From Clostridium sp. AT4 (GTDB lineage: Bacteria; Bacillota; Clostridia; Lachnospirales; Lachnospiraceae), in assembly GCF_001517625.2 (NCBI RefSeq), contig NZ_LN999828.1:1070303-1134302 (forward strand): 64,000 nt of DNA. Reading direction: 5' to 3'. The notes under the pieces are model-generated. The model had not been told where the DNA came from, searched no databases, and saw nothing but the letters and a program-made list of their open reading frames with translations. A program made the position numbers and the translations under genes. Shown piece after piece: positions 1-64,000 of the stretch (position 1 is its first letter; every line of letters starts with the position of its first letter).

Positions 1-2
1 CT

Positions 3-302
3 GTACCCGCCGAAGAAGAACAGGCAATAGGCATCTGGGGGCAACGGCATTTAGATTATCTAAAACAGTACCGTAAAGTTACATACACCAATCTTCTTAC
101 AAGCGGCAGGCTAAACGCCTACCTTGCCGACATCAACAGACAGGCACAGGAACGCTTTGAAAGGCTCATAGAGGGTATGAAACAGGCACAGGGCATAACG
201 GAACAGCTAAAGGCAGAAAACGCCTTAGAATGGACAGGATGCCTCAATAACATAAGGGCTTGTGCGAGGGAGATTGTGGAAAAGGAAATTATTTTTGCAT
301 AA
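3..302 (+). CDS. tnpV: TnpV family transposon-encoded protein (C-terminal 99 residues; start outside window)
   Basis: The open frame enters from the left edge and ends at TAA 300-302. The residues visible (GIWGQRHLDYLKQYRK, then a long helical stretch) fit the TnpV family of clostridial transposons such as Tn4451, small helical proteins proposed to be accessory or excision factors. The biochemical role is not established. The fragment ends about 120 bp before the tet(O) leader, in the same orientation, as in other elements where tnpV flanks the resistance gene. Because the N-terminus is missing, full length and start cannot be given. Confidence 0.75.
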   Translation, partial: VPAEEEQAIGIWGQRHLDYLKQYRKVTYTNLLTSGRLNAYLADINRQAQERFERLIEGMKQAQGITEQLKAENALEWTGCLNNIRACAREIVEKEIIFA

Positions 303-420
303 ACAGATGATTAGTGGCAGGGGGAAATCCTGCCGCTTTTTCTGCTTTAGTTTGTCAGCTTGACAAATAAAGGGTTAAGGAATATAATTAGATTCAGTAT
401 TATACAAGGAGTTAATAAAT

Positions 421-444
421 ATGCGGCAAGGTATTCTTAAATAA
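421..444 (+). CDS. Seven-residue leader peptide of the tet(O) attenuator
   Basis: ATG 421 followed by six sense codons and TAA encodes MRQGILK, directly downstream of a GTTAATAAAT-rich stretch. Equivalent short leaders lie before tet(M) and related ribosomal protection genes. The segment GGTATTCTTAAA within this ORF is complementary to TTTAAGAATAC at 523-533, so translation of the leader can decide which RNA hairpin forms. Expression as a peptide is inferred from that conserved arrangement. Confidence 0.55.
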   Translation: MRQGILK

Positions 445-633
445 ACTGTCAATTTGATAGTGGGAACAAAAAGTAGCAGTCCCGTTTCACTTTTAATATG
501 GGGCTTAGTTTTTTGTACCCAGTTTAAGAATACTTTTATCATGTAATTTTATATGCCCGAAAACATATAAGTGTTTTGGGGCTATTGGAGTTATTTACCC
601 AGTGATAGGAGTATTTATCACTGGGTATTTTTA
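429..633 (+). promoter_or_regulatory. Transcription attenuator upstream of tet(O)
   Basis: Two structures are visible. A long-range stem pairs the leader ORF (430-440) with 523-533. A perfect 10-bp stem ACCCAGTGAT (597-606) / ATCACTGGGT (617-626) is followed by a T-rich stretch, the form of an intrinsic terminator. The layout closely matches the attenuator known upstream of Tn916 tet(M), where tetracycline-stalled ribosomes let transcription read through the terminator. The remaining intergenic sequence from 303 to 420 shows no further gene. Regulation here is inferred by similarity. Confidence 0.75.
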
Positions 634-668
634 TGCCCTTTTTTGGGTGTTGATAGGAGGAAAATCAC

Positions 669-2588
669 ATGAAAATAATTAACTTAGGCATTCTGGCTCA
701 CGTTGACGCAGGAAAGACAACATTAACGGAAAGTTTATTGTATACCAGTGGTGCAATTGCAGAACTAGGGAGCGTAGATGAAGGCACAACAAGGACAGAT
801 ACAATGAATTTGGAGCGTCAAAGGGGAATCACTATCCAGACAGCAGTGACATCTTTTCAGTGGGGGGATGTAAAAGTCAACATTATAGATACACCAGGCC
901 ATATGGATTTTTTGGCGGAAGTATACCGTTCTTTATCCGTATTAGACGGAGCAGTATTATTAGTTTCTGCAAAGGATGGCATACAGGCACAGACCCGTAT
1001 ACTGTTTCATGCACTACAGACAATGAAGATTCCGACAATTTTTTTCATCAATAAAATTGACCAAGAGGGGATTGATTTGCCAATGGTATATCGGGAAATG
1101 AAAGCAAAGCTTTCTTCGGAAATTATAGTGAAGCAAAAGGTTGGGCAGCATCCCCATATAAATGTAACGGACAATGACGATATGGAACAGTGGGATGCGG
1201 TAATTATGGGAAACGATGAACTATTAGAGAAATATATGTCAGGGAAACCGTTTAAAATGTCAGAACTGGAACAGGAAGAAAACAGGAGATTCCAAAACGG
1301 AACGTTATTTCCCGTTTATCACGGAAGCGCTAAAAACAATCTGGGGATTCGGCAGCTTATAGAAGTGATTGCCAGTAAGTTTTATTCATCAACGCCTGAA
1401 GGTCAATCTGAACTATGCGGGCAGGTTTTCAAGATTGAATATTCAGAGAAAAGGCGGCGTTTTGTTTATGTGCGTATATATAGCGGAACATTGCATTTGA
1501 GGGATGTTATTAGAATATCTGAAAAAGAGAAAATAAAAATCACAGAGATGTGTGTTCCGACAAACGGTGAATTATATTCATCCGATACAGCCTGCTCTGG
1601 TGATATTGTAATTTTACCAAATGATGTTTTGCAGCTAAACAGTATTTTGGGGAACGAAATACTGTTGCCGCAGAGAAAATTTATTGAAAATCCTCTCCCT
1701 ATGCTCCAAACAACGATTGCAGTAAAGAAATCTGAACAGCGGGAAATATTGCTTGGGGCACTTACAGAAATTTCAGATGGCGACCCTCTTTTAAAATATT
1801 ATGTGGATACTACAACGCATGAGATTATACTTTCTTTTTTGGGGAATGTGCAGATGGAAGTCATTTGTGCCATCCTTGAGGAAAAATATCATGTGGAGGC
1901 AGAAATAAAAGAGCCTACTGTTATATATATGGAAAGACCGCTTAGAAAAGCAGAATATACCATCCACATAGAAGTCCCGCCAAATCCTTTCTGGGCTTCT
2001 GTCGGGTTGTCCATAGAGCCGCTCCCTATTGGAAGCGGAGTGCAGTATGAAAGCAGAGTTTCACTTGGATATTTAAACCAATCGTTCCAAAATGCGGTTA
2101 TGGAGGGGGTTCTTTATGGCTGCGAGCAGGGGCTGTATGGATGGAAAGTGACAGACTGTAAAATCTGTTTTGAATATGGATTGTATTATAGTCCTGTAAG
2201 TACCCCCGCAGACTTTCGGCTGCTTTCCCCTATCGTATTGGAGCAGGCTTTAAAAAAAGCAGGGACAGAACTATTAGAGCCATATCTCCACTTTGAAATT
2301 TATGCACCGCAGGAATATCTCTCACGGGCGTATCATGATGCTCCAAGGTATTGTGCAGATATTGTAAGTACTCAGATAAAGAATGACGAGGTCATTCTGA
2401 AAGGAGAAATCCCTGCCAGATGTATTCAAGAATACAGGAACGATTTAACTTATTTCACAAATGGGCAGGGAGTCTGCTTGACAGAGTTAAAAGGATACCA
2501 GCCAGCTATTGGTAAATTTATTTGCCAACCCCGCCGCCCGAATAGCCGTATAGATAAGGTTCGGCATATGTTCCACAAGTTAGCTTAA
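669..2588 (+). CDS. tet(O): Tetracycline resistance ribosomal protection protein, Tet(O) type
   Basis: This 639-residue, EF-G-like GTPase removes tetracycline from the ribosome and acts in the cytoplasm. Visible GTPase motifs are AHVDAGKT (residues 10-17), DTPGH (about 74-78) and NKID (about 128-131), followed by EF-G-like domains II-V. Length and the residues I can recall match Tet(O) nearly throughout, with scattered single substitutions. A tet(O)/tet(32)/tet(W) mosaic cannot be excluded without an alignment. An RBS (ATAGGAGG, 653-660) lies well spaced before ATG 669. It is preceded by a leader/attenuator and followed by a Cys-rich KTR gene; the segment is more AT-rich than the rest of the element, consistent with a separately acquired cassette. 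Confidence 0.9.
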
Positions 2589-2639
2589 CAGCTTGCAAAA
2601 GTCATATAAAATGAGATTTGAAAGGATTAGAGACTAATT

Positions 2640-2813
2640 ATGATGAAATGCGAATGGATATTGTGTCCTGTTTGTGGGAGCAAAACCCGTAATAAAATTA
2701 GGAAGGACACTGTTTTGAAGAATTATCCCCTTTATTGTCCAAAATGCAGACAGGAAAGATTGATTAAAGTTGACAACTTGAAGATAACTGTCATCAAAGA
2801 GCCAGACGCTTAA
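2640..2813 (+). CDS. Cysteine-rich KTR-family small protein
   Basis: A 57-residue protein begins at ATG 2640 (MMKCEWILCPVCGSKTR) and contains two CPxC pairs (CPVC near residues 9-12 and CPKC near 33-36), a zinc-ribbon-like layout. It has the K-T-R motif that names the Cys-rich KTR family, often annotated beside tetracycline resistance genes on Firmicute elements. Function is unknown. It lies 51 bp after tet(O), in the same direction, and shares the terminator at 2820-2866. Start choice is between the two adjacent ATGs. Confidence 0.75.
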   Translation: MMKCEWILCPVCGSKTRNKIRKDTVLKNYPLYCPKCRQERLIKVDNLKITVIKEPDA

Positions 2814-2819
2814 GACGCA

Positions 2820-2866
2820 GAGCCGATGAAATTGTGGAACAATTCACGAATCATCGGCTCTTTTTG
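2820..2866 (+). terminator. Intrinsic terminator of the tet(O)-KTR unit
   Basis: GAGCCGATGA (2820-2829) pairs perfectly with TCATCGGCTC (2851-2860) and is followed by TTTTTG. Confidence 0.85.
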
Positions 2867-3303
2867 TTTCGTATTTGAAAGAACAAACTCACCAAATAAA
2901 AAAAACGATATTCGGGTGGGTTATTTTGTTATACCCTAAATTACCCTCTGAATTTGTTTTTAAATTTGGAGGGATTTTTTTATGTTCTTTTTTCGGGCAG
3001 TTATCTATCTGCTCACACGAAATAAAGTTTATTCATACATAGCACATCGGGGAAAGGCAGAAAACCCCTTAAAAAAATTTCTGTCAGTGCAACGGGACTT
3101 CTCACCATGAAGGTAGAAGTAGAATCTCCATACAACAGAATTATTATTTCCCATAACCGTAAAGGTCACAGAGCCTTTGCGGTTTTTCTTTTGTCGATTT
3201 TTGTTGGAAAGCGCCGCAGGGGTGTTTCTGATGTGCGTTGCCGTTCTCCGCCTCTCCATCTGGATTTTAAGAATTTCAAAAATTCAGATAGGAGGTACTT
3301 ACG
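2867..3303 (+). other. Gene-free stretch with two stacked terminator-like hairpins
   Basis: No convincing gene is seen. A hairpin at 2944-2973 (CCCTC...GAGGG with AATTT/AAATT inner pairs) is followed by a seven-T tract, and a second at 3155-3184 (AACCGTAAAGG / CCTTTGCGGTT) by TTTTTCTTTT. Short frames at 3107-3446 overlap these hairpins and lack family features. An RBS (ATAGGAGGTACTTACG) at the end belongs to the sigma-like gene at 3304. The stacked terminators probably insulate the following regulator genes from tet(O) transcription. Confidence 0.6.
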
Positions 3304-3813
3304 GTGAAGTATGCACCAAGAAAAGTATATATCAAAGAAAGCGGCGGTTATGTGGAATTATCTTACACGGACTTCTGCCGCCGCAGGCAAGCCGACCAGA
3401 CCTATATGGACAAGCTGTTTATCCCCATTCAAGGCTGTCTGCTTGAGGTAGTAAGGGAGCAATACACGGACTTCTACCGAGATAAGGAACGGTGGCGTTA
3501 TCTGCAAAAATTAGATACGAAGAACAGCCTGCTTTCTCTGGATGGATTTACGGACAGCGAGGGGAATCCTCTGGACTTTATCGCTGATGAAGCGGCGGAC
3601 ATTGCGGAAACCGTTGTCAATGCGGTTATGGTGGACAGGCTGAAAGCCGCCCTGCCTTTGCTGTCGGATAGTGAACAGGAGTTGATACAGGCAATCTTTT
3701 TTGACGGACTTTCCGAGCGTGAAGTCGGGGCGAGGTTCGGCATAACCCAGAGCGTTGTGAACAAACGCAAAGCCAGAATCCTAATAAAACTAAGAAAGAT
3801 AATAGAAAATTAA
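3304..3813 (+). CDS. Sigma-70-like small RNA polymerase sigma factor of the element (first)
   Basis: This 169-residue protein starts at GTG 3304 behind AGGAGG. The C-terminal part (about residues 110-165: SDSEQELIQAIFF, then GLSEREVGARFGITQSVVNKRK) is a sigma region 4 helix-turn-helix. The N-terminal half resembles the sigma-like regulators found in Firmicute ICEs and mobilizable elements rather than a housekeeping sigma. It probably controls transcription of transfer or maintenance genes. It is the first of three similar regulators in a row, each followed by a GC-rich hairpin. Confidence 0.8.
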   Translation: MKYAPRKVYIKESGGYVELSYTDFCRRRQADQTYMDKLFIPIQGCLLEVVREQYTDFYRDKERWRYLQKLDTKNSLLSLDGFTDSEGNPLDFIADEAADIAETVVNAVMVDRLKAALPLLSDSEQELIQAIFFDGLSEREVGARFGITQSVVNKRKARILIKLRKIIEN

Positions 3814-3827
3814 ATTTTAAGGCGTTC

Positions 3828-3870
3828 AGCCCCCTTGTTTTTTCCTTTGGGAAAATGAGGGGGCTTTTCT
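3828..3870 (+). terminator. Intrinsic terminator after the first sigma-like gene
   Basis: AGCCCCCT (3828-3835) pairs with AGGGGGCT (3858-3865) and TTTCT follows. Confidence 0.75.
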
Positions 3871-3907
3871 CTGCCCTCTCAATCAATTCTGATTGGAGGA
3901 AATAAGA

Positions 3908-4332
3908 ATGGCATACAACCACGGACGGGAGGACAGGAAATGGCGTATCTGGAAAGAAGCGGAGGAAAAGCTGCTGCGTGAGTGCGGCGTTGATGAAGCG
4001 ACCATTGAGCAGATACGCATAGCGGACAGGGCAGACTTCAATTCCAACAGGCGGTTTTACCGATGGACGAATGACGTTGCGGAATACCTTGAGGATATGG
4101 CAGACAGGGAGCGGCAAGCGGAAGTGGGTACGGTTGCGGAGTTACTGGACGAGATTGAGAGCGAAAATCTCTATCAACTGTTAGTGACAGTAGACGGGCG
4201 TACCTTGAAAATCGTCCTGCTGAAAATGCAGGGGTATTCCACAAAGGAGATTGCCCCGCTTGTGCATTTGACGGCTGGGCCATCTATGCGAGGTTAGACC
4301 ATCTTCGGAAGAAGCTGCGGAAAATTTTGTAA
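3908..4332 (+). pseudogene. Second sigma-like factor, frameshifted in its region 4 helix
   Basis: The frame from ATG 3908 (RBS TTGGAGGA) encodes MAYNHGREDRKWRIWKEAEE and, near residue 95-120, the start of a sigma region 4 motif (KMQGYSTKEIAPLVHLTAG). It then ends early at TAG 4295-4297 after SMRG. One extra base in the GGG run at 4277-4279 would restore the reading AIYARLDHLRKKLRKIL to TAA 4330-4332, a normal helix end for this family. So the gene carries a one-base deletion, or the sequence has a homopolymer error. An upstream in-frame start (3893) lacks RBS spacing. The intact version would be about 140 residues. Confidence 0.75.
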
Positions 4333-4370
4333 GCGTCTAATACATCCCATTATCCTGCGGGCTACTGGGT

Positions 4371-4401
4371 GGGGAGTGGAATCTCCCCGCTTATTTTTTG
4401 G
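4371..4401 (+). terminator. Hairpin with T tract between sigma-like genes
   Basis: GGGGAG (4371-4376) pairs with CTCCCC (4383-4388), followed by GCTTATTTTTTG. The stem is short, so the terminator call is moderate. Confidence 0.5.
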
Positions 4402-4416
4402 CAGGAGGACAGAGGG

Positions 4417-4890
4417 ATGGCATATAAGGCTAAGGCGTACACGCTTCGGGAGGAATCCACGGAAAGCGGAACAAGGTATTTTATCAGCTTCAAGGACGGG
4501 CAGGGGGAACACCATGAACTGGAAGTATCGGAGAATCTTTTCTTTGAGTTTCGGCAGATGGAACGGAAAAACAGAAACCTTCAGCAATGGAATCAACGCC
4601 ACAGAGAGTTTAACGAGGTATGGGACGAAACCCTTTACAGACGGGCGTTGCGTGTGCCTAAGAGCCTTGATGAATGCATGATTGAAGAAGAACGGAATGA
4701 AACGCTCCGTAAGGCGGTTGAGAGCCTGCCAGAGATACAAAGGCGGCGTTTCCTGCTTTATTACGAGCATGATTTCAATTTTTACCAAATCGCTGCGATG
4801 GAGCATTGCACCGCTTCAGCAATACAGAAATCTGTTGCGATTGCAAAGGAGAAAGTAAAGGCGGAAATGAGGAAATATCTCCAACCGTGA
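4417..4890 (+). CDS. Third sigma-70-like regulator of the element
   Basis: From ATG 4417, placed behind GCAGGAGGAC, a 157-residue protein is read (MAYKAKAYTLREESTESG). Residues about 105-155 (ERNETLRKAVESLPEIQRRR, then FNFYQIAAMEHCTASAIQKS) form a sigma region 4-like helix-turn-helix. A longer frame from 4369 has no RBS. The N-terminal beta-rich part is shared with small sigma-like ICE proteins. The role is likely promoter selection for the element's own genes; the target promoters are not known. Confidence 0.75.
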   Translation: MAYKAKAYTLREESTESGTRYFISFKDGQGEHHELEVSENLFFEFRQMERKNRNLQQWNQRHREFNEVWDETLYRRALRVPKSLDECMIEEERNETLRKAVESLPEIQRRRFLLYYEHDFNFYQIAAMEHCTASAIQKSVAIAKEKVKAEMRKYLQP

Positions 4891-5001
4891 CTGATACCGC
4901 CCGAAAAAGAAATCTGTTTTTTATTTGTGTGGGATTGGCGGCATTACATACTCTCACTTTTTTTCGTGGGAGTAAATCTATTTCTAAGGAGGTCAACGCC
5001 T

Positions 5002-5088
5002 ATGTGTAACGAAAACAAAGACACCGCCCGAAAGGAGGAAAGCCATGCAGAAGTTACAGACAGTCAACGCCGAAACGCTCCTTTATGA
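5002..5088 (+). CDS. Possible 28-residue upstream ORF overlapping the ATPase gene
   Basis: ATG 5002 sits 10 bp after a perfect AAGGAGG (4985-4991) and encodes MCNENKDTARKEESHAEVTD and eight further residues, ending at TGA 5086-5088, inside the next gene. The placement suggests translational coupling to the ATPase gene at 5045 rather than a functional protein. No family was recognised. Confidence 0.35.
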   Translation: MCNENKDTARKEESHAEVTDSQRRNAPL

Positions 5089-6070
5089 ACCGCTTGAGAA
5101 GCCGTCCTTTGTGGTGGACAGCCTTATCCCCACAGGATTGTCGCTGTTCTGCGGCTCACAGAAGATAGGCAAGAGCTGGCTCATGCTGAAGCTATGCCTA
5201 TGCGTGTCGCAGGGACTTCCCTTGTGGGATATGCCGACAATGGAGGGCGACGTGCTTTACCTCTGCCTTGAGGACACGTTCTGCCGCATACAGGACAGAT
5301 TATTCCGCTTGACGGACGAAGCAAGCGGGCGGCTTCACTTTGCCGTGGCAAGCTGCAAGCTGTCAGACGGTCTTATCGTGCAGCTTGAGGATTATCTGAA
5401 AGATTACCCAGACAGCAGGCTCATTGTGATTGATACCTTGCAGAAAGTCCGTACAGCTTCAAAAGACAATGCCTACGCAAGCGACTATGGGGACATCTCC
5501 CTCATCAAAGACTTTGCCGACAGGCACTCTCTGGCGGTCATTGTCGTACACCACATCCGAAAGCAGAATGACAGCGACGTGTTCAACAAGGTGTCTGGGA
5601 CGACAGGATTAACGGGGAGTGCGGACGCTACCTTTGTTCTGGAAAAGGAGAAACGTGCGTCTGACACCGCCAAGCTGTATGTGACGGGCAGGGACACGCC
5701 TTATCAGGAATACACGCTGCGTTTCCGTGATTGCCGTTGGGAGCTTGTGGAGCGGAAAACGCAGGAGCAGCTTGCGAAAGAAACGATACCAGATGTCCTT
5801 TTTCGGTTGGTGGATTTTATGAGGGATAAGGAAGAATGGATAGGCACGGCAACGGAACTGTTAGCCGCTATGGGGGAAACGGAAACCATACCCACGGTGA
5901 TTACGAAATGGCTGAATGAATACCGCACCACATTTTTAAGCGAGAACCGTATCTGCTACCAGTACAGCCGCAGGAAAGACGGCAGGCGGATTGCCCTTGC
6001 AAGGAGGGCGGGTGACAGCGGTGACGGTGGTGACAGCGATATTAGGATACCCCCCTGTTACTGTCATTGA
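5045..6070 (+). CDS. RepA-like / RecA-fold AAA ATPase (helicase-type replication protein)
   Basis: This 341-residue protein has a Walker A GSQKIGKS (residues 37-44), a Walker B RLIVID (about 125-130) and a VHHIRK motif near 167-172, the layout of hexameric RepA/DnaB-like ATPases on mobilizable plasmids and ICEs. It probably unwinds or loads DNA during element replication or transfer. It overlaps the 28-codon ORF at 5002. The last 20 or so codons (RRAGDSGDGGDSDIRIPP) are written by the first copy of the large repeat at 6011, so the gene's end and the origin-like repeats overlap. Confidence 0.75.
   Translation: MQKLQTVNAETLLYEPLEKPSFVVDSLIPTGLSLFCGSQKIGKSWLMLKLCLCVSQGLPLWDMPTMEGDVLYLCLEDTFCRIQDRLFRLTDEASGRLHFAVASCKLSDGLIVQLEDYLKDYPDSRLIVIDTLQKVRTASKDNAYASDYGDISLIKDFADRHSLAVIVVHHIRKQNDSDVFNKVSGTTGLTGSADATFVLEKEKRASDTAKLYVTGRDTPYQEYTLRFRDCRWELVERKTQEQLAKETIPDVLFRLVDFMRDKEEWIGTATELLAAMGETETIPTVITKWLNEYRTTFLSENRICYQYSRRKDGRRIALARRAGDSGDGGDSDIRIPPCYCH
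6011..6055 (+). repeat. Origin-region repeat, copy A
   Basis: About 45 bp built from three GGTGACRGY-type iterations followed by GATATTAGGATACCC. It lies within the 3' end of the ATPase gene. It matches copy B in direct orientation and copy D in inverted orientation. Confidence 0.8.
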
Positions 6071-6108
6071 CGCTTAAAGCCATGTAAAGCTGGCGGCTCT
6101 GCCCTGCG

Positions 6109-6150
6109 GGTGACAGCAGTGACGGTGGTGACAGTGATTTTAGGATACCC
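6109..6150 (+). repeat. Origin-region repeat, copy B
   Basis: Direct copy of the 6011 repeat with about four substitutions (GGTGACAGCAGTGACGGTGG and onward to TTTTAGGATACCC). Confidence 0.8.
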
Positions 6151-6248
6151 TGCCGCTGTCATCCCTACGGGAGAACACCCCGTAAACGCAAAATGCAGGC
6201 GTGAGATTTACTCGCCCTTTTCGGTCGTGTAAAACCACTCCTGCGGTC

Positions 6249-6275
6249 AGAAAAATCATTCCGATTTTTCCGACT
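6249..6275. repeat. Inverted repeat near oriT
   Basis: AGAAAAATC and GATTTTTCC form a stem separated by ATTCC just left of the nick-like site, a position typical of relaxase recognition hairpins. Confidence 0.6.
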
Positions 6276-6276
6276 G

Positions 6277-6320
6277 CGTTTACAGGGTGTAACACACTAC
6301 ACTTTGCCCTGCAAAGTCGT
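6277..6320 (-). other. oriT: oriT with MobV (Pre/Mob) nick-site consensus
   Basis: The minus strand of 6290-6299 reads TAGTGTGTTA, identical to the core around the pMV158 MobM nick (TAGTGTG/TTA), and is flanked by AAAGTG as in the RSA site of that family. The nick would fall between 6293 and 6292 on the minus strand. A perfect 7-bp hairpin ACTTTGC/GCAAAGT (6301-6317) lies beside it. The site is about 300 bp before the MobV relaxase gene, the expected arrangement. Confidence 0.8.
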
Positions 6321-6437
6321 GTGCCAGACGTTCCCTCTGGACTCCCTTAAGGCAGGGCTGTGCCCTGCTATCCTACGCCTTACGGCTTCGGATAAAAGAA
6401 TGGCGGCATGACGGTGACGGCTCTTGCGAGGGGGGGG

Positions 6438-6479
6438 GGGTATCCCAAAAACACCGTCATCATCGACATGACCGTCATG
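6438..6479 (-). repeat. Origin-region repeat, copy C (diverged, inverted)
   Basis: GGGTATCCCAAAAACACCGTC and neighbouring ATGACCGTC units resemble copy D but are diverged. It starts after an 11-G run (6430-6440). Confidence 0.6.
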
Positions 6480-6515
6480 CAGGGGGTGAGGGTGACAGTT
6501 GCGGCAGTCGGCAGG

Positions 6516-6557
6516 GGGTATCCCAAAACTGCTGTCACCACCGTCACCGCTGTCACC
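6516..6557 (-). repeat. Origin-region repeat, copy D (inverted)
   Basis: The reverse complement of this segment reads GGTGACAGCGGTGACGGTGG followed by TGACAGCAGTTTTGGGATACCC, nearly identical to copies A and B. With copy A it makes an inverted repeat enclosing oriT. Confidence 0.8.
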
Positions 6558-6599
6558 CCAAAGGACGGTCACCCGCCGAAAGAAAGGAGGAATCCGCCT

Positions 6600-7565
6600 A
6601 TGCCTTATGCAATCCTGCGTTTCCAGAAACGAAAAGCGGGCGGCGTTGCGGCTTGTGAACGCCACAACGAGCGGAAGAAAGAAGCCTACAAAAGCAACCC
6701 AGATATAGATATGGAACGCTCTAAAAACAATTACCATCTCATAGCACCACCAAAGTACACCTACAAGAAAGAGATTAACCGCATGGTAGCCGAAGCGGGG
6801 TGCAGGACAAGGAAAGACAGCGTGATGATGGTGGAAACGCTCATCACAGCTTCACCAGAATTTATGAACCAGTTACCGCCCGAAGAACAAAAAGCGTATT
6901 TCCAGACGGCTCTTGACTTCATTTCGGAGCGTGTTGGAAAGCAGAATATCCTCTCCGCTGTCGTCCATATGGACGAGAGAACGCCCCATATGCACCTCTG
7001 CTTTGTGCCGATTACGCCAGACAATAAGCTGTCAGCGAAAGCTATCTTAGGCAACCAGAAATCATTATCCGAGTGGCAGACCGCCTACCATGAGCGGATG
7101 TCCTCACGGTGGAATCAGCTTGAACGGGGGCAGTCCTCAATGGAAACCAAGCGGAAACACGTCCCCACATGGCTCTATAAATTAGGCGGTAGGCTTGATA
7201 AACAGTATGAAGAAATCGTGTCTGCCCTATCCGACATCAACGCCTTTAACGCAGGGAAGAAAAGGGATAAAGCGTTAGATTTACTCTCTGCATGGCTGCC
7301 AGACGTGGAGAAATTCTCTAAGGAAATCGGGAAACAGCAGGCGTATATCGACAGTTTGAAAGAGAGAATTGGGCAGGAATCAGACTATGCGGGGCGTATG
7401 CGTGATGAAAAGTACGAGCAGGAACTAAAGGTGCAGAAAGCGAATCAGAAGATATTTGAATTGCAGAGAACCAACGAGCAGATGGGGCGGCTGCTGTCAA
7501 AAATACCGCCCGAAGTGTTGGAAGAATTGCAGAAAAATCATAGAAGCAGAGCGAAAGAAAGGTAG
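6600..7565 (+). CDS. MobV-family relaxase (Pre/Mob, TnpZ-like)
   Basis: The 321-residue protein starts at ATG 6600 behind AAAGGAGG; an in-frame extension to 6408 runs through the oriT repeats and is unlikely. Near the N-terminus it has the MPYAILRFQK segment of Pre/Mob enzymes, and residues 123-132 read HMDERTPHMH, the metal-binding motif III. The C-terminal third is a coiled coil. MobV enzymes nick one strand at oriT and lead it into a recipient through a helper conjugation system. The cognate site lies at 6290-6299. Tn4451 TnpZ is the closest known context. Confidence 0.92.
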   Translation: MPYAILRFQKRKAGGVAACERHNERKKEAYKSNPDIDMERSKNNYHLIAPPKYTYKKEINRMVAEAGCRTRKDSVMMVETLITASPEFMNQLPPEEQKAYFQTALDFISERVGKQNILSAVVHMDERTPHMHLCFVPITPDNKLSAKAILGNQKSLSEWQTAYHERMSSRWNQLERGQSSMETKRKHVPTWLYKLGGRLDKQYEEIVSALSDINAFNAGKKRDKALDLLSAWLPDVEKFSKEIGKQQAYIDSLKERIGQESDYAGRMRDEKYEQELKVQKANQKIFELQRTNEQMGRLLSKIPPEVLEELQKNHRSRAKER

Positions 7566-7573
7566 ATATGTGA

Positions 7574-8428
7574 ATGAAGAAACAGGATTTTAAGGTGTTA
7601 AAGACCAAAGATTTGTACCCGTTCCCCGACAATCCGTTTCATGTGGCAGAAGATGAAACACTGTCAGAGTTAGCGGAAAGCATCAAGGAATTTGGCATTG
7701 TCACGCCGATAATCACACGCCCGAAAGAGGACGGGAACGGCTATGAAGTGATTGCGGGACAGCGGCGTGTCCGTGCTTCTGAACTTGCAGGGATAAATAC
7801 CGTGCCTGCGTTTGTCCTGCCCTTAGACCGTGACCGAGCCATCATCACCCTTGTAGACAGCAATTTGCAGCGTGAGAATATCCTGCCATCGGAGCGGGCG
7901 TTTGCTTACAAGATGAAATCCGAAGCCATGAAGCGGCAGGGTTTCCGCACAGACTTAACCTCGTCACAAGTTGTGACGAAGTTGCGGACGGACGACAAGG
8001 TGGCACAGGGCTTCGGCGTGGGCAGGATGACCGTGCAGCGTTTTATCCGCCTGACGGAACTGATACCGCCGATTTTGCAGATGGTGGACGAGGGGAAAAT
8101 CGCCCTCACGCCTGCGGTGGAACTGTCCTTCTTGAAGAAAGACGAGCAGGAAAACCTCTTTGCCACGATGGAGAGCGAAGAAGCAACGCCCTCACTCTCA
8201 CAGGCACAGCGGATGAAAAGCCTAAGCCAGAGTGGGCGGCTTGACATGGATATGATATTTGCGATTATGACGGAGGAAAAGGGAAATCAGAAAGAAACCT
8301 TGAAAATCAACACAAGCAAGCTGAAAAAATACTTTCCGAAGAACACAACGCCGAAGCAGATGGAGGAAACCATCATCAAACTTTTGGAGCGTGAGTTGCA
8401 GAGGAAACGCAACCGTGACAGCCGCTAA
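7574..8428 (+). CDS. ParB/RepB/Spo0J-family DNA-binding protein
   Basis: The 284-residue protein has a ParB N-terminal domain with box GQRRVRA (residues 62-68) and a downstream helix-turn-helix region (about 125-185: VAQGFGVGRMTVQRFIRLTE). It starts 8 bp after the relaxase stop. No ParA gene is near. In this family CTP-binding ParB proteins spread from parS sites; here it may bind the repeats at 6011-6557, which is inference. Such solo ParB proteins are common on Firmicute mobilizable elements. Confidence 0.85.
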   Translation: MKKQDFKVLKTKDLYPFPDNPFHVAEDETLSELAESIKEFGIVTPIITRPKEDGNGYEVIAGQRRVRASELAGINTVPAFVLPLDRDRAIITLVDSNLQRENILPSERAFAYKMKSEAMKRQGFRTDLTSSQVVTKLRTDDKVAQGFGVGRMTVQRFIRLTELIPPILQMVDEGKIALTPAVELSFLKKDEQENLFATMESEEATPSLSQAQRMKSLSQSGRLDMDMIFAIMTEEKGNQKETLKINTSKLKKYFPKNTTPKQMEETIIKLLERELQRKRNRDSR

Positions 8429-8473
8429 TCTTCTTTTTTCGGGAAGTAAATACAGAGAGTTGAGGTAGAGAGA

Positions 8474-8704
8474 ATGAAAGAAATCCAGTATGAAATCGTA
8501 AAGGAAATCGCAGTATTGTCTACGGGCGACAGTGGCTACACAAAGGAAATCAATCTCATTTCATGGAATGGGAAAGAGCCGAAGTATGACATCCGCAGCT
8601 TTTCCCCGAACCGTGAAAAGTGCGGCAAGGGAATCACGCTGAACGCTGATGAAGCGGCGGCACTCCTTAAAGCATTACAGAAAGAATTAAACAGCGAGGA
8701 TTAA
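8474..8704 (+). CDS. YdbC-like protein, PC4-type single-strand DNA-binding fold
   Basis: A 76-residue protein with the pattern EIAVLSTGDSGYTKEINLIS, then WNGKEPKYDIRSFSP, then ITLNADEAAALLKAL fits the YdbC family, a bacterial relative of transcription coactivator PC4 that binds single-stranded DNA. It is encoded between ParB and the recombinase on many related elements. A role in handling single-stranded transfer or replication intermediates is plausible but unproven. Confidence 0.75.
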   Translation: MKEIQYEIVKEIAVLSTGDSGYTKEINLISWNGKEPKYDIRSFSPNREKCGKGITLNADEAAALLKALQKELNSED

Positions 8705-8775
8705 TGGTATCTGATTGGCAGGGCGGGGACATTTCCAAACTCTTCCCTGCCCTGTCTGGAAAGGAAGATTTAAGT

Positions 8776-8967
8776 ATGGGCGAGGATAAGAAAGCAGATA
8801 AAAAGAGAAAGCGTATCGTGCCGAAAGCACCAGTGCAGATGATAATCAGCCGTGAATATGTCGGCACACAGACCGTTACAGAAGCGTTTGTCCCGATTAT
8901 CTCCGAGGATATTCGGAAGAAGATTGCCGAGGGCGACACCTTCGACAATGAGGGGCTGTCCGCTTAG
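8776..8967 (+). CDS. Small conserved element protein of unknown function
   Basis: From ATG 8776 (AAGGAAG upstream) the product is 63 residues with a basic start (MGEDKKADKKRKRIVPKAPV) and a conserved-looking tail (YVGTQTVTEAFVPIISEDIR). A longer form from ATG 8704 would overlap the previous stop codon by one base and add 24 residues with no obvious pattern; either start is possible. I recognise it only as a protein typically found just before large serine recombinases on such elements. No function is claimed. Confidence 0.55.
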   Translation: MGEDKKADKKRKRIVPKAPVQMIISREYVGTQTVTEAFVPIISEDIRKKIAEGDTFDNEGLSA

Positions 8968-9021
8968 AATGTACGCAATGGGACATGAAAACAGATAGGA
9001 CAGATACGGAGGTTTTACAGT

Positions 9022-10878
9022 ATGGCAGGAATCAAAGAAGAAAAGAAAATCTATTTAGTCGGCATTTATTGCCGCTTATCTAAAGACGATGGTACGGATA
9101 ACGAGAGTGCGAGCATTGCGACACAGAAATCCATCCTCACGGATTATGTGAAAAGGCAGGGATGGCACATAGCAAAAACGTATGTGGACGATGGTTATTC
9201 TGGTACAAATTTCCAAAGACCAAGTTTCCAGAATATGATAAAAGACATTGAAAGCGGTCTGATAAACTGCGTGATTACGAAAGATTTATCCCGTCTGGGG
9301 AGAAACTATCTTGATTGTGGGTTATATCTGGAAGTTTTCTTCCCAGAGCATAACGTGAGGTATATAGCGGTCAATGACGGCGTAGATACCTTGAATAAAT
9401 CTGCTATGGACATCACGCCTTTCCGCAACATTTTAAACGAAATGTATGCCGCTGACATATCTGTTAAGATAAAATCGGCATATCGGGCGAGGTTTCAACA
9501 GGGGAAATTCATGGGAACTACCGCCCCTTATGGCTATATCAAAGACCCTGCCGACCACAACCATCTGCTGATAGATGATAAAGTGGCACATGTTGTAAAA
9601 GAGATATTCGACCTTGCATTAAAAGGGAATGGAGTTGCCAAAATTTGCAGACATCTTAATAAACAGCATATCCTACGCCCTGCCGCTTATGCGGCGGAGC
9701 GTGGCGAAACAGGCTTTGAACGTCATTTTGAGGGGAACGAGGACAAACGCTATATTTGGAGTGGAAACAGCGTGAGGAGCATTTTAAGAAGCCCGATATA
9801 TGCGGGAAATCTTGTAGGCTACAAACGGATTGCCGCCAATATGAAAAGCAAGAAACGCCCCTCTAAGCTGCCCGAAGAATGGGAAGTGATACCCAATACC
9901 CATGAGGGAATAGTCACGCAGGAGGAATTTGATATTGTCCAACAGCTTATTACAAGTCGTAGGCTTCCACAGAACAAGGGAGGATTTGTAAATATTTTTG
10001 CAGGTGTTATCAAGTGTGTGGACTGCGGATGTGCTCTGCGGGCAATGAACGTACACAGGAGGAAACGCCCAGAGATTATCGACTGTGTACAGTATTCATG
10101 TAATAATTATGCAAGAAACGGAAGAAGCGAGTGTAGTGCCCACAATATAGAAGCAAGGGATTTATTCAATGCCGTTCTTGCCGACATCAACTGTTTTGCG
10201 GATATGGCAGTGAATGATGAAAAGGCGGTCAGGGCCATAGAAAAGCGGCTCACGGAAACAGACCAGAGCAGGGCGAAAGCATTAGAGAAAGAACGTAAGA
10301 AGCTGAACAAACGCCTTGCGGAACTGGACAGGCTGTTTTCCTCTCTCTACGAGGATAAGGTCATGGAGCGTATTACCGAGCGGAATTTTGAGATGATGTC
10401 GGGGAAATACCAGAAAGAGCAGCTTGAAATTGAAGCAAGGCTGAAAGAGGTGACGGAAACTCTTAATGAAAGCTACGAGAAATCACGGGGAATCCGTGAC
10501 TTCCTCGCCCTTATCCGAAATTATCAAGGCTTAAAAGAACTGGATGCAACAGTTATAAACGCACTCATAGACAAGATACTTGTTTCGGAGCGTGAGAAGA
10601 TGGCAGACGGAACAGTGAAGCAGGAAATCAAGATTTACTATAAATTCATCGGCTTTGTCGATGAATTACATATCATACCTACAAAACGGTGGGCAGCAAT
10701 GCCCGCTAAAAACTGTACGGTGTGCGGCGTTGAATATGTCCCGGGCTCTGGTGCATCAAGGTATTGTTCTGCTTGTGCCAAGAAGATACGGAGGGAGAAA
10801 TCAAACGAGAGCAAACGCAGGAGCAGAGAACAGAAAAGGATAGCATGTATGAACTGTCCGCAAAAAATGACCGACTGA
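9022..10878 (+). CDS. Large serine recombinase (TnpX/TndX type) of the element
   Basis: This 618-residue protein integrates and excises the element. The N-terminal resolvase domain carries the catalytic serine in IYCRLSKDD (Ser20) and GYSGTNFQRP; a recombinase domain follows (about residues 165-300). A zinc ribbon (CVDCGCALRA ... SEC, about 330-375), a coiled coil (about 390-480) and an extra C-terminal CxxC pair (CTVCGVEYVPGSGASRYCSA) complete it. RBS GGAGG lies before ATG 9022. It is the last gene of the element and the attachment site follows directly, as in Tn5397 and Tn4451-like elements. Confidence 0.95.
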   Translation: MAGIKEEKKIYLVGIYCRLSKDDGTDNESASIATQKSILTDYVKRQGWHIAKTYVDDGYSGTNFQRPSFQNMIKDIESGLINCVITKDLSRLGRNYLDCGLYLEVFFPEHNVRYIAVNDGVDTLNKSAMDITPFRNILNEMYAADISVKIKSAYRARFQQGKFMGTTAPYGYIKDPADHNHLLIDDKVAHVVKEIFDLALKGNGVAKICRHLNKQHILRPAAYAAERGETGFERHFEGNEDKRYIWSGNSVRSILRSPIYAGNLVGYKRIAANMKSKKRPSKLPEEWEVIPNTHEGIVTQEEFDIVQQLITSRRLPQNKGGFVNIFAGVIKCVDCGCALRAMNVHRRKRPEIIDCVQYSCNNYARNGRSECSAHNIEARDLFNAVLADINCFADMAVNDEKAVRAIEKRLTETDQSRAKALEKERKKLNKRLAELDRLFSSLYEDKVMERITERNFEMMSGKYQKEQLEIEARLKEVTETLNESYEKSRGIRDFLALIRNYQGLKELDATVINALIDKILVSEREKMADGTVKQEIKIYYKFIGFVDELHIIPTKRWAAMPAKNCTVCGVEYVPGSGASRYCSACAKKIRREKSNESKRRSREQKRIACMNCPQKMTD

Positions 10879-10905
10879 TGCGGGCCACCCGGGAAGCTTT
10901 CATAT
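10876..10905. other. Right attachment junction of the element (approximate)
   Basis: The host reading frame of the YesN-like regulator can be followed back from 11557 to about 10883-10900, and the recombinase stop is at 10878, so the element/host boundary must lie between. Large serine recombinases cross over at a 2-bp core; candidates such as GA or GG occur here but the core cannot be fixed from one end. Confidence 0.6.
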
Positions 10906-11557
10906 CGGCCTCCTGAAAAAAGATCTGTCCCAGGCGATCGCCTTAAATGACAGCAGCCGCTTAAGACAGGTAATCGGTCAGTTGACGCAGCTTTTGGAGG
11001 AATATCACCCTTCAAGGGAACAGGCTGTGAATGCCTGTGCCAATCTGTATTTTTTTATAGCATCTTTTTTTGAGGATGATGAAGAAGGCGGTTTTCCCTA
11101 CGAGGTCAACATTATGGAAAAGCTGGGGCGTTTTGGCACACTGGAACAGATTTTGAAATGGATCCGCTGGTTTGAGGCTTCTATATCTGCTATTTTGGAT
11201 CGGAGAAGAGACAGCCGCACGGATAAGATTGCGGAAATGGTCCGGGATTATGTAATGACCCATTATAAGGAACGGATCACTCTGGGACAGACAGCCGAAG
11301 CCCTGGGTATCAGCCAGGGGTATTTAAGCACGGCTTTTAAAAAGCAGACAGGGGAATCCTTTACAGGATTCGTGTCAGCCGTAAAGATTGAAAAGGCCAA
11401 GGAACTGATCGCCGGCCATCAGTATATGATGTATGAGATTTCCGATATGCTGGGCTTTGATACGCCTTTTTATTTCAGTAAGGTATTTAAAAAGATCGCC
11501 GGTCTTTCTCCGAAGGAATATGAAGCAGAATGTTTCAAAGCCGGCCATGAGGTGTAA
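10883..11557 (+). pseudogene. YesN/AraC-type response regulator, C-terminal fragment split by the element
   Basis: The frame is open from after the stop at 10868-10870 to TAA-type end at 11557 and encodes about 200 residues of the C-terminal half of a YesN-like regulator; a weak TTG at 10982 is the best internal start. Residues near the end (ERITLGQTAEALGISQGYLS, GESFTGFVSAVKIEKAKELI, YEISDMLGFDTPFYFSKVFK) are a two-helix-turn-helix AraC domain. The receiver domain is missing, because the element is inserted upstream. The gene directly precedes a sugar ABC transporter and lyase operon that it probably controlled. Confidence 0.85.
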
Positions 11558-11726
11558 AAGGGAAAAAGTGTAAAAAAGTGCAATAATATAAAAAAAGTAT
11601 AAAAAGAAATAGGCCTGTCCTGAAATTTTTATAAAAAGTCTTTATTTGTTGAATGGGCTTTGGAAGCTGTTTTTGTTATAGTATACACAGAAAGCAAAGA
11701 GGTATTATTTTAAGGAGGGCTTTACA

Positions 11727-13070
11727 ATGAGATTAAAAAAGGCAGCAGCGCTTACACTGGTAACCGCTATGACAGCTTCTATGGCAGCAGGATGCGGCAG
11801 CAGCTCATCCACAGCTGATTCCAAGGCGGAAGATACCACAGCGGCAGGAGAGAGCACGGAGGAGAAAAAAGAAGAGGGAGCTTCCGATGGGAAGAAGACC
11901 TTAAGCATTTCCGTATGGGATAATGATGCAACTCCTCAGTTTACCGCAGTGGCAGAGGCATTTATGGCAGCCAATCCGGATGTGACCATCGAGTTTATCG
12001 ATGCTCCGTCAAGTGAGTATAACAACAAGGTAACGGTTATGCTGGCAGGCGGCGATTCCGAGCCGGATGTTATCTTTGTAAAGGATACAGAGAATCAGGT
12101 ATCCATGAAGGAAAAGGGACAGATCTTAAATCTGGATGAGTACATTAAGAAAGATGCCATTGATCTTGGAATGTACCAGGGCGTAGCAGAGCAGCTTCAG
12201 ATGGACGGAAGCAATTACACCCTTCCATTCCGCAAAGACTGGTATATGCTGTTCTACAACAAGGATCTTTTTGATAAGGCAGGCGTTGCGTATCCATCCG
12301 CTGATATGACCTGGGATGAGTATGAAGAACTGGCAAAGCAGATGACAAGCGGCGAGGGCAGCAGCAAGGTATACGGAACTCATAACCATACCTGGCAGGC
12401 ACTTGTTTCTAACTGGGCCGTACAGGATGGAAAGAACACCCTGATGAGCGAGGATTACAGCTTTATGAAGCCGGCTTATGAGCAGGCCGTACGGATGCAG
12501 GATGAAGGCATTATGCAGTCTTATGCGAACTTAAAGACAGGAAGCATCCATTATATCAGCGTATTTGAGCAGCAGCAGTGCGCAATGCTTCCTATGGGTT
12601 CCTGGTTTATCGGTACTCTGATCCAGGATAAAGAGGCAGGAAAGTTCGGCTTTAACTGGGGCGTAACCACCATTCCTCATCCGGAAGGCGTAGAGGCAGG
12701 AGCTACCGTAGGATCTACTACACCCGTTGCTATCAACGCAAAGTCAGATGATCCGGATCTTGCATGGGAGTTTGTAAAATTTGCAACCGGTGAGGAGGGC
12801 GCAATGGCTCTGGCTGACAACGGTATCTTCCCGGCTGCATCTACCGATGCGATCAATGAGAAGCTGGCAGCAATTCCCGGTTTCCCTGAGGATGGAACCG
12901 ACGCTTTAAATATCACAAGCTGGGTACTTGACCGTCCGATCGATGCCAAGATGGCAGCAGTAAGAAAGGTTCTTGAGGAAGAGCATGACCTGATCATGAT
13001 CGGTGAAGAGGATATTGATACAGGTATTGCAAACATGAACCAGAGAGCAAAGGAAGCAAGAGAGGACTAA
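11727..13070 (+). CDS. Sugar ABC transporter substrate-binding lipoprotein
   Basis: A 447-residue extracytoplasmic lipoprotein with a signal sequence and lipobox ending at Cys23 (SMAAGC), a Ser/Glu-rich linker (about 24-55) and a family 1 solute-binding fold. It delivers carbohydrate to the two permeases that follow. RBS TAAGGAGGG precedes ATG 11727. Downstream lyase and GH88 genes suggest uronic-acid-containing oligosaccharides as ligand. No ATPase gene is present, as usual for such operons, which share a common MsmX-type ATPase. Confidence 0.9.
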   Translation: MRLKKAAALTLVTAMTASMAAGCGSSSSTADSKAEDTTAAGESTEEKKEEGASDGKKTLSISVWDNDATPQFTAVAEAFMAANPDVTIEFIDAPSSEYNNKVTVMLAGGDSEPDVIFVKDTENQVSMKEKGQILNLDEYIKKDAIDLGMYQGVAEQLQMDGSNYTLPFRKDWYMLFYNKDLFDKAGVAYPSADMTWDEYEELAKQMTSGEGSSKVYGTHNHTWQALVSNWAVQDGKNTLMSEDYSFMKPAYEQAVRMQDEGIMQSYANLKTGSIHYISVFEQQQCAMLPMGSWFIGTLIQDKEAGKFGFNWGVTTIPHPEGVEAGATVGSTTPVAINAKSDDPDLAWEFVKFATGEEGAMALADNGIFPAASTDAINEKLAAIPGFPEDGTDALNITSWVLDRPIDAKMAAVRKVLEEEHDLIMIGEEDIDTGIANMNQRAKEARED

Positions 13071-13106
13071 TCCTCATTTTGGATCCAAAGCCATAATACA
13101 AAACGT

Positions 13107-13153
13107 AAGAGCGTCTGATTTCAGTCTTCAGCGAAAGTTGGACGCTCTTTTTG
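13107..13153 (+). terminator. Hairpin between binding protein and permease genes
   Basis: AAGAGCGTC (13107-13115) pairs with GACGCTCTT (13141-13149) followed by TTTTG. Such intra-operon hairpins commonly let the binding protein be made in excess over the permeases. Confidence 0.75.
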
Positions 13154-13182
13154 TACCCTTATATAAGGACAGGTGAGAAAAA

Positions 13183-14076
13183 ATGACACAAAAACAGAAA
13201 AAAATATTAAAGAGGAACCTGATCGGATACTCTTTTATCCTCCCCAATTTTATCGGATATTTTCTCTTTATTTTCCTTCCGGTGATCTTTACATTCGTTC
13301 TCTGTGTGATGAAATGGGACGGTTCTTCTGCTCCCATGGAATTTGTAGGACTTCAAAACTTTGTAAAACTGTTTCATGACAGCAGTTTTATTATTTCGTT
13401 TAAAAATACGATTTATTACGCCGTATTTACCGTGCCCCTTACTATGGTGGCGGCTCTTCTCATTGCAATTCTGTTAAATTCCAAGATCAAGGGAATTGTG
13501 ATTTACCGTACCGCCTTCTTTTTCCCTTATGTGGCATCTTTGGTGGCTGTAGGTGCGGTCTGGAATATGCTGTTCCAGCCGGAGTTTGGACCGATCAATG
13601 AATTTCTAAAATGGATCGGGATCGCCAACCCGCCGAAATGGTGCGCTTCTACCGACTGGGCCATGTCCGTTATTATTATCGTCAGCGTGTGGAAATACAT
13701 GGGCTATTACATGGTCGTTTATCTGGCTGCACTTCAGGGCATTTCCGGAGATCTTTATGAGGCAGCCAGCATTGACGGAGCAACCGGCTTTAAGAAGTTC
13801 CGCTATATTACCCTTCCCATGTTAAAGCCAACGACTTTCTTTGTTATCATTATGATGACGATCCAGTGCTTTAAGGTATTTGACCTGATCTATGTTATGA
13901 CAGGCGGAGGCCCTGGACGTGCAACCAATGTGCTTGTAAACCATATTTACAATGCAGCCTTTGTTGACTTTAAGTTCGGTTATGCCAGCGCCAGCGCTCT
14001 TGTGCTGTTTGCTGTTGTTCTGGTGGTTACGCTGGTACAGTTCCAGGGTGAAAAGAAATTCACCGATTATGTATAA
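13183..14076 (+). CDS. Sugar ABC transporter permease (MalF/UgpA type)
   Basis: A 297-residue inner membrane protein with about six hydrophobic segments and the permease EAA loop (YEAASIDGATGFKKFRYITL, about residues 190-209). It pairs with the permease at 14089 and the lipoprotein at 11727 to import oligosaccharides. RBS ACAGGTGAG precedes ATG 13183. Confidence 0.92.
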   Translation: MTQKQKKILKRNLIGYSFILPNFIGYFLFIFLPVIFTFVLCVMKWDGSSAPMEFVGLQNFVKLFHDSSFIISFKNTIYYAVFTVPLTMVAALLIAILLNSKIKGIVIYRTAFFFPYVASLVAVGAVWNMLFQPEFGPINEFLKWIGIANPPKWCASTDWAMSVIIIVSVWKYMGYYMVVYLAALQGISGDLYEAASIDGATGFKKFRYITLPMLKPTTFFVIIMMTIQCFKVFDLIYVMTGGGPGRATNVLVNHIYNAAFVDFKFGYASASALVLFAVVLVVTLVQFQGEKKFTDYV

Positions 14077-14088
14077 GGAGGAAAGATC

Positions 14089-14916
14089 ATGGAAACAAGA
14101 AAAAACGTTAACCGCATATTTATCTATGGTCTTCTGACTGTACTTGCCATTTTAGTGGTAATACCGTTCGGATGGATGCTCCTTGCATCTGTAAAGACCA
14201 GTAACGAGGTGTTCAGCATCCCCATGCGTCTGCTCCCCAAGGAATTTCAGTGGGTCAACTATCAGACCATCTGGGAGAAGATCCCGCTTCTTACCTTCTT
14301 TAAAAATACATTTAAAATTGCCATCTGCACCACAGCCGTTCAGGTTCTCACCAGCTGTTTTGCAGCCTACGGCTTTTCAAAAGTTCAGTTTAAGGGAAGA
14401 GATACCCTGTTTTTAATTTCTGTTACCACCTTTGCAGTACCCTGGCAGGCATACATGGTAACGCAGTTTGCACTGATTTCCCGTATGCATCTGACCGACT
14501 CCCATTTGGGATTGATCCTGATGCAGGCATTCTCCGGTTTTGGCGTATTCCTGATCCGTCAGTTTATGATCGGTGTACCAAATGAACTTTTGGAGGCAGC
14601 CAGAATTGATGGCTTAAACGAATACGGAATTTTTGCAAGAGTGGCGCTTCCTCTGGTAAAGCCTGGAATTGCAACCCTGGTTATTTTTACATTTGTAAAT
14701 ATCTGGAATGACTTTATGGGGCCCTTGATCTATTTAAACAGTACAGAGTTAAAGACCATCCAGTTAGGTATCCGTATGTTTATTTCCCAGTACGGCGCAG
14801 ATTATGCACTGATCATGGCTGCTTCAGTCTGCTCTCTGATCCCTGTGCTCATCGTATTTATGGTATGCCAGAAGTGGTTCGTGGAAGGCATCACAGCCGG
14901 CGGCGTAAAGGGGTGA
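14089..14916 (+). CDS. Sugar ABC transporter permease (MalG/UgpE type)
   Basis: A 275-residue membrane protein, six predicted hydrophobic segments, with the EAA loop ELLEAARIDGLNEYGIFARV near residues 165-184. It starts 12 bp after the first permease behind AAGGAGGAAAG and is surely co-transcribed and a partner in the same transporter. Confidence 0.92.
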   Translation: METRKNVNRIFIYGLLTVLAILVVIPFGWMLLASVKTSNEVFSIPMRLLPKEFQWVNYQTIWEKIPLLTFFKNTFKIAICTTAVQVLTSCFAAYGFSKVQFKGRDTLFLISVTTFAVPWQAYMVTQFALISRMHLTDSHLGLILMQAFSGFGVFLIRQFMIGVPNELLEAARIDGLNEYGIFARVALPLVKPGIATLVIFTFVNIWNDFMGPLIYLNSTELKTIQLGIRMFISQYGADYALIMAASVCSLIPVLIVFMVCQKWFVEGITAGGVKG

Positions 14917-14920
14917 GCCT

Positions 14921-16921
14921 ATGACAGGAGAAGTGATGAAGGAGCAGGCCGGATACTGTAAGAGCCGCTGGGCTGATCAGTGCAGCCACAGTATACAGAC
15001 CGCAGAGGATGTTTTAAATCGGAAATTTCTCTTTGATCTGCCCTGGGATATGGAGCAGACCACGGAGCCTGTGATTTTTACAGATCAGATTGACTGGCAG
15101 TATATGCCCGGAGGCGATCCTGAGTTTATCTATCAGTTTAACCGTCACCGCTATTGGATCTGTATGGGTCAGGCCTATGCGCTTACAGGAAATGAAGCCT
15201 ATGCGGCCTGCTTTAAAGAGCAGCTTTTATCCTGGATTTCGGAAAATCCGATTACAGAGTCTACAAAAAAGACTACCTGGAGAACCATTGAAGCCGGTAT
15301 CCGCGGAGAAAACTGGTGCAAAGCCATTGAGTATTTTGAATCCAGTCCCCATATGGGAGATGAGGAGAAACAGGCCTTTATAAAGGGCCTGCTCCTTCAT
15401 GGGGAATATCTTTTTAACTGCCGGGTTCCGTTCAGCGATAAGAGCAACTGGGGCGTTTTGGAAAATCACGGACTTTTCTGTATCGGAGCCTTCCTTTCAA
15501 AAAAGGAATGGGCGATTGAGGAAAGCAGCCGGAAAAAGGGCGCTCTTTATATCGAAGAGGCTTTAAAAAGGCTTAAGCGGGAGCTGGCAATCCAGGTAAT
15601 GGACGACGGAGTCCACTGGGAACAGTCTCCCATGTACCATAATGAGGTTCTGCGTTGTATTCTGGAGGTTTTAAGGGTCGCAGAGCTGTATGAGATTCCG
15701 GTGGCGGAGGATATTGAAAATGCGGCCAGAGCTATGGCCATGGCAGATCTTTTGTGGAGCAAGCCGGATCATACCCAGCCTGCAAACGGGGACAGCGACC
15801 GGACAGATCTTCGGGATGTGCTTACACCGGCCGCATGGCTGCTTAAGGATCCGCTTCTTCGCTTTGGAGGTTATGACTGTCTGGATTTTGAAAGTGCCTG
15901 GGAAATGGGAATGGAGGCTGTGATCGGCTATGAACAGATGACGAAGGAAACTCCCCAAAATGAGCTGGTTTCTCTGGAGGCCAGCGGACAGGCCGTTCTG
16001 CGTTCCGGATGGGATCAGAAGGCAGATTACCTTCATTTCATGTGCGGAAGCCTGGGAGGCGGCCACGGCCACTTTGACAAGCTCCATCTGGATCTGTCTT
16101 ATGAGGGAGAGGACGTGTTGATCGATACAGGACGTTATACCTATGTGGATGGAACTCTGCGCAGGACATTAAAGTCTGCAAAGGCTCACAATGTCCCTAT
16201 GGCAGATGACAGAGAATATACAGAGTGTACTGGCTCCTGGAATGTAAGAAATGCCGCAGCTTATGCCGGAATGAGAGTGGTGCAGAAAGGGCAGTATACA
16301 CTGTTTGAGGGAGCCCATCTGGGATATATGGATGCGGGAGTCTATGTATGCCGAAAAGTTCTGTCGATCGGTACAAAGATTCAGATAATCGCAGACAGTT
16401 TTTACGGTTTTGGGGAGCATGTGTGCAGTCAGCACTTCCACTTAAATCCAGCCGGACAGACAACGCTTACAAAGGAAGACCAGGCATCTGGTTTGGGATT
16501 TTCCTATCAGGGAATCAAAACAGGAGCAAAGGCGTTTGTTCTGACGCCGGGAGCAGAAATCTCTATGGAGCAGGGGCCGGTATCCTTCCACTATAACCAG
16601 CTTACGGAATGTCCCTGGATCTGCATCCGAAAAAAGATGGCTCTTCCAGGCACTCTGATTACAGTCATTTTTAATGACAATACAGCAGACGCCAGCCTGG
16701 TTCCGGTGACCGTTCCAGTAACAGGAGAAGTGTTAAAGGATCAGGATGCTCAGGCCCTGCGTATCAGAATGGGAGACCATTCCTATCTAGCCGTATTCAA
16801 TCATCGGGAGACAGGCGCCGATATGGAATATATCGGAGCAGACGGACATTACGGCCTGGGCCGGGTGATGATCTGTGAGGAAAACCAGCCGGAACCTGAA
16901 ATGACGGTTCTTTCCTGGTAA
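14921..16921 (+). CDS. Heparinase II/III-family polysaccharide lyase
   Basis: A 666-residue protein with an alpha/alpha N-terminal half and a heparinase II/III-like C-terminal half (GSLGGGHGHFDKLHLDLSYE about residues 379-398, then a beta-sandwich). Family members cleave glycosaminoglycans or alginate-like chains by beta-elimination, leaving unsaturated uronic acids. No signal peptide is seen, so it likely acts on imported oligosaccharides. The start is 14921 or 14936 (GAGAAGTG before ATG); both are in frame. It lies 4 bp after the permease and before GH88, which would act on its product. The exact substrate is not determinable. Confidence 0.85.
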   Translation: MTGEVMKEQAGYCKSRWADQCSHSIQTAEDVLNRKFLFDLPWDMEQTTEPVIFTDQIDWQYMPGGDPEFIYQFNRHRYWICMGQAYALTGNEAYAACFKEQLLSWISENPITESTKKTTWRTIEAGIRGENWCKAIEYFESSPHMGDEEKQAFIKGLLLHGEYLFNCRVPFSDKSNWGVLENHGLFCIGAFLSKKEWAIEESSRKKGALYIEEALKRLKRELAIQVMDDGVHWEQSPMYHNEVLRCILEVLRVAELYEIPVAEDIENAARAMAMADLLWSKPDHTQPANGDSDRTDLRDVLTPAAWLLKDPLLRFGGYDCLDFESAWEMGMEAVIGYEQMTKETPQNELVSLEASGQAVLRSGWDQKADYLHFMCGSLGGGHGHFDKLHLDLSYEGEDVLIDTGRYTYVDGTLRRTLKSAKAHNVPMADDREYTECTGSWNVRNAAAYAGMRVVQKGQYTLFEGAHLGYMDAGVYVCRKVLSIGTKIQIIADSFYGFGEHVCSQHFHLNPAGQTTLTKEDQASGLGFSYQGIKTGAKAFVLTPGAEISMEQGPVSFHYNQLTECPWICIRKKMALPGTLITVIFNDNTADASLVPVTVPVTGEVLKDQDAQALRIRMGDHSYLAVFNHRETGADMEYIGADGHYGLGRVMICEENQPEPEMTVLSW

Positions 16922-16967
16922 AACTGCCCGATTGGGAGCAGAATCATATAACAAATGGAGAAAAATT

Positions 16968-18146
16968 ATGCAGACAGCGGAACGCTTAGAACAATATGAA
17001 AGAATTACAGGCCGGGAAGCAGAAGATTTTCTGGCCAGGGCAGTGAAACTGGTACAGGAAAACCTGCCGGAATTTACAGAATATTTTCCCGATTCCAACA
17101 GCGAGGAAAATTTTTATCCGCAGACGGAAAACAGAGAATGGACCACCGGCTTTTGGACCGGAGAGATCTGGCTGGCTTATGAGCGAACAAAGGATGAGAA
17201 CCTGAAAAAAGCGGGGCTGCTTCAGGCAAAGTCTTTTTTAAAGAGGATTACAGAGCGTGTGGACGTAGATAACCACGATATGGGATTTCTTTATACTCCG
17301 TCCTGTGTGGCGGCTTACCGGCTTACCGGTGATGAAACTGCAAAAAAAGCCGCCCTTATGGCAGCGGATAATCTGATGGAACGGTTTCAGGAAAAGGGAA
17401 GGTTCTTTCAGGCCTGGGGTGAACTGGGAGCAAAGGACAATTACCGTCTTATCATTGACTGTCTTTTAAATATGCCTTTGCTGTTTTGGGCCAGTGAGGT
17501 GACAGGAGATCCAAAGTACAGAGAAAAGGCGACGGCTCACATTCTCACAGCCATGAACTGTGTGATCCGCCCGGATCATTCCACCTACCATACCTATTTC
17601 TTTGATCCTGAGACGGGAGAGCCTGTAAAGGGTGTGACGCATCAGGGCAACCGCGACGGTTCCGCATGGAGCAGAGGACAGGCCTGGGGAATTTACGGCA
17701 GTGCTTTAAGCTATCATTTCTTAAAGGATCCTGCATATATTGATATTTTCAGAAAAGTTACAGATTATTTTGTAACGCATCTGCCTTCCGATCTGATCCC
17801 CTACTGGGATTTTGATTTTGATGACGGCAGTACAGAACCCAGAGATTCCTCCTCCGCAGCAATCGCAGCCTGCGGTATGCTGGAGATGGCAAAATATCTG
17901 GAGCCTGAGGAGGCAGAAAAATATACAGCCCTGGCAGAAAAACTGATAAAGGCCCTTTGCGATCACTGCGCCGTAAAGGATCACAGTGAGTCAAACGGCC
18001 TTCTTCTTCACGGAACCTATGCCAGAGCCAGCAAGGGAAATCCCTGTACCAACCGGGGGGTGGATGAGTGCAATACCTGGGGAGATTATTTCTTCATGGA
18101 AGCCCTCACCCGTCTGACCGCCGACTGGAAGGTATACTGGTATTAG
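16968..18146 (+). CDS. Unsaturated glucuronyl hydrolase, glycoside hydrolase family 88
   Basis: A 392-residue protein from ATG 16968 (GGAG upstream). It shows the two conserved aspartates of UGL enzymes in HDMGFLY (Asp104) and RLIIDCLLN (Asp164), plus WSRGQAWGIYG and a conserved C-terminal GDYFFMEALTR. It hydrates the 4,5-unsaturated uronic acid left by polysaccharide lyases and releases it from the sugar chain. Lack of a signal peptide places it in the cytoplasm. Together with the lyase it forms a glycosaminoglycan degradation pair. The 3' end overlaps the convergent gene by 4 bp. Confidence 0.93.
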   Translation: MQTAERLEQYERITGREAEDFLARAVKLVQENLPEFTEYFPDSNSEENFYPQTENREWTTGFWTGEIWLAYERTKDENLKKAGLLQAKSFLKRITERVDVDNHDMGFLYTPSCVAAYRLTGDETAKKAALMAADNLMERFQEKGRFFQAWGELGAKDNYRLIIDCLLNMPLLFWASEVTGDPKYREKATAHILTAMNCVIRPDHSTYHTYFFDPETGEPVKGVTHQGNRDGSAWSRGQAWGIYGSALSYHFLKDPAYIDIFRKVTDYFVTHLPSDLIPYWDFDFDDGSTEPRDSSSAAIAACGMLEMAKYLEPEEAEKYTALAEKLIKALCDHCAVKDHSESNGLLLHGTYARASKGNPCTNRGVDECNTWGDYFFMEALTRLTADWKVYWY

Positions 18147-19618
18147 TTTCCGTTTAAAACGTATTCCTTATCATAAATGACTTCTGGAAGGGTAGAGGCA
18201 TCAGATGCTTCTACCTTTCCTTCTACATTCTTATCATCATCAATATAGTAGATAGTGCCGCCGGAAATTTTATACATATAGGAACCGTCTACCTTATAAT
18301 TTTTGCTGTCCGTCTGAACCTTTCCCGATTCATTTACAAGGTACAGGCGGTTTTTTACCTCAAAGACTTCAAAATCAGAGCCGTCTTCGGCCTCTACCAG
18401 CCGTCCCTGATAGTAAAGATAGCCGTCCTTGGTGCCGTTTAGACCGGCTCCCTTATCAGAACCGGAGTCTGCAAAGTAATAGGTGCCGCTGTCTCCGTCT
18501 ACATTCAGATTGGTCTTCTTTCCGGTCACCATTTTTCCGTCGGAGTTACTGTCTCCGAAATAGCCTACCATTTCTTCCCCGGACTGGTTTACCATGCGGA
18601 TCATACCGGTCTGGCGCACGCCGTAAGGGTTAAAGAAATAGGAATCCCCATTCACCTTTGTAGTAGCCCGGCTCATGCTGGAGGCTTTTGCATTTAAATA
18701 GGCCGGCGTTCCGTCGCTTTCAAAATAGTACCAGTTGGAATCTCCGTCTTCTGGCATTTCGTCCGTGTCTCCCTCTGCAAGCTCATCCTTGTCATCACAG
18801 CTTGCAGGATGCTCCGTCAGCTCCAGCCAGGTATCTCTTGCCATAGTACCGTCATTTTCATCGCCCAGATAGACAAAGCGGCTGATCCCTGTCGTGTCTC
18901 CTGCCTCGGCCTCCTCCTCAGCAGCGATCCAGCCTGTCATCATAACGCCGTCCTCATTAAAATAATATTTCCGGTCATTGATGGTTTCGACTGCGTAGGT
19001 ACGGTCATCTGCCCTTTTTGCCTTGCCGTTGGACTGAAAGTAAAACCATTTGGAGGAATCGGAGGCAGAGCTGCGTGCTTCGGAAATGTCGCCGTCTTCG
19101 GGCTTGTCCTCTTCATCGTAATCCAGACACTGCCAGCCGGTTTTGGCATAGCCCTGGTTCTCGCCGCCCAGATAGTAGATATCATCCCCGTCAAAAAACC
19201 AGCCCGTACGCATCCGGCCGTCGCTGTCAAAGGCATATTTATACGTTCCAATGGTTTCCCAGCCGTCACGCTCAAGCTTTCCCTTAGAATCCGTATAGTA
19301 CCAGCCCGCAGGCTTTGAGCCGCCCTCCTCGGTGATGTGGATCCAGGAATTCTTGACCATGGCGCCGGAATCATTTACATAGTATTCATCGTCGATCCAC
19401 TGGTTCACAGTCATCTTTCCGTCGCTTCCCAGATAAAAGGAAGAGTCGCCGGAGGTTTTCCAGGTATTTGTCACATAGTTTCCGGAAGCATCCTTATAAC
19501 GCCAGGTGCCGTCCTCCGTGACCCAGCCGATATCCGCGGCCTGAGCGCAGAATGCAGAACCCAAAGAGAGAAGCAGGGCTGCTCCGAGGGTAGGAATGAA
19601 TGACTTGTATTTTTTCAT
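18143..19618 (-). CDS. Secreted cell-wall-binding (choline-binding-type) repeat protein
   Basis: About 491 residues from ATG 19618 (GAAGGAG upstream; a TTG two codons earlier is possible). A signal peptide ends near FCAQAA. The rest is a series of aromatic/glycine repeats of the cell wall-binding type (GWVTEDGTWRYKDASGNYV, WYYTDSKGKLERDGW, YYFNEDGVMMTGW), interrupted by acidic inserts (about residues 165-180 and 270-285). No catalytic domain is seen. Such proteins attach to the cell surface through choline or teichoic acids. The gene runs convergently to GH88. Confidence 0.85.
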   Translation of the reverse strand: MKKYKSFIPTLGAALLLSLGSAFCAQAADIGWVTEDGTWRYKDASGNYVTNTWKTSGDSSFYLGSDGKMTVNQWIDDEYYVNDSGAMVKNSWIHITEEGGSKPAGWYYTDSKGKLERDGWETIGTYKYAFDSDGRMRTGWFFDGDDIYYLGGENQGYAKTGWQCLDYDEEDKPEDGDISEARSSASDSSKWFYFQSNGKAKRADDRTYAVETINDRKYYFNEDGVMMTGWIAAEEEAEAGDTTGISRFVYLGDENDGTMARDTWLELTEHPASCDDKDELAEGDTDEMPEDGDSNWYYFESDGTPAYLNAKASSMSRATTKVNGDSYFFNPYGVRQTGMIRMVNQSGEEMVGYFGDSNSDGKMVTGKKTNLNVDGDSGTYYFADSGSDKGAGLNGTKDGYLYYQGRLVEAEDGSDFEVFEVKNRLYLVNESGKVQTDSKNYKVDGSYMYKISGGTIYYIDDDKNVEGKVEASDASTLPEVIYDKEYVLNGN

Positions 19619-19811
19619 GATCAAAGGTTCTCCTTCTGGTAATTTTTTGAAATTTACAGGTCTATTGTATCATATAGAAAAGTTCCACACAATAAAGTTC
19701 ACAAAATTGTCAGAAAATGTGCTGTTTTTTGTTATCCTTTCATTGAAAAAATGGAAGCTTTCCTTTATAATCATAAATCGTGGGACGACACAGCCCTAAA
19801 GGAGGAGACAA

Positions 19812-20555
19812 ATGGAACGGGGACCCATACGGGCGGCTATTATATCAGATACCCACGGCGTTTTAAGGCCGGAGGTGGAACGGATTTTAGAGACCTGCGA
19901 TGTGATCGTACATGCAGGAGATTTTGATACGCAGATGCTTTATCACAAGCTGGAGGTAAACCAGCCCCTTTTTGCGGTGAGGGGAAACAATGACCGCGGC
20001 TGGTCCGGAGGCCTTCCGGGGATTAAGCGTTTTGAGATCGAAGGCGTAAAATTCATCATGGCCCACGAAAGGACACAGATTCCGGGCAGCCTGGGAGACG
20101 CTCAGGTGGTTGTTTTTGGCCATTCCCATATGTACCAGCAGCAGGAGATAAATGGACGGCTCTGGCTCAATCCAGGAAGCTGCGGCTATAAACGTGGTAC
20201 CCTGCCCCTTTCCATGGCGGTGATGACCATAGAAAACGGAGCCTATACGCTGGAAACCATATGGCTGGAAAAGGGCTACGGAACGCCCGAAGATGCCATC
20301 GCAAAACGGGAAAAACCGAAGAAAAACAGGTATGAGCGTCAGCAGAAGCGTCATATGCAGGAGAAAAAGGATAAGGAAATGCTGTTTTTGATCGCAAAGA
20401 TCCTGCGTCTTTATCAGGCAGATGCTTCCAGAGCCTGGGTTGTTAAAAATACAGGAAATGACCCAGAGCTTACAGCAAAAATTTACGATCTGTGCGGGAT
20501 GGAGGAAACCTCCGACGCCCACCGGATTCTGGCAAAATTAAAGGAAGGGATCTGA
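19812..20555 (+). CDS. YfcE-like metallophosphoesterase with a basic C-terminal extension
   Basis: 247 residues. Metal-ligand motifs are SDTHG (12-16), HAGDFD (about 35), RGNNDRG (about 58) and GHSHMY (about 103), and the NPGSCG motif follows; these define the MJ0936/YfcE phosphodiesterase family. The last 75 residues are an extra basic helical segment (EKPKKNRYERQQKRHMQEKK and onward) not part of the catalytic fold. RBS AAAGGAGGAG precedes ATG 19812. The substrate is unknown. Confidence 0.85.
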   Translation: MERGPIRAAIISDTHGVLRPEVERILETCDVIVHAGDFDTQMLYHKLEVNQPLFAVRGNNDRGWSGGLPGIKRFEIEGVKFIMAHERTQIPGSLGDAQVVVFGHSHMYQQQEINGRLWLNPGSCGYKRGTLPLSMAVMTIENGAYTLETIWLEKGYGTPEDAIAKREKPKKNRYERQQKRHMQEKKDKEMLFLIAKILRLYQADASRAWVVKNTGNDPELTAKIYDLCGMEETSDAHRILAKLKEGI

Positions 20556-21432
20556 AACCAGGTCTCTTCCTTTTATAAATGCGCTTTAGCGCGCCATCTT
20601 TTTCTTTTCCTCTTCCACTTAAGGTATTGAGCTGATTTTCTGTTTCCACGCCTTCAGCGATGATATGGATGTTTAAATTCTTTGCAATCTGGATCAGGCC
20701 CCCGGCGATGGCTGCGCAGGAAGGATTTGTTTCCAGCTGCCATACAAACATACGCTCCAGCTTTACTGTGTTTACCGGAAGGTCAAGGATGCCTGTAACC
20801 GGGACACAGCCGGAACCGAAATGGTTCAGTACCAGCTCCACGCCAAGGTGTGCCAGCTCCTGCATGGTAATATTTACGTTTAAGTAAACGGAGGATAAAG
20901 CTGTATCATCCAGCTCTAAAGCAAGTTTTCCGGATGGGATATGGAAACGGGTAATTACATCCTCTACCTTGTCTATAAAGTCCTCCTGGGTCAGCAGGAG
21001 AGGAGATACAGGAATACAGATGGATTCAAACTCTTTTCCTTCTTCCATCAGACGTGCGATCAAACGGCCCGCATCCTCCAGGGCATAGTAGCCAACGGCC
21101 CGTATCTGCCCGGAGTCCTCGGCAATGGGGCGGTAGCGGACCTCGATTTCATTTTTCTCCAGAGCAGTCTGCAGATATCGGGCAATGGCCTGGCGGCGCA
21201 GAACCTGCTCGTGAAGTTTGGAGTCAAAGACAGCGTACTGGTTTGGACCGTATTCCTCAGCGGCAGATACGGCAGCGTCGAGATTTTTCAGGACCGAGGT
21301 CATATCCGCTCCATAGGCAGGACAGGAGCAGATGCCGATTTGGGATATGAATCTCCCTAAAAATGTGCGATATTTAAAATCCTGCAACGTACCAATATAT
21401 TCCATTATAGTACAATACAGGCAAAATCTCAA
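20470..21432 (-). pseudogene. Degenerate, truncated GGDEF-EAL protein remnant
   Basis: The frame starts in the last third of a GGDEF domain (SQIGICSCPAYGADMTSVLK), without the GGDEF signature, and continues into an EAL-like domain (YLQTALEKNEIEVRYRPIAE to AEGVETENQLN). The EAL catalytic motifs are changed: no EAL triplet, LELDDTA for LELTES and NHFGSGC for DDFGTG. After about 20620 the domain breaks off and the frame runs 86 bp into the antisense of the phosphoesterase gene. So it looks like a decayed cyclic-di-GMP protein, though a minor scaffold role cannot be excluded. Confidence 0.7.
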
Positions 21433-21479
21433 ATTTAATTCAAAAATGCTGAAAAATATAAAAGTTGTTTCCTTTTTCT

Positions 21480-21507
21480 TTGCAAATGGACCGGAGTATG
21501 GTATACT
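21480..21507 (+). promoter_or_regulatory. Putative promoter of the pyrH-frr-uppS operon
   Basis: TTGCAA (21480-21485), 16 bp spacer and TATACT (21502-21507). Confidence 0.55.
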
Positions 21508-21576
21508 GTAATGAGAGTATCAGCTGCCGCCGTGTTCGGCTGTCAGGTGATAAGTGAACAAAGGAGAGATTCACCC

Positions 21577-22278
21577 ATGAAAATGAATCGAGTATTTTTA
21601 AAATTAAGCGGCGAGGCACTTGCCGGACCGAAAAAGACCGGGTTTGATGAGGATACGGTAAAAGAAGTTGCCAGACAGGTAAAGCTTTCTGTGGATGCAG
21701 GTGTCCAGGTAGGTATCGTGATCGGAGGCGGGAATTTCTGGAGAGGCCGCACCAGTGAGGCTATTGACCGTACAAAAGCGGATCAGATCGGCATGCTGGC
21801 TACGATTATGAACTGCATTTATGTATCTGAGATTTTCCGCAATGCAGGGATGAAAACCCAGATTTTAACCCCCTTTGAGTGCGGCTCTATGACAAAGCTG
21901 TTTTCAAAAGACCGTGCAAATAAGTGCTTTGAACAGGGAATGGTGGTATTTTTTGCAGGCGGAACCGGTCATCCGTACTTCTCTACGGATACGGGAATTG
22001 CGCTTCGGGCCATTGAGATGGATGCAGACTGTATTCTGCTGGCAAAGGCAATTGACGGCGTATACGACAGCGATCCTAAGCTGAATCCTGAAGCGAAAAA
22101 GTATGATACCATTTCCATTCAGGAGGTTATCGATAAGCAGCTGGCAGTGGTAGATCTGACTGCTTCCATCATGTGCATGGAGCATAAGATGCCCATGGCT
22201 GTATTCAGCTTAAATGAACCAGACGGCATTGCAAACGCTATGCAGGGCCGGATCAACGGAACCATCGTTACCGCATAG
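21577..22278 (+). CDS. pyrH: UMP kinase
   Basis: 233 residues from ATG 21577 behind AAGGAGAG; longer in-frame extensions have no RBS. The amino acid kinase fold shows KLSGEALAG, VGIVIGGGNFWRG and a DGVYDSDPK loop. The enzyme phosphorylates UMP to UDP in the cytoplasm and is allosterically regulated. In many Firmicutes rpsB and tsf precede pyrH; here they are absent and the EAL remnant lies upstream. Confidence 0.96.
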   Translation: MKMNRVFLKLSGEALAGPKKTGFDEDTVKEVARQVKLSVDAGVQVGIVIGGGNFWRGRTSEAIDRTKADQIGMLATIMNCIYVSEIFRNAGMKTQILTPFECGSMTKLFSKDRANKCFEQGMVVFFAGGTGHPYFSTDTGIALRAIEMDADCILLAKAIDGVYDSDPKLNPEAKKYDTISIQEVIDKQLAVVDLTASIMCMEHKMPMAVFSLNEPDGIANAMQGRINGTIVTA

Positions 22279-22355
22279 TTTCCGGCAGGACGCAGGCGCC
22301 GCCGGGTATGAATTTTATAAAATCAGGCCGACAGGCCCGCATTACAGGAGGACAT

Positions 22356-22907
22356 ATGGAAGATTTAAAGTTTTATGAGGATAAGATGAACAAGACACTG
22401 GACGTACTGGTATCTGATTACGCTGCCATCCGCGCAGGCCGTGCCAATCCCCATGTTCTTGATAAGATCAGAGTTGACTATTACGGCACTCCGACCCCGA
22501 TTCAGCAGGTGGGCAATGTATCTGTTCCCGAGGCCCGCATGATCGTAATCCAGCCATGGGAGAAGAGCCTGTTAAAGGCCATCGAAAAGGCAATCCTTAC
22601 CTCTGAGCTGGGCATTAACCCAACCAATGACGGAAACTGCATCCGCTTAGTCTTCCCTGAGATGACAGAGGACCGCAGAAAAGAGGTTGCCAAGGATGTA
22701 AAGAAAAAGGGAGATGGAGCCAAGGTTGCCATCCGCAACATCCGCCGGGATGCAAATGACGCATTTAAAAAGGCAGAAAAAGCAGGAGATATGTCAGAGG
22801 ACGAACTGGCAGAGACTACAGAGAAGATGCAGAAGCTTACCGATAAGATGGTTGAGCGCGTAGATAAGCTGGTAGAAGAAAAGACAAAGGAAATCATGAC
22901 CGTTTAA
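22356..22907 (+). CDS. frr: Ribosome recycling factor
   Basis: 183 residues from ATG 22356 (ACAGGAGGAC upstream). The sequence shows IRAGRANPHVLDKI, PEARMIVIQPWEKS and EMTEDRRKEVAKDVKKKGD, the signatures of RRF, which with EF-G splits post-termination ribosomes. The gene follows pyrH, as in most bacteria. Confidence 0.97.
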   Translation: MEDLKFYEDKMNKTLDVLVSDYAAIRAGRANPHVLDKIRVDYYGTPTPIQQVGNVSVPEARMIVIQPWEKSLLKAIEKAILTSELGINPTNDGNCIRLVFPEMTEDRRKEVAKDVKKKGDGAKVAIRNIRRDANDAFKKAEKAGDMSEDELAETTEKMQKLTDKMVERVDKLVEEKTKEIMTV

Positions 22908-23003
22908 GGCCGTGAAAGGGATACTTCCCATATGTGGAGGCAGGAGCGACTCCTGCCTTTTCATCTATTCAGAAATATTCCTGGAGAGAAAGGCGGAGAA
23001 AGA

Positions 23004-23723
23004 ATGGCTTTAGATACAAATGCAGTAATACCGGCCCATGTGGCCCTGATCTTAGACGGAAACGGACGGTGGGCTAAAAAAAGAGGGCTTCCCAGAACCA
23101 TGGGACATAAGGAGGGCTGCGTTACAGTAGAGAAAACGGTGGAAATTGCAGCCAGAATGGGCATCCGTTATCTGACGGTTTATGGATTTTCCACGGAAAA
23201 CTGGAAGCGCTCCGAGGATGAGGTAGGAGCTCTGATGCAGCTGTTCCGCTACTACATGGTGCGCCTGTTAAAAATTGCTTCTGCAAATAATGTCCGGGTG
23301 AAGATGATCGGAGACCGGTCCCGCTTTGCAAAGGATATCATTGCAGGCATCAACCGTCTGGAAAATGAGACAAAGGACAATACAGGCCTTACGTTTGTGA
23401 TCGCGGTAAATTACGGCGGCAGGGATGAGATCCGCAGGGCAGCTGCAAAACTGGCAACTGACGCCGCCAGAGGAGCGCTGGATCCGGATGCTGTAACAGA
23501 GGATGTATTTGCCTCTTATCTGGATACGGCGGGAATCCCGGATCCGGATCTTTTGATCCGTACCAGCGGTGAACTGCGCCTGTCTAATTACCTTTTATGG
23601 CAGCTGGCTTATACAGAGCTTTATGTAACAGACTGTCTGTGGCCTGATTTCAGCCAGGAAGAGCTGGAAAAGGCAATCCTGCAGTATAATAAAAGAGACC
23701 GGCGGTTCGGCGGAGTAAAGTAG
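23004..23723 (+). CDS. uppS: Isoprenyl transferase (undecaprenyl diphosphate synthase)
   Basis: 239 residues from ATG 23004 (GGCGGAGAAAG upstream). The cis-prenyltransferase signature LILDGNGRWAKKRG with catalytic Asp18, the middle RTSGELRLSN motif and the C-terminal LWPDFSQEEL are visible. It makes the C55 lipid carrier for peptidoglycan synthesis. It stands before cdsA in the lipid/isoprenoid operon. Confidence 0.97.
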   Translation: MALDTNAVIPAHVALILDGNGRWAKKRGLPRTMGHKEGCVTVEKTVEIAARMGIRYLTVYGFSTENWKRSEDEVGALMQLFRYYMVRLLKIASANNVRVKMIGDRSRFAKDIIAGINRLENETKDNTGLTFVIAVNYGGRDEIRRAAAKLATDAARGALDPDAVTEDVFASYLDTAGIPDPDLLIRTSGELRLSNYLLWQLAYTELYVTDCLWPDFSQEELEKAILQYNKRDRRFGGVK

Positions 23724-23741
23724 GAAAGGAGACAGAAGTCC

Positions 23742-24542
23742 ATGTTTACCACACGACTGATAAGCGGAATTATACTGGTGCTTCTGGCAGTCCTTTTTGT
23801 GGGAAAGGGAGGACTGATCCTGTTTGGAGTCACAGCCCTTATTTCACTTGTGGGCCTTTTTGAGTTGTATCGTGTTTTGGGGATTGAAAATCGTTCGGTA
23901 GGTGCGGTGGGTTATATTACAGCCCTTTCTTACTATGGGATTTTGTGGTGGGAAGGCCATGAGTATCTGAACCTTATGATTATCCTCTGTCTGATGGTGT
24001 TAATGGGTCTTTATGTATTTACCTTTCCAAAGTACAAGACAGAAGAGATTACAGGGGCTTTTTTCGGTGTATGCTATGTTCCGGTGATGCTTTCCTTTTT
24101 GTATCAGACCAGGGAAATGCAGGACGGAGTTTATCTGGTGTGGCTGATCTTTTTAAGTTCCTGGGGATGTGATACCTGCGCTTACTGCAGTGGGATGCTT
24201 CTTGGAAAACATAAGCTGGCTCCTGTGTTAAGCCCTAAAAAATCCATAGAGGGAGCAATAGGCGGTACTCTTGGTTCTGCGATTTTAGGTCTCATTTATG
24301 CATGGATCTTTGGTTCCAGAATGCACGGGATTGAAGAACCCGTGATTGCTTGTACCGTAGCCTGTGCCATTGCGGCTGTTATTTCCCAGATCGGAGATCT
24401 GGCGGCATCTGCCATTAAACGTAATCACAAAGTAAAAGACTACGGTCATATCATACCGGGGCACGGAGGGATTCTCGACCGGTTTGACAGTATGATCTTT
24501 ACCGCTCCGGCGATTTATTTTGTTCTTACCTTTTTAGGATAA
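23742..24542 (+). CDS. cdsA: Phosphatidate cytidylyltransferase
   Basis: 266 residues with about seven transmembrane segments. The C-terminal CDP-diglyceride synthetase signature is visible in LAPVLSPKKSIEGAIGG and SQIGDLAASAIKRNHKVKDY, then GHGGILDRFDSM. It makes CDP-diacylglycerol from phosphatidate and CTP at the membrane. Confidence 0.95.
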   Translation: MFTTRLISGIILVLLAVLFVGKGGLILFGVTALISLVGLFELYRVLGIENRSVGAVGYITALSYYGILWWEGHEYLNLMIILCLMVLMGLYVFTFPKYKTEEITGAFFGVCYVPVMLSFLYQTREMQDGVYLVWLIFLSSWGCDTCAYCSGMLLGKHKLAPVLSPKKSIEGAIGGTLGSAILGLIYAWIFGSRMHGIEEPVIACTVACAIAAVISQIGDLAASAIKRNHKVKDYGHIIPGHGGILDRFDSMIFTAPAIYFVLTFLG

Positions 24543-24592
24543 ACGATTTTGTGAAAAATGTGTATTTTCGTAAAATGAGGAGAATATAAGTT

Positions 24593-25753
24593 ATGATAAA
24601 GAAGATCTCAGTTCTGGGTTCTACGGGTTCCATCGGTACTCAGACACTGGAAATTGCAAGATACAATCAGGACATTGGGATCACTGCGCTGGCGGCAGGT
24701 TCCAATGTGGAGCTTTTGGAAAAGCAGGTACGGGAATTTCATCCAAAAATCGCCTGCCTCTGGAAAGAAGAGGCGGCCAGAGAGCTTAAACGCCGGATCA
24801 GGGATCTGGATGTGAAGGTGGTAAGCGGGATGGAAGGCTTGATGGAGGCAGCCTGTGAGCCGGAGGCTCAGATTGTGGTGACTGCTGTAGTAGGCATGAT
24901 CGGTATCCGCCCTACCATAGCGGCCATGGAGGCGGGAAAGGATATTGCCCTGGCAAATAAGGAAACCCTTGTGACGGCAGGCCATATCATTATGCCTCTG
25001 GCAAAGGAAAAGGGAGTAAAGATTCTTCCTGTAGATTCGGAACATTCTGCTATTTTCCAATGCCTTCAGGGAGCGGGAGAGAACCGGATCCACAAGATTC
25101 TTCTGACGGCTTCCGGAGGCCCATTCAGAGGCCGCTCCAGAGAACAGCTGGCCGGTGTACAGCCGGAGGATGCCTTAAAGCATCCCAACTGGTCCATGGG
25201 GCGCAAGATTACCATTGATTCTTCTACTATGGTAAATAAGGGACTGGAGGTTATGGAGGCCCACTGGCTCTTTGATGTGGATATGGATCAGGTTCAGGTA
25301 GTGATCCAGCCTGCCAGCGTGATCCACTCCATGATCGAATATGAGGATGGAGCCGTGATCGCACAGCTTGGCACACCGGATATGAAGCTGCCCATTCAGT
25401 ACGCTCTTTACTATCCGGAGCGCCGTTTCCTTCCGGGAGACCGTCTGGATTTTACAAAGTTAAAAGAGATTACGTTTGATGAGCCGGATATGGAAACCTT
25501 CCGGGGCTTAAAGCTGGCTTACGAGGCCGGAAAAGCCGGAGGCTCCCTGCCTACCGTGTTTAACGCGGCCAATGAACTGGCGGTTTCATTGTTTCTGGAG
25601 AAAAAAATCCCCTATCTAGCCATCACAGATCTGATCCAGGGCGCGATGGAAAACCATAAGAGAAAAGCGGCTCCGAATGTGGATCAGATTCTGGCAGCGG
25701 AGCAGGAGGCATATGACTTTATCAGAGAGACATTAAGAAAGGAACGCATTTAG
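24593..25753 (+). CDS. dxr: 1-deoxy-D-xylulose 5-phosphate reductoisomerase
   Basis: 386 residues with NADPH-binding GSTGSIG near residues 9-15 and catalytic-region segments LPVDSEHSAIFQCL and MVNKGLEVMEAHWLF. It commits carbon to the methylerythritol isoprenoid pathway together with ispG nearby. RBS GAGGAG (24580s) precedes ATG 24593. Confidence 0.97.
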   Translation: MIKKISVLGSTGSIGTQTLEIARYNQDIGITALAAGSNVELLEKQVREFHPKIACLWKEEAARELKRRIRDLDVKVVSGMEGLMEAACEPEAQIVVTAVVGMIGIRPTIAAMEAGKDIALANKETLVTAGHIIMPLAKEKGVKILPVDSEHSAIFQCLQGAGENRIHKILLTASGGPFRGRSREQLAGVQPEDALKHPNWSMGRKITIDSSTMVNKGLEVMEAHWLFDVDMDQVQVVIQPASVIHSMIEYEDGAVIAQLGTPDMKLPIQYALYYPERRFLPGDRLDFTKLKEITFDEPDMETFRGLKLAYEAGKAGGSLPTVFNAANELAVSLFLEKKIPYLAITDLIQGAMENHKRKAAPNVDQILAAEQEAYDFIRETLRKERI

Positions 25754-25757
25754 CCAG

Positions 25758-26807
25758 ATGAATATCATTTTATCAATACTGATCCTGGGGGCCATTATTC
25801 TGATCCATGAACTGGGCCATTTTCTGATGGCAAAGGTTTGTGGAATCGGGGTAGTGGAGTTTTCTCTGGGTATGGGGCCCAGATTGTTCAGTGTGGAGAT
25901 GGGGGAAACCAAGTATTCCATCAAGGCCTTTCCTTTTGGCGGTTCCTGTGCCATGTTGGGAGAAGATGAGGAAGCGGATGAGGAGAGCGCCTTTGGAAAT
26001 AAATCGGTCTGGGCCAGAATTGCCGTCGTGGCCGGAGGCCCTGTATTTAATTTTATACTGGCATTTTTTCTGGCAATGATCTTGGTGGGCGTTTCCGGCG
26101 GCTATACGGTTCCTGAGGTTTTGGGGGTAGAGGAGGGCTTTCCTGCAAAGGAGGCCGGTCTTTTACCAGGAGATGTGATTACCCATGTCAATGGCCGTTC
26201 CATCCATTCCTACCGGGATTTTACAACTTATGTGTTTACTCATCCGGGAAAGGAGCTTAAGCTCACCTGGAAGAGGGAAGGAGAAGATGGAAAAAAGGAA
26301 AAACTGAGCGCTTCTGTGACGCCTGTGCTTACAGAAAATGGACAGCAGCTCATTGGCGTACAGTTTCAGCCTGGGATTGAACCGGCAGATACACTTTTGG
26401 AGCTGATGCGCCAGTCGGTATATGAGGTACAGTTCTGGATCCGATATGTATTTGATACCTTTTATATGATGTTTCATGGAGCCGTATCGGTTGATGATAT
26501 CAGCGGCCCGGTTGGAATCGTAAGCACCATCGATCAGACCGTGGATGAGGCGTCACAGGCGGGAGCCGGGGCTGTGGCGATGACTCTGGTAAATTTCGGC
26601 GTTCTTTTAAGCGCCAATCTGGGTGTGATGAACCTGATCCCTTTTCCGGCCCTGGATGGCGGAAGGCTGTTTTTCCTGTTTTTGGAGGCTCTTCGAGGAA
26701 AGCCTGTTGACCAGGAAAAGGAGGCTATGATCCATACAGCGGGAATGGCGCTTTTACTGGCGTTTATGGTATTTATTCTGTTTAACGATGTGAGAAAGCT
26801 GTTTTAA
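25758..26807 (+). CDS. rseP: RIP metalloprotease RseP, site-2 protease
   Basis: 349 residues. The zinc site HELGH (residues 17-21) lies in the first membrane helix; a PDZ domain spans about 110-190; the second metal motif [15 protein letters not shown] is near 290. It cuts transmembrane substrates in regulated intramembrane proteolysis. It starts 5 bp after dxr. Confidence 0.95.
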
Positions 26808-26824
26808 CAGGAGGAAACGTTAAG

Positions 26825-27898
26825 ATGACAAGAAACGATACACGGGTGGTCAGGATCGGAGACCGGGTGATCGGAGGAGGAAATCCGGTACTGATCCAGT
26901 CCATGTGCAATACAAAAACAGAGGATGTGGCGGCTACAGTGGCTCAGATCCTTAAACTGGAGGAGGCCGGATGCGAGATCATCCGGGTGGCTGTGCCAAC
27001 GATGGAGGCGGCAGAGGCCCTGAAACAGATAAAAAAGGAGATCCATATTCCCCTGGTGGCAGATATCCATTTTGATTATCGTCTTGCAGTGGCAGCCATA
27101 GAAAACGGAGCGGATAAGATCCGTATCAATCCCGGAAATATCGGAAGCAGGGAACGCGTGAAGGCTGTGGTAGATGCTGCAAAGGCGCGCCGGATTCCCA
27201 TCCGTGTAGGCGTAAACAGCGGTTCTCTGGAAAAGGATCTGATTGCAAAGTACGGGGGTGTGACTGCACAGGGGATTGTAGAAAGTGCGCTGGATAAGGT
27301 GAAAATGATAGAAGACATGGATTACGATCATCTGGTGATCAGCATTAAATCCTCAGACGTAATGATGTGCGTGAAAGCCCATGAGGAGATTGCCAAAAAG
27401 ACCGATTATCCGCTTCATGTAGGCATCACAGAATCCGGTACTCTTATGTCCGGAAATATTAAGTCCGCGGTAGGTCTGGGGATTATTCTGTACCAGGGAA
27501 TCGGAGACACGATCCGGGTATCTCTTACAGGCGATCCGGTGGAGGAAATCAAGTCTGCCAGGCGGATTTTAAAGACTCTGGGCTTAAGAAAAGGCGGAGT
27601 AGAGGTTGTTTCCTGTCCCACCTGCGGCCGCACGCGCATTGATCTGATCGGACTGGCCAACCGGGTAGAAACCATGGTTACCGGTCTTGAGGGACTGGAT
27701 GGCGTAAAGGTTGCTGTTATGGGCTGTGTGGTAAACGGACCGGGCGAGGCAAAAGAAGCAGATATCGGGATTGCAGGCGGAATCGGAGAGGGGCTTTTGA
27801 TCAAAAAAGGCGAAATTGTCCGAAAGGTGCCGGAGGAACAGCTGTTAAATGTGCTGAAAGAGGAATTAACAGCAATGGCAGTGGAAAGAAAGAAGTAA
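26825..27898 (+). CDS. ispG: (E)-4-hydroxy-3-methylbut-2-enyl-diphosphate synthase
   Basis: 357 residues. TIM-barrel segments ([25 protein letters not shown]) and the 4Fe-4S ligand region [11 protein letters not shown] are visible. It is the penultimate enzyme of the methylerythritol pathway. It follows rseP by 17 bp and precedes polC by 5 bp. Confidence 0.97.
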
Positions 27899-27902
27899 TT
27901 TT

Positions 27903-30900
27903 ATGGCGAAGAATTTTCTGGAGGTATTTCCTTCACTGAATATTGCAGAGCCGCTTAGAGAGCTTTTAGCTCTGACAGAGGTAGAAAAGGTTACCTCTAC
28001 CAGAGATAGAAGCTCTATTCGCGTTTATGTGAAAAGCCCGCGGCTCATACACAAACAGAATATTTACGATCTGGAAAAGGGAATAAAGGATCAGCTTTTT
28101 CCTGACAAGCAGGTAACAGTAAAAATCCAGGAAAGATACCGTCTTTCCGGTCAGTATACGCCGGAAAAGCTGTTAAAGATCTATAAGGACAGCCTGCTTT
28201 TGGAACTGAAGCATTACAGCATCATCGAATACTCCATGTTCAGAAAATCACAGATCCGGTTTGAACAGGAGGATCTGATGGTACTGACCGTAGAGGATAC
28301 CATGGTGAACCGGGACCGGACCGGGGAGTTAAAACGGGTACTGGAAAAGGTTTTTGCAGAGCGCTGCGGCCTTCCGGTAGAGGTGCACTTTGCCTATATT
28401 CCCCCTTCCGGCGGAGAGCGCAGAAAACAGCTTGAGCGAAAGATTGAAAAGGAGGCACAGGCTATCTACTGGCGCAACCACAGGGAAGAGCTGGAAGCCA
28501 TGGGAGGCTTTTCGGCAGAGGGCCTGGAGGGAAAAGAGCTTTTAAAGCAGACGGCCGGCCCTCAGGATGCTCTGATGGAAGCTCCTCAGGACGGCGCCCC
28601 CTGGGATATGCTTATGGCACAGGCAGCTTCAGGAGAGGTGGGAAGCGGAGAGGAAGCGTCCCTTCAGGCTGTTCCGGCAGGAAATGCCGGGTCTGGAAGT
28701 ACCGGAACCGGAAACAACTCTCCCGGAAAGGAAAAGCGTCCCCAGTTAAATAAAGGGAGAAAGGGCTGGGGCCGGGATAATGGCTTTGGAGAGGATAAAA
28801 AGTTTTCTGTCAAGCGTTCGAATAATCCCGATGTGCTCTATGGCCGTGATTTTGAAGATGAATTTCTGGAAATTGAGACGATTGACGGTGAGATTGGAGA
28901 GGTTACCTTAAGAGGGCAGGTGCTTACCTGCGAAAGCCGGGAGCTTCGAAGCGGCAAATTTATCCTGACCTTTGATATTACGGATTTTACAGATACCATT
29001 ACAGCTAAAATGTTCATCCGTCCGGAGATTTTTGACGAGGTAAAAAATGTAATACAGAAGGGAATGTTCCTTAAGATCAAAGGCGTAACCACCATTGATA
29101 AATTTGACGGCGAACTGACCTTAGGTTCGATCGTGGGAATCAAAAAGGGCGAGGACTTTACCAGCAAGCGTATGGATACCAGCATTGAAAAGCGTGTGGA
29201 GCTTCACTGCCATACCAAGATGAGCGATATGGACGGTGTCTCAGAGGTAAAGGATATCATTAAGAGAGCTAAGAAATGGGGAATGACCTCAATCGCGGTG
29301 ACGGATCACGGCTGTGTCCAGGCCTTTCCGGATGCAAACCATGCGTTGGATAAGGGAGATCCCTTTAAGGTCATCTACGGGGTAGAGGGGTATCTGGTAG
29401 ACGATACAAAGCAGCTGGTGGAAAATTCAAAAGGACAGAGCTTTAAGGATTCCTATGTGGTTTTTGACATAGAAACCACCGGCTTCAGCCCGCTGAAAAA
29501 TAAGATCATTGAGATCGGGGCGGTAAAGGTAGTGGACGGAGCTATCACAGAGCGCTTTTCCACCTTTGTAAACCCGGATGTTCCCATTCCCTTTGATATA
29601 GAAAAGCTCACAGGCATCAATGACGCAATGGTGCTCCCCTATCCGCACATTGACGTTATCCTACCCCAGTTTCTGGAATTTGTAGGAGATTCCGCCCTGG
29701 TAGCTCACAATGCAGGCTTTGACGTGGGCTTTATCAGCCATTATGCGGAGGAACAGGGACTTCCCTTTCAGCCAACGGTTCTGGATACGGTATCCTTAGC
29801 CAGACTGCTTCTGCCGAATCTGAACCGTTTTAAGCTGGATACAGTGGCAAAAGCTCTGAACATTTCACTGGAAAATCATCACCGGGCCGTGGATGATGCA
29901 GAAGCCACGGCAGAGATCTTTGCGGCCTTTGTAAAGATGCTCCGGGATCGTGATATCGAAAATCTGGATCAGCTCAACCGCCTGAGCGCCATGGATGCCC
30001 ATACCATTATGAAGCTTCCCACCAACCACGTGATCATTCTGGCAAAAAATGATATCGGCCGCATTAACCTGTATCGTCTGGTGAGCTGGTCGCATCTGGA
30101 TTATTTTTCCAGACGTCCCAGAATCCCCAAAAGCGTTTTAAACGCACACAGAGAAGGACTTATTATCGGCTCTGCCTGTGAGGCAGGAGAGCTGTACCAG
30201 GCTCTTTTGAGAGGAGCGCCGGATGCAGAGATTGCCAGGCTGGTAAATTTTTATGATTATCTGGAAATCCAGCCTCTTGGAAATAATGCGTTTATGCTCA
30301 GGGACGAAAAAAGCACAGTAAAGACGAGGGACGATCTGATCGAGATCAACAAACGGATCGTAGATTTGGGCGCACAGTTTGGCAAGCTGGTCTGCGCTAC
30401 CTGCGATGTGCATTTTCTGGACCCTCAGGATGAGGTATACCGCCGGATCATCATGGCGGGGCAGGGCTTTAAGGACTCAGACGATCAGGCGCCTCTGTAT
30501 TTAAGGACCACAGAGGAAATGCTGGAAGAATTTGCCTATCTGGGGCCGGATAAGGCCTATGAGGTAGTGGTGACAAATACACGCAAAATCTCACAGATGT
30601 GTGAAAAGATCGCTCCGGTGCGGCCGGATAAATGTCCTCCGGTCATCCCGGATTCCGATAAGACGCTGACAAAGATCTGCTATGACAGAGCCCATGAAAT
30701 GTATGGGGATGATCTGCCTCAGATCGTAGTAGACCGTCTGGAGCGGGAACTTCATTCTATTATTACAAACGGTTTTGCGGTAATGTATATTATTGCACAG
30801 AAGCTGGTATGGAAATCCAATGAGGACGGATATCTGGTAGGTTCGCGAGGTTCTGTCGGTTCCTCCTTTGTGGCAACCATGTCTGGTATTACGGAGGTAA

Positions 30901-32528
30901 ACCCGCTAAGTCCCCATTACCACTGTCCCAAGTGCCGCTACTATGATTTTGATTCAGAGGAGGTAAAGTCATTTTCCGGTATGGCGGGCTGCGATATGCC
31001 CGATAAGGCCTGCCCGGTCTGCGGTACGCCTCTTGAAAAGGACGGATTTGATATTCCCTTTGAGACATTCCTTGGTTTTAAGGGCGATAAGGAGCCTGAT
31101 ATTGACTTAAACTTTTCCGGTGAGTACCAGAGTAAGGCTCATGATTACACAGAGGTTATTTTTGGAAAAGGTCAGACCTTCCGGGCAGGTACCATCGGTA
31201 CTCTGGCAGATAAGACGGCCTTTGGCTATGTAAAAAAATATTATGAGGAAAGGGGAACCAGAAAGCGCAACTGTGAGATCAACCGGATCGTCCAGGGCTG
31301 CGTAGGCGTGCGCCGTACCACAGGCCAGCATCCCGGAGGCATTATCGTGCTTCCGCTGGGAGAGGAGATTTATTCCTTTACTCCGGTGCAGCACCCGGCC
31401 AACGATATGACGACCTCCACCATAACGACCCACTTTGACTATCATTCCATTGACCACAACCTGTTAAAGCTGGATATTCTGGGACACGATGATCCCACCA
31501 TGATACGAATGCTCCAGGATCTGACTGGTCTTGACCCGGTTAAGGATATCCCTCTGGACAGTCCGGAGGTTATGAGCCTGTTTCAGAGCACTGAGGCGCT
31601 GGGGATCACTCCGGACGATATCGGAGGCTGTCCGCTGGGAGCATTGGGCGTACCTGAGTTTGGTACGGATTTTGCCATGCAGATGCTCCTTGATACAAAG
31701 CCGAAGTACTTTTCCGACCTGGTCCGGATCGCAGGACTGGCTCACGGTACGGATGTATGGCTGGGAAATGCCCAGACGTTAATCCAGGAGGGGAAGGCAA
31801 CCATTCAGACCGCCATCTGTACCCGAGATGATATTATGGTTTATCTGATCGCCAGAGGGATGGAGCAGGGGCTTTCCTTTACGATCATGGAGAGTGTGCG
31901 GAAGGGAAAGGGATTAAAACCTGAATGGGAAGAGGAAATGAAAGCCCACGGGGTGCCTGACTGGTATATCTGGTCCTGTAAAAAGATTAAATACATGTTC
32001 CCCAAGGCCCATGCGGCAGCTTACGTTATGATGGCGTGGCGGATCGCCTACTGCAAGATTTTTTATCCGTTAGCCTACTATGCAGCCTTTTTCAGTATCC
32101 GCGCCAATGCATTTTCCTATGAAATCATGTGCCAGGGCCGGGACAAGCTGGAGTACTATTTGGCAGATTATAAAAAACGGGCAGATACCCTGTCAAAAAA
32201 GGAACAGGATACATTAAGAGATATGAGGATTGTTCAGGAAATGTACGCCAGAGGCTTTGATTTTATGCCTCTTGATATCTACAGGGCAAAGGCAAGGGAT
32301 TTCCAGATCATTGATGGTAAGCTTATGCCTTCTTTAAGCAGTATTGACGGTCTGGGAGAAAAGGCAGCGGATGCGGTCGTTGATGCGGTAAAGGACGGCC
32401 CATTCCTGTCTGTGGAGGATTTTTCAAGCCGTACCCGCGTAAACGGAACGATCTGTGCCCTGATGTCGGATCTGGGACTTTTAAAGGATCTGCCCCAGTC
32501 CAATCAGCTTTCTCTGTTTGATCTGTAA
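27903..32528 (+). CDS. polC: DNA polymerase III alpha subunit, PolC type
   Basis: 1541 residues, the Gram-positive replicative polymerase. In order: N-terminal domain, a Gly/Ser-rich linker (about 235-285), OB domain, PHP domain with HCHTKMSD (about 434), a DEDDh 3'-5' exonuclease inserted in PHP (DIETTGFSP about 521), polymerase domains with a zinc-ribbon-like CPKCRYYDF ... CPVCG (about 1005-1045), and a C-terminal HhH region. The length is somewhat above typical PolC owing to the linker. It ends the isoprenoid/lipid cluster. Confidence 0.97.
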   Translation: MAKNFLEVFPSLNIAEPLRELLALTEVEKVTSTRDRSSIRVYVKSPRLIHKQNIYDLEKGIKDQLFPDKQVTVKIQERYRLSGQYTPEKLLKIYKDSLLLELKHYSIIEYSMFRKSQIRFEQEDLMVLTVEDTMVNRDRTGELKRVLEKVFAERCGLPVEVHFAYIPPSGGERRKQLERKIEKEAQAIYWRNHREELEAMGGFSAEGLEGKELLKQTAGPQDALMEAPQDGAPWDMLMAQAASGEVGSGEEASLQAVPAGNAGSGSTGTGNNSPGKEKRPQLNKGRKGWGRDNGFGEDKKFSVKRSNNPDVLYGRDFEDEFLEIETIDGEIGEVTLRGQVLTCESRELRSGKFILTFDITDFTDTITAKMFIRPEIFDEVKNVIQKGMFLKIKGVTTIDKFDGELTLGSIVGIKKGEDFTSKRMDTSIEKRVELHCHTKMSDMDGVSEVKDIIKRAKKWGMTSIAVTDHGCVQAFPDANHALDKGDPFKVIYGVEGYLVDDTKQLVENSKGQSFKDSYVVFDIETTGFSPLKNKIIEIGAVKVVDGAITERFSTFVNPDVPIPFDIEKLTGINDAMVLPYPHIDVILPQFLEFVGDSALVAHNAGFDVGFISHYAEEQGLPFQPTVLDTVSLARLLLPNLNRFKLDTVAKALNISLENHHRAVDDAEATAEIFAAFVKMLRDRDIENLDQLNRLSAMDAHTIMKLPTNHVIILAKNDIGRINLYRLVSWSHLDYFSRRPRIPKSVLNAHREGLIIGSACEAGELYQALLRGAPDAEIARLVNFYDYLEIQPLGNNAFMLRDEKSTVKTRDDLIEINKRIVDLGAQFGKLVCATCDVHFLDPQDEVYRRIIMAGQGFKDSDDQAPLYLRTTEEMLEEFAYLGPDKAYEVVVTNTRKISQMCEKIAPVRPDKCPPVIPDSDKTLTKICYDRAHEMYGDDLPQIVVDRLERELHSIITNGFAVMYIIAQKLVWKSNEDGYLVGSRGSVGSSFVATMSGITEVNPLSPHYHCPKCRYYDFDSEEVKSFSGMAGCDMPDKACPVCGTPLEKDGFDIPFETFLGFKGDKEPDIDLNFSGEYQSKAHDYTEVIFGKGQTFRAGTIGTLADKTAFGYVKKYYEERGTRKRNCEINRIVQGCVGVRRTTGQHPGGIIVLPLGEEIYSFTPVQHPANDMTTSTITTHFDYHSIDHNLLKLDILGHDDPTMIRMLQDLTGLDPVKDIPLDSPEVMSLFQSTEALGITPDDIGGCPLGALGVPEFGTDFAMQMLLDTKPKYFSDLVRIAGLAHGTDVWLGNAQTLIQEGKATIQTAICTRDDIMVYLIARGMEQGLSFTIMESVRKGKGLKPEWEEEMKAHGVPDWYIWSCKKIKYMFPKAHAAAYVMMAWRIAYCKIFYPLAYYAAFFSIRANAFSYEIMCQGRDKLEYYLADYKKRADTLSKKEQDTLRDMRIVQEMYARGFDFMPLDIYRAKARDFQIIDGKLMPSLSSIDGLGEKAADAVVDAVKDGPFLSVEDFSSRTRVNGTICALMSDLGLLKDLPQSNQLSLFDL

Positions 32529-32574
32529 AAAAGACAGCCGTTGCCATTTTATTTAATCTGTGTTATGATACGGA

Positions 32575-32602
32575 AGAGCTTTTTTTATAAAAAGCTCTTT
32601 TC
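32575..32602 (+). terminator. Intrinsic terminator after polC
   Basis: AGAGCTTTTT (32575-32584) and AAAAAGCTCT (32589-32598) form a perfect stem followed by TTTT. Confidence 0.7.
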
Positions 32603-32662
32603 CGGCTTTGCGGGGGAATGCATAAGGGCCGGAATACAAAAAAATTATGGGAGATATGAGAA

Positions 32663-34021
32663 ATGGAACGTGAAAAGTTTTCTTCCAGGCTGGGCTTTAT
32701 CCTGATTTCAGCAGGATGCGCCATCGGTCTGGGCAATGTATGGCGTTTTCCCTATATTGTGGGAAAATACGGTGGAGCCGCCTTTGTGCTGATCTACCTT
32801 GCTTTTCTTCTGGTCCTGGGACTTCCTATTGTAGTGATGGAGTTTGCCGTGGGCCGGGCCAGCAAAAAGAGCGCGGCTCTGTCCTTTGATCTGCTGGAAC
32901 CCAAGGGAAGCAAATGGCACCTGACAAAATATATAGCAATGGCCGGAAACTATATGCTGATGATGTTTTACACTACAGTAGCCGGCTGGATGCTTCTGTA
33001 CTTTTTTAAAATGCTCCGGGGCGACTTTAATGGACTTGATTCTGCCGGTACGGCAGAGGAATTCAGCAAAATGCTGGCTGATCCGGTGATCATGACGGTA
33101 TTTATGGTTGTCATTGTTCTGGTATGCTTTACCATCTGCGCGCAGGGACTTGTATCTGGCGTAGAGCGTATTACAAAGATCATGATGCTCCTTTTGTTCC
33201 TTTTAATGGTGGTATTGGCCGTTCATTCGGTACTGTTAGAGGGTGGTGCTCCGGGTCTTGAGTTTTATTTAAAGCCGGATTTCGGAAAGATGAAGGAGGC
33301 CGGACTGGGAGAAGCGATCTTTGCAGCTATGGGCCAGTCCTTCTTTACCTTAAGTATCGGAATCGGCGCTCTTGCGATTTTCGGAAGCTATATCGGCAAG
33401 GAAAAGAGACTTACCGGAGAGGCCATCAGCATTACTCTGTTAGATACCTCAGTTGCTTTTATGTCCGGTCTTATCATTTTCCCAGCCTGCTTTGCTTATG
33501 GGATCGAGCCTACATCCGGTCCGTCCCTTATCTTCATTACCCTTCCAAATGTATTTAACCATATGGCAGGGGGACAGCTGTGGGGCGCTCTGTTCTTTGT
33601 ATTTATGACCTTTGCGGCCCTGTCTACGGTAATCGCCGTGTTCCAGAATATCATTTCCTTTGCCACAGACCTGACCGGCTGTTCCGTTAAAAAGGCTGTG
33701 TTCTGGAATGTGATCGTAATCATCCTGCTGTCCATGCCGTGTGTTCTGGGCTTTAACGTCCTGAGCGGTATTCAGCCTCTGGGACCGGGAACCACCATTC
33801 AGGATCTGGAAGACTTTATTGTCAGCAATAACCTTCTCCCCATCGGAAGTGTGCTGTATCTGCTGTTCTGTACCAGCCGGTATGGATGGGGCTTTAAAAA
33901 CTTTGTAAATGAGGCAAATGAAGGAGAGGGGATTGCTTTCCCGACCTGGGCCAGAGTCTATGTGTCCTGTATCCTTCCTCTGATTGTACTGTTTATTTTG
34001 ATTGAAGGTTATATTGGATAA
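32663..34021 (+). CDS. Sodium-dependent transporter of the NSS/SNF family
   Basis: 452 residues with about eleven to twelve hydrophobic segments. The first helix carries the sodium/substrate-binding hallmark GCAIGLGNVWRFPYI; later GQSFFTLSIGIGAL and SGLIIFPACFAYG match MhsT/LeuT-like transporters. The family imports amino acids with Na+. Substrate is not determinable here. The gene is monocistronic between terminators. Confidence 0.9.
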   Translation: MEREKFSSRLGFILISAGCAIGLGNVWRFPYIVGKYGGAAFVLIYLAFLLVLGLPIVVMEFAVGRASKKSAALSFDLLEPKGSKWHLTKYIAMAGNYMLMMFYTTVAGWMLLYFFKMLRGDFNGLDSAGTAEEFSKMLADPVIMTVFMVVIVLVCFTICAQGLVSGVERITKIMMLLLFLLMVVLAVHSVLLEGGAPGLEFYLKPDFGKMKEAGLGEAIFAAMGQSFFTLSIGIGALAIFGSYIGKEKRLTGEAISITLLDTSVAFMSGLIIFPACFAYGIEPTSGPSLIFITLPNVFNHMAGGQLWGALFFVFMTFAALSTVIAVFQNIISFATDLTGCSVKKAVFWNVIVIILLSMPCVLGFNVLSGIQPLGPGTTIQDLEDFIVSNNLLPIGSVLYLLFCTSRYGWGFKNFVNEANEGEGIAFPTWARVYVSCILPLIVLFILIEGYIG

Positions 34022-34040
34022 TTTACAGATGTTCTCAAAG

Positions 34041-34070
34041 AACCTGCTCATCTATTTGGGCAGGTTTTTT
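34041..34070 (+). terminator. Intrinsic terminator after the sodium-dependent transporter
   Basis: AACCTGC (34041-34047) pairs with GCAGGTT (34060-34066), followed by TTTT. Confidence 0.8.
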
Positions 34071-34187
34071 GAAAATTGTAAACAGGGGGTAAAAATGGGT
34101 TTGAACTTTTTCGCAGCTATTTAAATACACGTTATGTGGGAGCTTTTTTGGATAACAGGAAAGTGTAAAAATCATGCAGAAACAATT

Positions 34188-34218
34188 ATGAGCCAGAGTT
34201 TCCTATACTCTGGCTCAT
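34188..34218. repeat. Perfect 12-bp inverted repeat before the D-amino acid island
   Basis: ATGAGCCAGAGT (34188-34199) and ACTCTGGCTCAT (34207-34218) form a stem without a strong T tract. It could be a factor-independent terminator relic or a protein-binding site. The rest of the 34071-34388 gap is AT-rich and shows no gene. Confidence 0.55.
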
Positions 34219-34388
34219 TTGATGTCTAAGAGTCCTGTCTCACTTGTCTATATAAAAAATTATACATTTATATAAGAAACGATTTTTGTAGATAAATAAA
34301 ATTGTATATTTTTGCAAATCAAATCGAGTTTTTAATATAAAAAGCAGTAAAAATATCTATCAAATACAGAATTATATAGAAATAATTA

Positions 34389-34417
34389 TTGACATTATAT
34401 ATAAAATATTCTATAAT
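34389..34417 (+). promoter_or_regulatory. Consensus sigma-A promoter of the 34.4-39.6 kb operon
   Basis: TTGACA (34389-34394), exactly 17 bp, TATAAT (34412-34417). It is 31 bp before the first gene's ATG. Confidence 0.85.
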
Positions 34418-34447
34418 ATGATTATCAATCCATAAGGGGGCAGTACA

Positions 34448-34840
34448 ATGAACAAACCAGAAGTTATCGAAACAAAATATTCTGTCAGAGACGGAGGACA
34501 TTATGTACCGGGCATAAAATACAATGGTGTTTTGTACATATCCGGTCAATTGTCGATTGATCCGGAAATAGGAAAAGTTCCTGAGGGAGGAGTAAAAGCA
34601 GAGGCAGCCCAGGCATTGAAGAATCTGCATACAGTTTTAAAAGAAGCAGGCTTAAATAAAGAAGATGTTCTCCAGTGCAGGGTATATCTTCCAGATGTTG
34701 CTTACTGGGGAGAGTTTAATCAGGTATACTCAGAATTTTTTGGAGCGCATAAACCTGCCAGGGTTGTTGTTCCGACGAATCATCTGTATGGAGGTTGTCT
34801 TGTGGAAATAGAAGCGGTTGCTGCCTGCGGAAAGGAGTAA
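34448..34840 (+). CDS. RidA-family enamine/imine deaminase
   Basis: 130 residues of the Rid (YjgF) fold. The conserved arginine of active deaminases is in PARVVVP (about residue 103) and the C-terminal glutamate region is VEIEAVAACGK. RidA hydrolyses 2-aminoacrylate and other enamine/imine intermediates to keto acids and ammonia. As first gene of the operon, six bases ahead of a PLP enzyme able to form such intermediates, it is probably a dedicated partner. Confidence 0.88.
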   Translation: MNKPEVIETKYSVRDGGHYVPGIKYNGVLYISGQLSIDPEIGKVPEGGVKAEAAQALKNLHTVLKEAGLNKEDVLQCRVYLPDVAYWGEFNQVYSEFFGAHKPARVVVPTNHLYGGCLVEIEAVAACGKE

Positions 34841-34846
34841 AAATTT

Positions 34847-35953
34847 ATGAACTATATGGAACTTGATACGCCTGCTCTGATAATTGACCGTGAGATTATG
34901 ATGGATAATCTCAGATTTATGCAGGATTATGCAGATAGAAAAAAGGTGGCGCTGCGGCCGCATACTAAAACTCATAAAATGCCGAAGCTTGCGCTGATTC
35001 AGGAGGACCTTGGAGCAAAAGGAATCACCGTAGCTAAGGTTGGGGAAGCAGAGGTAATGGCTGCTGCAGGGCTTAAAAATATTTTTATTGCAAATGAAAT
35101 TGTTGGAGCCGTAAAGCTTGCAAGAATTCGTAAGCTAGCAGAATCAATTGATATTTCCTTTGGCCTAGATTCGATTGATCAGGCGAAAATGATTGAAGCC
35201 GCATTTGAAGGTGCAGATAAGAAGGCGCAGGTGCTTATAGAAATTGAAGTAGGCGAGGAGCGGTCCGGCGTAATCGAACAGGATGATTATATAAAACTGC
35301 TTCATTATCTGAAAACATGCAAAAATATTTATCTGAAAGGCATTTTTTCTCATGATGGCAATTCATATGGAGCGGCAGATATTTCAGAATGTCGGAATAT
35401 TCATCTGACGGCTCAGAAACGGACACTGGAATTTGCTCGTTTGGCAAAAGAGGAGGGGATGGAGCTTGAAACGGTCAGTATCGGTTCTACTCCATCGATG
35501 ATGCATGATTTTCCGATTCTGGAGGGAGTTACGGAGATACGTCCGGGAACTTACATTTTCATGGATGCCTCTCAGGCAAATGCCTATGGCTCTCTGGACA
35601 GAAACGCTGCGACAGTTCTTACAACCATTATCAGCCGTCCGACTGCTGAACGGGTGATTACAGATGTTGGTGCAAAGGGAATTACAGCACAGACCAGAAG
35701 CAAAGGTTTTTGTGCCACACAGGGTCTTGGGCTTATTAAGGGATGGCCAGATGTTGAGATTTTCGATGTGTACGATGAACATGCGATTATTTATAATCAA
35801 CAATTCCGTGATCATGTAAAAGTGGGAGATAAGGTGGAAATTATCCCGAATCATATCTGTCCGGTAGTGAATCTTCATGAATATGCATATCTAGTATCGA
35901 AGGGACAGGTGATTGAAAAAATATCTGTAGAATGCAGGGGAAAACTTTTGTAA
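34847..35953 (+). CDS. D-threonine aldolase / D-serine dehydratase-like PLP enzyme
   Basis: 368 residues, alanine-racemase fold type III PLP enzyme. The PLP lysine motif is RPHTKTHK (residues 37-44, Lys41 the likely Schiff base), the mid-barrel SIGSTPSMM segment is near 205, and the metal-ligand motif NHICPVVN near 333-340 is that of the DSD/D-TA family. Members split D-beta-hydroxy amino acids either by dehydration or by retro-aldol cleavage. Which reaction occurs cannot be told; RidA beside it argues for the dehydratase or an imine-forming reaction. Confidence 0.82.
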   Translation: MNYMELDTPALIIDREIMMDNLRFMQDYADRKKVALRPHTKTHKMPKLALIQEDLGAKGITVAKVGEAEVMAAAGLKNIFIANEIVGAVKLARIRKLAESIDISFGLDSIDQAKMIEAAFEGADKKAQVLIEIEVGEERSGVIEQDDYIKLLHYLKTCKNIYLKGIFSHDGNSYGAADISECRNIHLTAQKRTLEFARLAKEEGMELETVSIGSTPSMMHDFPILEGVTEIRPGTYIFMDASQANAYGSLDRNAATVLTTIISRPTAERVITDVGAKGITAQTRSKGFCATQGLGLIKGWPDVEIFDVYDEHAIIYNQQFRDHVKVGDKVEIIPNHICPVVNLHEYAYLVSKGQVIEKISVECRGKLL

Positions 35954-35992
35954 TGTAAATCGGCTATTATAGATTATTTTGGAGGAATGCAT

Positions 35993-36820
35993 ATGACAAA
36001 ATTAAAAGCCGCAATGCTGCAGTCACATGTATATTCGGATAAAGCAGAAAATATCCGTGCTCTATGCGTAAATCTGGAAGAACTGGCAAAAGAGAAGCCG
36101 GATCTGGTAACGCTGCCTGAGATGTTTAACTGCCCTTATCAAAGCAGCAATTTCCCTGTCTATGCCGAAAAGGAAGGAGGAGAAACCTGGCAGGCTCTTT
36201 CTGCCCTGGCAGCAAAATATGGAATTTATCTTTCGGCGGGATCTGTTCCAGAAGTAGATGAACAGGGGCATATCTTTAACACTGCTTATGTATTTGACCG
36301 CAACGGAAAACAGATCGCTAAGCACCGGAAAATGCATCTGTTTGATATAGAGGTCGAAGGCGGACAGTCCTTTAAAGAATCCGATACGCTGACGCCTGGT
36401 GATCAGGTGACAGTGTTTGATACTGAATTTGGAAAAATGGGAATCTGTATTTGTTTTGACTTTCGTTTTCCGGAACTGGCGCGTCTGATGGTGCTTGAAG
36501 GTGCTCGGGTGATTCTGGTACCTGCCGCCTTTAATATGACAACGGGACCGGCTCACTGGGAAATCCTTTTCCGAACCAGGGCGTTAGACAATCAGGTTTA
36601 TACCCTTGGAACAGCCCCTGCAAGGGATGCTGATGCAGGTTATACATCCTGGGGGCATACAATAGCAGTTTCGCCCTGGGGTGACATAATGGGACAAATG
36701 GAAGAGAGGGAGGGCTTCATGATTCAGACTCTGGATCTTGACAAAGTAAAAAAAGTCAGACAGGAGCTCCCTTTGTTAAAAAACAGGAGAAGTGATATTT
36801 ATCTGTTGAAAAAGCAGTAA
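35993..36820 (+). CDS. Carbon-nitrogen hydrolase (nitrilase superfamily, omega-amidase/NIT2-like)
   Basis: 275 residues from ATG 35993 (GGAGG 8 bp upstream; ATG 35987 is too close). The Glu-Lys-Cys triad is visible in LPEMFNC, KHRKMHLF and GICICFDFRFPE (about residues 42, 111 and 152). The match to omega-amidase/NIT2-type enzymes suggests hydrolysis of an omega-amide of a keto acid, such as 2-oxosuccinamate. Substrate is inferred only. It is co-directional with neighbours. Confidence 0.85.
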   Translation: MTKLKAAMLQSHVYSDKAENIRALCVNLEELAKEKPDLVTLPEMFNCPYQSSNFPVYAEKEGGETWQALSALAAKYGIYLSAGSVPEVDEQGHIFNTAYVFDRNGKQIAKHRKMHLFDIEVEGGQSFKESDTLTPGDQVTVFDTEFGKMGICICFDFRFPELARLMVLEGARVILVPAAFNMTTGPAHWEILFRTRALDNQVYTLGTAPARDADAGYTSWGHTIAVSPWGDIMGQMEEREGFMIQTLDLDKVKKVRQELPLLKNRRSDIYLLKKQ

Positions 36821-36858
36821 GGGGATAATGGGAGCAAAAACAAAGGAGGTTTTCAAGA

Positions 36859-37725
36859 ATGTCAAAAGAGAAAACAGAGGTAACCGTAGACCGGATTTTA
36901 AGCAGTAAAAATGGTCGTTGGCCTGTATTCATTAAACTTTTTGTTCTTGTAGCAGCTGCCGGTATTATTTCGGAGATTATTGGCACAAAAACAATTCCTC
37001 TTGGAAGTGTTGGGAAGGTAAACATTACTGCCATGGTATTTGCCATGCTTATTGCAGTACTGGTAACACCGGATGCTTTGGGGAAAATATTTTCACCATT
37101 AAAGAGTATCTGCAGTGAAAAGGAAGTTGAATTGAGTGAGGCAGCTCTTTCTTTTATGCTTTTGATTCTGGGCGTAAAATTAGGAACCAGTTCCGGACCT
37201 AATATTTTGAAAATTCTTCAGGCTGGACCAGCACTGATTCTGCAGGAGTTTGGAAATCTGGGAACAATGCTGGTGGGTCTTCCGATTGCCATGCTTCTTG
37301 GAATGAAGCGCGAAGCCTTTGGCGCAACGGTGAGTATCTGCCGCGAGCCGTCTCTGGGACTGATTAACGAACGTTATGGAGCCAATTCACCGGAATTTCT
37401 TGGCTGTATGGGAACCTATATGGTAGGAAATCTGTTTGGCGCAGTATTTTTTGGAGTTCTTGCATCTCTGGCAGTTAATACAGGCCTTCATCCATATTCG
37501 CTGGCAATGGCCTGTGGCATGGGGTCTGGTTCTATGATGACTGCATCATCGGCAAGCCTTGCTGCAACTGTTCCGGAGATGGCAGAGGAAATTATGGCCT
37601 ATGCTTCCATGTCTAATATCTGCAGTAATATTGATGGTCTTTATATGGAGTGTTTTATCGCAATTCCAGTAGCGGAAAGGCTATATCGAGTATACAGCAA
37701 ACTGTTAAGACGCAAAGATGCATAA
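36859..37725 (+). CDS. DUF3100-type integral membrane protein
   Basis: 288 residues with about seven or eight hydrophobic segments. Its pattern (SEAALSFMLLILGVKLGTSS, REAFGATVSICREPSLGLIN, ACGMGSGSMMTASSASLAAT) matches the DUF3100 family of membrane proteins. I know no proven function. The position beside an M20 hydrolase and PLP enzyme makes a transporter likely. RBS AAAGGAGG precedes ATG 36859. Confidence 0.7.
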   Translation: MSKEKTEVTVDRILSSKNGRWPVFIKLFVLVAAAGIISEIIGTKTIPLGSVGKVNITAMVFAMLIAVLVTPDALGKIFSPLKSICSEKEVELSEAALSFMLLILGVKLGTSSGPNILKILQAGPALILQEFGNLGTMLVGLPIAMLLGMKREAFGATVSICREPSLGLINERYGANSPEFLGCMGTYMVGNLFGAVFFGVLASLAVNTGLHPYSLAMACGMGSGSMMTASSASLAATVPEMAEEIMAYASMSNICSNIDGLYMECFIAIPVAERLYRVYSKLLRRKDA

Positions 37726-37739
37726 AGGAGGATATGTTT

Positions 37740-38216
37740 ATGTCAGCAAAAGTTGAAAATACATTAAATCAGTTAAAGGTGCTGTTTCTCTGCGGTCTTT
37801 CTGTAATGCTCATTTATGCCGGGCGGGTTGTTATTAAAGGTGCGGAGATTAATGTGGGTAAGGCAGTCAGTGGTATGGCAATCCTTATTCTTGTATCATT
37901 AGTTTCTCTTAAGATCAAGGAGATTCTTCCGCTTAAAATCCCCGCATTTGCCTGGGCATCTTTGATTTCACTGTTTTTAACTACGCCATGGTGCCCCATC
38001 CAGGAACTGGTTCTGGATTTGATTGGACAGATCGTAACATCTGATATAAGTGATGCAATTATGGCCATTGCAGGTATTTCTATCGGCTGTAAGCTTGGAG
38101 ATATTAAAAAGCTGAGTTGGAAAATGGTACTGGTTGCCCTTGTAGTATTCTGTGGAACATTTTTCGGTTCTGCAATCATTTCGCATATTGTATTATCCAT
38201 TCAGGGAATCATTTAG
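37740..38216 (+). CDS. Small integral membrane protein, partner of the DUF3100-like protein
   Basis: 158 residues from ATG 37740 (AAGGAGGATATG). Four or five hydrophobic segments; the C-terminal GISIGCKLGDIKKLSWKMVL segment resembles membrane proteins of bacterial exporters, and LGVKLGTSS/IGCKLGDI are similar in position to the neighbouring gene. The 14-bp gap suggests a two-subunit transporter. Function not recognised. Confidence 0.6.
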   Translation: MSAKVENTLNQLKVLFLCGLSVMLIYAGRVVIKGAEINVGKAVSGMAILILVSLVSLKIKEILPLKIPAFAWASLISLFLTTPWCPIQELVLDLIGQIVTSDISDAIMAIAGISIGCKLGDIKKLSWKMVLVALVVFCGTFFGSAIISHIVLSIQGII

Positions 38217-38246
38217 TTGTCAAACAATAACAGGCGGTGAAGAAAT

Positions 38247-39578
38247 ATGACAAAAGAAGAAATGAAAGAAAAAGCCATTGCGGTTATCGACAAACACAGA
38301 GAATGTTACTTGACTCTGGGAAAAACGATTTATGAAAATCCGGAAACTGGATACAGAGAAGTAAAAACAACAAAACTTTTGGCCGATGCATTAGAAGCGT
38401 TGGGATTAAAAACAGACCGCGATATTGCAGTTACCGGTTGCCGTTCTTATGCGAATGAAAATAAAGAGGGTCCTAAAGTAGTAGTCATGGGAGAGTTGGA
38501 TTCTGTTGTGTGTCCAGAACATCCAGACTGCGATAAGGATACGGGGGCCATTCATGCCTGTGGTCATAATATACAGACAACCGTTATGTATGGTGTTGCT
38601 GATGCGCTGGTGCACTCCGGTATTCTGGATCAGCTTGACGGGAAAATAGATTTCATGGCAGTTCCGGCAGAAGAATATATTGAAATGGATTACCGTCAGA
38701 AGCTTAAAGACGAAGGAAAATTAAATTATTTTGCAGGAAAAGTGGAACTGATTTCAAAAGGCGCTTTTGACGATGTGGATATGTGTATGATGGTACACAA
38801 TTTCCCGTTGGCTGAAGAAGGGTATAAACTGGCTGCCCGTAATACTGGAAATGGATTTATTGGAAAGAATACCCGTTTTCTGGGAAAACAGTCTCATGCA
38901 GGCGCTGCACCCTGGGATGGGATCAATGCATTAAATATGGCCAGTCTGGCAATGACGGCTATGGCCTATCATCGTGAAACCTTCAGGGAAGAGGATACCG
39001 TGCGGGTTCATCAGATTATCAATAAAGGCGGTGATATTGTAAATGCAGTTCCGGCGGATGTACGGCTTGAAACTACTGTAAGAGCAGGGAATTTAAATGC
39101 ACTGCGCGCTACCAATAAAAAAATCAATCAGAGCATTGAAGGCGCGGTGTACGCTTTAGGTGGAAAAGCGGTTGTAACAGATGCTCCGGGACAAATGCCG
39201 TTAAAAGCAGATTTAAATATGGCAGACTGTTTCCGTCAGAATGCACTGTATTTTTACAAAGAGGAGGAAATCCTTGACTGTATGAAGAGCACTGCTTCTT
39301 TTGACATGGGAGATGTATCTTTATTAATGCCTGTCCTTCACGGTATTACAACCGGAATAGAAGGCGGACTTCACTCCAAGGATTACAGGATCGTAAGTGT
39401 AGAGGATGCTTATATTATCCCAATCAAGATTATGACATGTACGGTAATTGATCTTCTGGCAGATGGCGCGCAATGTGCGAAAGATATAAAAAACAAATTT
39501 GTTCCAGAGGTTACAAAAGAAGAATATCTTCAGATATTAAAAGAAATCGAGCATGAATATCATTACGGTGAATCATAA
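38247..39578 (+). CDS. M20-family metallo-amidohydrolase
   Basis: 443 residues with the M20 dinuclear metal pattern: GELDSVVCPEHPDC, HACGHN (about residue 107), PAEEYIEM, a dimerisation domain (about 195-310: LGKQSHAGAAPWDGINALNM) and final HSKDYRIV. M20D members release acyl or other groups from N-substituted amino acids or p-aminobenzoyl-glutamate-type amides. It is the last gene of the operon, preceding a bidirectional terminator. Confidence 0.85.
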   Translation: MTKEEMKEKAIAVIDKHRECYLTLGKTIYENPETGYREVKTTKLLADALEALGLKTDRDIAVTGCRSYANENKEGPKVVVMGELDSVVCPEHPDCDKDTGAIHACGHNIQTTVMYGVADALVHSGILDQLDGKIDFMAVPAEEYIEMDYRQKLKDEGKLNYFAGKVELISKGAFDDVDMCMMVHNFPLAEEGYKLAARNTGNGFIGKNTRFLGKQSHAGAAPWDGINALNMASLAMTAMAYHRETFREEDTVRVHQIINKGGDIVNAVPADVRLETTVRAGNLNALRATNKKINQSIEGAVYALGGKAVVTDAPGQMPLKADLNMADCFRQNALYFYKEEEILDCMKSTASFDMGDVSLLMPVLHGITTGIEGGLHSKDYRIVSVEDAYIIPIKIMTCTVIDLLADGAQCAKDIKNKFVPEVTKEEYLQILKEIEHEYHYGES

Positions 39579-39583
39579 TTAAG

Positions 39584-39632
39584 AAAAAAGAAATGCTTGC
39601 TCTGTTATTACAGAAGGAAGCATTTCTTTTTT
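39584..39632. terminator. Bidirectional terminator between the amidohydrolase and the regulator gene
   Basis: AAAAAAGAAATGCTT (39584-39597 region) pairs with AAGCATTTCTTTTTT (39618-39632), with U-rich ends on both strands. Confidence 0.8.
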
Positions 39633-40272
39633 AATGATTATCATTTTTACGGATTTCATCCAGATAGCTGTAAATAGTTACTTTGGAAAGATTCATGCGT
39701 TCAGCCACTTTTTCGAGAGTGCCTTTGATCATGAATATTTCTTTGTCATACATAAAACGTATGATATCGATTTTCTGATCCCGGCTCATATTTTCTACGT
39801 CACGATCTCCGATGGTTTTGTCAATGATATCATTTACAAGTTCCTGAATACTGGGAATGACTTCATTTTGTTCAGTGCCGGTATGTGCAGTCGTTTCAGG
39901 AATTCCCAGAATCCGGCTGAGATCAGCGATAACATTGCTTAGCCGTGTCAGATCAATGTTTACGCACAGGGCACCAATAGCTTTCCCGTTATTATCCCGG
40001 ATCAGACTGGTAGAGGATTTGATTTTTTTTTCGTCCTTACCTTCCATGATATAATTGGCACAGCAGTCATCGTGAAATTTTCTGGAAAGAAGAACTTCCT
40101 TTACAAAATACTCGGTAAAGCTTTCTCCGACAGCCCTGTTAGTAACGATATTATTTTCGATATATACAACGGAAGATTGAGGTGTGGAGAAATCGTGCAG
40201 GATAACCTCACAGTCAAAGGTCTGTGAGATCAGTTTTGCAGCAGGAATAAAATTGTTTAACGTTGGATGCAT
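39631..40272 (-). CDS. YheO/DauR-type transcriptional regulator (PAS-like sensor plus HTH)
   Basis: 213 residues from ATG 40272 (AAGGAGACTCAT upstream). Residues about 1-115 form the YheO-like PAS/CACHE ligand domain (CEVILHDFSTPQSSVVYIEN, GKAIGALCVNIDLTRL), and the C-terminus carries a helix-turn-helix (TLEKVAERMNLSKVTIYSYL). The known member DauR regulates D-arginine catabolism. The convergent position beside the operon suggests control of that operon by its substrate. Confidence 0.85.
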   Translation of the reverse strand: MHPTLNNFIPAAKLISQTFDCEVILHDFSTPQSSVVYIENNIVTNRAVGESFTEYFVKEVLLSRKFHDDCCANYIMEGKDEKKIKSSTSLIRDNNGKAIGALCVNIDLTRLSNVIADLSRILGIPETTAHTGTEQNEVIPSIQELVNDIIDKTIGDRDVENMSRDQKIDIIRFMYDKEIFMIKGTLEKVAERMNLSKVTIYSYLDEIRKNDNH

Positions 40273-40300
40273 ATGAGTCTCCTTTGTGTTTTATATCAAT

Positions 40301-40329
40301 AGTATATAGAAAAAAATTTATAAGTTCAA
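40301..40329 (-). promoter_or_regulatory. Promoter of the YheO-type regulator gene
   Basis: On the minus strand TTGAAC (40324-40329), a 17-bp spacer and TATACT (40301-40306). Confidence 0.6.
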
Positions 40330-40515
40330 CGGAAATTGAAGAATAAATTATAAATATTCTATAAAACTTTTAAAATAAGCCGGTAGTAATCCTGGTGTTT
40401 ATGACAGGTGTTTCATATAATTCTTATTTTTGTGGTCGATGCAGACATTAATAAATCTTCAAATGGCAATGTTTCCAGTTGTTTAAATTATTTTAAAAAT
40501 TATGAAAATTTATGG

Positions 40516-40544
40516 TTGACATTTCCTGAAAAGTGTATTATACT
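40516..40544 (+). promoter_or_regulatory. Promoter of the tRNA cluster
   Basis: TTGACA (40516-40521), 17 bp spacer, TATACT (40539-40544), 12 bp before tRNA-Pro. Confidence 0.8.
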
Positions 40545-40556
40545 TACGTACGTAAT

Positions 40557-40630
40557 CGAGGCGTGGCTCAGTTTGGTAGAGCGCTGCGTTCGGGACGCAG
40601 AGGCCGCGTGTTCGAATCACGTCGCCTCGA
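40557..40630 (+). tRNA. tRNA-Pro (anticodon CGG)
   Basis: 74 nt cloverleaf: acceptor CGAGGCG/CGCCTCG, anticodon stem CTGCG-TTCGGGA-CGCAG with anticodon CGG, T loop TTCGAAT, discriminator A. Confidence 0.95.
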
Positions 40631-40638
40631 TTTTTCAA

Positions 40639-40710
40639 GGCCTGATGGTCAAGCGGTCAAGACGACGCCCTCTCACGGCGTAAACCCGGGTTCGATTCCC
40701 GGTCAGGTCA
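40639..40710 (+). tRNA. tRNA-Glu (anticodon CTC)
   Basis: 72 nt cloverleaf: acceptor GGCCTGA/TCAGGTC, anticodon stem ACGCC-CTCTCAC-GGCGT with anticodon CTC, T loop TTCGATT. Confidence 0.92.
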
Positions 40711-40718
40711 CTGATGGG

Positions 40719-40747
40719 ATGGTTGTTGCATTGCAACAGCCATTTTT
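40719..40747 (+). terminator. Terminator inside the tRNA cluster
   Basis: ATGGTTGTTGC and GCAACAGCCAT form a stem with one G-U pair, followed by TTTTTC; it separates tRNA-Glu from tRNA-Thr. Confidence 0.65.
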
Positions 40748-40792
40748 CATCTTTATGGATATTGATTTACATCTAAAATTTAATAGTTGTAT

Positions 40793-40865
40793 GCTTCCAT
40801 AGCGCAGTTGGTAGCGCACTTCACTCGTAATGAAGGGGTCGCCGGTTCGAGTCCGGCTGGAAGCT
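40793..40865 (+). tRNA. tRNA-Thr (anticodon CGT)
   Basis: 73 nt cloverleaf: acceptor GCTTCCA/TGGAAGC, anticodon stem CTTCA-CTCGTAA-TGAAG with anticodon CGT, T loop TTCGAGT, discriminator T as for threonine tRNAs. Confidence 0.93.
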
Positions 40866-40872
40866 TGTAAAG

Positions 40873-40902
40873 CAGACCATCGGTTTTCGGTGGTCTGTTT
40901 TT
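40873..40902 (+). terminator. Terminator after tRNA-Thr
   Basis: CAGACCATCG and CGGTGGTCTG pair with a short loop and are followed by TTTTTC. Confidence 0.75.
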
Positions 40903-41000
40903 CATTTATTTACTACTGTGCTCTTATGGATAATGACGTACGGGCTGCCTGTCAGGATGAAGGGTATGGAAGTATTTCAGGTATTAGGAGGAGAACATAC

Positions 41001-41993
41001 ATGATTCGCTTAGGAATGATCGGAACCGGCAAAATTGTTCATATGTTTGCCCAGGCGGCTTTAAAGAGCGGAAATTATCGTCTGGAAGCTGTCTGTTCCA
41101 GAGATAAAGAGAGAGGAAAGGCATTTGCAAAAGAGTACGGAATTTCTCAGGTGACAGTGTCTCTTGAGGAGCTGGCAGAAATGAAGGATGTGGATGCGGT
41201 ATACATTGCCAGTCCCAATAGCTGCCATTTCAGCCAGTCTATGATGATGCTCAGGGGAGGAAAGCATGTGATCTGTGAGAAGCCGGTGGTTCCTTCCGTG
41301 AGAGAACTTCAGGAGCTGTTGGAAGAGGCAAAAAAGCATCAGGTGATCCTGATGGAGGCTATGCGTACTGCATTTGATCCCGGCCTGAAAAAACTGGAGG
41401 AGTTGATCCCTCTGATCGGACCGGTGCGCAGGGCAACTTTGGAATATGGAAAGTATTCCTCACGTTATGATGCGTTTTTAAATGGAGAGATTCTTAACGC
41501 ATTCAATCCTTCTTTGGCCAATGCGGCTGTGATGGATATTGGGGTGTACGCAGTGTACGGGCTGGTACGTCTGTTCGGAAAGCCGGAAGAGATCAGAGGA
41601 CTCAATGTAAAACTGTCCAACGGAATGGAGGGGATCGGTACCATTCTTGCCCGTTATCCGGGTATGATCAGTGAGATCCTTTATTCCAAGATTACGGATA
41701 CCATAGGGGAAAGCCAGATCCAGGGAGAGAAAGGAAATATCCTTGTGGATATGATATCAGAACCTTCCAGGATCACTCTGAAGCTCAGGAATCAAAAGGA
41801 GCAGGTATTCAGATTGACGAAGGATCCGAATCCCCTTTATGAGGAGGCAAAAGTGTTGGCCTCCATTCTGGAAAACAGAGATTTCCAGAGAGCGGAATGG
41901 TATCAGAAGCAGACAGCGACCCAGATAGGTATTATTGAAGAGGTAAGACGTCAGACGGGAATTGTTTTCCACGGTGAGGCTGATACCCTCTAA
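41001..41993 (+). CDS. Gfo/Idh/MocA-family oxidoreductase
   Basis: 330 residues from ATG 41001 (TTAGGAGGAG upstream); an in-frame extension to 40830 runs through tRNA-Thr and is false. The N-terminal Rossmann fold shows LGMIGTGKIVHMF and the family EKP motif in CEKPVVPS. Members use NAD(P) on sugars or related compounds. Substrate unknown. The gene stands alone. Confidence 0.88.
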   Translation: MIRLGMIGTGKIVHMFAQAALKSGNYRLEAVCSRDKERGKAFAKEYGISQVTVSLEELAEMKDVDAVYIASPNSCHFSQSMMMLRGGKHVICEKPVVPSVRELQELLEEAKKHQVILMEAMRTAFDPGLKKLEELIPLIGPVRRATLEYGKYSSRYDAFLNGEILNAFNPSLANAAVMDIGVYAVYGLVRLFGKPEEIRGLNVKLSNGMEGIGTILARYPGMISEILYSKITDTIGESQIQGEKGNILVDMISEPSRITLKLRNQKEQVFRLTKDPNPLYEEAKVLASILENRDFQRAEWYQKQTATQIGIIEEVRRQTGIVFHGEADTL

Positions 41994-42023
41994 GGATAGA
42001 TTCCCCATGGCGGAATGCCGCAT

Positions 42024-42335
42024 TTATATCGGTTCATTCTCATACCCGTACACCATATACTCCATCATCCGGTCCGTAGTGGTCTCATTACGGATAAAGC
42101 TCATAAGAATATGGCAGATTTTTTCAATCCGGGGTTCCGGAAAGTCCTTGCCATCTATCTCATTCTTTAAATCTTCACGCATTTCAAAGAGTGTGTCTCT
42201 TCGCGCCGGGAGGTCAAGCCTCATGGCTTTTGCAACGGTCCCTATGGCGCAGTAGGCCTCGATGGGAGAGGACATCTGAGCCGGGGGCTCAAAGCCGGCC
42301 TTGATATCCAGGGCCATTTTTATGATGTATGACAT
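42024..42335 (-). CDS. Hypothetical protein, 103 residues
   Basis: ATG 42335 follows AAGGAAGG with good spacing; an upstream in-frame ATG at 42362 lacks an RBS. The product is helical and mildly acidic (GFEPPAQMSSPIEAYCAIGT, KICHILMSFIRNETTTDRMM) with no recognised domain. Lachnospiraceae genomes may carry homologues, which I cannot check. It is convergent with the oxidoreductase and divergent from the AI-2E-type permease. Confidence 0.55.
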   Translation of the reverse strand: MSYIIKMALDIKAGFEPPAQMSSPIEAYCAIGTVAKAMRLDLPARRDTLFEMREDLKNEIDGKDFPEPRIEKICHILMSFIRNETTTDRMMEYMVYGYENEPI

Positions 42336-42424
42336 ATTCAGTTCCTTCCTTTTTTGCTCCATTATATCACGGAAAGCCGCCTTTCGTTTCAGAAATATAA
42401 AAATTCTGCTAAATTTTCAAGAAA

Positions 42425-42466
42425 GTTTCCCACTGCATTGTGGGAAACAGGGAACCATGGTATACT
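42425..42466 (+). promoter_or_regulatory. Promoter overlapped by a perfect palindrome, before the AI-2E-type permease
   Basis: GTTTCCCAC (42425-42433) and GTGGGAAAC (42440-42448) are a perfect 9-bp dyad with TGCATT between. TTGTGG (42438-42443), 17 bp spacer and TATACT (42461-42466) form a promoter whose -35 lies inside the dyad, fitting an operator. Confidence 0.6.
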
Positions 42467-42478
42467 AAATTAAAACGG

Positions 42479-42512
42479 AGTTCCTGCATTTTCCAGCAGG
42501 AACCGTTTAAAT
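42479..42512 (+). promoter_or_regulatory. 5' UTR hairpin of the AI-2E-type permease transcript
   Basis: GTTCCTGC and GCAGGAAC pair around ATTTTCCA, followed by CGTTTAAATTTT. It may work as an attenuator or stabilise the mRNA; T-richness is only moderate. Confidence 0.45.
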
Positions 42513-42534
42513 TTTATTACAGGAGTATACGATT

Positions 42535-43779
42535 ATGAAAAACCAAAGATTCCGGCTGTATATCAACTGGGGGCTTACAGCATTGGCTGTTATTGCCTGC
42601 AGTGTTTTTCTGGCTTTTTCCCTGATGAAGGTTCAGACTATTTTTGGAGTGATCGGAGAGATCATTCAGATTCTGATGCCTATTATTTATGGAGGCGTTC
42701 TTGCATACTTGATGCTTCCTGTCTATAATTCGGTCTATTTCTTTGTCTGCCGTAATACGAAAAAGCTGTTTACCACAGAAAAAGTCAGAAGCAGAGCGGG
42801 AAAAACAGCAGCTACAATTGCCAGTCTGCTGTTTCTGCTTATATTGGTCTGCGGCTTGGTCTGGATGATTATCCCACAGATCATGGAGAGCATTCTCGGA
42901 TTTCAGGAAAGCCTGGCCGAATATATCAATAACCTCACATTATGGCTGTCACAGCTTCTTGAAGATAATCCGGAACTGGAAGAAATCGTGATGCCTCATT
43001 TTAATGAGGCGGCCATGGAATTTCAGCACTGGATGACGACAGATCTGGTGCCAAGTATTTATTTGATCCTGGATCATGTATCTGCCGGAGTGATCAATGC
43101 GGTTACAGTGGTGAAAAATATTTTGATCGGTCTGATCGTAATGATCTATCTGCTGAATTTAAAGTGGACACTTTGCGCTCAGTTTAAGAAAATAATCTAT
43201 GGCCTGTTCAGTGTTCGCATGGCAAACCGGCTGATTAATGAGATCCGCTTTGCCCACCATGTGTTTGGCGGTTTCATTACAGGAAAGCTTCTGGATTCTC
43301 TGATCATCGGCATTATGTGCTTTTTCGGAATGCGGTTTCTAAAAATGCCCTATGTGCTTTTGATCAGCGTTATTATTGGTTTTACAAATGTGATCCCCTT
43401 TTTCGGTCCGTTTATCGGAGCCATTCCCAGCGCATTTCTGATCCTGCTTGTAAGCCCTTTAAAATGTCTGTATTTCCTGATCTTTATTCTGGTGCTGCAG
43501 CAGTTTGACGGAAATATTTTAGGGCCCAAGATCCTGGGAGATTCCACCGGCCTTCCCAGTTTCTGGGTGCTGTTTTCCATCCTGCTGTTCGGAGGACTCT
43601 TCGGCTTTGTCGGAATGATCATAGCGGTACCGGTATTTGCAGTATTTTATCGTTTGATCTCTGAATATATCTGCGGGATGCTCAGAAGAAAAAAGCTTTC
43701 TGCCCGTACAGATGATTACAGGGAATTAGACCATATAGATCCCATAGAGGGAACATTTATAGAGCATACGGAAAAATAA
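42535..43779 (+). CDS. AI-2E family transporter
   Basis: 414-residue membrane protein with about eight hydrophobic segments and the family pattern IMPIIYGGVLAYLM, GFTNVIPFFGPFIGAIPSA, GNILGPKILGDSTGLPSFWV. The family exports AI-2 in Escherichia coli (TqsA) and includes sodium/proton antiporters; the substrate here is unknown. RBS ACAGGAG precedes ATG 42535. Confidence 0.88.
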   Translation: MKNQRFRLYINWGLTALAVIACSVFLAFSLMKVQTIFGVIGEIIQILMPIIYGGVLAYLMLPVYNSVYFFVCRNTKKLFTTEKVRSRAGKTAATIASLLFLLILVCGLVWMIIPQIMESILGFQESLAEYINNLTLWLSQLLEDNPELEEIVMPHFNEAAMEFQHWMTTDLVPSIYLILDHVSAGVINAVTVVKNILIGLIVMIYLLNLKWTLCAQFKKIIYGLFSVRMANRLINEIRFAHHVFGGFITGKLLDSLIIGIMCFFGMRFLKMPYVLLISVIIGFTNVIPFFGPFIGAIPSAFLILLVSPLKCLYFLIFILVLQQFDGNILGPKILGDSTGLPSFWVLFSILLFGGLFGFVGMIIAVPVFAVFYRLISEYICGMLRRKKLSARTDDYRELDHIDPIEGTFIEHTEK

Positions 43780-43804
43780 CGGATCCATCAAAAGGAGGGT
43801 ATTC

Positions 43805-45766
43805 ATGGCAGATCTTCAAACCCGATATCTGGAACGGCTTGCAGAGCTTTATCCTACAGTAGCTGCGGCTTCTACGGAAGTTATTAACCTTGAGGCCATT
43901 TTAAATCTTCCTAAGGGAACGGAGCATTTCCTTACGGATATCCACGGGGAAGCAGAGGCATTTTCCCATGTGCTGAAAAATGGTTCCGGCGCAGTGCGGC
44001 GCAAGGTAAATGACGTGTTTGGGAATACGCTGTGCAGAGAAGATAAGCGCAGTCTGGCAACGCTGATCTATTATCCCAGAGAGAAAATGGCGCAGATTTT
44101 AGAGCACACGGCAAATAAGGAGGACTGGTATAAGATTACTCTTTACCGTCTTATAGAGGTCAGCAAGCGTTCTGGCAGCAAATACACCCGTTCTAAGGTG
44201 CGCAAGGCGCTGCCGCCGGAATTTGCCTATGTCATTGAAGAGCTGATGACGGAAAAGGCAGATATCCGAGACAAAGAATCCTATTACACCGCCATTATCG
44301 CCACGATTATACGGGTGGGCCGGGCGGAGGAGTTTATAAGAGCTCTCTGTGAGCTGATCCAGCGCCTGGTCGTTGACCATCTGCACATATTGGGAGATAT
44401 TTATGACCGCGGCCCCGGTCCGCACCTGATCATGGATAAGCTGATGCAGTATCACTCTCTGGATATCCAGTGGGGCAACCATGATGTGCTCTGGATGGGA
44501 GCGGCTGCAGGGCAGAGGGGCTGTATAGCAAATGTGATCCGTATCTGCGCCAGATATGGGAATCTGGATATTTTAGAAGACGGTTATGGCATCAATCTGC
44601 TTCCTCTTGCTACCTTTGCCTTGGAAACCTATGGGGATGATCCCTGCAGCTGTTTTGCCTTAAAGGGAAGCCATCCATGCAGTCCCGGAGAAAAGGAACT
44701 GAATCTGCGTATGCACAAGGCCATTTCCATTATCCAGTTTAAGGTAGAAGGCCAATTGATCAAGGAGTATCCGGAGTTTGGTCTGGAACGCCGCCTCCTT
44801 CTTCACCGGATCAATTATGAAAATGGCACCATTGTTCTGGATGGAAGACGTCTGCCCATGAAGGATATGCATTTCCCTACGGTGGATCATGCAGATCCCT
44901 ACCGGCTTTCTCCTGAGGAAGAGACCATTATGGAACGGCTGGAAAAGGCATTTTTAAACTGTGAAAAGCTTCAGCAGCATATGCGGTTTCTTCTGGCAAA
45001 GGGAAGCCTGTATAAGGTATATAATCAAAACCTCCTCTATCACGGCTGCGTTCCCCTTTGTGAGGACGGAAGCTTAAAGGAAACGTCTGTTTACGGAAAG
45101 TGCTATAAAGGCAGGGGACTTTATGATGTGCTGGAAAGCTATATCCGCAGAGGCTTTATGGCGGAGGATGAGACGGAACGAAAAAGGGGCCGGGACATCA
45201 TGTGGTACATATGGCTGGGAGAAAATTCCCCGCTTTTTGGAAAGGATAAGATGGCTACCTTTGAACGGTATTTTCTGGAAGATGAGGAAAGCCATAAAGA
45301 AAAGAAAAATCCCTATTACCGGATGCTTGAAAATGAAAAAACCGTAGATATGATCCTGGGAGAATTTGGACTGGGCGGAGAGGAGAGCCATATCATCAAT
45401 GGCCATGTTCCTGTCAAGTCGAAAAATGGGGAAAATCCGGTTAAATGCGGCGGAAAGGTTCTGGTAATTGACGGCGGCTTTTCCAGAGCTTACCAGAAAG
45501 AGACGGGAATCGCCGGATATACCCTGATTTATAATTCCTACGGCCTGATCCTGGCAGCTCATGAACCCTTTGAGTCCAGGGCAGCCGCCATTGAACAGGA
45601 AAGCGATATCTATTCGGAGGATATTATTGTAAAACGGACAGCCAGCCGGAAGCTGGTAGGAGATACGGATACGGGACAGCAGCTGAAGGAAAAGATCGCA
45701 GATCTGGAACAGCTGTTAAAGGCCTACCGTGACGGCCGGATCGCAGAACGGTTTGGGAGAAGATAA
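43805..45766 (+). CDS. fbp: Fructose-1,6-bisphosphatase class 3
   Basis: 653 residues with metallophosphatase motifs DIHGEAEAF (about 40), GDIYDRGPGP (about 198) and WGNHDVLWMG (about 222), the long Firmicute-type FBPase. It hydrolyses fructose 1,6-bisphosphate in gluconeogenesis. RBS AAAGGAGGG precedes ATG 43805. Confidence 0.95.
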   Translation: MADLQTRYLERLAELYPTVAAASTEVINLEAILNLPKGTEHFLTDIHGEAEAFSHVLKNGSGAVRRKVNDVFGNTLCREDKRSLATLIYYPREKMAQILEHTANKEDWYKITLYRLIEVSKRSGSKYTRSKVRKALPPEFAYVIEELMTEKADIRDKESYYTAIIATIIRVGRAEEFIRALCELIQRLVVDHLHILGDIYDRGPGPHLIMDKLMQYHSLDIQWGNHDVLWMGAAAGQRGCIANVIRICARYGNLDILEDGYGINLLPLATFALETYGDDPCSCFALKGSHPCSPGEKELNLRMHKAISIIQFKVEGQLIKEYPEFGLERRLLLHRINYENGTIVLDGRRLPMKDMHFPTVDHADPYRLSPEEETIMERLEKAFLNCEKLQQHMRFLLAKGSLYKVYNQNLLYHGCVPLCEDGSLKETSVYGKCYKGRGLYDVLESYIRRGFMAEDETERKRGRDIMWYIWLGENSPLFGKDKMATFERYFLEDEESHKEKKNPYYRMLENEKTVDMILGEFGLGGEESHIINGHVPVKSKNGENPVKCGGKVLVIDGGFSRAYQKETGIAGYTLIYNSYGLILAAHEPFESRAAAIEQESDIYSEDIIVKRTASRKLVGDTDTGQQLKEKIADLEQLLKAYRDGRIAERFGRR

Positions 45767-45784
45767 AAAGGTGAAAGGATACGC

Positions 45785-46126
45785 ATGAATATACAGATTT
45801 TTGGAACGAAAAAGAGCTTTGACAGTAAAAAAGCAGAGCGGTATTTTAAGGAGCGGGGGATTAAATACCAATTTATAGATATGAAGGAAAAAGGGCTCAG
45901 CAAAGGAGAATTTAACGCTGTATGCCAGGCTGTGGGCGGTTATGAAAAGCTTATTGATCCGGACTGCAGGGATAAGGATCTGTTAGCTCTGATCCGGTAT
46001 ATTGCAGAGGAAGACAGAGTAGAGAAGATACTGGAAAATCAGAAGATCCTTAAGGTGCCGATCGTCCGTAATGGAAAGCAGGCAGCCATAGGCTATGAAC
46101 CGGATGTATGGAAAGAATGGAAATAG
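45785..46126 (+). CDS. ArsC/Spx-family protein lacking the active-site cysteine
   Basis: 113 residues with the ArsC/Spx thioredoxin-like fold pattern (IFGTKKSFDSKKAERYFKER, KIPIV-type KVPIVRNGKQAAIGYEPDVW). The position of the CxxC or catalytic Cys is KKSFDSK, so it cannot be a classical arsenate reductase or redox Spx. It lies 18 bp after fbp. Function unknown, perhaps a non-redox paralogue of the YffB/ArsC group. Confidence 0.75.
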   Translation: MNIQIFGTKKSFDSKKAERYFKERGIKYQFIDMKEKGLSKGEFNAVCQAVGGYEKLIDPDCRDKDLLALIRYIAEEDRVEKILENQKILKVPIVRNGKQAAIGYEPDVWKEWK

Positions 46127-46184
46127 CCATGAAACAGAAGAAAGTTAAATAAAATCCCGGTGTCTGAGCTGGGGGCGTGTTATA

Positions 46185-46226
46185 TGTGACTTAATTACAG
46201 ACATATTTCCCGCAATCCGCTATACT
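46185..46226 (+). promoter_or_regulatory. Possible Crp/Fnr-type site and promoter before the ferredoxin gene
   Basis: TGTGACTTAATTACA (46185-46199) is an imperfect dyad with TGT/ACA ends, and TATACT (46221-46226) a -10. The spacing would suit a class II activator near -41. A Crp/Fnr gene lies 900 bp away. The reading is tentative. Confidence 0.3.
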
Positions 46227-46292
46227 CAATATAAAATTAAGCCGTTTCGGTATTGGCCGGCGGCCGATAGAAACTGAGAGCGGAGGAAGAAT

Positions 46293-46556
46293 ATGGCAAC
46301 GGGAGTTAGAAAGAAAAGGAAAGCATCCGTAGACAGCCGCCTGTGTGTGGCCTGCGGCTGCTGCGTAAAGGTTTGTCCCTTAGGGGCAATCTATGTGGCA
46401 GGTGGAATGTGGGCTCAGGTGAATTTGGAAAAATGCGTAGGCTGCTATGTGGCAGGTGGAATGTGGGCTCAGGTGAATTTGGAAAAATGCGTAGGCTGCG
46501 GAAAATGTGCAAAAGAATGCCCGGCTTCCGTGATTGAGATCAGGGAGGTGGGATGA
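46293..46556 (+). CDS. 4Fe-4S ferredoxin-type protein with internal tandem duplication
   Basis: 87 residues. Cluster motifs CVACGCCVKVCP and CVGCGKCAKECP frame the protein. An exact 54-bp direct repeat (46392-46445 and 46446-46499) duplicates the 18 residues from YVAGGMWA to KCVGC, adding an isolated CVGC pair between the two clusters. Without it the protein is a normal 2[4Fe-4S] ferredoxin of about 69 residues. It overlaps the next gene by 4 bp, a NapH-like membrane protein, and may transfer electrons to it. Confidence 0.85.
   Translation: MATGVRKKRKASVDSRLCVACGCCVKVCPLGAIYVAGGMWAQVNLEKCVGCYVAGGMWAQVNLEKCVGCGKCAKECPASVIEIREVG
46392..46499 (+). repeat. Perfect 54-bp tandem direct repeat
   Basis: Two head-to-tail copies of 54 bp with no mismatch, 46392-46445 and 46446-46499, in frame within the ferredoxin gene. 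Confidence 0.95.
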
Positions 46557-47131
46557 TGAAAAAACACTGGTATGATTATATGTGGATTTTGTCCCTGATC
46601 TATCTGATCCTGGGATTTTTCAATATTATGTTTGCGTGGCTGGGACTTTTATGCTTTTTTATCCCCCTGATCATTGCATTGGTGCAGGGGAATAAAGGCT
46701 ACTGTAACCGCTACTGCGGCAGGGGGCAGCTTTTTGGGCTGTTAGGCGGCCGGCTGGGGCTTTCCAGGAAAAAGGACATTCCGGGATGGATGAAAAGCAG
46801 GGCGTTTCGATATGGCTTTCTGGTATTCTTCCTCATTATGTTCTGCCAGATGCTGTGGAATACGGTTCTGGTATTTACAGGAGCCTCTGATTTAAAGCAG
46901 GTTGTGACGCTCTTGTGGATATTTAAGCTTCCATGGCACTGGGCCTACCACGGAACCCTGTTCCATCCCGGCACAGCCCAGTTTGCCTTTGGATTTTACA
47001 GCGTGATGCTGACCTCTACCATATTAGGACTCATTACCATGGTGCTGTTTAAGCCCCGCAGCTGGTGCGTATACTGTCCCATGGGAACCATGACCCAGCT
47101 GATCTGCAAAGGGAAAAATGGTAAAAAATAG
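46553..47131 (+). CDS. NapH/CcoG-like membrane protein with polyferredoxin-type Cys motifs
   Basis: 192 residues (second ATG at 46556 also possible). Four or so hydrophobic segments; GYCNRYCGRGQLFGLLGG near residue 50 and SWCVYCPMGTMTQLIC near the end are the paired CxxxC/CxxCP motifs of NapH-type electron-transfer membrane proteins. The partner ferredoxin precedes and overlaps it. The electron acceptor is not evident. Confidence 0.78.
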   Translation: MMKKHWYDYMWILSLIYLILGFFNIMFAWLGLLCFFIPLIIALVQGNKGYCNRYCGRGQLFGLLGGRLGLSRKKDIPGWMKSRAFRYGFLVFFLIMFCQMLWNTVLVFTGASDLKQVVTLLWIFKLPWHWAYHGTLFHPGTAQFAFGFYSVMLTSTILGLITMVLFKPRSWCVYCPMGTMTQLICKGKNGKK

Positions 47132-47147
47132 ATATCTGTGATCGAAA

Positions 47148-47184
47148 AGCCAGACGCGTTCGTATTACCTGCGTCTGGCTTATT
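47148..47184. terminator. Bidirectional terminator between the NapH-like gene and the Crp/Fnr gene
   Basis: AGCCAGACGC (47148-47157) pairs perfectly with GCGTCTGGCT (47171-47180), with a T-rich 3' side. Confidence 0.85.
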
Positions 47185-47844
47185 TTATGATTCGGACAGT
47201 TTTCTAAGTCGTTTTTCATCGGTAATGTTAATCATCCCCCGGCTGAGTTTTACCATGCCTTCCTCCTGGAAGTAACGCAGCATCCGAGTTACTACCTCTC
47301 TGGCAGTACCCAGATGGCCTGCAATGGTTTCATGGGTGATTTTTAATCCGGAACTTCCTTCCAGAGCCATTTCCTCTAAAAGAAAGGAGGCCAGTCTCCG
47401 GTCAAAGGTTTTCCACATGATCTGTTCAATGAGCCACATCACCTCAGAAAAGCGGGCTGCCATGATCTCATTTGTATAATTGGAGACAGCAGCAGATTCC
47501 TCCATGAGACGTTTGTAGATCACTGCTGGTATGATGCAGATGTTAGAATCCTTTTCCGCCTCGATCGTAATGTCAAACTGGATATTTTTCATAATGCAGG
47601 AAGCAGAAAAAAGACAGATATCTCGCTCCAAAAGCCGGTACAGCGTGACCTCACGTCCTTCCTCGGAAATCATATAGGCCCGCAGCTGGCCTTTTTTTAT
47701 AAGTACGAGTCCCAGGCAGTCAGAGCTTCCATTATACAAAACAGTGCCTTTTTTCACATCCCGGCAGATAAGATGGGTGGATATAAGCTCCTGCTGGGCC
47801 GGGGTCAGGCGGTTCCAGACTGAAAAATGATTACTAAGATCCAT
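47185..47844 (-). CDS. Crp/Fnr-family transcriptional regulator
   Basis: 219 residues from ATG 47844 (GGGAGGTGC upstream). A cyclic-nucleotide-type beta barrel (about 25-115) precedes a Crp helix-turn-helix (GLKITHETIAGHLGTAREVV, about 165-185). It has a few cysteines but no clear Fnr cluster motif. It likely controls the convergent ferredoxin/NapH-like pair, inferred from adjacency. Confidence 0.85.
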   Translation of the reverse strand: MDLSNHFSVWNRLTPAQQELISTHLICRDVKKGTVLYNGSSDCLGLVLIKKGQLRAYMISEEGREVTLYRLLERDICLFSASCIMKNIQFDITIEAEKDSNICIIPAVIYKRLMEESAAVSNYTNEIMAARFSEVMWLIEQIMWKTFDRRLASFLLEEMALEGSSGLKITHETIAGHLGTAREVVTRMLRYFQEEGMVKLSRGMINITDEKRLRKLSES

Positions 47845-47938
47845 AAGTATAGCACCTCCCTATGCTGTTTTTAGTATAAAGTCGAGACTGTGATCTGTCA
47901 ATGAAGGGATTTTTTAACAGGATGCTTTTTCTGTCATT

Positions 47939-47969
47939 TGCATAAAATCACATCTGTTTACGCATAATA
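47939..47969 (+). promoter_or_regulatory. Sigma-G/F-like forespore promoter of spoVAD
   Basis: TGCATA (47939-47944), an 18-bp spacer and CATAATA (47963-47969) fit the forespore sigma consensus, 65 bp before ATG 48034. Confidence 0.6.
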
Positions 47970-48033
47970 TTTCCAATCGCCGGATGTTTTCAATGGAAAA
48001 TACGGTCGGATATGGGAAAGGAGCACATAGCAG

Positions 48034-49053
48034 ATGGAACAGAAGAAAGGAAAAGCGACGGTAGCGTTTGCACGGCCTCCGGTTATCTGCGGAGCAGCCA
48101 GTATAGTTGGAAAGAAGGAAAGTGAAGGACCCTTAGGACCGTTTTTTGACCGTCATATCATGGATGATGGAAAGGGGATGGAAAACTGGGAGCAGGCAGA
48201 GAGCTCCATGCAGAAGGCGGCTGCAGATCTGTCCATTACAAAAGCCGGACTGAAACGGGATGATATCCGTTATCTTTTTGCGGGAGATCTGCTGGGACAG
48301 CTGATTGCCACCTCTTTTGGAACTGTAGATCTGGAAATTCCCCTCTTTGGGCTTTACGGGGCCTGTTCCACCATGGGAGAGGCCATGAGCCTGGGAGCAA
48401 TGATGGTAAATGCAGGCTATGCGGATCATGTGCTATCCATGGCGTCCAGCCATTTTGCCACCGCAGAAAAACAGTTCCGTTTTCCTCTTGCCTACGGGAA
48501 CCAGCGCCCTATGTCTTCTACCTGGACGGTGACTGGGTGCGGGGCAGTCGTCATTGGGAAAGAGGGGCAGTCGGGACTGGCAAAGATCACGGCATTTACT
48601 GCCGGAAAAGCGATCGATATTGGAGCCAGAGATTCTATGAATATGGGAGCTGCCATGGCTCCGGCGGCATTTCATACAATCGAACAGAATCTGGAGGATC
48701 TTGGAACGGATGAGACCTGGTATGACAGGATCATCACCGGAGACCTGGGAGAGGTAGGAACGCAGATCCTGTTGGATCTGATGGAGAAAAAGGGGCGCAG
48801 CCTGAAGGAACGCCATATGGACTGCGGCGTTGAGATTTACAGCAAAGAAACCCAGGATACCCATGCAGGAGGAAGCGGCTGCGGCTGTTCTGCGGTTACG
48901 CTGTGCGCGGCGATCCTGCCAAAAATCCGGGAGGGAATCTGGAAACGTGTTCTTTTTGTGCCTACAGGCGCTCTTCTTTCTACGGTAAGTTACAACGAAG
49001 GACAGACCATACCGGGAATTGCCCATGGGGTGGTAATAGAGCATTTGGAATAA
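48034..49053 (+). CDS. spoVAD: Stage V sporulation protein AD
   Basis: 339 residues of the thiolase-like fold, with the nucleophile-like GACSTMGEA at about 110-118 and GGSGCGCSA near 290. SpoVAD binds dipicolinic acid and is needed for its uptake into the forespore. RBS AAAGGAG lies before ATG 48034. SpoVAC, normally just upstream, is absent here; spoVAE follows. Confidence 0.94.
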   Translation: MEQKKGKATVAFARPPVICGAASIVGKKESEGPLGPFFDRHIMDDGKGMENWEQAESSMQKAAADLSITKAGLKRDDIRYLFAGDLLGQLIATSFGTVDLEIPLFGLYGACSTMGEAMSLGAMMVNAGYADHVLSMASSHFATAEKQFRFPLAYGNQRPMSSTWTVTGCGAVVIGKEGQSGLAKITAFTAGKAIDIGARDSMNMGAAMAPAAFHTIEQNLEDLGTDETWYDRIITGDLGEVGTQILLDLMEKKGRSLKERHMDCGVEIYSKETQDTHAGGSGCGCSAVTLCAAILPKIREGIWKRVLFVPTGALLSTVSYNEGQTIPGIAHGVVIEHLE

Positions 49054-49101
49054 TGGGGGAGGCCCTAAAGGCCGGATCCAGCATAAATAAGGAGCAGATA
49101 T

Positions 49102-49455
49102 ATGGATTATATAAAAGCATTTGTTACAGGAGGCATTATCTGTGCTCTGGTTCAGATCCTGATGGAAAAGACGAAACTGATGCCGGGACGGATCATGGTA
49201 CTGTTAGTCGTTTCAGGAGCCATTCTGGGGGCGGTAGGGATTTATGAGCCCTTTCTTTCCTGGGCCGGAGCCGGAGCCAGCATTCCCCTTCTGGGCTTTG
49301 GAAATACGCTTTTTAAGGGGGTAAAAACTGCGCTGGCAGAGGAAGGAGTATTGGGATTATTTAAAGGTGGGCTGACCGCCGCATCTGCCGGAATCACCGG
49401 GGCTCTCATATTCGGGTATTCAGCTTCCGTACTTTTTAAGCCCAAGATGAAGTGA
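49102..49455 (+). CDS. spoVAE: Stage V sporulation protein AE (SpoVAEb)
   Basis: 117-residue membrane protein with three hydrophobic segments (AFVTGGIICALVQILM, GAILGAVGIYEPFLSWAGAG, GGLTAASAGITGALIFGYSA), the SpoVAE/SpoVAEb pattern. It works with SpoVAD in dipicolinate transport across the spore membrane. RBS AAGGAGC precedes ATG 49102. Confidence 0.9.
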   Translation: MDYIKAFVTGGIICALVQILMEKTKLMPGRIMVLLVVSGAILGAVGIYEPFLSWAGAGASIPLLGFGNTLFKGVKTALAEEGVLGLFKGGLTAASAGITGALIFGYSASVLFKPKMK

Positions 49456-49480
49456 GGGGAAGTTTAATACTTTAAAACTA

Positions 49481-49554
49481 TTGCATATGTCCCTGGCAAT
49501 CTGGTATAATTGGAAAAAATCCCGCCGGGAGAGAACTGGCGGGTTCTTTTTAGA
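49481..49554 (+). promoter_or_regulatory. Promoter with a terminator-like hairpin at its start site
   Basis: TTGCAT (49481-49486), 18-bp spacer, TATAAT (49505-49510). From 49521 CCCGCC pairs with GGCGGG (49538-49543), followed by TTCTTTTT. The hairpin may end the spoVA transcript or attenuate this promoter. Confidence 0.55.
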
Positions 49555-49590
49555 AAAACGTATTTTTAAAATATTGTATGAGGCAGATAT

Positions 49591-50226
49591 ATGAAAGACA
49601 AGAGATCAAACCGCTATAAAACTGCAGCCTGGATTCTTTTGATCGCTGGTATTGTTTCTTTTTCCGTTATCAATATTTTTTCGCTGTTTTTTCACTATTC
49701 CAACCGTATACATAATGAAATTCTTAACCGTAATATGGAGCAGATTTCCCTTTTATCTGACTATATTGTAAAGATTATACGAAGTGAGATGAGGCATTGT
49801 ACAGAGATTTTAAATATAGGTGAGGAAAATTTCAGCGTACCAGAGAAAATGACTTCCGCGGAAATCGTAAAACAACTTCAGGAAATCAGGAGCAGGGCGG
49901 GATTTGCACAGATAGGCATTATGGATCAGGAAGGGAATACCATAGACGATACGGGAAACCGCTGGCAGATAGATGACAGTGAGCTTTTGGCTGCTATGGA
50001 AAAGGGGAGAGCTTATGTTTCTGATGTGTTTACCAGCGGCCGGCAGGATACCAGCCAGATCATGATCATGGTGCCTCTGTGGGAATTACAGAAGCAGAAA
50101 AGGGGATGGGTTTTAGAAATCTTTATGAAAGAGCGGACCGGGCGCTTTATAAGGCGAAGGAACAGGGGCGGGACGGATATTATATTGCAGAGTAAGACGG
50201 CGGAAGATCCTATAGGGCCAGCTTGA
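49591..50226 (+). pseudogene. Membrane sensor with deleted GGDEF domain
   Basis: The 211-codon frame encodes one N-terminal membrane helix (AAWILLIAGIVSFSVINIFS) and a Cache-like extracellular sensor (about 35-185), then breaks into a short basic tail. Another frame at 50133-50195 reads RADRALYKAKEQ and on to a stop, the end of a GGDEF domain. So the diguanylate cyclase core was removed by a deletion that also shifted the frame. The remainder could still sense but not make cyclic di-GMP. The ATG 49591 has only a weak RBS. Confidence 0.75.
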
Positions 50227-50235
50227 CGCTGCAAA

Positions 50236-50288
50236 AAAAGAATCTGTGAAACAGTATGTAAAATACAGCTGTATTCACAGATTCTTTT
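50236..50288. terminator. Bidirectional terminator between the sensor remnant and the PBP gene
   Basis: AAAAGAATCTGTGAA (50236-50250) and TTCACAGATTCTTTT (50274-50288) are perfect complements. Confidence 0.85.
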
Positions 50289-50303
50289 TATTCTCTTTAA
50301 ATA

Positions 50304-53006
50304 TCAGTTCTGTCGGACGCCGGGCCCCGAATTTTCCCACTGCGGCCGGGTTTGAGGCTCATAACCGGGGCCGATGGGAGAGATGGTTACATTTTCGCCG
50401 GAGCCACCAGTCTCATCCGAGCCAAAGGAAGGTGCGATAATGGTAGAATTGCCGGAATGAATGGTGCAGGTACCTGGTATGGAAAATACGGAATCATCCG
50501 TTGCCAGATTTTCCTCTCCCTCAGGCAGTACCATGCATACCTTTGTTGTCTTTTCCGTGCAGTACGGAGTGGGGCGCAGGCCGGACTGGGCGCAGACGGT
50601 TACAGCCACATGCTTGTCGCAGACCTCGGACGGAGCGGTTCCTTTAGCAAAGTATTCCGTATATACGGCGCTGCCTCTTGGGTCGTGATCGCAGACGCCG
50701 GGTACTGCCCGTTTGCCGGATTTGCGGCAGATTTCGGCCGTTTCCACGCTGTCTGGAACGGGAAATCCGGGATCAGAAAGCCCCTCATGGACACGGTTCA
50801 TGATATTGCGCCAGATATCCTTATGGAAAGAGGTACCTCCGTTTCCGGCAGAGAGTTTCTGGTTGCTGTCACAGCCGCCCCAGACACCGGCTGTATAGTA
50901 GGGAGTAAAACCTACAAACCAGATATCATTATTTCCGGTGGTAGTGCCGCTCTTGCCGGCTGCAGACATTCCAGACAGGGCTGCTCTGGTACTGGTGGAA
51001 TTGATGGATACGCCGGAACGCGCAAATTTCCGGTTTGCTTTCATGGAATCCGCCATGGCATCTGTAAGCAGAAAGGCAGTGGAATCCTTTAATACCTGCC
51101 GTGTTTCAGGCTCATTGTTGATGAGCACATTCCCGTCATGATCCAGGATCTTTGTAAAGAACCGGGGTTTTGTATACACACCGCCGTTTGCGATGGAGGC
51201 ATAGGCGGCAGTGAGCTCTAAGTTGGAAACGCCCTTTGTGAGTCCGCCCAGAGCCTGGGCAGCGCCGAGATCATTTTTTGTCATGGAAGTAATTCCCATT
51301 TTTTCAGCGTATTCCATGCCAAGCTGGGGCGTTACGGTTTCCATCAGGGTCCGCACTGCTACGATATTCATGGAGTAAATGATGCCTTCACGGATATTAG
51401 AATAGCCTACAAAGCCTTTCCCGGAACCCCACCAGTTACGGAAGGTTTTTGTTCCAATCGTATAAGGAGCGTCATAATAAACCGTTCCCAGGGTGGCTCC
51501 GCAGGTGTCAAGAGCTGGAGCGAAGGCAGTGATTACCTTAAATGCAGAACCGGGCTGGCGGTATACATTGCTGGCACGGTTCAAGGTCAGGCTGGCGGTC
51601 TTTTCACCGCGTCCTCCGGAAAGGGCCCGTACCTCACCGGTACGCTGATCCATCAGTACAAAGGACGCCTGAGGCTGTAAAATCAGGTTCTGGCGTTCTC
51701 CGATAATGGTGTCGCCATCCTTGATCAGCCATGCTTTGTAGCGTTCGATATCCTCCTGGACTGCTTCTTTGCTTGGATAAAGGCCATCATAGCCCGTATC
51801 TCCCAATACAGACTTGTGGTAGGATTTTAAATTTTCTTCTGAAAAATGCTCGGTTGTCCCATCCGTATGTGTGATGGAAAGACGGTATTCTACGGAATAC
51901 TTGGCAGCAGTATAATTTTCCGGATTGTTGATCTCCTCATCCACAATGGCCTGAAGCTTGGGATCCTGTGTGGTATAAATTTTAAGTCCTCCCGCATAAA
52001 GAAGATTTCTCGCCTGGCTTTCCGAATATCCAAGCTCCCCCATAAGAGCGGCAATGACCTGTTCGACCAGCTCATCGGTAAAATAACTGAAATGGGAGTT
52101 TGTTTCCTGTGCGGCTGTATTTACGTTTTGGATCCGCTCATACACATTGTCTGCCAGCGCCTCTTCCAGCTCCTGTTTGTCGATATAATCCTGATCATAC
52201 ATATATTGAAGGACAATGCTGCGGCGTTCGGCATTAGCCTCGGCGCCGGAGATCGGATTGAGACGGGAGGGATTTTTCGTGATGGAGGCGAGAACCGCAC
52301 ATTCGGAAAGGGTAAGATCAGATACTTCTTTATTAAAATACCGCCGTGCGGCCACCTTTACACCCAGAGTATTATAGCCCAGGTTAATGGTGTTGAGATA
52401 ATTGGTAATAATGACTTTTTTTGTTTCTTCCTTGGACATGCCGGAATTTTTTTCCAGATGTACGGCAAGATACTGCTCCTGGAGCTTTCGTTCAATACGG
52501 GCTCCCCAGCTGGTTTCCATACCGCCGGCAAAGATATTGTTTTTGATAAGCTGCTGTGTGATGGTGCTTCCGCCACCGGCATAGTCGTCGCTGATCAGGC
52601 CGTTGACCGCTCTGGCGATGGAACGGATATCGATACCGTTATGGGACCAGAAACGGGAATCCTCAATGGCTACAAAGGCATCGATCAGATCCTGGGGCAG
52701 TTCCTCATAGGCAGCAGATTCACGGTTGGAACCGCTGGTTACAATTGTGTCGGTGAGATTGCCGCCTATGTCATAAACGGTAGTGGCAAAGCGATCCGGC
52801 TGGATGTTCATAAGGTCTACGGAAGGGGCGCTGTCGATAATCCCCTTTACCATGCCGAAACCGATGGCAGTGCCTGCGATGGCCAGAAAAAGAAACAATA
52901 CAAAAAAAGCCTTAAAGATGTTAAAAAACAGCTTTGAGGTATATTTGGCCGATTTTGACTGGAGAGCCCTAAGCCTGCGCTCAGACTCATGTGTTCCGTA
53001 ATTCAT
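50304..53006 (-). CDS. Class A penicillin-binding protein (PBP1A type)
   Basis: 900 residues. One membrane anchor (about 30-55), a glycosyltransferase family 51 domain (EDSRFWSHNGIDI, GGGSTITQQL, about 115-150) and a transpeptidase with SxxK in GSAFKVIT (about 490), SMN and KSGTT motifs. A Ser/Gly-rich tail ends the protein. It polymerises and crosslinks peptidoglycan at the membrane. It is alone on the minus strand; long open frames on the plus strand are antisense shadows. Confidence 0.95.
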   Translation of the reverse strand: MNYGTHESERRLRALQSKSAKYTSKLFFNIFKAFFVLFLFLAIAGTAIGFGMVKGIIDSAPSVDLMNIQPDRFATTVYDIGGNLTDTIVTSGSNRESAAYEELPQDLIDAFVAIEDSRFWSHNGIDIRSIARAVNGLISDDYAGGGSTITQQLIKNNIFAGGMETSWGARIERKLQEQYLAVHLEKNSGMSKEETKKVIITNYLNTINLGYNTLGVKVAARRYFNKEVSDLTLSECAVLASITKNPSRLNPISGAEANAERRSIVLQYMYDQDYIDKQELEEALADNVYERIQNVNTAAQETNSHFSYFTDELVEQVIAALMGELGYSESQARNLLYAGGLKIYTTQDPKLQAIVDEEINNPENYTAAKYSVEYRLSITHTDGTTEHFSEENLKSYHKSVLGDTGYDGLYPSKEAVQEDIERYKAWLIKDGDTIIGERQNLILQPQASFVLMDQRTGEVRALSGGRGEKTASLTLNRASNVYRQPGSAFKVITAFAPALDTCGATLGTVYYDAPYTIGTKTFRNWWGSGKGFVGYSNIREGIIYSMNIVAVRTLMETVTPQLGMEYAEKMGITSMTKNDLGAAQALGGLTKGVSNLELTAAYASIANGGVYTKPRFFTKILDHDGNVLINNEPETRQVLKDSTAFLLTDAMADSMKANRKFARSGVSINSTSTRAALSGMSAAGKSGTTTGNNDIWFVGFTPYYTAGVWGGCDSNQKLSAGNGGTSFHKDIWRNIMNRVHEGLSDPGFPVPDSVETAEICRKSGKRAVPGVCDHDPRGSAVYTEYFAKGTAPSEVCDKHVAVTVCAQSGLRPTPYCTEKTTKVCMVLPEGEENLATDDSVFSIPGTCTIHSGNSTIIAPSFGSDETGGSGENVTISPIGPGYEPQTRPQWENSGPGVRQN

Positions 53007-53212
53007 AGTTTCTCCTTTACAACAAGTTCCCCCCGTATGACAAAGCCCTGAGGCATTTGGCAGACGATTAAATTATACAACAGTTTTATGGAATTGAAAA
53101 GGCATAAATATGGCTTGCCATGAAAGCCTAACTATATTATGATAAAAAACAGAAGAAAAATAAGGAAAATGTGGGTGCAGTTTCTGAAAAAAAGGGAAAA
53201 GGAGAGAGAAAA

Positions 53213-53863
53213 GTGGTAGAAAGCTACAAGATCGTATATGAGGGCGCAGATGGGGAGCTGGTGGAAAAAAAGTCCCGGTTTATTGCCCAGATCCGTCCCG
53301 TGGCTTCGGAGGAAGAAGCCTTTGCCTTTATTGAGGAGGTCCGTAAGAAATACTGGGATGCAAGGCACCACTGCTACGCCTATATTATAGGAGAACGGGC
53401 TCAGACGGCCCGGTGCAGCGATGACGGCGAGCCCTCCCAGACGGCGGGAAAGCCCATGATGGATGTGCTGGCAGGAGAGGGACTCCACGATGTATGTGCA
53501 GTAGTTACCCGGTATTTCGGAGGTACACTTTTAGGGACAGGGGGCCTTGTAAGAGCTTATTCCGGTGCTGTAAAAGAAGCGCTTTTAAACTGTTCGGTTG
53601 TAGAAAAAAAGCTGGGAGTGCAGCTGGAGGTCACAGCCGACTACAACAGCGTGGGAAAGATCCAGTATATTGCGGCCCAGGAGGGGATCGATACTCTGGA
53701 AAGCAGGTATTCCGATAAGGCAGAGTTTGATTTTCTGGTACCGGTTGCCGTAAAGGACTGCTTCCAGACCAAGATCACAGAAGGGACCAACGGCCGGGCG
53801 AGGATACGCACCGGAAAAGAACTGTACTACGGCATGAACCGGGGAGAGCTGATCGTATTTTAA
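53213..53863 (+). CDS. YigZ/IMPACT-family protein
   Basis: 216 residues if translated from GTG 53213, which has a good RBS (AAAGGAGAGAG); a longer GTG form at 53171 has none. The pattern KSRFIAQIRPVASEEEAFAF, DDGEPSQTAGKPMMDVLAGE and TRYFGGTLLGTGGLVRAYSG is the YigZ N-terminal (UPF0029) domain, followed by a ferredoxin-like C-terminal domain. Function is not established in bacteria; the eukaryotic IMPACT protein acts on translation. Confidence 0.88.
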   Translation: MVESYKIVYEGADGELVEKKSRFIAQIRPVASEEEAFAFIEEVRKKYWDARHHCYAYIIGERAQTARCSDDGEPSQTAGKPMMDVLAGEGLHDVCAVVTRYFGGTLLGTGGLVRAYSGAVKEALLNCSVVEKKLGVQLEVTADYNSVGKIQYIAAQEGIDTLESRYSDKAEFDFLVPVAVKDCFQTKITEGTNGRARIRTGKELYYGMNRGELIVF

Positions 53864-53968
53864 AATGCACCTGGATTTGGGTCTTGCAATCTTAAGATAC
53901 CAATGCTATACTATAAAACCGTGACTAAATCTATAAGTTTTCTGCATAAATAAGGAAGAATGATCACT

Positions 53969-55798
53969 ATGAAGATGAAAAGAGAAGATGTAAGAAATAT
54001 TGCCATTATCGCCCATGTAGACCATGGCAAAACCACTCTGGTGGATCAGCTGTTAAAGCAGAGCGGCGTATTCAGAGCCAATCAGGAGGTTCAGGAGCGC
54101 GTCATGGACTCCAATGACATTGAGCGTGAGCGAGGCATCACCATTCTGTCAAAAAATACAGCTGTATTTTATAAGGATACAAAGATCAATATTATCGACA
54201 CTCCCGGACATGCCGATTTCGGCGGCGAGGTAGAACGTGTGCTTAAGATGGTAAACGGCGTTGTTCTGGTTGTGGATGCCTACGAAGGCCCCATGCCCCA
54301 GACCAAGTTTGTGCTTCAGAAAGCATTGGAGTTAAATCTGTCCGTAATCGTGTGCATCAATAAGATCGACCGTCCGGAAGCACGTCCGGAAGAGGTGATC
54401 GACGAAACGCTGGAGCTTATGATGGATCTGGATGCTTCCGATGAACAGCTGGACTGCCCCTTTATCTATGCTTCTGCAAGAGCCGGTTTTGCAAAATTTA
54501 ATATTGACGATCCAGAGGTGGATATGGGACCTCTCTTTGAGACCATTGTAAACCACATTCCCGCACCGGAAGGCGACCCGGATGCGGACACCCAGGTATT
54601 GATCAGTACCATTGACTATAATGAGTTTGTAGGCCGTATCGGTATCGGCAAGGTGGAAAACGGCGGCCTTAAGGTGAATCAGGAGTGTGTGCTGGTAAAC
54701 CATCACGATCCTGACAAATTTAAAAAAATCAAGATCGGTAAGCTTTATGAATTTGACGGCTTAAAGCGTGTGGAGGTTCAGGAGGCAAAAATCGGCTCCA
54801 TCGTTGCCATTTCCGGTATTGCGGATATCCATATCGGGGATACCATCTGCTCTCCACAGAACCCGGAGGCAATCCCCTTCCAGAAGATTTCTGAGCCTAC
54901 TATTGCTATGTACTTCATGGTAAATGACAGTCCCCTTGCCGGACAGGAAGGAAAGTATATCACCTCCCGTCATTTAAGAGACCGTCTGTTCCGCGAGCTG
55001 AATACAGACGTGAGCCTCCGTGTAGAGGAAACAGACTCTGCAGACTGCTTTAAGGTATCAGGACGCGGTGAACTTCATCTGTCGGTCCTGATCGAAAATA
55101 TGCGCCGCGAGGGCTATGAGTTTGCGGTAAGTAAAGCAGAGGTGCTTTATCACTATGATGAGCGCAACCGCAGATTAGAGCCCATGGAGCTTGCTTATAT
55201 TGATGTTCCTGAGGAGTATACCGGCGTGGTGATCCAGAAGCTGACAGCCAGAAAGGGCGCCCTGCAGGGCATGAGCCAGGCAGCCGGAGGCTATTCCAGA
55301 CTGGAATTTTCTATCCCGTCCAGAGGCCTGATCGGTTACCGCGGCGACTTTATGACGGATACCAAGGGAAATGGTATCTTAAATACAATTTTTGACGGCT
55401 ATGCAGAGTACAAGGGCGACTTATCCTACCGTCCTACCGGCTCTCTGATCGCCTTTGAGGCCGGTGAGGCCATTACCTACGGCCTGTTTAATGCTCAGGA
55501 GAGAGGAACCCTCTTTATCGGGCCGGGCGTAAAGGTATATTCCGGTATGGTTGTGGGACAGAGCCCCAAGGCAGAGGATATTGAGATCAATGTCTGCAAG
55601 ACAAAGAAGCTGACCAATACTCGTTCCTCCAGTGCAGATGAGGCCTTAAAGCTGACTCCGCCAAAGATCATGAGTTTAGAGCAGAGCCTGGACTTTATTG
55701 ATACAGACGAGCTTTTGGAGGTAACCCCGGAGAGCCTGCGTATCCGTAAAAAGATCCTGGATCCTCTTTTACGAAAGAGAGCTTCCTTCAAAAAATAA
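53969..55798 (+). CDS. typA: Translational GTPase TypA/BipA
   Basis: 609 residues from ATG 53969; ATGs at 53960 and 53975 are alternatives (AAGGAAG at 53951-53957 spaces best to 53969). Motifs [10 protein letters not shown] (G1), DTPGHADF and NKIDRP are clear, followed by EF-G-like domains and the TypA C-terminal domain. It acts in ribosome assembly and stress, at the ribosome. Confidence 0.96.
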
Positions 55799-55827
55799 AA
55801 TTTATTTTTTAAATAAAATATGACAGT

Positions 55828-55874
55828 TCTCCCGGAATTTTTGGAATATTCTTCCAAAGTCCGGGAGATTTTTT
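55828..55874 (+). terminator. Intrinsic terminator after typA
   Basis: TCTCCCGGA (55828-55836) pairs with TCCGGGAGA (55860-55868), followed by TTTTTT. Confidence 0.85.
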
Positions 55875-56048
55875 GCGTTTTACAGATTTTTTTGCTAAAA
55901 TCGACGTTATTTTCCTGAGTTGTCGAATCGATGCGATGAATTGACCTTTGTTTTCCGTCTATTTCTGGTTATAATTGCATAGATTGATTATGTGCATACG
56001 GGAAAATTGTAACCCGGAGTGAAATTGGAAAATAAGAGGAGAAGTACA

Positions 56049-56687
56049 ATGGCAGAAAAAATGATTGAAAACAATAGGGTGAGCGTGATCGGAGAAATCG
56101 TATCGGAGTTCTCCTTCAGCCACGAGGTATTTGGCGAAGGGTTTTACATGGTGGATCTGTCGGTAAACCGTCTCAGCGAACAGGCCGATGTAATTCCGCT
56201 TATGGTGTCGGAACGTCTTATGGATGTCCATAAGGATCTGCGGGGGAGCACCATCGAGGCAGTGGGGCAGTTCCGGTCCTATAACCGCCATGAGGGTGTA
56301 AAAAACCGCCTGATGCTGTCTGTTTTTGCCAGAGAGATTCGTTTTCTGGATGAATTTACGGATTACACCAGAACCAACCAGATCTTCCTGGACGGTTACA
56401 TATGCAAGCCTCCGATCTACCGAAAAACCCCTCTTGGACGAGAGATTGCAGATCTTCTGCTGGCAGTTAACCGTCCTTATGGAAAATCAGATTACATACC
56501 TTGTATCAGCTGGGGAAGAAATGCCCGCTTTGCCTCCGGCTTTACGGTAGGCACCCGAGTCCGTATCTGGGGAAGAGTCCAGAGCAGGGAATATACAAAA
56601 AAGCTCAGCGAGACAGAGTGTGAAAAGAGGGTGGCATACGAGGTTTCTATCAGCAAGCTGGAATGCGGCGAGGAGTCGGATCAATAA
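56049..56687 (+). CDS. Double OB-fold single-stranded DNA-binding-like protein
   Basis: 212 residues from ATG 56049 (AGAGGAGAAG upstream). The N-terminal part (NNRVSVIGEIVSEFSFSHEV, VDLSVNRLSEQADVIPLMVS) and the C-terminal part (NQIFLDGYICKPPIYRKTPL, DYIPCISWGRNARFASGFTV) each match an SSB OB-fold. Housekeeping Ssb has one domain and an acidic tail; this one has two domains and ends EESDQ. It may be a Lachnospiraceae-specific SSB-like protein. Its exact role is not known. Confidence 0.75.
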   Translation: MAEKMIENNRVSVIGEIVSEFSFSHEVFGEGFYMVDLSVNRLSEQADVIPLMVSERLMDVHKDLRGSTIEAVGQFRSYNRHEGVKNRLMLSVFAREIRFLDEFTDYTRTNQIFLDGYICKPPIYRKTPLGREIADLLLAVNRPYGKSDYIPCISWGRNARFASGFTVGTRVRIWGRVQSREYTKKLSETECEKRVAYEVSISKLECGEESDQ

Positions 56688-56810
56688 ATTCTCTTACGAT
56701 TTCCTTACGGAAAATATAAGAAATATTTGCATTATTTCTTATATTGTGCTAGAGTGTGTGTTGTGAATTGATGTTCCAGACACACATAGGGAAGGTGTCC
56801 GGAAGGCAGT

Positions 56811-57320
56811 ATGAGGTGCATGATGATGAAAGACAGTACGATACAGGTGATCTGCGGACCGGGTAAGGGGAAAACGGCCAGCGCTCTGGGAAGAGGGATC
56901 AGCGCCCTGATCCATGGAAAAAATGTGATCATGGTTCAGTTTTTAAAGGGTTCTATGGATTCCGACAACATGGAAGTATTAAAACGTCTGGAACCGGAAT
57001 TTAAACTGTTCCGTTTTGAAAAATCTCCTGTGGTTTTTGATCAGCTTTCTGAAGAGGAAAAAGAGGAAGCCAGGATCAATATCCGCAATGGGCTGAATTT
57101 TTCAAAAAAGGTTCTTGTAACCGGAGAATGCGATATCCTGATCCTGGATGAGATCCTGGGGATCCTGGATGAAGGGATTCTCACCCTGGAGGAGCTGTGC
57201 GCCCTGATCGGCCAGGCAAGACAGTCGGAGGCCGAGCTGATCATGACAGGAACCGTTTATCCGGCGGCTTTGGATGAATGGGTGGATGAGGTGACGAAGC
57301 TTCAGACGCGATTTGAGTAA
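56811..57320 (+). CDS. cobO: Cob(I)yrinic acid a,c-diamide adenosyltransferase, CobO/BtuR type
   Basis: 169 residues with Walker A GPGKGKTASALGRG near 15-28 and Walker-B-like DILILDEILG near 108. The enzyme adenosylates corrinoids for coenzyme B12. Start is 56811 or the ATGs at 56820-56826; GGAAGG at 56801-56806 favours 56811. No other cobalamin biosynthesis genes are near, so it may serve salvage. Confidence 0.85.
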   Translation: MRCMMMKDSTIQVICGPGKGKTASALGRGISALIHGKNVIMVQFLKGSMDSDNMEVLKRLEPEFKLFRFEKSPVVFDQLSEEEKEEARINIRNGLNFSKKVLVTGECDILILDEILGILDEGILTLEELCALIGQARQSEAELIMTGTVYPAALDEWVDEVTKLQTRFE

Positions 57321-57328
57321 GTTCCCTG

Positions 57329-57357
57329 TTGACATCTATTTTTAATGATGATAGGAT
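57329..57357 (+). promoter_or_regulatory. Promoter of the dapA riboswitch transcript
   Basis: TTGACA (57329-57334), 17-bp spacer, TAGGAT (57352-57357). Confidence 0.65.
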
Positions 57358-57369
57358 AAGACTATAGAC

Positions 57370-57535
57370 AGAGTAGAGGCTGCGCTGATCATGAATATCG
57401 GTTTGGATGTGGCAGGCACAGAAGAAAAGCCGTGAAAGGGAAAAGCGCCGAAGGAGCGGTTATCCTGCAGGATCGTTTCTGGGTGCAGGATGAAGAATCC
57501 TGTGACTGTCATCCAGGTGGATGGAGAGCTACCAG
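57370..57535 (+). ncRNA. Lysine riboswitch (L box)
   Basis: The RNA shows the conserved L-box blocks in order: GAGTAGAGGCTGCG near the 5' end, AAAGCGCCGAAGGAG (57441-57456 region), a long internal hairpin (ATCCTGCAGGATC and GGTGCAGGAT...ATCCTG) and GGATGGAGAGCTACCA at the 3' end pairing with the 5' GTAG. It lies between a promoter and terminator before dapA, the known target. When lysine binds, transcription should stop at the terminator. Confidence 0.88.
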
Positions 57536-57572
57536 AAGATATGTATCCGCAGTAAGAACGGGTTTGTATGGG

Positions 57573-57607
57573 AAGGGCTGAAACATTTACCTCAGCCCTT
57601 CTTTTTT
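57573..57607 (+). terminator. Riboswitch-controlled terminator before dapA
   Basis: AAGGGCTGA (57573-57581) pairs with TCAGCCCTT (57592-57600), followed by CTTTTTT. Confidence 0.8.
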
Positions 57608-57707
57608 CGCTGGTACGGGGGCGAAAACCGGTGCGGGATATGTACACTTTGTTTATCATGCGCATTTACTGATGGTAAATAAGACTGTAAAAAAGGAGAA
57701 GATAAGC

Positions 57708-58595
57708 ATGGCTGTTTTTGAAGGAGCTGGCGTTGCGCTGATTACGCCTTTTAAGGAAAACGGAGAAGTAAATTACGATAAGCTGGAGGAGATCGTAGAG
57801 GAGCAGATCGCAGGCGGTACCGATGCGATCATTGCCTGCGGAACCACAGGAGAGGCATCTACCATGACCCATGAAGAGCATCTGGATGTGATCGGCTTTA
57901 TCTGTGATGTGACCAAAAAGAGAATTCCGGTTGTGGCAGGAACAGGCTCAAACTGTACACAGACCGCCATTTACCTGTCAAAGGAGGCCGAGGAAAGGGG
58001 GGCAGACGGTATCCTGGTTGTATCTCCCTATTACAACAAGGCGACCCAGAAGGGACTCAAGGCTCATTTTACTGCTGTGGCAGACGCAGTAAAAATACCC
58101 ATGATCCTTTACAATATTCCCGGAAGAACCGGTGTAAATATCCAGCCTGAGACCATTGCTTCTCTTTGCCGTGAAGTAGACAATATAGTGGGTGTAAAGG
58201 AAGCTACCGGCAATTTTTCCGGTATTGCCCAGCTGATGAACCTGACCGATGGAAACTGCGACGTATATTCAGGAAATGACGATCAGATCGTGCCTCTTTT
58301 ATCTTTAGGCGGAAAGGGCGTTATCTCTGTTCTCTCCAATGTGGCTCCTTCACAGGCTCATGAAATCTGTGCCTCCTATTTTGCAGGAGATGTAAAAAAG
58401 AGCGCCCGGATGCAGTTAGAGGCGATTCCTTTAATTAACGCCCTGTTCTGTGAGGTAAATCCTATCCCCGTAAAGGCTGCCATGAACCTGATGGGAAAAG
58501 AAGTAGGACCTCTGCGCATGCCTCTGACCGAGATGGAGCCGGAGCATCAGGAAATTCTTAAAAAGGCCATGAAGGAATACGGCATTCTGGCATAA
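57708..58595 (+). CDS. dapA: 4-hydroxy-tetrahydrodipicolinate synthase
   Basis: 295 residues from ATG 57708 (AAAAGGAGAAG upstream; an in-frame ATG at 57672 is less well placed). The class I aldolase pattern is visible: ACGTTGEASTM, VSPYYNKATQKGL and the Schiff-base segment GVKEATGN near residue 162. It condenses pyruvate and aspartate semialdehyde, the first step to lysine and, in spores, to dipicolinate. It is behind a lysine riboswitch. Confidence 0.96.
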   Translation: MAVFEGAGVALITPFKENGEVNYDKLEEIVEEQIAGGTDAIIACGTTGEASTMTHEEHLDVIGFICDVTKKRIPVVAGTGSNCTQTAIYLSKEAEERGADGILVVSPYYNKATQKGLKAHFTAVADAVKIPMILYNIPGRTGVNIQPETIASLCREVDNIVGVKEATGNFSGIAQLMNLTDGNCDVYSGNDDQIVPLLSLGGKGVISVLSNVAPSQAHEICASYFAGDVKKSARMQLEAIPLINALFCEVNPIPVKAAMNLMGKEVGPLRMPLTEMEPEHQEILKKAMKEYGILA

Positions 58596-58660
58596 AACGT
58601 TTGAAAAGAGCCCTGGGCCTTGCCAAAAGAAGACTCAGTAAAGAAAGGATACCACAGAAA

Positions 58661-59419
58661 ATGATCAATTTTATAATGCACGGCTGCAACGGCGCTATGG
58701 GACGGGTGATTTCCGCCATGGCACAGGAAATGGACGGAATCCGGATCGCTGCGGGCGTTGATCTGAATACGGAAAAAAATTATGATTATCCGGTATATGC
58801 CTCTTTGGGAGAGTGTACAGAGGCTGCGGACGCAGTGGTGGATTTTGCTTCTGCAAAGGCAGTGGACGAACTTTTGGATTACTGTCTGGAAAAAGAGCTT
58901 CCTCTGGTGCTGTGTACCACAGGACTTACAGAAGAACAGTTAAAAAGGGCAGAGGATGCCAGCAAAAGGATTCCGGTTCTTCGCTCTGCCAATATGTCTC
59001 TTGGTGTAAATCTGCTTTTAAAGCTGATTCAGGACGCGGCAAAGGTATTGGGAAATGCGGGCTTTGATATGGAAATCGTAGAGAAGCACCATAACCAGAA
59101 AAAGGATGCTCCCAGCGGAACTGCTCTTGCGATGGCAGAAGCGGTGAATGAAGCCATGGGCGGTCTGTATCATTTCGTAACAGACAGAAGCAGTATCCAC
59201 GAAAAAAGAGATGGAAAAGAAATCGGTATTTCCTCTGTACGGGGAGGCTCGATCGTAGGAGAACATGATATGATCTATGCCGGAAAGGATGAAGTTATTA
59301 CGATCAGCCATACGGCCTATTCAAAAGCCATTTTTGCAAAAGGAGCTTTAGAGGCGGCAAAGTTTCTGGCCGGAAAACAGCCGGGACTTTATACCATGAC
59401 AGATGTGATCGGTCTGTAA
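58661..59419 (+). CDS. dapB: 4-hydroxy-tetrahydrodipicolinate reductase
   Basis: 252 residues from ATG 58661. NAD(P)-binding GCNGAMGRVISAM (near residue 8) and the catalytic HHNQKKDAPSGTAL are clear. It reduces the DapA product in the same lysine/diaminopimelate pathway. The earlier in-frame start at 58601 runs from the end of dapA and lacks an RBS. Confidence 0.95.
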   Translation: MINFIMHGCNGAMGRVISAMAQEMDGIRIAAGVDLNTEKNYDYPVYASLGECTEAADAVVDFASAKAVDELLDYCLEKELPLVLCTTGLTEEQLKRAEDASKRIPVLRSANMSLGVNLLLKLIQDAAKVLGNAGFDMEIVEKHHNQKKDAPSGTALAMAEAVNEAMGGLYHFVTDRSSIHEKRDGKEIGISSVRGGSIVGEHDMIYAGKDEVITISHTAYSKAIFAKGALEAAKFLAGKQPGLYTMTDVIGL

Positions 59420-59451
59420 ACAGGAATAAAACTTTTTTGGGAGCTTATACT

Positions 59452-59488
59452 AAGTGTATCTGAACGTAAGGTTTGGATACACTTTTTT
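59452..59488 (+). terminator. Terminator after dapB
   Basis: AAGTGTATC (59452-59460) pairs with GATACACTT (59476-59484), then TTTTAA. Confidence 0.75.
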
Positions 59489-59537
59489 AATAGGGCACCG
59501 GACAGAAAACGATGCCTGGAGCACGAAAGGAGAATGT

Positions 59538-59870
59538 ATGATGAAAAAGATCCGACCTGTTATGATGGTACTGTTGATTGCCGTGCTTGCATCATCCCTT
59601 ACAGCATGCGGCAGCAGAGATTCCAAGCAGCCTACAGCTTCTTCGGGAACACCGGGAACCTCTGCCTCCTACAGCACAGAGACAGACCAGGGCGCAGCCG
59701 CAAATGAAACTGAAAATACGGACGCCACATCCCGGTCTGAAACAGATACCACCGGGGAAGGGGTCATGGACGGGATTGCAGATGATGTGAGAAAAGGCGT
59801 AGAGGACATAAAAAGGGATATAATGGATACAACTGAATCTGAGTCCACAGCCGAGACACAAAACCGGTAA
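59538..59870 (+). CDS. Small Ser/Thr-rich lipoprotein
   Basis: 110 residues (ATG 59538 or 59541) with a signal sequence and lipobox LTAC (Cys24), followed by a Ser/Thr/Glu-rich, disordered region and a short helix (IADDVRKGVEDIKRDIM). RBS AAAGGAGAATG lies before it. No function recognised. Confidence 0.75.
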   Translation: MMKKIRPVMMVLLIAVLASSLTACGSRDSKQPTASSGTPGTSASYSTETDQGAAANETENTDATSRSETDTTGEGVMDGIADDVRKGVEDIKRDIMDTTESESTAETQNR

Positions 59871-59903
59871 ATAAAATCATTTAAAACCGGAGGACAGACG
59901 GAA

Positions 59904-59962
59904 AATCTCCCTGAGCATTTGGAGAGCAGATACAGCTTTCGAAGCTTCAGGGAGATTTTTTT
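59904..59962 (+). terminator. Terminator after the lipoprotein gene
   Basis: AATCTCCCTGA (59904-59914) pairs with TCAGGGAGATT (59947-59957), then TTTTTT. Confidence 0.85.
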
Positions 59963-60021
59963 GTTGCAGTCAGGCGGATTTACGTCTATAATGCAGTCAG
60001 GAGTGCGTGGGAAAGGAAACC

Positions 60022-60399
60022 ATGAACAAAAGAGAACGGAACCGCTGTTTAAAAAGAAGACGTAAAAAGGCCGTATACAGATGGAAAGCTGTAAGAAAAA
60101 ACAGGCAGCGCGAAAAGCGGCAGGAAAAAGACAAAAAAGGGCGTTTGGGGGTTCGGATGCTTATATTTGTCTGTATCTGTCTGGAGACGGCCTCGGCAAA
60201 GGACTGGCAGTCTGGAAAACGCACAGCAGAAATCCGTATAGACAGCCTGCCCGCATTCATAGAAATCCATCCCTTTTATGAAGAAGAATTTCGCAGGGAG
60301 AAAGAGAACGCCAGCCGGACAGAGCAGGGGATTTCCCTGTTTTTAAAAGAAGGGCGCATAGTATTTTTTCGGATTCACGAGGAAGCCTGTGATGATTAG
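60022..60399 (+). CDS. Hypothetical basic protein with a membrane segment
   Basis: 125 residues from ATG 60022 (GGAAAGGAAAC upstream). The first 45 residues are almost all Lys, Arg and hydrophobic-free (MNKRERNRCLKRRRKKAVYR), then one membrane segment (GVRMLIFVCICLETASA, about 50-66), then an acidic outer domain (RTAEIRIDSLPAFIEIHPFY). It looks like a membrane protein with a nucleic-acid- or phospholipid-binding tail, but no family was recognised. Confidence 0.6.
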   Translation: MNKRERNRCLKRRRKKAVYRWKAVRKNRQREKRQEKDKKGRLGVRMLIFVCICLETASAKDWQSGKRTAEIRIDSLPAFIEIHPFYEEEFRREKENASRTEQGISLFLKEGRIVFFRIHEEACDD

Positions 60400-60532
60400 A
60401 AGGGCAGAGATGATTTATTAGGAATTTTAATGACTGTCTGTCTTGTGTTCAAAATAAGAAAGTATTATAATTTCTTCTGAATCATAGCATATTTATATAT
60501 AAAACTTATAACAAACAGATGGAGGATAAGAC

Positions 60533-61969
60533 ATGAGCAATCATGATACGTATGTAAGCCCGCTTTCAGAGCGTTATGCCAGCAGGGAGATGCAGTATAT
60601 TTTTTCACCGGATATGAAATTTAAGACATGGAGACGCTTGTGGATTGCTCTGGCTGAGACAGAAAAGGAGCTAGGCCTTAATATTACCCAGGAGCAGATT
60701 GATGAGCTGAAGGCCCATGCAGATGAAATCAACTATGATGTGGCAAAGGCCCGTGAGAAAGAAGTGCGCCATGATGTGATGAGCCATGTGTACGCATATG
60801 GCACCCAGTGCCCGAAGGCAAAGGGCATCATCCATCTGGGAGCTACCTCCTGCTATGTAGGAGATAATACCGATGTGATCATTATGACAGAGGCATTAAA
60901 GCTGGTCCGCAGAAAGCTGCTGAATGTACTGGCGGAACTGGCAGCGTTTGCGGATAAATATAAGAATCTGCCCACTCTGGCATTTACCCATTTCCAGCCG
61001 GCTCAGCCTACTACTGTAGGAAAAAGGGCAGCCCTCTGGATGATGGAGTTAAAGCTGGATCTGGACGATCTGGATTATCTTATCGGGTCCATGCGCCTGT
61101 TAGGCTCCAAGGGAACTACAGGCACACAGGCTAGTTTTCTGGAACTCTTTGACGGCGATCATGAGCGCTGCCGCAGACTGGATCAGCGGATCGCGGAAAA
61201 GATGGGCTTTGAGGGCTGCTATCCCGTATCCGGACAGACTTATTCCAGAAAGGTAGACAGCCGTGTCTTAAGCGTACTGGCCGGCATTGCCCAGAGCGCC
61301 CACAAGTTTTCCAATGATATCCGTCTGCTGCAGCACTTAAAAGAAGTGGAAGAGCCCTTTGAGAAGAATCAGATTGGTTCCTCCGCCATGGCTTATAAGA
61401 GGAATCCCATGCGCAGCGAACGGATTGCTTCTCTTGCAAACTATGTAATGAGCGATATGATGAATCCTATGCTGGTAGCTTCTACCCAGTGGTTTGAGCG
61501 TACGTTGGACGATTCCGCCAATAAGCGTCTGTCCATTCCAGAGGGCTTTCTGGCGGTGGACGGAATCCTGGATCTGTACTTAAATGTAGTGGATGGACTG
61601 GTGGTATATCCTAAGGTCATCGAAAAGCATCTGATGGCAGAGCTGCCCTTTATGGCTACGGAAAACATTATGATGGACGCTGTAAAGGCAGGAGGAGACC
61701 GACAGGAGCTCCATGAGCGCATCCGTCAGCTTTCCATGGAGGCAGGAAAGAATGTAAAAGAGCAGGGCGGGGACAACAACCTGTTAGAGTTGATTGCAGC
61801 AGATCCTGCATTCGGATTGTCCTTAGAGGATCTTAAAAAGGCCATGGAACCTTCCAGGTATGTAGGCCGTGCACCAAGACAGGTGGAAGAATTCCTTGAG
61901 GAAGTGATCCGTCCTGTACTGGAGGCCAATAAAGAAGCTCTTGGTATGACTGCGGAGATCAATGTATAA
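60533..61969 (+). CDS. purB: Adenylosuccinate lyase
   Basis: 478 residues with the fumarase/ASL signature IGSSAMAYKRNPMRSE near 287-302 and active-site THFQPAQPTTVGKR near 155. It makes AMP and AICAR in purine synthesis. RBS ATGGAGGAT precedes ATG 60533. purA follows 1.1 kb on, with lysR between. Confidence 0.96.
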   Translation: MSNHDTYVSPLSERYASREMQYIFSPDMKFKTWRRLWIALAETEKELGLNITQEQIDELKAHADEINYDVAKAREKEVRHDVMSHVYAYGTQCPKAKGIIHLGATSCYVGDNTDVIIMTEALKLVRRKLLNVLAELAAFADKYKNLPTLAFTHFQPAQPTTVGKRAALWMMELKLDLDDLDYLIGSMRLLGSKGTTGTQASFLELFDGDHERCRRLDQRIAEKMGFEGCYPVSGQTYSRKVDSRVLSVLAGIAQSAHKFSNDIRLLQHLKEVEEPFEKNQIGSSAMAYKRNPMRSERIASLANYVMSDMMNPMLVASTQWFERTLDDSANKRLSIPEGFLAVDGILDLYLNVVDGLVVYPKVIEKHLMAELPFMATENIMMDAVKAGGDRQELHERIRQLSMEAGKNVKEQGGDNNLLELIAADPAFGLSLEDLKKAMEPSRYVGRAPRQVEEFLEEVIRPVLEANKEALGMTAEINV

Positions 61970-61985
61970 AAATGCTTCAAAGACC

Positions 61986-62885
61986 ATGAATATCAATCTG
62001 GAATATTACAAAGTATTTTATTATGTATGCACAGAGGGCAGCCTGACAGCGGCTGCCCAAAAGCTGTGTATTTCCCAGCCTGCGGTAAGCCAGGCCGTGC
62101 GCCAGCTGGAAAAAGAGGCCGGAACACGGCTTTTTTTGCGTACCTCCAAGGGCATCCGGCTGACAAGGGAAGGAGAGCTTTTATTCCGTTATGTGAAAAC
62201 GGGCGTGGAACAGCTTCTGGAAGGCGGCAGAATGCTGGAGAGAATGCTGGATATGGATATGGGAGAGGTTCGAATCGGAGCCAGCGATATGACGCTTCAG
62301 TTTTTTCTTCTGCCTTTTTTGGAGCAGTTTCACAAAGAGTACCCACGGATCAAAGTTACCGTAACCAATGCCCCCACACCAGAAACCATCTGCAGCCTGG
62401 AGGAAGGAAAAATTGACTTTGGCGTAGTGACAACGCCTTTTTCCTGCAAAAGTACCATTCATTCGATGATGGTAAAACCGATTGGAACGGTTTTTATTGC
62501 AGGAGACAGCTTTGGCGAACTGAAAGGAAAAAAGCTGGATTACAGTATTCTTGGAAGTCTGCCCTGTATTTTTCTGGAAAAAAACACGAGTACCAGAGCC
62601 TTTATGGACGCGTTTCTTTCTGCAAAAGGAATGGAACTGACGCCAGAGTTTGAGCTTGCTACCAGCGATATGATCGTTCAGTTTGCAAAGCGGAATATGG
62701 GCGTAGGCTGCGTCATGGACGGATTTGCAAAGGATGCCATAGCAAAAGGAGAAGTGTTTGAGCTGGATTTTAAGGAGAAAATGCCTCTGCGCCACATCTG
62801 TGTTGTTACGGGTGAGAACAGCCTGATTTCTCTGGCAGGCAGGAAGCTTTTAAATCTGTTTGACGAAATGGCAGAATCTTCCTAA
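61986..62885 (+). CDS. LysR-family transcriptional regulator
   Basis: 299 residues from ATG 61986; a start at 61962 would overlap purB by 8 bp. The N-terminal winged HTH is plain (VFYYVCTEGSLTAAAQKLCI, SQPAVSQAVRQLEKEAGTRL), followed by a LysR substrate domain. The regulated genes are not known; a dyad at 62902-62916 before purA may be its site. Confidence 0.88.
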   Translation: MNINLEYYKVFYYVCTEGSLTAAAQKLCISQPAVSQAVRQLEKEAGTRLFLRTSKGIRLTREGELLFRYVKTGVEQLLEGGRMLERMLDMDMGEVRIGASDMTLQFFLLPFLEQFHKEYPRIKVTVTNAPTPETICSLEEGKIDFGVVTTPFSCKSTIHSMMVKPIGTVFIAGDSFGELKGKKLDYSILGSLPCIFLEKNTSTRAFMDAFLSAKGMELTPEFELATSDMIVQFAKRNMGVGCVMDGFAKDAIAKGEVFELDFKEKMPLRHICVVTGENSLISLAGRKLLNLFDEMAESS

Positions 62886-62901
62886 ATGGTATAAGGTTTA
62901 C

Positions 62902-62916
62902 TTATGCCTCACATAA
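62902..62916. promoter_or_regulatory. LysR-type dyad between lysR and purA
   Basis: TTATG (62902-62906) and CATAA (62912-62916) form a T-N11-A-like inverted repeat, the shape of LysR boxes. No experimental support. Confidence 0.35.
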
Positions 62917-63036
62917 TAAATAATCATTTTACTTATGTGAAAGCTTGTAGTAGAGTAAAAGAGAACTTATTATATGAGGTCCCGCTATGCTGCGGGATAT
63001 TTAAATCAGGGCAGCAGCCCAAGGAGGATTGAAGCA

Positions 63037-64000
63037 ATGGTTAGAGCAATCGTAGGAGCTAACTGGGGAGACGAGGGAAAAGGAAAAATAACGGATATGC
63101 TGGCGAAAGAGTCTGACATTATCATACGCTTTCAGGGTGGAAGCAATGCAGGTCATACCATTATCAATGAATATGGAAAATTTGCCCTTCACCTGCTTCC
63201 TTCCGGCGTGTTTTACCAGCATACTACAAGTATCATCGGAAACGGAGTAGCATTAAATATTCCGTATCTGATCAAGGAAATCCAGTCCCTTGTAGACCGG
63301 GGAGTGCCGAAGCCTCATATCCTGGTTTCAGACCGTGCACAGATCCTGATGCCCTACCATGTGCTGTTTGATACTTATGAGGAGGCCCGCCTGGCTGGAA
63401 AATCCTTTGGTTCCACTAAGTCCGGCATTGCTCCCTTTTATTCGGATAAATATGCAAAGATCGGCTTTCAGGTCAGCGAGCTGTTCGACGAGGAACTGTT
63501 AAGAGAAAAATGCCAGAGAGTGTGTGAGATCAAAAACGTGCTTCTGGAGCATCTTTACCATAAACCCCTCCTGAATGCGGATGAACTGTTTGATGAGCTG
63601 ATCAGCTACCGGGAGATGATCCGCCCCTATGTATGCGACGTATCCTCCTATTTGTATCATGCCATCAAAGAAGGAAAAAACATTCTGTTAGAGGGACAGC
63701 TTGGTTCCTTAAAGGATCCGGATCATGGAATTTACCCCATGGTTACCTCTTCCTCAACCCTGGCTGCCTATGGCGCGATCGGTGCAGGCATTGCACCTTA
63801 TGAGATTAAAAATATCACAACCGTTGTGAAGGCATATTCCAGCGCAGTAGGCGCAGGCGCCTTTGTCAGCGAAATCTTTGGAGAGGAAGCGGAAGAGTTA
63901 CGGCATCGGGGCGGCGACGGCGGCGAATACGGAGCCACTACGGGACGCCCAAGAAGAGTAGGCTGGTTTGACGCAGTGGCGACAAGATACGGCTGCCGCA
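63037..64000 (+). CDS. purA: Adenylosuccinate synthetase (right end cut by the window)
   Basis: 321 full codons visible from ATG 63037 (CCCAAGGAGGATTG upstream). GTP-binding GANWGDEGKGKITDM near residues 7-21 and active-site segments RFQGGSNAGHT and LLEGQLGSLKDPDHG are clear. It forms adenylosuccinate from IMP and aspartate. The C-terminus is outside the window. Confidence 0.96.
   Translation, partial: MVRAIVGANWGDEGKGKITDMLAKESDIIIRFQGGSNAGHTIINEYGKFALHLLPSGVFYQHTTSIIGNGVALNIPYLIKEIQSLVDRGVPKPHILVSDRAQILMPYHVLFDTYEEARLAGKSFGSTKSGIAPFYSDKYAKIGFQVSELFDEELLREKCQRVCEIKNVLLEHLYHKPLLNADELFDELISYREMIRPYVCDVSSYLYHAIKEGKNILLEGQLGSLKDPDHGIYPMVTSSSTLAAYGAIGAGIAPYEIKNITTVVKAYSSAVGAGAFVSEIFGEEAEELRHRGGDGGEYGATTGRPRRVGWFDAVATRYGCR

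Follow-up and report, generated by a model that had tools for sequence, protein, structure and literature searches.

Operon structure and transcription signals

The locus lies in a 64,000-nt stretch of the genome of Clostridium sp. AT4, a probable gut bacterium (GCF_001517625.2, NZ_LN999828.1 positions 1,070,303-1,134,302, forward strand), hereafter called the window. Six co-directional genes encode, in order, a RidA-family protein, a PLP enzyme, a nitrilase, a DUF3100 protein, a small membrane protein and an M20 hydrolase, with intergenic gaps of 6, 33, 38, 8 and 30 bases; the gene of a YheO-type regulator is convergent to them, on the far side of a hairpin. Every gene named in the first-pass annotation was found in its place, and the domains assigned there were borne out by Pfam (Ribonuc_L-PSP; Ala_racemase_N with D-ser_dehydrat; CN_hydrolase; DUF3100; M20; and, on the minus strand, PAS_6 with HTH_22). 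The features are as follows.

34389..34417, plus strand: promoter, TTGACA-17-TATAAT, 12/12 consensus match
34404..34416, plus strand: AAATATTCTATAA box (exact 13-mer) overlapping the -10, candidate regulator site
34448..34840, plus strand: RidA-family protein (PF01042, 103.6 bits)
34847..35953, plus strand: fold-III PLP enzyme, apparently of D-serine / D-threo-3-hydroxyaspartate dehydratase type (PF01168 and PF14031)
35987..36820, plus strand: predicted omega-amidase, a NIT2-type nitrilase (mouse NIT2, 2w1v, 281 bits)
36859..37725, plus strand: DUF3100 membrane protein (PF11299, 293.6 bits, gathering cut-off 27)
37734..38216, plus strand: membrane partner of DUF3100, about 160 aa (start 37734 or 37740)
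38247..39578, plus strand: M20 amidohydrolase/peptidase (TIGR01891, 158.9 bits, cut-off 153.75)
39584..39632, no strand assigned: hairpin between the convergent M20 operon and YheO gene (-27.8 kcal/mol, z -8.1)
39631..40272, minus strand: YheO-type regulator, PAS_6 and HTH_22 (PF08348, 101.9 bits; PF13309, 63.8 bits)
40352..40364, plus strand: second exact copy of the AAATATTCTATAA 13-mer, upstream of the regulator gene

The promoter, already recognized in the first pass, is the only perfect site in a scan of positions 32600-41000, in which promoter-like sites overall were not above shuffle level (20 found, mean 21.0), and it would drive the entire six-gene operon. Arrangements of TTGAC and CTATA that look alike, picked by eye, lie 5' of the orthologous operons in a comparison that covered 8 of 10 loci (L036 and L058 were left out). 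None of 200 shuffles folds as well as the hairpin, which is a probable bidirectional terminator.

The two exact copies of the AAATATTCTATAA 13-mer in the window, chosen as a motif after both had been seen, compare with a mean of 0.005 in 200 first-order simulations, none of which had two; with at most two mismatches, 10 sites were found against a mean of 2.86 in shuffles. We regard the boxes as candidate sites for the YheO-type regulator. A D-amino acid signal had initially been read from the family of this regulator, which includes DauR, a YheO-type PAS_6/HTH_22 regulator tied to D-arginine. Our literature search on YheO/DauR and a D-amino acid signal returned nothing bearing on the question, so that this part of the reading found no support, and membership of the family does not fix the ligand.

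Catalytic residues of the PLP enzyme

The PLP enzyme carries the lysine motif HTKTHK and the metal motif NHICP and has no equivalent of His193. Within its clade the His-x-Cys metal pair is present in all 14 aligned rows, and the His193 column holds G, Q, N, A or S in every one of them; chicken D-serine dehydratase (DSD) and D-threo-3-hydroxyaspartate (D-THA) dehydratase also have His-x-Cys and also lack His193, unlike the three aligned aldolases, which have His-x-Asp and His193 (roles of these residues: PMC4401734, in extract). The catalytic residues give the enzyme the look of a dehydratase rather than an aldolase, since its metal pair is His-x-Cys and it lacks the aldolase base His193. The likeness extends to a His at the Tyr187 position and a GSTP motif, shared with chicken DSD and the D-THA dehydratase of Delftia sp. 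HT23; these two and yeast Dsd1p, which like chicken DSD is a Zn-dependent D-serine dehydratase, belong to the same PLP family as the window enzyme, and the comparison rests on alignments of chicken DSD and D-THA dehydratase.

Overall similarity, in contrast, points to aldolases. The closest solved relative is D-threonine aldolase 4v15 (181.6 bits), and in the tree the aldolases, together with the clostridial relative L120, join the window enzyme's clade under a fork with 91/90 support, while the two solved dehydratases stand apart on long branches and the window enzyme, in its own clade of 14, does not group with them. Against the BhcC equivalog model (NF045642) it scores 181.8 bits, the cut-off being 690. 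Nor is the residue pattern proof of dehydration, because His-x-Cys without His193 also occurs in all eight more distant clostridial relatives aligned (L114-L121), including L120 with its place among the aldolases, and because His-Cys is noted in a predicted aldolase/racemase (PMC4401734, in extract). Of the two reactions offered in the first pass, dehydration and aldol splitting, the metal and base residues nevertheless favour the former and disfavour the latter.

The first-pass annotation had also taken the substrate to be a D-amino acid. According to an excerpt of PMC8071972, the family has D-serine as its classical substrate, yeast Dsd1p consumes L-erythro-beta-hydroxyasparagine, whose product transaminates to D-Asn, and D-THA dehydratase is cited as accepting both D-threo and L-erythro hydroxyaspartate. 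Because the last two enzymes accept L-erythro substrates too, the substrate need not have the D configuration, although D-amino acids are still accepted by enzymes of this kind.

Predicted omega-amidase, RidA and M20 proteins

Among the 54 solved-structure sequences that the nitrilase matched, mouse NIT2 is the best (280.9 bits; 45% identity in an alignment of 272 columns) and yeast Nit3 scores 243.9 bits; the 52 others reach at most 155.3 bits (worm NitFhit), and by bit score the protein is closer to NIT2 and Nit3 than to NIT1 or carbamoylases. The Glu-Lys-Cys triad is present as E45, K115 and C156, aligned to E43, K112 and C153 of mouse NIT2, which we take to be its catalytic triad. For each of the 10 NCBIfam families listed the protein scores far under the cut-off, and it was the only match found in the genome at E 0.001. 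NIT2 turns 2-oxosuccinamate into oxaloacetate and also acts on 2-oxoglutaramate (PMC5485471, in extract); the nitrilase would, on this relationship, act as an omega-amidase on 2-oxosuccinamate.

The RidA-family protein scores 104.4 bits against TIGR00004, slightly under the cut-off of 106.25, and carries the PAR motif. The arginine of this motif is needed for deaminase activity, and the protein is a probable enamine/imine deaminase. In the M20 protein the candidate metal residues C105, H107, E142/E143, H184 and H376 are present, presumably in metal-binding roles; its solved-structure relatives cover a wide range, with Xaa-Arg dipeptidase, IAA-amino acid hydrolase and HmrA among them, and do not fix the substrate.

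Recurrence across genomes

The first-pass reading, in which RidA and an omega-amidase-like nitrilase take part in a catabolic system, had been made to depend on conservation beyond this strain. With some losses the gene set recurs in 10 genomes (the window and nine fetched), among them Clostridium asparagiforme (DSM 15981 genome) and Angelakisella massiliensis; an operon confined to Clostridium sp. AT4 is therefore rejected, and the data support a recurring, probably catabolic operon in which a RidA-family protein is joined by a nitrilase of omega-amidase type. Comparisons among DUF3100 loci used 71 fetched loci, i.e. stretches L027-L100 (74), which replaced the short loci L001-L026, minus L027 (same genome as L050, with a contig of equal length, and the one genome duplicate taken out), L049 (its DUF3100 broken, a fragment) and L096 (lacking a clean DUF3100 ORF); the window is not counted.

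An omega-amidase is present in seven of the nine dehydratase-bearing loci and in none of the 62 others, and an eighth, adjoining an M20 gene, lies at the end of another contig in the L036 genome. L058 has the dehydratase with an Amidohydro_1 protein in place of the omega-amidase; no RidA turned up in the vicinity of L033, L034 or L036 (L034 and L036 being on short contigs). Within the genus, 6 of 17 genomes have the omega-amidase, including all five with the dehydratase. It is not tied to the operon, since G035, G041, G042, G066 and G075, five relatives from other genera, have it without the dehydratase clade. Neither omega-amidase nor DUF3100 was found in L113, which has the dehydratase clade, or in the fetched stretches of four f45 genomes that have it too; in three of these four the clade enzyme adjoins a threonine-synthase-like PALP gene (L127 and L129 by scan, L126 via its near-identical start), and in L127 RidA is also present nearby.

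An aspartate dehydrogenase (AspDH)-like gene is linked in 6 of the 10 loci (6 of the 9 fetched dehydratase-bearing ones) versus 1 of the 62 others, namely L057, whose contig starts at DUF3100. In the window the operon has no AspDH gene linked to it; a single relative, 40% identical, lies unlinked in the genome. The linked protein of L050 carries the PF01958 and PF03447 domains and scores under both cut-offs (TIGR03855, 181 of 206.55; NF009828, 173.8 of 177), and is thus classed by sequence as AspDH-like only.

The DUF3100 protein has its hydropathy peaks inside residues 19-210. Its partner had no family match in Pfam or NCBIfam, and the true start of the partner may be 37740 rather than 37734, the in-frame ATG there being better spaced from the AAAGGAGG site. 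Homologues of the partner lie beside DUF3100 in nearly all loci (one cluster contains 69 ORFs of the partner and 72 of DUF3100). Because the neighbour of DUF3100 is a hydrolase, M20 or Amidohydro_1, in 62 of the 71 loci, we read the pair as probably a transporter; of the nine loci without such a neighbour, four (L034, L036, L089, L100) are cut off by the end of their contig on one side or both. In L039 a single 443-residue ORF holds both proteins, a fusion on which we place little weight as proof of interaction because the draft genome is 77% complete, neighbouring genes are fragmented, and in L038, a close relative, the two proteins are encoded separately. The name DUF3100 was not found in any paper of the literature searched.

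A proposed route for beta-hydroxyasparagine

The dehydratase motifs, the NIT2-like omega-amidase and the linked AspDH-like gene combine in a reading that we put forward tentatively, with slightly less than even confidence: the operon, probably catabolic, may be inducible and serve to break down beta-hydroxyasparagine (L-erythro, D-threo or both), which would probably enter the cell within a conjugate or short peptide. Beta-hydroxyasparagine-like compounds, an example given in the first pass, were the best fit found. DUF3100 and its small partner would import the compound, and M20 would cut an amide bond to free beta-hydroxyasparagine. The metal/PLP enzyme, whose activity is predicted from the observed motifs, would eliminate the beta-hydroxyl to give the enamine/imine of 2-oxosuccinamate; RidA would hydrolyse the imine; and the omega-amidase, its activity predicted from its closest relative NIT2, would convert 2-oxosuccinamate into oxaloacetate and ammonia. 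The AspDH-like enzyme, with its gene in 6 of 10 loci and outside the window, could then form aspartate from oxaloacetate, and the YheO-type protein may sense the compound or a product and control both promoters. The M20 substrate, the stereochemistry and the direction of transport are those we infer.

Since close relatives of the PLP enzyme occur without an omega-amidase, degradation of D-serine, D-threonine or another simple beta-hydroxy-D-amino acid must also be weighed. Here M20 would free the D-amino acid, the dehydratase and RidA would yield pyruvate or 2-oxobutyrate, and the omega-amidase would serve metabolite repair or some other amide, in agreement with the family's classical substrate and with the clade enzymes found beside a threonine-synthase-like gene; we nonetheless think it unlikely, as it leaves the omega-amidase link and the AspDH-like gene unexplained and the genome yielded no further omega-amidase. 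Scavenging of peptides or N-acyl amino acids, with M20 as the key activity and the other enzymes handling diverse products, suits the many loci in which DUF3100 and its partner stand by an M20 or Amidohydro_1 gene, mostly without the dehydratase module, and is distinctly improbable given that the joint recurrence of dehydratase, omega-amidase, RidA, AspDH-like and YheO genes would go unexplained.

There is a slim chance that the substrate is one carbon longer, beta-hydroxyglutamine being dehydrated to 2-oxoglutaramate and the omega-amidase giving 2-oxoglutarate. NIT2 acts on both oxo-amides, but a C4 product is what the AspDH-like neighbour suggests, and the published dehydratases that serve as precedent act on beta-hydroxyasparagine and beta-hydroxyaspartate. 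Least probable to us is a D-threonine aldolase-type pathway in which a beta-hydroxy-D-amino acid is cleaved to glycine and an aldehyde: overall similarity and the tree lean towards it, against the His-Cys metal pair and missing His193 of all 14 clade rows, and RidA would be left without an obvious role.

Relation to known systems

The BhcABCD pathway for beta-hydroxyaspartate likewise starts from a C4 beta-hydroxy amino acid, uses a fold-III PLP enzyme and leads to aspartate, as the proposed beta-hydroxyasparagine route would. BhcC, however, is an aldolase with His-Asp and His193, both of which the window enzyme lacks, and to our knowledge omega-amidase, M20 and DUF3100 are no part of that pathway. 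The dauBAR system for D-arginine has the YheO-type PAS_6/HTH_22 regulator in common with the window, where no DauA- or DauB-like gene was found among the proteins scanned with Pfam.

Beta-hydroxyasparagine, an unusual amino acid, is present in the circulation and in urine, and its plasma level climbs with declining kidney function (PMC10122376; PMC13318015, both in extract). The L-erythro form is abundant in human urine, and an excerpt of PMC8071972 calls the origin of beta-hydroxyasparagine unknown. Literature searches found no bacterial breakdown route for this amino acid, and nothing on such an operon or gene combination. If the proposed route is true, it would be a bacterial sink for beta-hydroxyasparagine, directly testable with C. 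asparagiforme DSM 15981 and Angelakisella massiliensis, and the first functional setting for DUF3100. We consider somewhat unlikely the more specific version in which gut bacteria have here a pathway dedicated to L-erythro-beta-hydroxyasparagine from the host, where hydroxylated EGF-like domains may be its source, and in which DUF3100 and its partner form an importer of a new, two-part type for amide-containing hydroxy-amino acid conjugates. Alike in sequence identity and catalytic triad, the window omega-amidase differs from NIT2 in its setting, a bacterial operon with a dehydratase-type enzyme rather than a coupling to Asn/Gln transamination.

Operon organization and candidate operator

The window comes from a single contig, in a genome of 3.41 Mb. 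Profile search confirmed the domain families of the six-gene set and convergent YheO-type regulator described by the first-pass annotation, and family search gave no match for the small (about 160 aa) membrane protein beside DUF3100, which we call its partner. Successive genes of the operon are separated by 6, 33, 38, 8 and 30 bases, and a hairpin (-27.8 kcal/mol, z -8.1) lies between operon and regulator.

32663-34021, plus strand: sodium:neurotransmitter-symporter-family gene, immediately upstream of the operon (likewise upstream in L058, an Oscillospiraceae locus)
34448-39578, plus strand: six-gene operon, in order RidA family; PLP enzyme (PF01168 and PF14031); nitrilase (CN_hydrolase); DUF3100; small membrane protein; M20
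40556-40865: three tRNA genes (Pro-cgg, Glu-ctc, Thr-cgt), past the regulator gene

The consensus promoter claimed ahead of the operon is present (12/12 match, start 34389). The window has two exact copies of a 13-mer picked post hoc, after both had been seen (AAATATTCTATAA), one over the operon -10 and the other ahead of the regulator gene; in simulation, 200 windows held a mean of 0.005 copies, and 0/200 held two. A promoter-like stretch with TTGAC, chosen by eye, is found in the eight operon loci compared out of 10 (window included; L036 and L058 left out). Among these eight, CTATA follows 20-22 bases past the TTGAC start in seven and TAGAA starts 12 bases ahead of TTGAC in five, also by eye. 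An operator common to orthologous operons is only a suggestion from this comparison, made by eye and without formal control.

A candidate route for beta-hydroxyasparagine

The description of the nitrilase as omega-amidase-like was borne out: among solved relatives it scores highest against mouse NIT2 (45% identity over 272 columns, 281 bits), followed by yeast Nit3 (244 bits), with the remaining 52 matched sequences at or below 155.3. It is the sole match in its own genome at E 0.001. NIT2 hydrolyzes 2-oxosuccinamate to oxaloacetate (PMC5485471). In the proposed pathway the dehydratase would convert beta-hydroxyasparagine to the imine of 2-oxosuccinamate, RidA would hydrolyze that imine, the omega-amidase would yield oxaloacetate, and an aspartate dehydrogenase (AspDH) would convert oxaloacetate to aspartate.

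According to PMC8071972, yeast D-serine dehydratase breaks down L-erythro-beta-hydroxyasparagine, a compound present in human urine at ~34-50 uM and there given as of unknown origin, and D-threo-3-hydroxyaspartate (D-THA) dehydratase is cited as accepting both D-threo and L-erythro hydroxyaspartate. Because related dehydratases take L-erythro substrates, the enzymes would be compatible with a non-D substrate, and the D-amino acid substrate proposed earlier is not forced by them. A commentary (PMC8662797) notes that the structural model under the binding argument is possibly template-biased. Searches of open-licence literature gave no described bacterial route for hydroxyasparagine breakdown among the matches listed, though one may have been described elsewhere; matches to hydroxyasparagine catabolism with operon included none, by title, on its degradation, and a search by name found no mention of DUF3100.

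A second type of RidA/omega-amidase operon occurs in a relative's genome, G010 (L148, G010:C27), where RidA, an aminotransferase of class V whose gene is split into two pieces, a sodium:dicarboxylate symporter and another YheO-type gene share a cluster with the omega-amidase, so that RidA, YheO, a PLP enzyme and an omega-amidase are again paired.

Catalytic residues of the PLP enzyme

We aligned 14 window-clade rows with five solved relatives and 8 more distant clostridial relatives (L114-L121). All 14 window-clade rows have His-x-Cys, lack His193 and carry His at the aldolase Tyr187 position, as do chicken D-serine dehydratase and D-THA dehydratase, whereas in both D-threonine aldolases and in BhcC the metal pair is His-x-Asp and His193 is present, the aldolases having Tyr187. 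PMC4401734 describes what the metal pair and His193 do, and also places His-Cys in a predicted aldolase/racemase. The more distant relatives have His-x-Cys and no His193 in 8/8, including L120, which places with the aldolases in the tree. Of the original dual assignment, the dehydratase side is favored by His-x-Cys, and the aldolase side is opposed by the absence of His193. We read the window enzyme as dehydratase type from catalytic residues and not from the tree, because overall similarity is higher to aldolases and aldolases join the window clade (support 91/90; deeper branching is unsure, with long branches). Its own genome holds no close second copy, the one weak match (2.9e-5) having an internal stop.

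Distribution of the gene set

DUF3100 occurs in 15/98 relatives, own genome counted. One scan of named genomes gave 51 loci, and the full locus set numbers 71 after removal of L027, L049 and L096; nine carry the dehydratase.

Dehydratase-bearing DUF3100 loci
L033, L034, L036: same genus
L050: C. asparagiforme
L051: uncultured Hungatella
L052: uncultured Oscillospiraceae
L053: Angelakisella massiliensis
L054: uncultured Angelakisella
L058: Oscillospiraceae MAG

[Clostridium] asparagiforme DSM 15981 (chromosome CP102272.1) is now Enterocloster asparagiformis (Lachnospiraceae), of a gut-dwelling genus. The set recurs beyond the strain, with some losses, in nine further loci. These carry omega-amidase in 7/9, RidA in 6/9, YheO in 7/9 and AspDH-like genes in 6/9, absences being within the fetched stretch (contigs of L034, L036 and L054 are short); the corresponding counts in the 62 loci lacking dehydratase are 0, 0, 1 and 1, and L057, on a contig that starts at DUF3100, accounts for each of the two single cases. 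An eighth omega-amidase, M20-adjacent, lies at the end of another contig of the L036 genome. Gene order varies between RidA-dehydratase-nitrilase-DUF3100-partner-M20 and DUF3100-partner-dehydratase-nitrilase-M20, and this rearrangement speaks for a set maintained for its function. Within the genus, omega-amidase is found in 6/17 genomes, covering 5/5 with dehydratase (four from genome search plus the truncated L036 copy). Outside it, five genomes (G035, G041, G042, G066, G075) have omega-amidase without the dehydratase clade, and fetched stretches from four of them showed no operon genes near it.

The dehydratase clade is rare: 10/299 family genomes match at 1e-60, only G102 besides the own genome being close (1.3e-180), and 5/391 class genomes match at 1e-80, own counted, the other four all of family f45. 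These bear on the main alternative, plain D-serine/D-threonine degradation. All four f45 stretches (L126-L129) and L113 (G102) have the dehydratase clade without omega-amidase or DUF3100, L058 lacks omega-amidase, and in the window no AspDH is linked, the genome having a single unlinked relative elsewhere (40% identical). On these grounds we keep the D-serine/D-threonine role as a real though less probable alternative to breakdown of beta-hydroxyasparagine, the reading that we tentatively prefer. In three of the four f45 stretches the dehydratase adjoins a PLP protein (PALP) that resembles threonine synthase and has a zinc-ribbon-like start (assigned by Pfam in L127 and L129 and from a near-identical start in L126), possibly pairing enzymes for both epimers of one beta-hydroxy amino acid; RidA is also adjacent in L127. 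Near the L113 dehydratase are EamA transporter and acetamidase/formamidase-family genes.

DUF3100 and its neighbors

On the same strand within 3.5 kb of DUF3100 plus partner, M20 occurs in 52/71 loci, an Amidohydro_1 hydrolase in 11 and either in 62, which suggests that the pair may import amide-linked compounds. A same-strand serine hydroxymethyltransferase-family gene lies near DUF3100 in 7/71 (L035, L056, L061, L065, L078, L080, L099), spanning Firmicutes, Spirochaetes and a haloarchaeon, and may be a second beta-hydroxy amino acid enzyme type paired with the putative transporter. Neither L043 nor L044 has M20 or Amidohydro_1 near DUF3100, which there adjoins two genes, one of the Iso_dh family (in L044 it exceeds the cut-off of the tartrate dehydrogenase model) and one of the C45 acyltransferase family (scanned in L043). 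The C. difficile operon (L081-L084) differs from that of the window, with DUF3100, partner and M20 followed by DUF1177 and a LacI-type regulator gene upstream.
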